NCBI GenBank assembly: GCA_937877765.1
Contig: CALGBN010000537.1
Coordinates: forward strand, 1-10,101
DNA from: Candidatus Bathyarchaeota archaeon
GTDB lineage: Archaea > Thermoproteota > Bathyarchaeia > TCS64
Direction of reading: 5' to 3'
DNA: 10,101 nucleotides
The position numbers and the translations under genes are program-made. Below the pieces are notes generated by a model. That model saw only the letters and a program-made list of their open reading frames with translations, did no database searches and was not told the origin of the DNA. Positions 1-10,101 of this stretch are shown one piece after another. Within the stretch, counting starts at the first letter, position 1; every line of letters begins with the position of its first letter.

Positions 1-2286
1 GTTGATGGCGACTACGCCATATTCTGGGTTAAAGTTCCCAGCATACCAGCATATCACATTAAGGTAGAGTCTGGCTCATGGACTGTAGATGGGAACACCT
101 ACCACCACAGAACAAAAATAACAATAACGGAAAACTCTGGTCAAAACCTAACAGACTATCAAGTGCAAGTCGTAATCAACACCAAATGGCTAGTCGATAA
201 CGGATACGCAACGTCGAATGGGAACGAAGTTAGATTTACGGATTCTGAAGGCAACCTACTGAGCTTCTGGAGAGAGACAGACTTCAACACAGAAAAAACA
301 ATATACTGGGTTAAAATCCCGAACCTCTCAGCAAACTCAACAAAAACCATATACATCTACTACGATGAAGAACTAACAGCCGTGACAGATGCAAGCAATG
401 GAGAAGCCACATTTCTGTTTTTTGATGATTTTGATTTGGGTTATTTAGATACTGACAAATGGGTTGAATACGACAGCGGCGGTACATACGAATTCGTGGA
501 TTCATGTATTTACTTAAAACCTGTACTTAATGCTAATAATGCAGTCGCACTGAGAAGCCTGTTGAAACTCACTAACAACATAGAAATACAGGCTAAGATA
601 ATAGCTGAGACAGACACATATTATGACTTAGGGCTAGTTAAAACCGAAAACATAATCACAAACACATGGCATGGACCTGAAGCAGACAACATAGGTTACT
701 GGCTCTGTGCACAACATCGAACAGATACTGAAAATGAATATCTGTTAAGAAGGAGAGACGTGGGAAGCACAACTAAAATCATGGATTCAGGATACAAAAG
801 TCCAATTAAATACGAGTTAAAGTATGTATTGAGATATTTGGATGATGGAGGCATCAAAGGTTTAGGAATACTTACTGATGAAACTGAGTGGTTCAACATC
901 TATGGAACTGACACGACATACCTTAGCGATGACAAATATGTCGTTATATGGCAGGGTGCATATAGTGGTGGATGGGGTGGCTACAGTAAGTGGGATTGGG
1001 TTTTCGTTCGCAAATATGTTGACCCTGAGCCCTCCGTTGAGGTTGAGACTGAGAAAGCAACAATCTACATCTATTATGGTAAGAGCGATGCGACGACGAC
1101 AAGCGACCCAGATGCTACCTTTGAGTTCTACGAGGACTTCACAAGTGACCCAAATACAAATGGTAAGTGGGAGGTGTATAGATCTGTTAATGATGTTGCC
1201 AATGAGTTTGTTTATGACTCGGCTAATAGGAGGGTTTACTTGACTAAGGCGGTTGACAATAAAGGTTGCTTCGCATTCCTCAAGAAAAACGGATCATTAC
1301 TCGACTGTCCAGAGCCAGGATTTGCAATCAAAACTAGAGGAGGTGGTGGTGGAGGAGATGGAGCTGATGGTTGGGCTATAGGTTTCTATAAAGATGCAAC
1401 ACCATATCAGACCTATGGTAGATGCTCACGAGGAGGAAGTCTAGGATTAGCCGCCTATGATGGATCTGCAAACCATCAATCCAAAGGATATGCAGTAGAG
1501 TTTGACAACTACCAGAATCCCTTCGACCCAACAGCAAACCACAATGCTCTTGTCGATACTCTTACAACCATTAACCCTGAGACTCACCATGTAAGAAAGG
1601 ATACCAACATAGCGAATGAAGATAATGCCACTCATACCATTGAAATATACGTTTACAATGGCGTCAAGCTAGTAGTTGATGGCTCACAGCACTTCTCCAT
1701 TTCGTTAACTTTAGATAAGACATACAAGAAGCTTGGTTTTGGAGCAGGTACTGGTGGGTTGAACAATAACCATTGGATTCAGGACTACGTGATAATTAGG
1801 AAATACATCGATCCAGAGCCTAGTCACGGTGCTTGGGGTAGCGAGGAGTCCATTACAGCTCTCTCGCTTTTCGATTCGATCAGCCTCTCAGATGTTGTTT
1901 CGAAAAGCGTGACTAAGCCACTGTCGGACGCCGTATCCCTATCTGAGGTGGTTTCGAAGGTCATTGATAAGCTCCTCTTCGATTCGCTGTCTACCTCCGA
2001 TTCAATGACTAAAGGGGTCTATAAGTTACTGTCGGACTCGATATCGCTGTCGGACTCGATGACTAGGGGTCTCGCAAAGTTCCTGTCCCTGTTCGACACC
2101 ATATCCCTGTACGACTACATGGGATGGGTTTACCCGTACCTAGATCCCGAGAAGCCCCTTGACAGGCTGATAGCCGTGCTAGATACATTAGATAGGATGG
2201 GCTACAGGTTGGAGCAACTGTTAGACGACCCGTACATCGTCTACTTGATCAGATACATGGCTAGGAAGGGGAGGGGCGAGATATAA
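1..2286 (+). CDS. Large modular surface/fibre protein with DUF2341 and L-type lectin-like domains (5' end missing)
   Basis: The reading frame is open from base 1, so the protein is cut at its N-terminus and the first internal ATG (163) is not a real start. In order: the end of one DUF2341 module (IFWVKVPSIPA); a fuller DUF2341 module at about 100-420 (KITITENSG, LTDYQV, IYWVKIPNL, TIYIYYDEE); a beta-sandwich (FFDDFDLGYLDTDKW) to about 1020; the end of another DUF2341 module (IYIYYGKSDATTTSDPDATF); then a legume/L-type lectin-like domain at about 1120-1815. That domain has a Gly-rich loop followed by DGADGWAIGFY and an AVEFDNYQNPFDPTANH metal-site motif at 1492-1542. The tail holds 18-residue repeats and a helical C-terminus. 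These families are carbohydrate-binding or adhesive surface modules. With fibre-like genes downstream I infer a virion adhesin or receptor-binding protein; a host S-layer-associated adhesin is the alternative. The stop overlaps the next start (TAATG). Confidence 0.85.
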   Translation, partial: VDGDYAIFWVKVPSIPAYHIKVESGSWTVDGNTYHHRTKITITENSGQNLTDYQVQVVINTKWLVDNGYATSNGNEVRFTDSEGNLLSFWRETDFNTEKTIYWVKIPNLSANSTKTIYIYYDEELTAVTDASNGEATFLFFDDFDLGYLDTDKWVEYDSGGTYEFVDSCIYLKPVLNANNAVALRSLLKLTNNIEIQAKIIAETDTYYDLGLVKTENIITNTWHGPEADNIGYWLCAQHRTDTENEYLLRRRDVGSTTKIMDSGYKSPIKYELKYVLRYLDDGGIKGLGILTDETEWFNIYGTDTTYLSDDKYVVIWQGAYSGGWGGYSKWDWVFVRKYVDPEPSVEVETEKATIYIYYGKSDATTTSDPDATFEFYEDFTSDPNTNGKWEVYRSVNDVANEFVYDSANRRVYLTKAVDNKGCFAFLKKNGSLLDCPEPGFAIKTRGGGGGGDGADGWAIGFYKDATPYQTYGRCSRGGSLGLAAYDGSANHQSKGYAVEFDNYQNPFDPTANHNALVDTLTTINPETHHVRKDTNIANEDNATHTIEIYVYNGVKLVVDGSQHFSISLTLDKTYKKLGFGAGTGGLNNNHWIQDYVIIRKYIDPEPSHGAWGSEESITALSLFDSISLSDVVSKSVTKPLSDAVSLSEVVSKVIDKLLFDSLSTSDSMTKGVYKLLSDSISLSDSMTRGLAKFLSLFDTISLYDYMGWVYPYLDPEKPLDRLIAVLDTLDRMGYRLEQLLDDPYIVYLIRYMARKGRGEI
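1867..2121 (+). repeat. 18-residue LSDSISLSD protein repeats
   Basis: Four tandem 54-nt units begin at 1867, 1921, 1975 and 2029, followed after a two-residue insert by a fifth partial unit at 2089. Each starts L-(F/S)-D-(S/A/T)-(I/V/L)-S-(L/T)-(S/Y)-(D/E) and ends in a K/R-containing stretch. The DNA is also partly repeated (CTGTCGGACTC occurs at both 2029 and 2047). Such Ser/Asp/Leu repeats are common stalk segments in phage and archaeal surface proteins. A stalk role here is inference. Confidence 0.75.
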
Positions 2287-3455
2287 TGCTAGACGTGATC
2301 AAGTGGCTCAAGAAGCTGAAGGAAGCGATAACCCAAATGTCAGACCTGATATACGCACACAAGGGCAGGCACAAGCCAGGAGGAGCAGACGCCCTCTTCC
2401 CAGCCGACTTCAACATAGAGCCTGCAAGCGACAACACCTACGACCTCGGCACGTCAAGCTACAGATGGCGGAACCTTGAGCTTGCAGGCTACGGCAACCT
2501 CGGAAGCCTAAGAATAGGCGGAACCGAAGTTATAACTTCCGGAAGGGTATTACAGAACGTAACTTCAATTGCTCAATCCTTACTTCCAGATACAGATAAT
2601 ACTAGAGATTTGGGGAGTGACAGCTATGAATGGAGACATGCATACATAAGAGGTATTTTATATGGAAATAGTTACTATACTTATGACCAAGCTGGTAATA
2701 GAGTTCAGTTTCTTATAAGAGCGGTGGCAGCACCAAACACACACTTCCATATTTTCCCAAATTACACTAAGCCAGCAGACGCTACGGACATCACAGTTTG
2801 GTTCGGATATAACTCAGAGATACTAAAATATGAATTTAAGAGCAAGTGGACTGGTTCAAACGTGTCTTTACTATCGTTAAGGGGTGATGAACTAGTAAAT
2901 TATTCTAGGAGTTTCTTGCCTTTCTCTGATAATGCCTATGACATAGGCTCTTCAAGCTACGCTTGGCGGCGCATCTTCGGATATGTACACCGCTTCGTTC
3001 CGACTTCCCCTCCAGCTAGCCCGTTTGAGGGCGACGTTATCTACGACACAGCAGACAAAGCCCTCAAAGTCTTCAACGGCACGGATTGGTTGCCCGTAGG
3101 CAGGGTAGTCGTCCCATTAGTCTTCGACGACACCCAAAAGTCCGTCTCCGGCACAACCGAAACCGAGGTCAAACACTTCAGGTTCTCCAAGACCTCAAGC
3201 TACACCAACTGGAAGAAGCTGACGGTTGTAGCTTCCCTATGGGTTGACGGCGGGACTGGCACGCTCAAAATCTACATTAACGATGAAACATCACCAAGGC
3301 TATCCCTATCAACTACCAACACTAGCGAGTCAGTTGTCTCAGGTGAGATAGACATAAGCGATTTAGGTGAGGGAGTACATACTTTACGTGTTAAGCTGGT
3401 GAACGATGGAAGCTACAACACCTACACGGAGCTGTTGGAGGTATACGCACAATGA
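2286..3455 (+). CDS. Tail-fibre-like protein with three DNxYDLGSSSYxW repeats
   Basis: 389 residues, no cysteine at all. The N-terminal 25 residues are helical, followed by HKGRHKPGGADAL (about 25-37), a motif frequent in phage tail-fibre proteins. Three copies of a short beta repeat follow at residues 45-68 (SDNTYDLGTSSYRWRNLELAG), 101-123 (TDNTRDLGSDSYEWRHAYIRG) and 212-233 (SDNAYDIGSSSYAWRRIFG). Then come a PxSPFEGDVIYDTADKALKVFNGTDW tail-fibre-type segment (about 241-269) and a C-terminal beta-sandwich-like domain of about 90 residues (VASLWVDGGTGTLKIYIND). The start ATG overlaps the previous stop by one base, with a GGGGAGGGG ribosome site about 10 nt upstream. I infer a virion fibre. 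The middle (about 2540-2960) is AT-richer than the ends, suggesting domain exchange. The stop overlaps the next start (ATGA). Confidence 0.85.
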   Translation: MLDVIKWLKKLKEAITQMSDLIYAHKGRHKPGGADALFPADFNIEPASDNTYDLGTSSYRWRNLELAGYGNLGSLRIGGTEVITSGRVLQNVTSIAQSLLPDTDNTRDLGSDSYEWRHAYIRGILYGNSYYTYDQAGNRVQFLIRAVAAPNTHFHIFPNYTKPADATDITVWFGYNSEILKYEFKSKWTGSNVSLLSLRGDELVNYSRSFLPFSDNAYDIGSSSYAWRRIFGYVHRFVPTSPPASPFEGDVIYDTADKALKVFNGTDWLPVGRVVVPLVFDDTQKSVSGTTETEVKHFRFSKTSSYTNWKKLTVVASLWVDGGTGTLKIYINDETSPRLSLSTTNTSESVVSGEIDISDLGEGVHTLRVKLVNDGSYNTYTELLEVYAQ

Positions 3456-3892
3456 GCATAGACGTTAGGACTTGCTATGAATGTCAGGTATGCTACTCCT
3501 GCCAGTCATGCGACGCATGTCAAAAGTGCAACACCTCATGCTACTACTGCTACGGCTGTCAGAGCTGCAACACATGTCAGGTCAGGTACAGCTGTGCAAC
3601 CTGCTACTCCTGCCAAAAATGTTATGGGACGTGCCAAAACTGCAACACCTGCCAGAAGTGCAACACTTCATGCTACTCGTGCAATTCATGTCAATCCTGT
3701 TACTCATGTCAGATATGTGAGGCAACCTGCTATGGCTCATGCATGAATTGTCAATCATGTGTATCCTGCCAGAACTGCAATACATGTCAATCATGTGATA
3801 TTGGATGTTACCTTTGCTTCACATGTGAGGTGTGCGCTCAATGTCAAGTCTGCGATTCATGTCAATTATGCTACGACTATGATGGGTGGTGA
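3452..3892 (+). CDS. Giant Cys-x-x repeat protein 1 (42 Cys in 146 residues)
   Basis: Apart from residues 1-7 (MSIDVRT) and the aromatic tail YDYDGW, the protein is a continuous C-x-x repeat, from Cys8 to Cys140. Between cysteines the first residue is mostly Q, Y, N, V, E or D and the second S, T, N, V, A or K. The 3-residue spacing is broken by single-residue insertions giving CxxxC at 26-30, 57-61, 70-74, 89-93, 93-97 and 115-119; Arg45 replaces one expected Cys. Blocks starting at 8, 30, 74, 97 and 119 are 22, 44, 23 and 22 apart. No signal peptide, leader or peptidase site is visible. GGAGGT at 3437-3442 is the ribosome site, and the start overlaps the fibre stop by 4 nt, implying coupled translation. 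The co-directional radical SAM gene suggests post-translational modification of the cysteines (inference). Disulfide ladders or metal-cluster binding are alternatives. I do not recognise a named family. Confidence 0.9.
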   Translation: MSIDVRTCYECQVCYSCQSCDACQKCNTSCYYCYGCQSCNTCQVRYSCATCYSCQKCYGTCQNCNTCQKCNTSCYSCNSCQSCYSCQICEATCYGSCMNCQSCVSCQNCNTCQSCDIGCYLCFTCEVCAQCQVCDSCQLCYDYDGW

Positions 3893-4362
3893 AGTAAATG
3901 TCGTTGAACGTTAGGAGGAGGGCCGTCAAGACCCCTGACCTGAGGGACGTCGAATGTGAGTCATGCGAGTACTGCTACACATGCGACCAATGCTACGCCT
4001 GCTACGGATCATGTGAATCATGCCAATCATGTGTAGGATGCCAATCATGTTATAGCTGTCAAAGGTGCAATGCCTCATGTTACCGATGCTACTCATGCCA
4101 AGCATGCAATACATGCCAATCATGTTATTCATGTTATGGCTCGTGTGAAACATGCCAGTCATGCGTATCCTGCGAAAATTGCAACACCTGCCAGTTATGC
4201 AATGTGGCGTGTTTCTATTGTCAAACTTGCCAGTCCTGCAATGCTTGTCAGGTATGTGCTACCTGTCAAGGTTATTGTGATGTATGTGCTATATGTTATT
4301 CCTGTGAGAGTTGCGTCTCATGTGAGACTTGCAACACATGCATGACTTGCTATCAATCATGC
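3473..4362 (+). repeat. Phased 22/44-residue cysteine repeat array across two genes
   Basis: At DNA level the two genes carry 66-bp blocks; in protein 2 they start at 4012, 4078, 4144, 4210 and 4276. Exact copies of TGCCAATCATGT occur at 4021, 4039 and 4114, and TGTCAATCATGT at 3749 and 3785. Such short direct repeats would allow block gain or loss by slippage or recombination while keeping frame, because units are multiples of 3 bp. Confidence 0.85.
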
Positions 4363-4380
4363 ATTGTAGGCTACTACTGA
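3898..4380 (+). CDS. Giant Cys-x-x repeat protein 2 (44 Cys in 160 residues)
   Basis: Paralogue of the preceding gene, five bases downstream, with a GGTGGTGA ribosome site (3885-3892) that includes the previous stop. A basic 19-residue N-terminus (MSLNVRRRAVKTPDLRDVE) precedes Cys20; its MS-L-N-VR start resembles MSIDVR of protein 1. From Cys20 to Cys155 every third residue is Cys except at regular one-residue insertions. Blocks of exactly seven Cys begin at residues 39, 61, 83 and 105, with a longer nine-Cys block at 127, so the period is 22 residues. Alternate blocks match better (YGSCE at 36 and 80; NASCY at 58 and NVACF at 102), giving a 44-residue super-repeat. It ends in IVGYY. Likely role is a repetitive rod or tip protein and substrate of the downstream radical SAM enzyme; both points are inference. 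The short basic N-terminus could be an enzyme recognition segment. Confidence 0.9.
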   Translation: MSLNVRRRAVKTPDLRDVECESCEYCYTCDQCYACYGSCESCQSCVGCQSCYSCQRCNASCYRCYSCQACNTCQSCYSCYGSCETCQSCVSCENCNTCQLCNVACFYCQTCQSCNACQVCATCQGYCDVCAICYSCESCVSCETCNTCMTCYQSCIVGYY

Positions 4381-4390
4381 ACCCATACTG

Positions 4391-4398
4391 TTAATAAG
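4391..4398 (+). promoter_or_regulatory. Possible TATA box for the third Cys gene and radical SAM gene
   Basis: TTAATAAG lies in the only gap of the module (4381-4432), followed by purine-rich DNA. Its distance to the GTG at 4433 leaves a short leader containing GGGGGTG (4421-4427), a ribosome site. It could restart transcription for protein 3 and the enzyme separately from the fibre genes. Weak evidence from spacing and composition only. Confidence 0.3.
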
Positions 4399-4432
4399 GG
4401 AGGAGTTACGACAGTAAATTGGGGGTGTTGAG

Positions 4433-4765
4433 GTGTCCTGTATCAGCTGTTATGAATGCCAGAACTGCTATGAGTGTCAGACATGCATAAAGTGCGAGGG
4501 GTCATGCGAGTCCTGCCAAGTCTGCGTGGCATGTGAAACAGGTGTCGCACAACCTACATCACGACAGCCTCCACCACAGCCACGATTCCAGCCTCAACCT
4601 AGATTTCAGCCTATACCACCGAACCAGCTGATGGCTAGGATTGAGGAGCTGAGCTCGAAGGTTGATAAGCTTTTGGACAGCATATCGATGCTGATCAGAG
4701 TCCTACAGCCAAGGGTCGAGAGGCGATGCGAGCTTGACAGGGGCAGGCTTGAGGCTACCAGATAG
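4433..4765 (+). CDS. Cys-x-x head, Pro/Gln linker and coiled-coil protein
   Basis: 110 residues, starting at GTG with GGGGGTG five bases upstream. Residues 3-21 hold seven Cys at 3-residue spacing, then CEGSC, then four more (25, 28, 31, 34): one complete 22-residue unit and half of the next, the same grammar as proteins 1 and 2. A Pro/Gln/Arg/Phe linker follows (about 41-64, containing QPRFQPQPRFQP), then a well-formed heptad coiled coil (IEELSSK, VDKLLDS, ISMLIRV) at about 69-92, and a charged tail with one further Cys. The coiled coil suggests oligomerisation, perhaps trimeric as in fibres. The Cys head may dock onto or template the large Cys proteins, or the protein may be an adaptor that brings the radical SAM enzyme to its substrates; these are inferences. 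Its last 32 nt overlap the enzyme gene, pointing to joint expression. Confidence 0.8.
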   Translation: MSCISCYECQNCYECQTCIKCEGSCESCQVCVACETGVAQPTSRQPPPQPRFQPQPRFQPIPPNQLMARIEELSSKVDKLLDSISMLIRVLQPRVERRCELDRGRLEATR

Positions 4766-5915
4766 GTTCGGCAACGTCACGGCTTGGGCTACTTGCAGAT
4801 GCAATTTGGCTTGTGACTACTGCTACGTCTACAAGCTCCATCCAAACCAGCCGAGAGCAGACATGGACGAGGAGACGATAAGAGCCCTCCTAGAGTTCGC
4901 CAAGAACCATATGATCAAGCCAGCCGAAATATGGTGGTTCGGCGGAGAGCCAACAGTTGTCTGGAAAGACGTAATAGTTAGGGCAGTCGAAATAGCTGAA
5001 GAAATGGGAATGAAGATCGGGTGGACACCTCAACACGACGTGAAGTTCGGGTTCACGACCAACGCCACACTATTAGACGAAGCTAAGGTCGAGCTCATGA
5101 AGAGGTATCAGTTCGGCGTTTTGATATCGATTGACGGCACCGAGGAGAAACACGACAAACACAGGAAGTACCATGATGGAAGGGGCACGTTCAAAGAGGT
5201 CTGGAGGGCGATACAGCTAGTCCGCAAGCACCTAAACCCGAACCCGCAGTTGAGGTGGACTGTTTCACCAGACAACTTGGATGGATTGGCGGATGACATC
5301 AAATGGTTTGTGGAGCAAGGCTTGACTGCCCTGGCTTGCGACCCAGTCTATGAATGCAAGTGGTACGAGGAGGACTACGAGAAGTTCAGAAGAGAGATGA
5401 TCAAGCTTAGGGGCTACATGATACAGTGGGCTAGGAGAGGCGTCCTACCCTTCATATTATCGGTCAGGAAGGCTTCCGAGGTCTGGCTGGCGATGAACAG
5501 GGGTTGGAGCTGGACGGATAGATGCGGTTTAGCTCAAGGGGGAATAGGGCTAGACGTCAACGGCGACATATATCCCTGCCACCGCTTCGTAGACACCCAC
5601 GATCCAACGTTGGTCTTGGGCAACGTCAAGACGGGAATAGACCAAGAGAAGAGGATCAGGTTAAACGTGTATTGGCGTGAGTGCAGACCTTATTGTGAAG
5701 ACCCCTCCATGTGCTTTGAATGCCTATACCGACCTGCATGCAATGGAGGATGCTTGGCTATCAACTGGGACTTGTTCGGCGACATGCATGTGGTTCCCGA
5801 GTCCTACTGTAGGATAGCAAACATAGCGGTCGAGGTCTTCACGCCCTTCCACAACTTGATGGTGTGGGAGGGCAATGAGGCTTACAGGAGGACTTACCTA
5901 AACGTCAGGCTATAA
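4734..5915 (+). CDS. Radical SAM/SPASM peptide- or protein-modifying enzyme
   Basis: 393 residues with a TTG start; later starts would crowd the cluster motif. The radical SAM core has CNLACDYC (Cys23, 27, 30; CxxxCxxC) for the SAM-binding 4Fe-4S cluster and the GGEP motif at 70-73, in WWFGGEP. The C-terminal SPASM domain matches the family pattern exactly: Cys264, then GDIYPC with Cys282, then CxxCxxxxxCxxxC (327, 330, 336, 340) and Cys359. This predicts two auxiliary 4Fe-4S clusters; Cys317 and Cys321 are extra. The YPCHRFV...LGN segment resembles the anSME/SCIFF-maturase/QhpD type, enzymes that oxidise Cys or Ser to formylglycine or form thioether cross-links in peptides and proteins. No sulfatase or dehydrogenase is present; the three Cys-x-x genes directly upstream are the obvious substrates (inference). 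The exact chemistry cannot be read from sequence. Confidence 0.93.
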   Translation: MTGAGLRLPDRFGNVTAWATCRCNLACDYCYVYKLHPNQPRADMDEETIRALLEFAKNHMIKPAEIWWFGGEPTVVWKDVIVRAVEIAEEMGMKIGWTPQHDVKFGFTTNATLLDEAKVELMKRYQFGVLISIDGTEEKHDKHRKYHDGRGTFKEVWRAIQLVRKHLNPNPQLRWTVSPDNLDGLADDIKWFVEQGLTALACDPVYECKWYEEDYEKFRREMIKLRGYMIQWARRGVLPFILSVRKASEVWLAMNRGWSWTDRCGLAQGGIGLDVNGDIYPCHRFVDTHDPTLVLGNVKTGIDQEKRIRLNVYWRECRPYCEDPSMCFECLYRPACNGGCLAINWDLFGDMHVVPESYCRIANIAVEVFTPFHNLMVWEGNEAYRRTYLNVRL

Positions 5916-6129
5916 GCGACAAGACGAACGAAGCAATTGAAGCTACGACGAAGCCTATCGTGAACTCAATCATCTGCCTAGACGGCCTATCCCTAGTCTC
6001 AATATAATCAAACGTCTGGTAAACTATGAAGAGCACTACCAATACACACGATATTACAGGGTTTATCCAACTAAAAAATCCCGACAAAGCACCCATAAAC
6101 ACATGGGCCAATAGGTCTCTGAGAGCCAT
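5905..6129 (-). CDS. Small membrane protein, holin-like in shape
   Basis: Minus-strand gene of 74 residues from ATG at 6129 (a TTG at 6132 is also in frame). It has a long hydrophobic stretch at about residues 8-38 (IxxCVLVVLFIVYQTF), a charged hinge (YIETRDRPSRQ) and a second hydrophobic helix (FTIGFVVASIASFVLSLIA). No enzyme motif. The size and two-segment hydrophobic plan fit phage holins and many small archaeal viral membrane proteins, but function is not shown. It converges on the radical SAM gene with an 11-nt overlap of 3' ends. A TATA box and palindrome upstream suggest a separately controlled leaderless transcript, perhaps expressed at a different stage from the fibre/Cys genes. Confidence 0.65.
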   Translation of the reverse strand: MALRDLLAHVFMGALSGFFSWINPVISCVLVVLFIVYQTFDYIETRDRPSRQMIEFTIGFVVASIASFVLSLIA

Positions 6130-6132
6130 CAA

Positions 6133-6151
6133 ACGTTACAAACTATAACGT
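6133..6151 (-). promoter_or_regulatory. Operator-like inverted repeat ACGTTA-N7-TAACGT
   Basis: A perfect 6-bp inverted repeat with a 7-bp spacer sits exactly between the minus-strand TATA box (6153-6161) and the start codon at 6129. It would cover the expected transcription start. A dimeric repressor bound here would block initiation. No other copy was noticed in the window. Confidence 0.5.
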
Positions 6152-6152
6152 C

Positions 6153-6161
6153 AATATAAGC
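6153..6161 (-). promoter_or_regulatory. TATA box for the minus-strand membrane protein
   Basis: Read on the minus strand the sequence is GCTTATATT. Its centre is about 27 bases upstream of the ATG at 6129, the archaeal spacing expected when transcription begins at or beside the start codon (leaderless mRNA). No Shine-Dalgarno is visible, consistent with that. Confidence 0.55.
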
Positions 6162-6197
6162 TTTCTCGGGCTTGCGTTTTCAAGCTGATGGAGCGAG

Positions 6198-6208
6198 AAA
6201 ATTATTTA
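6198..6208 (+). promoter_or_regulatory. Candidate plus-strand TATA box opening the small-gene cluster
   Basis: An AAAATTATTTA-type tract preceded by purines (GAGCGAG) lies in the divergent intergenic region 6130-6262, about 55 bases before the first zinc-ribbon ATG. It would place a start site near 6230 and make this a divergent promoter pair with the minus-strand gene. Based on composition and position only. Confidence 0.4.
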
Positions 6209-6262
6209 GGAGCAGAGACATGAAAAATGATGTAAATGTGTCTTTAGAGCTGTGTGGTTGTG

Positions 6263-6397
6263 ATGGCGTTGCCGTGCCCAATATGTGGGGGGTACCTAAA
6301 GTACGATGCCGTTGTTGGTAGATATTACTGTCCTAGATGTGGTTGGAAGGAATACGCACTAGAGGTGCCAGTTAGAGATGAAGAAGACGATGACTAG
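6263..6397 (+). CDS. 44-residue zinc-ribbon protein
   Basis: MALPCPICGGYLKYDAVVG then RYYCPRCGWKEY and an acidic tail ending DEEDDD. The CPIC...CPRC pair (Cys5, 8, 23, 26) is a classical rubredoxin-like zinc ribbon of the kind found in many small archaeal and viral proteins; here it may bind nucleic acid or protein. GTG codons at 6254 and 6260 are alternative starts in the same frame; an upstream in-frame TAG at 6245 limits extension. It overlaps the next gene by 20 nt. Strong family-type pattern; specific function unknown. Confidence 0.7.
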   Translation: MALPCPICGGYLKYDAVVGRYYCPRCGWKEYALEVPVRDEEDDD

Positions 6398-6563
6398 CCT
6401 GCTCGATAACATAAAGAGGACGACCATGGCGAACGTGGTGGCGGCGATACTCGTCGTCGCGGGCATGATCTACGCGATCTACACCAACAACACAGATTTA
6501 GTGACGTTTCTCGCGGGTGCAGGAGTCGGCTACCTGTTCAAGAGGTGGACCGAGCAACGGTGA
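6378..6563 (+). CDS. 61-residue two-helix membrane protein
   Basis: A charged N-terminus (KKTMTSLLDNIKRTT) is followed by a hydrophobic helix (VVAAILVVAGMIYAIY), a short polar turn (TNNTD), a second hydrophobic stretch (LVTFLAGAGVGYLF) and a basic end (KRWTEQR). This is a helical hairpin with both ends probably cytoplasmic. Small proteins like this occur repeatedly in archaeal viruses and resemble holins in outline. An internal ATG at 6390 is an alternative start, almost abutting the zinc-ribbon stop. It begins inside that gene, so the two are probably co-translated. Function not established. Confidence 0.65.
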   Translation: MKKTMTSLLDNIKRTTMANVVAAILVVAGMIYAIYTNNTDLVTFLAGAGVGYLFKRWTEQR

Positions 6564-6573
6564 GGTGGTATAG

Positions 6574-6747
6574 ATGCAGGTCTTAGCAATAGTAAAGCAT
6601 GTTAGGTCGATAACCAAGTGCAATATGTGCTTCGAGCCCAGACCGTGTGTGGTGCTAACCGTTGACTGCGGTGACAGGAGGATCGAGCTATCGATATGCA
6701 TTAAATGCCTGATGGAGATGGTTGAGAAGCTTAGGCAGGCGTTATGA
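6574..6747 (+). CDS. 57-residue Cys-pair (zinc finger-like) protein
   Basis: Too short for a typical ORF cutoff but well supported: ATG preceded by GAGGTGGT at a good distance, and a coherent protein beginning MQVLAIVKHVRSITKCNMC. Cys16/Cys19 and Cys42/Cys45 (CNMC and CIKC) form a treble-clef or ribbon-like zinc site; Cys25 and Cys32 are extra. The C-terminal LMEMVEKLRQAL is helical. It lies 10 nt after the membrane protein and 11 nt before the next gene, in an operon-like run. Likely a viral regulator or nucleic-acid-associated protein (inference). Confidence 0.65.
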   Translation: MQVLAIVKHVRSITKCNMCFEPRPCVVLTVDCGDRRIELSICIKCLMEMVEKLRQAL

Positions 6748-6758
6748 GGGGATAGCTG

Positions 6759-7067
6759 TTGGATCATGTGATGATAGCGATGTACTGCCCCAGATGCCTA
6801 CACATAATAGCGTCGGGAGATCTTACGAAGGGAACGCTGACTCTCTGGGTGAAGGACGTCGGGAAGGTAGTCCTGACACCAAACGATATATGGATGGTAG
6901 TTCCTAGGTTCTGCCCGTTCTGCGGCGAGCCCTTTAAATCGGTTGATGACTACAGTAGAATCGGTGAGGGCCTTGTCTTTGGAGGAGAAGGTTCTGGAAT
7001 ACTACCAAAGGGGCAGGAGACCGTTAAGCAAGGAGGAGATCGAGGACGCGTTGGCGAGACTGCCTAG
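6759..7067 (+). CDS. Zinc-ribbon protein with CPRC and CPFC pairs
   Basis: TTG start with GAGGGG seven bases before it; GTG 6768 and ATG 6771 are in-frame alternatives. The CPRC near the N-terminus and RFCPFCGEPF around residue 52-56 frame a roughly 40-residue beta-rich segment (GTLTLWVKDVGKVVLT), the layout of a zinc ribbon or a small beta-barrel zinc domain. After about residue 65 the sequence becomes Gly-rich and unconvincing, and the same DNA encodes the start of the metallopeptidase in another frame. The C-terminal tail is therefore either a by-product of overlap or truly dual-coding. Confidence 0.6.
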   Translation: MDHVMIAMYCPRCLHIIASGDLTKGTLTLWVKDVGKVVLTPNDIWMVVPRFCPFCGEPFKSVDDYSRIGEGLVFGGEGSGILPKGQETVKQGGDRGRVGETA

Positions 7068-7416
7068 GATGTTCAGAGTTCCGAAGAAGATATACGTGAT
7101 AGACGGCGTCGTGAAGGCAGACGGTGCAGGAGTCGGCTTCTTCAGGACAGCTACCGACTACATAGTTTTGACTCCTCTATCAGACCTCGACACCTTGTAC
7201 CATGAGGTTGCCCACTACAACGGCTTGGGAGAGATAGCAGCAAACATCATAGGCAAACTGTTCTCGTGCCTGTGTAGACCTAGAGTTAGGAGGGTCAGGT
7301 ACAGGGAAATGATGGAGAGGGGAGACGAGGTAGCGAGGAAGTTAGGTTTGATGCCGGCTTGGGCTAGCATGTTACCGCCGGAGGTGAAGGTATATGTCCT
7401 CGAGGAGGATTTATAG
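6979..7416 (+). CDS. Small HExxH metallopeptidase-like protein
   Basis: The motif LYHEVAHYNGLGE contains HExxH followed by a Glu six residues later (HExxHxxxxxE), the zinc-binding signature of small metallopeptidases. The preceding segment (YIVLTPLSDLDT) looks like the edge strand and helix seen before such sites. N-terminal region EEKVLEYYQRGRRPLSKEEIEDAL is helical and charged. I prefer the TTG at 6979 because GGTGAGGG lies at 6963-6970; TTG 6943, ATG 6946 and a much shorter ATG 7069 (just after the zinc-ribbon stop) remain possible. The chosen start overlaps the previous gene by 89 nt. About 145 residues, no signal peptide, so probably cytoplasmic. Possible roles are virion maturation or regulator cleavage (inference). 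The substrate is unknown. Confidence 0.65.
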   Translation: MEEKVLEYYQRGRRPLSKEEIEDALARLPRMFRVPKKIYVIDGVVKADGAGVGFFRTATDYIVLTPLSDLDTLYHEVAHYNGLGEIAANIIGKLFSCLCRPRVRRVRYREMMERGDEVARKLGLMPAWASMLPPEVKVYVLEEDL

Positions 7417-7834
7417 GGCTCCAATTATATCAAGCATCGACGTCAACGTGCTCAACAGGAGGGCACTTAGGGCAGGGGCTAGCAACAGACCTGAGGACTG
7501 GGCGCCGATAGTTAAGAGCGTACTCTTTCAAGTGTTCTACAGGCAGTTAGGTATAGTCGCGTTGCCGCAGGGGATATCAGTTATATCGAAGGCAATCGAT
7601 TGGCTGTGCAAGGAGGAAGGCATGGGCAAGTGGAGGTGGCTACTCGACGACAGGGTGCTGGTGTGGGAGGACGTACCGATAGGCAAGGCAATGAAGATAG
7701 ACCTGTACGCATTTGGAGGCAAGATGAGGAACATGAACACTGTCTTCGTCAGGATCGGCTTCTGGAAAATGTACGTTATCGAGTCGATGTTGACTACGCT
7801 GAACAAAGGCATAGTCGGATCTATGCTGAAGTGA
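7394..7834 (+). CDS. Conserved-looking hypothetical protein, 146 residues
   Basis: Strong ribosome site GGAGGTGA (7380-7387) six bases before the ATG; overlaps the peptidase end by 23 nt, so translation is probably coupled. A basic N-terminus (SSRRIYRAP) precedes a mixed alpha/beta protein. Features include SVLFQVFYRQLGIVALP, a Trp-rich strand (KWRWLLDDRVLVWEDVP) and VFVRIGFWKMYVIESMLTTL. No catalytic motif, Cys pair or membrane helix stands out, and I do not recognise the family. The 93 bases after it (7835-7927) hold no convincing gene. Confidence 0.65.
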   Translation: MSSRRIYRAPIISSIDVNVLNRRALRAGASNRPEDWAPIVKSVLFQVFYRQLGIVALPQGISVISKAIDWLCKEEGMGKWRWLLDDRVLVWEDVPIGKAMKIDLYAFGGKMRNMNTVFVRIGFWKMYVIESMLTTLNKGIVGSMLK

Positions 7835-7927
7835 GCGCATTGCTTCGGAACCCGATGTAAGAGTCTAAGAGGCAGCAACATGCGAACCATAGAGTTTTGC
7901 CTGTCTGGGAGGGGGTAAACGAGAGCA

Positions 7928-8542
7928 GTGGCTAGGCGAAAGCTGAAGCTCAGCTTTCTGACGTATATGAAGGAGGACGTATGTAATGCGGTCGAGAGGT
8001 TGATCTATGAGAAAGGGCTTCACGGCGTCGACGTCGAAGGTCTGAGGCGCTTCTTGGACGACCCAGTCGTATTAGTGGAAGTGCGTGAGCGATTGAGAGA
8101 ACGGCGTCCAGAGAACCCATATGAGATGTTAGAGAACCTGAGGAGGGTAGTAGACGATAGACCGTTCGGATATGGTATTCTCGCAAAGTCATCGTTGTTC
8201 GGCAACGCAGTATTCGTACAGGGGTATGTATGCACATATTGGGGACTGATAGAGTTTTTCATGCGAGTCTCAGGAAATGTTGAGATCAGACTGAGCGCCC
8301 TCGACGTATACAACATAACCTACAACAAGTCATATGATTGTGAGTTCGCGCTAATAGAGCATACAGTGACATGGGACAAGGAGTACTTATTTGATGTTGT
8401 CGATGGTAGATATCTTTTGCACGACTATTTGATTCCTTTGTACTTTGGGCTGTACGTTGATATCGGTCTGTCGGTACCGGAGCTGTCAGCGCCGGTACTA
8501 TCGGTCACGATAATCGCACTAGCCAAATCTAGGAGGTCGTGA
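7928..8542 (+). CDS. Hypothetical protein, paralogue A of a tandem pair
   Basis: 204 residues from GTG, with GGAGGGGG about 12 nt upstream. It begins KLKLSFLTYMKEDV; the next gene begins TVKLGFLTYIKDEV. Similarity continues with VEVRERLRERRPENPYE against VKVRQKYREVFPAQKFE, GYVCTYWGLIEF against GLACTSRGVIDF, IRLSAL against ISIEAL, and similar hydrophobic C-termini. The first half is charged and helical, the second half beta-rich with many Tyr. No enzyme motif is visible. Tandem duplication with strong divergence suggests two subunits of one assembly or two specificity variants; a virion structural role is possible but unproven. Confidence 0.7.
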   Translation: MARRKLKLSFLTYMKEDVCNAVERLIYEKGLHGVDVEGLRRFLDDPVVLVEVRERLRERRPENPYEMLENLRRVVDDRPFGYGILAKSSLFGNAVFVQGYVCTYWGLIEFFMRVSGNVEIRLSALDVYNITYNKSYDCEFALIEHTVTWDKEYLFDVVDGRYLLHDYLIPLYFGLYVDIGLSVPELSAPVLSVTIIALAKSRRS

Positions 8543-8544
8543 TT

Positions 8545-9204
8545 GTGAGTACTAGGACTGTTAAGTTAGGCTTCCTGACGTACATCAAGGACGAGGTCGA
8601 GCGGATGTTGTCGGGCGAGATTGAGAAGGCTATCGAGAAAGAGAGAGCAGAGGGATTGATTAGCATTGAGAATCTAACGTCAAGGATGAACTACTTGACA
8701 TATCAGCTTTTCAAGTTCATCAACTATCCGGTCGTAAAAGTTCGACAAAAGTACAGAGAGGTTTTTCCAGCGCAGAAGTTCGAGGAGTTCAAAACGTTGG
8801 TGAACGAGCCACTAGTAGACTACGTAGTGCACACAATCAACGCGAGTTACTACGGTATACGCATCGAAGGGCTTGCTTGTACCAGCAGGGGCGTCATAGA
8901 CTTCGAGGTCGGTTCATACAAGGGCGGCATTTTCATTTCTATAGAAGCGTTAAACGCCGCCGACTTGATGTATACTCCAACAGGAATAACAATAAGAAGA
9001 CACTACGTGTCAACGCCGGATGCGTTGAAGTTGAGGGAGTCGCCGGATTCGCTAGTTGCTCTTGAAGGAACCGCAGTGTACGACTGGAGCTTGTTGTACA
9101 TACATCGACTGGCTGAGGATTACGTGTGTCAGTTCTACTTCGCAGACGTGAACTTCTCACCTGCAATAATGGCGTCGACCATAATATCAATTAGCACAAT
9201 CTAA
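8545..9204 (+). CDS. Hypothetical protein, paralogue B of a tandem pair
   Basis: The ribosome site AGGAGGT (8531-8537) is one base from the GTG at 8539 but seven bases from the GTG at 8545, so 8545 is the better start; the protein then begins with STRTVKLGFLTYIKDEV. N-terminal third is a long charged helix (MLSGEIEKAIEKERAEG), then a mostly beta region ending in FSPAIMASTIISIS. It aligns in order with paralogue A across most of its length (FLTYxK, VxVR, GxxCTxxGxIxF, IxIxAL). Its stop overlaps the end of the converging regulator gene by four bases. Function unknown; shared architecture indicates both proteins work in the same process. Confidence 0.7.
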   Translation: MSTRTVKLGFLTYIKDEVERMLSGEIEKAIEKERAEGLISIENLTSRMNYLTYQLFKFINYPVVKVRQKYREVFPAQKFEEFKTLVNEPLVDYVVHTINASYYGIRIEGLACTSRGVIDFEVGSYKGGIFISIEALNAADLMYTPTGITIRRHYVSTPDALKLRESPDSLVALEGTAVYDWSLLYIHRLAEDYVCQFYFADVNFSPAIMASTIISISTI

Positions 9205-9695
9205 CTTTGCTGTACCTCCTCCTTTCTAGGTCTTCCCCTCGACTTTGGCGGTATGCCCAATACCCTCCTCCTGTACCTGCGCTTGCCAAGCTTGACCTTC
9301 GGTATCTCGATGCCTGTAGCCGGGTCGACCCACACACATCCCTTCATCCTGTAGTACTCCGCGGCTGGGTTAATCAGCCTCGGGTCGTCTATCTTCATCC
9401 TAGATCCCTCACTAGTCAGCTCGTACACCGACGCCTGAACTCCCTTCTCTGGTATCTTGACCTTTCCAACGGTCCTTATCACCTTCAGTGCCTTGAGGTA
9501 GAAGAGGTAGCGGTAGAAGCTTGTGTACTTTGGAGGTCGCCTGCCCTCACCTATTATCGATGAAGCGACGTACCTGTATATCTCTCCTCCAAGCGCCCTG
9601 CCCTTCTTCTTCAGGAACGCCCATATCCTCTGTCCTACTGTAGGCTCGTACGCCACGCTATAAATTAAGACCTTGTCAGATAAAAGCTTATTCAT
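9201..9695 (-). CDS. Winged-helix/AT-hook DNA-binding regulator (predicted)
   Basis: 164 residues from ATG at 9695. The segment GQRIWAFLKKKGRALGGEIYRYV, followed by FYRYLFYLKALKVIRTVGKV and a basic strand-turn-strand, has the helix-turn-helix plus wing plan of archaeal winged-helix regulators. The C-terminus is very basic (KLGKRRYRRRVLG) and ends with SRGRPRKEE, an AT-hook core (GRP) that binds the minor groove of AT-rich DNA. It is transcribed against the plus-strand cluster and may control it. The 9696-9753 gap upstream is shared with the divergent FAD gene. The regulator assignment rests on motif shape, so the fold is moderately sure and the target unknown. Confidence 0.65.
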   Translation of the reverse strand: MNKLLSDKVLIYSVAYEPTVGQRIWAFLKKKGRALGGEIYRYVASSIIGEGRRPPKYTSFYRYLFYLKALKVIRTVGKVKIPEKGVQASVYELTSEGSRMKIDDPRLINPAAEYYRMKGCVWVDPATGIEIPKVKLGKRRYRRRVLGIPPKSRGRPRKEEVQQS

Positions 9696-9714
9696 TGTAC
9701 CGATCTCAAGTAAG

Positions 9715-9722
9715 GTTTAATT
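9715..9722 (-). promoter_or_regulatory. Possible promoter for the winged-helix gene
   Basis: On the minus strand AATTAAAC lies about 23-24 bases before the ATG at 9695, close to leaderless spacing. The same AT-rich patch could serve the divergent FAD gene at 9754, which has GGTGA as ribosome site. Weak motif. Confidence 0.3.
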
Positions 9723-9753
9723 GTCCGGTTAGCAGGCTATTATTGGTGACAAG

Positions 9754-9879
9754 ATGAGGGTCGCCGTGATAGGTGGTGGTCCTGCTGGATCTACTGCGGC
9801 CATGTTCTTGAGCTTCAGAGGCGTTGATGTAGACCTATACGAGGCTCTCCCAGCGCCTAGGGCAATATGTGCTGGCGGT
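9754..9879 (+). pseudogene. N-terminal fragment of FAD-dependent oxidoreductase (geranylgeranyl-reductase-like), broken by assembly
   Basis: ATG preceded by GGTGACAAG. Residues 1-33 are a complete Rossmann FAD-binding start: RVAVIGGGPAGSTAAMFL (GxGxxG) and, at the end of the second strand, Glu in VDLYEALP. This is the opening of the geranylgeranyl reductase/FAD oxidoreductase superfamily, which in archaea saturates membrane lipid isoprenoid chains. Only about 42 residues are authentic. After APRAICAGG the frame runs into unrelated DNA (see the adjacent fragment), so the break is probably technical rather than a true pseudogene. If genuine up to that point, it may be a host gene flanking an integrated element. 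Confidence 0.6.
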
Positions 9880-10051
9880 CCAGATCCGTCTGGATGCACA
9901 CTTTCCCCCCAAATGTCTCGCCCAGTCGTTCGATGCCCATGATGGTCATCTGAGGATGGAGCACATCTACGCCGATCTCGATGAAGTCGGGAATGATGGC
10001 CCAGATCATCCCGTCGCTGTGGAAATGCACATAAGCGCCGCCGGCATGCAC
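9860..10051 (-). other. Chimeric fragment of a uroporphyrinogen-decarboxylase-like gene
   Basis: The minus strand reads VHAGGAYVHFHSDGMIWA, then PDFIEIGVDVLHPQMTIMG, then GGKVCIQTDLDRQHILP without a stop across this stretch. HSDG, PDxxEIGVDxLxP and TDxDRQ are recognisable late motifs of the URO-D/corrinoid methyltransferase family. It is about 64 residues, with neither the start nor the end of a gene, and its base composition is more GC-rich than the neighbours. It is joined over 9860-9879 to the FAD gene in the opposite direction and to adapter on the other side. Probably from another organism in the sample. Confidence 0.75.
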
Positions 10052-10101
10052 CTGTCTCTTATACACATCTGACGCTGCCGACGAATTAGACGGTGTAGAT
10101 C
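10052..10101 (+). other. Nextera sequencing adapter with i5 index (contamination)
   Basis: CTGTCTCTTATACACATCT (10052-10070) is the Tn5 mosaic end. GACGCTGCCGACGA (10071-10084) is the Nextera read adapter, ATTAGACG (10085-10092) the reverse complement of an i5 index that I recall as S510, and GTGTAGATC (10093-10101) the start of the P5 arm. Its translations (LSLIHI on plus, MYKRQ on minus) are familiar database artefacts. Not biological. Confidence 0.97.

Follow-up and report, generated by a model that had tools for sequence, protein, structure and literature searches.

Paired cysteine arrays beside a radical SAM/SPASM enzyme in an archaeal tail-like gene cluster: a candidate cross-linked virion rod

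Known radical SAM systems and the enzyme of the locus

Radical SAM enzymes carrying SPASM domains are diverse, and those of the kind considered here tie cysteines into permanent cross-links; QhpD (TIGR03906), for example, introduces a number of thioethers between Cys and Asp/Glu within a protein subunit. In the SCIFF system the maturase CteB (TIGR03974; PDB 5wgg and 5why) makes thioethers and its multi-Cys substrate adjoins the enzyme, and in the CXXX-repeat peptide system (TIGR04115, TIGR04119) a radical SAM enzyme is combined with a Cys-periodic target; we know of no case in which the latter system forms part of a virion. For a third enzyme, PapB (NF047865), one report describes how Cys is joined to Asp in test peptides, with 0–6 residues between them, and how in the enzyme's own target the partner of Cys is either Asp or Glu (PMC9413430).

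The locus described here lies in a 10,101-nucleotide stretch (hereafter the window) of an archaeal genome bin, within a tail-like gene cluster in which tail-fibre-like genes are followed by three cysteine-rich genes (C1, C2 and C3) and a radical SAM/SPASM gene. The enzyme (4749..5915, plus strand; start at TTG 4749 or TTG 4734) carries the CxxxCxxC motif, GGEP and C-x12-G-x4-C...CxxCx5CxxxC...C, the last being the seven-Cys SPASM pattern in the form used to score enzymes; all the motifs that the initial annotation had called intact were thus present. The Pfam SPASM model scored 14.7 bits, under its cut-off of 21.5, the seven-Cys pattern being nevertheless present. The AlphaFold model of P0001, which is 98% identical to the window enzyme, had a pLDDT of 95.4. 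Its nearest solved structures were CteB (fold E 2.4e-21, profile E 1.6e-60), with which the SPASM layout is also shared, and anSME, a near-equal match (E 1.2e-20). By its motif, seven-Cys pattern and fold the protein belongs with the radical SAM/SPASM peptide-modifying enzymes, its fold and cluster residues being assigned by homology. It differs from CteB at the N-terminus: the family profile aligned to CteB from residue 96 onward only, so that the N-terminal domain of CteB is missing, and in the window enzyme only 17 residues precede CxxxCxxC (counted from TTG 4749), in place of the peptide-binding domain of a SCIFF maturase.

The best NCBIfam model for the window enzyme was PapB (231.6 bits, cut-off 340); TIGR03974 scored 127.4 bits (cut-off 425) and TIGR04115 106.2 bits (cut-off 350). 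PapB was also the top model in all eight array-associated SPASM enzymes with any match (133–281 bits, each under 340), which come from loci with Cys periods of 2, 3, 4 and mixed 3/4, whereas the CXXX-repeat model TIGR04115 gave 98–148 bits in these eight and the QhpD model gave 66–209 bits in array-associated enzymes (cut-off 453). A ninth enzyme scanned, which is the first radical SAM protein encoded by phiEaH2, had no NCBIfam match. The diversity of SPASM enzymes and the near-equal anSME match leave some room for another chemistry on the arrays, such as formylglycine formation (anSME-like), alpha-carbon thioethers (sactipeptide-like) or epimerisation. We regard this as improbable, since the enzyme that tops the NCBIfam models, even below its cut-off, makes non-alpha thioethers, and the strict spacing of the cysteines would have no reason if dozens of formylglycines were formed. 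The product of the enzyme is likely to be a thioether.

Cysteine arrays and their coupling to the enzyme

C1 (3452..3892, plus strand; 146 aa, 42 Cys, array span 133) is a stand-alone Cys-x-x array, here called type B, and C2 (3898..4380, plus strand; 160 aa, 44 Cys, array span 136) is an array preceded by an N-terminal motif, called type A. C3 (4433..4765, plus strand; 110 aa, 12 Cys) carries 11 of its cysteines in a short Cys-x-x head. As previously noted for these three proteins, most cysteines follow a spacing of three: the gap was exactly 3 in 34 of 41 cases in C1, 37 of 43 in C2 and 9 of 11 in C3. The corresponding numbers of Cys pairs at i, i+3 exceeded those of 5000 residue shuffles in C1 (34; shuffled mean 11.6, maximum 22), in C2 (37; mean 11.7, maximum 22) and in the C3 head at 4433–4540 (9; mean 2.9, maximum 7). 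The breaks in C2 are themselves regular, with six gaps of 4 spaced 22, 22, 22, 22 and 28 residues apart. Gln or Glu at +1 in two successive triplets was found in 3.9% of cases, against 13.6% expected (hexad).

The description of all three as Cys-repeat proteins holds for C1 and C2 and for the first third of C3, to which the repeat is confined, the remainder being a Pro/Gln-rich linker and a tail that looks helix-like by eye. C3-like units stand alone in L039 and L072; in 12 other loci the unit and the enzyme form one fusion protein. Similarly, 'leaderless' was partly wrong, because type A proteins have a conserved N-terminal motif; in C2 this leader-like stretch (3898..3957, plus strand), MSLNVRRRAVKTPDLRDVEC, whose last residue is the first Cys, is conserved in relatives. 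The genes are packed as had been reported: the tail gene overlaps C1 by ATGA, 5 bp separate C1 from C2 and 52 bp C2 from C3, and both candidate enzyme starts lie inside C3.

AlphaFold gave no confident fold for C2 (pLDDT 44), and a homology search of 5.8 billion proteins with C2 returned one weak match only; relatives of the arrays were better reached by profile and locus searches. In the reverse direction to the enzyme search described below, Cys-repeat queries against IMG/VR yielded 20 loci on 17 contigs, of which L050 and L066 end too early, leaving 15 testable. A radical SAM gene was located within 1 kb of the array in all 15 and was the next gene downstream in 14. L060, whose cysteines are irregularly spaced and which has a different radical SAM gene, located upstream, enters only the 15/15 count. 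Searching with the enzyme in named genomes, a Cys array was found beside 10 of 10 loci at E ≤ 3e-28, and a regular array near none of the nine weaker loci; across 398 genomes from the phylum, which gave 22 hits, an array accompanied all eight above 200 bits and a regular one none of the 14 below 195 bits. Both the 10-locus and the 8-hit sets contain the window or its near-copy. Seventeen viral loci reached with the enzyme had a clear array in 15 cases, an irregular one in L013 and none in L025. Cys-x-x matches occurred in five of the 398 genomes, four of them adjoining the enzyme; the fifth (G126) was an artefact of a low-complexity LSC repeat. Nearly all loci come from metagenome assemblies, by their record names, and several are near-copies (L052/L053, L064/L065, L056/L057) or close kin (L018–L024, L026 and L027). 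The coupling proposed in the initial annotation, tested both ways, is thus general and recurs in other viruses.

This constancy bears on the alternative that the paired arrays form a rod held by A-B disulfides while the enzyme has an unrelated substrate. Interchain disulfides would be natural between two Cys-rich chains that pair and are equally long, but the enzyme adjoins the array in 14 of the 15 testable contigs and is itself fused to Cys-x-x units in 12 loci, and we consider a disulfide rod very unlikely. The arrays are very likely the substrate of the enzyme.

In other lineages the arrays have a Cys at every second or every fourth residue, and some loci have mixed 3/4 spacing. The period tracks the enzyme tree, with 11 changes against a shuffled mean of 31.4 and none of 200 shuffles as low; the tree includes one row in a wrong reading frame (L083, 108 aa) and one partial enzyme (L025). 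The seven-Cys SPASM pattern was present in 23 of 35 period-labelled enzymes. The 12 misses comprise all six period-2 rows, both period-4 rows and four period-3 rows (L016, L039, L059 and L073), the L039 row being cut off.

Long CxxC arrays are also found in proteins of Campylobacter phages (phrog_15341), which likewise carry radical SAM genes. These proteins have a different N-terminal domain and other residues between the cysteines, and on both grounds were not counted as homologues. In three of the four records the distance from CxxC gene to radical SAM gene was 6.7 kb (CP21), 8.1 kb (CC_R7) and 0.8 kb with two genes between (WX1). Such non-adjacent genes are the exception in the families reached, where Cys-x-x genes were not found widely without the enzyme. 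For Campylobacter phages, 11 and 12 radical SAM genes have been reported and a possible metabolic benefit proposed (PMC2853527).

Tail-gene context

Upstream of the arrays, positions 1..2286 (plus strand) encode the C-terminal part of a large DUF2341/lectin-like protein (DUF2341, E 1.2e-33), which in the near-identical contig L030 is complete at 1174 aa (2014–5538) and is preceded by a gene matching a tail-fibre family (E 1e-14). Judged from its position, this protein is probably a tail fibre or adhesin. The following gene (2286..3455, plus strand) encodes a tail-fibre-like protein that matches phrog_7121 (tail fibre, E 1.3e-9) over only 32 residues; its C-terminal domain (FDDTQKSVSGTTETE...) reappears immediately ahead of the Cys arrays in L059 (60% identity) and L037 (37%).

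In 13 of the 17 contigs an array forms the C-terminus of a large protein (819–1704 aa) and ends 4–8 residues before the terminus. These are probably tail proteins, an assignment based on position; those of L011 and L012 match phrog_8917, a family of unknown function. With PHROG profiles run on the genes of part of the array loci, a tape measure gene was found two genes ahead of the large array-bearing protein in L012, a tape measure and a fibre gene near the arrays in L037, and baseplate wedge genes near those of L016. Arrays fused to or beside tail genes, as expected of Caudoviricetes tail proteins, were therefore observed in these three loci and in the window, which agrees with the tail-fibre neighbourhood first proposed. 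Against a virion rod, we count that no capsid or terminase gene was recognised among the proteins scanned in the window, and that inspection found no phage genes near the Bathyarchaeal relatives with mixed 3/4 spacing. The cassette is probably virus-encoded and of a protein-maturation type, within a tail gene module.

The same context weighs on a second alternative, a secreted or defensive RiPP-like peptide system carried by viruses and not part of the virion. The closest known enzymes do mature small peptides, and in the gut contigs L100 and L101 SCIFF-like peptides of 47–48 aa with 7 Cys adjoin related enzymes; their motif CQTSCQSACKTSC resembles the period-4 arrays. The arrays studied here differ in being 43–296 residues long, paired and beside tail genes. 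Their size, their place at the C-terminus of large proteins and their occurrence within tail modules wherever context was read make a peptide system a highly improbable explanation.

Matched array lengths and a candidate two-stranded rod

Within a locus, the two long arrays are matched in length: across 18 pairs of 43–296 residues the Pearson coefficient was 0.998, and none of 100000 partner shuffles was as close. In this set cysteines up to 12 residues apart were joined, a limit raised from 8 after L037 was seen; near-copy L057 was dropped and L066, L073 and phiEaH2 were added. With the earlier limit of 8 residues, 16 pairs gave r = 0.978 and L037 and L064 matched poorly.

Recent duplication is unlikely in general as the cause of the match, since A-B identity at non-Cys positions within a locus (mean 36%, range 15–59%; local alignment, 16 loci) was close to that between loci (mean 34%). 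When only Cys positions guided the alignment, identity was 6–25% in 12 loci. In L072 and L073 the locus's own A-B pair was closer than any same-type pair, and the window's C1 and C2 share 62% over a stretch of 87 residues when Cys is counted; on these sequence comparisons duplication may be the source of the pairs in these three loci. A break-pattern test ranked the true partner first in 9 of 16 cases, second or third in six and eighth in one (L037). With partners aligned by Cys position alone, their Gln/Glu phase was complementary in 9 of 12 loci, the window, L011 and L055 being the exceptions. The length match, despite no extra sequence likeness, suggests paired strands of one rod, and A and B are likely to form such a rod on the virion.

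Matched lengths and registers would also suit four-Cys sites common to two chains. CxxC is a classical metal-binding motif, and in-register pairs of both arrays could bind Zn or Fe-S to give a rod stitched by metal or a wire that conducts electrons, with the enzyme modifying something else or only some of the cysteines. The array profile had 13 weak PDB matches, mostly zinc-finger, LIM-type and other zinc-binding proteins, as expected from Cys content alone. However, enzymes of this type also accompany arrays in which Cys recurs at every second or every fourth residue, spacings that offer no one common metal site, and the enzyme is the constant partner; we judge a metal ladder unlikely.

We favour, with moderate confidence, a thioether-welded virion rod made from two matched Cys arrays by a CteB/PapB-like enzyme. 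Types A (C2) and B (C1) would lie side by side at the tail tip or fibre. Moving along the repeats, the enzyme would bond the sulfur of Cys to a carbon in a neighbouring side chain, most likely Gln, Glu, Asp or Asn at +1 or Ser or Thr at +2 of each repeat, and would leave a stiff, redox-proof and protease-resistant rod; that C3, or its enzyme-fused equivalent, guides the enzyme to the arrays is a guess. More tentatively, and with rather more doubt than belief, a two-stranded principle may be common to archaeal and bacterial viruses of several lineages, in which length-matched strands with Cys every 3 or 4 residues are welded in register into a carbon-sulfur rod at the tail tip, one strand setting how long its partner is, in the manner of a two-stranded ruler, with single every-2 arrays elsewhere; such a principle would be undescribed.

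No earlier description of the toughening of virus parts by Cys arrays and a radical enzyme was found, and the present loci point to such a process. If the proposal is correct, radical SAM thioether chemistry would extend from the small peptides where it is known to structural virion parts carrying tens of cross-links in each chain. It would also yield a new kind of covalent protein fibre whose length is set genetically, and the presence of radical SAM genes in some phages may be partly explained. A cousin system, with two array genes, is present in cultured Erwinia phages such as phiEaH2 and ChrisDB, and hence heat is not the general reason for the arrays.

Gene order at the locus and features of the enzyme

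The plus-strand genes of the window follow one another, from left to right, as a DUF2341 protein, a tail-fibre-like protein, the Cys-x-x proteins C1 (3452-3892), C2 (3898-4380) and C3 (4433-4765), and a radical SAM/SPASM enzyme (4749-5915). C1, C2 and C3 contain 42, 44 and 12 cysteines, respectively, and a spacing of three residues, which prevails in them, is far more frequent than in shuffled sequences. The contig belongs to a genome bin of 2.48 Mb (573 contigs, 78% complete), and a near-copy (L030) was found in QMWT01000017.1, from the Thermoprotei archaeon bin recorded as B82_Guay16, with 99.6% identity over 9.8 kb. L030 stops there, leaving window bases 9803-10101 without a counterpart. 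Since the contig end (10052-10101) resembles a sequencing adapter (CTGTCTCTTATACACATCT...), which we take to be Nextera, its terminal bases were probably introduced artefactually by the assembly.

The enzyme matched the Pfam Radical_SAM family (E 1.3e-20), and its SPASM score was under the Pfam cut-off; the seven SPASM cysteines are present, and a 36-row family alignment shows little or no variation at them. PapB, studied in PMC9413430, was the top NCBIfam model (231.6 bits, cut-off 340); 71 models matched at E 0.1, and among the best 25 none exceeded its own cut-off. The AlphaFold model of P0001, a homolog 98% identical to the window enzyme, has a pLDDT of 95.4, and its closest solved structures were CteB and anSME. 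CteB has an N-terminal domain, whereas the window enzyme lacks it. An intein-like block lies by active-site cysteines, within the CxxxCxxC motif or directly at it, in the enzymes of L039 (4181-5875) and L063 (10950-13274).

Coupling of the Cys arrays with the enzyme

The initial annotation had proposed that the Cys-x-x proteins and the SPASM enzyme form a modification system. Their coupling proved to be real, and wider than had been supposed. Three Cys-array queries against IMG/VR yielded 20 loci on 17 contigs, 15 of which were testable, as L050 and L066 end ahead of the next-gene position. A radical SAM gene was located within 1 kb of the array in 15/15 of these contigs and directly followed the array in the same orientation in 14, although they include near-copies (the type-B genes, one of the two array types described below, are identical in L052/L053 and in L064/L065, and differ at 2 codons between L056 and L057) and one contig, L016, that is not independent, having been originally found via the enzyme and included in one query. 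The gap was 9-99 bp in the 13 contigs measured, and the two genes overlap in L016. In the fifteenth contig, L060, an irregular Cys protein is encoded 0.7 kb downstream of a different radical SAM gene. Array searches of 398 genomes of the phylum matched five, including that of the window; four of the arrays adjoin the enzyme, and the fifth match was an artefact and was discarded.

The coupling was also observed starting from the enzyme. The search of named genomes gave 19 loci: an array was present at the ten best (L030-L039, including the near-copy of the window), and no regular array at the nine weaker ones, among them L043, which spans only 3.2 kb, and L041, where an irregular Cys-rich protein lies on the opposite strand. 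In the 398 genomes, 22 places were found at E <= 1e-30, with an array at 8/8 above 200 bits (window included) and at 0/14 below 195 bits within the ~1.5 kb of flank inspected (less at contig ends); some genomes are common to both sets, as identical enzymes in the tree indicate. Among 17 viral loci found with an enzyme profile, 15 had a clear array (nine being close kin, L018-L024, L026 and L027), L013 had an irregular Cys stretch and L025 had no array. That the arrays are the targets of the enzyme is strongly implied.

Other Cys periods occur beside related enzymes: four residues (L014, L015, L029), two residues (L017-L024, L026-L028, L002) and mixed 3/4 spacing (L031-L036 and L038, all Bathyarchaeal except L038, labelled Clostridiales in its record). 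An enzyme tree was built by a quick method from 53 rows, some of them near-copies, and left 23 of its 47 inner branches open; 11 changes on it account for the seven period labels, compared with a shuffled mean of 31.4. Therefore, array pattern and enzyme travel together. The 26 period-3 and mixed-group enzymes cluster with a support of 93 (not starred), apart from L073, a long branch.

A short Cys-x-x unit such as C3 adjoins the enzyme. In the window, L039 and L072 it stands alone and has a tail that looks helix-like by eye, whereas it is fused to the enzyme N-terminus in L011, L012, L037, L049, L052, L054, L055, L056, L059, L063, L064 and L073; none was seen at L016. Our guess is that it might dock the enzyme onto the arrays.

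Paired arrays of matched length

Period-3 loci contain two long arrays each. Type A either makes up the C-terminal end of a larger protein or opens with an N-terminal motif, for example KTPDLRDVEC (window), RTKSIRDVEC (L016), RTTQLRDIEC (L037) or KTNNIRDVEC (L072); type B is stand-alone. In 13/17 contigs type A is carried by a protein of 819-1704 aa, the array ending 4-8 residues from the C-terminus. The spans of both partners agree within 10% in 18 pairs (17 period-3 pairs plus that of the Erwinia phage phiEaH2), from 43/46 up to 296/293 (Pearson 0.998; 0/100000 shuffles equally close); a stricter initial version of the test, with 16 pairs, gave r = 0.978.

Identity at non-Cys positions averaged 36% between own partners (16 loci) and 34% (sd 6%) between type A and type B of different loci; own partners are thus about as alike as arrays across loci, and recent duplication is an unlikely explanation of the match in general, despite the 62% identity of C1 and C2 over 87 residues (Cys counted) and the own pairs of L072 and L073, which are closer than any same-type pair.

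With the strands aligned by Cys position only, a Gln/Glu after Cys faces another residue in the partner at 9/12 loci, this complementarity being absent in the window, L011 and L055. Within strands, Gln/Glu alternation between successive triplets exceeds expectation in 24/24 arrays, both triplets carrying Gln/Glu in 3.9% of 794 successive pairs against 13.6% expected.

Tail context and phage relatives

The coupling and the length match are demonstrated here; in the mechanism that we propose, two array strands joined by thioethers would form a rod on the tail, its chemistry and virion location being inferred. A tape-measure protein lies two genes ahead of the fused array in L012; in L037 a tape measure precedes and a fibre-like gene follows; L016 contains baseplate wedge genes. 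The domain immediately preceding the arrays is common to the window, L059 (60%) and L037 (37%). Because the large array-bearing proteins of L011 and L012 match phrog_8917, a family lacking an assigned function, their 'tail' assignment rests on position. No phage genes were recognised by eye at the Bathyarchaeal loci L033 and L036, which speaks against a purely viral reading. At L038, too, no phage genes were recognised by eye. In all three loci the enzyme lies beside Cys-array proteins that are 469-594 aa long and mix 3- and 4-residue spacing; they are perhaps a cellular version.

No description of the pairing of arrays with radical SAM enzymes was found in the titles and abstract openings of the papers that searches of an open-access library listed (subscription papers and preprints were outside this scope). 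A cousin system occurs in cultured Erwinia jumbo phages, in each of the six records inspected out of 23 that matched (phiEaH2, Asesino, Caitlin, ChrisDB, pEa_SNUABM_9 and Huxley). Two arrays with mostly 3-/4-residue spacing and spans of 75-77 lie side by side, in proteins 127-132 aa long, and precede a pair of radical SAM genes; the annotation names these as radical SAM in five phages and as hypothetical in SNUABM_9. In phiEaH2 (L099) the arrays occupy 3072-3455 and 3467-3865, where the overlying annotated genes are not in the frames of the arrays; they are followed by a short Cys unit (3910-4116), the third at this locus. PapB was the top model for its second enzyme (133 bits); the first matched no NCBIfam model at E 1e-15.

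SCIFF-like peptides of 47-48 aa lie beside related enzymes in L100 (5459-5602) and L101 (586-732), gut contigs labelled bacteriophage and UNVERIFIED that may be bacterial DNA. Campylobacter phages, reported to encode 11 and 12 radical SAM proteins (PMC2853527), have CxxC proteins with 41-76 Cys (L005, 9301-10738; L006, 9866-10426; L007, 9731-10453) that have in common the N-terminal segment LIDGYY...NNNKWD; in CP21 two of them (172 and 284 aa) are arranged in tandem.
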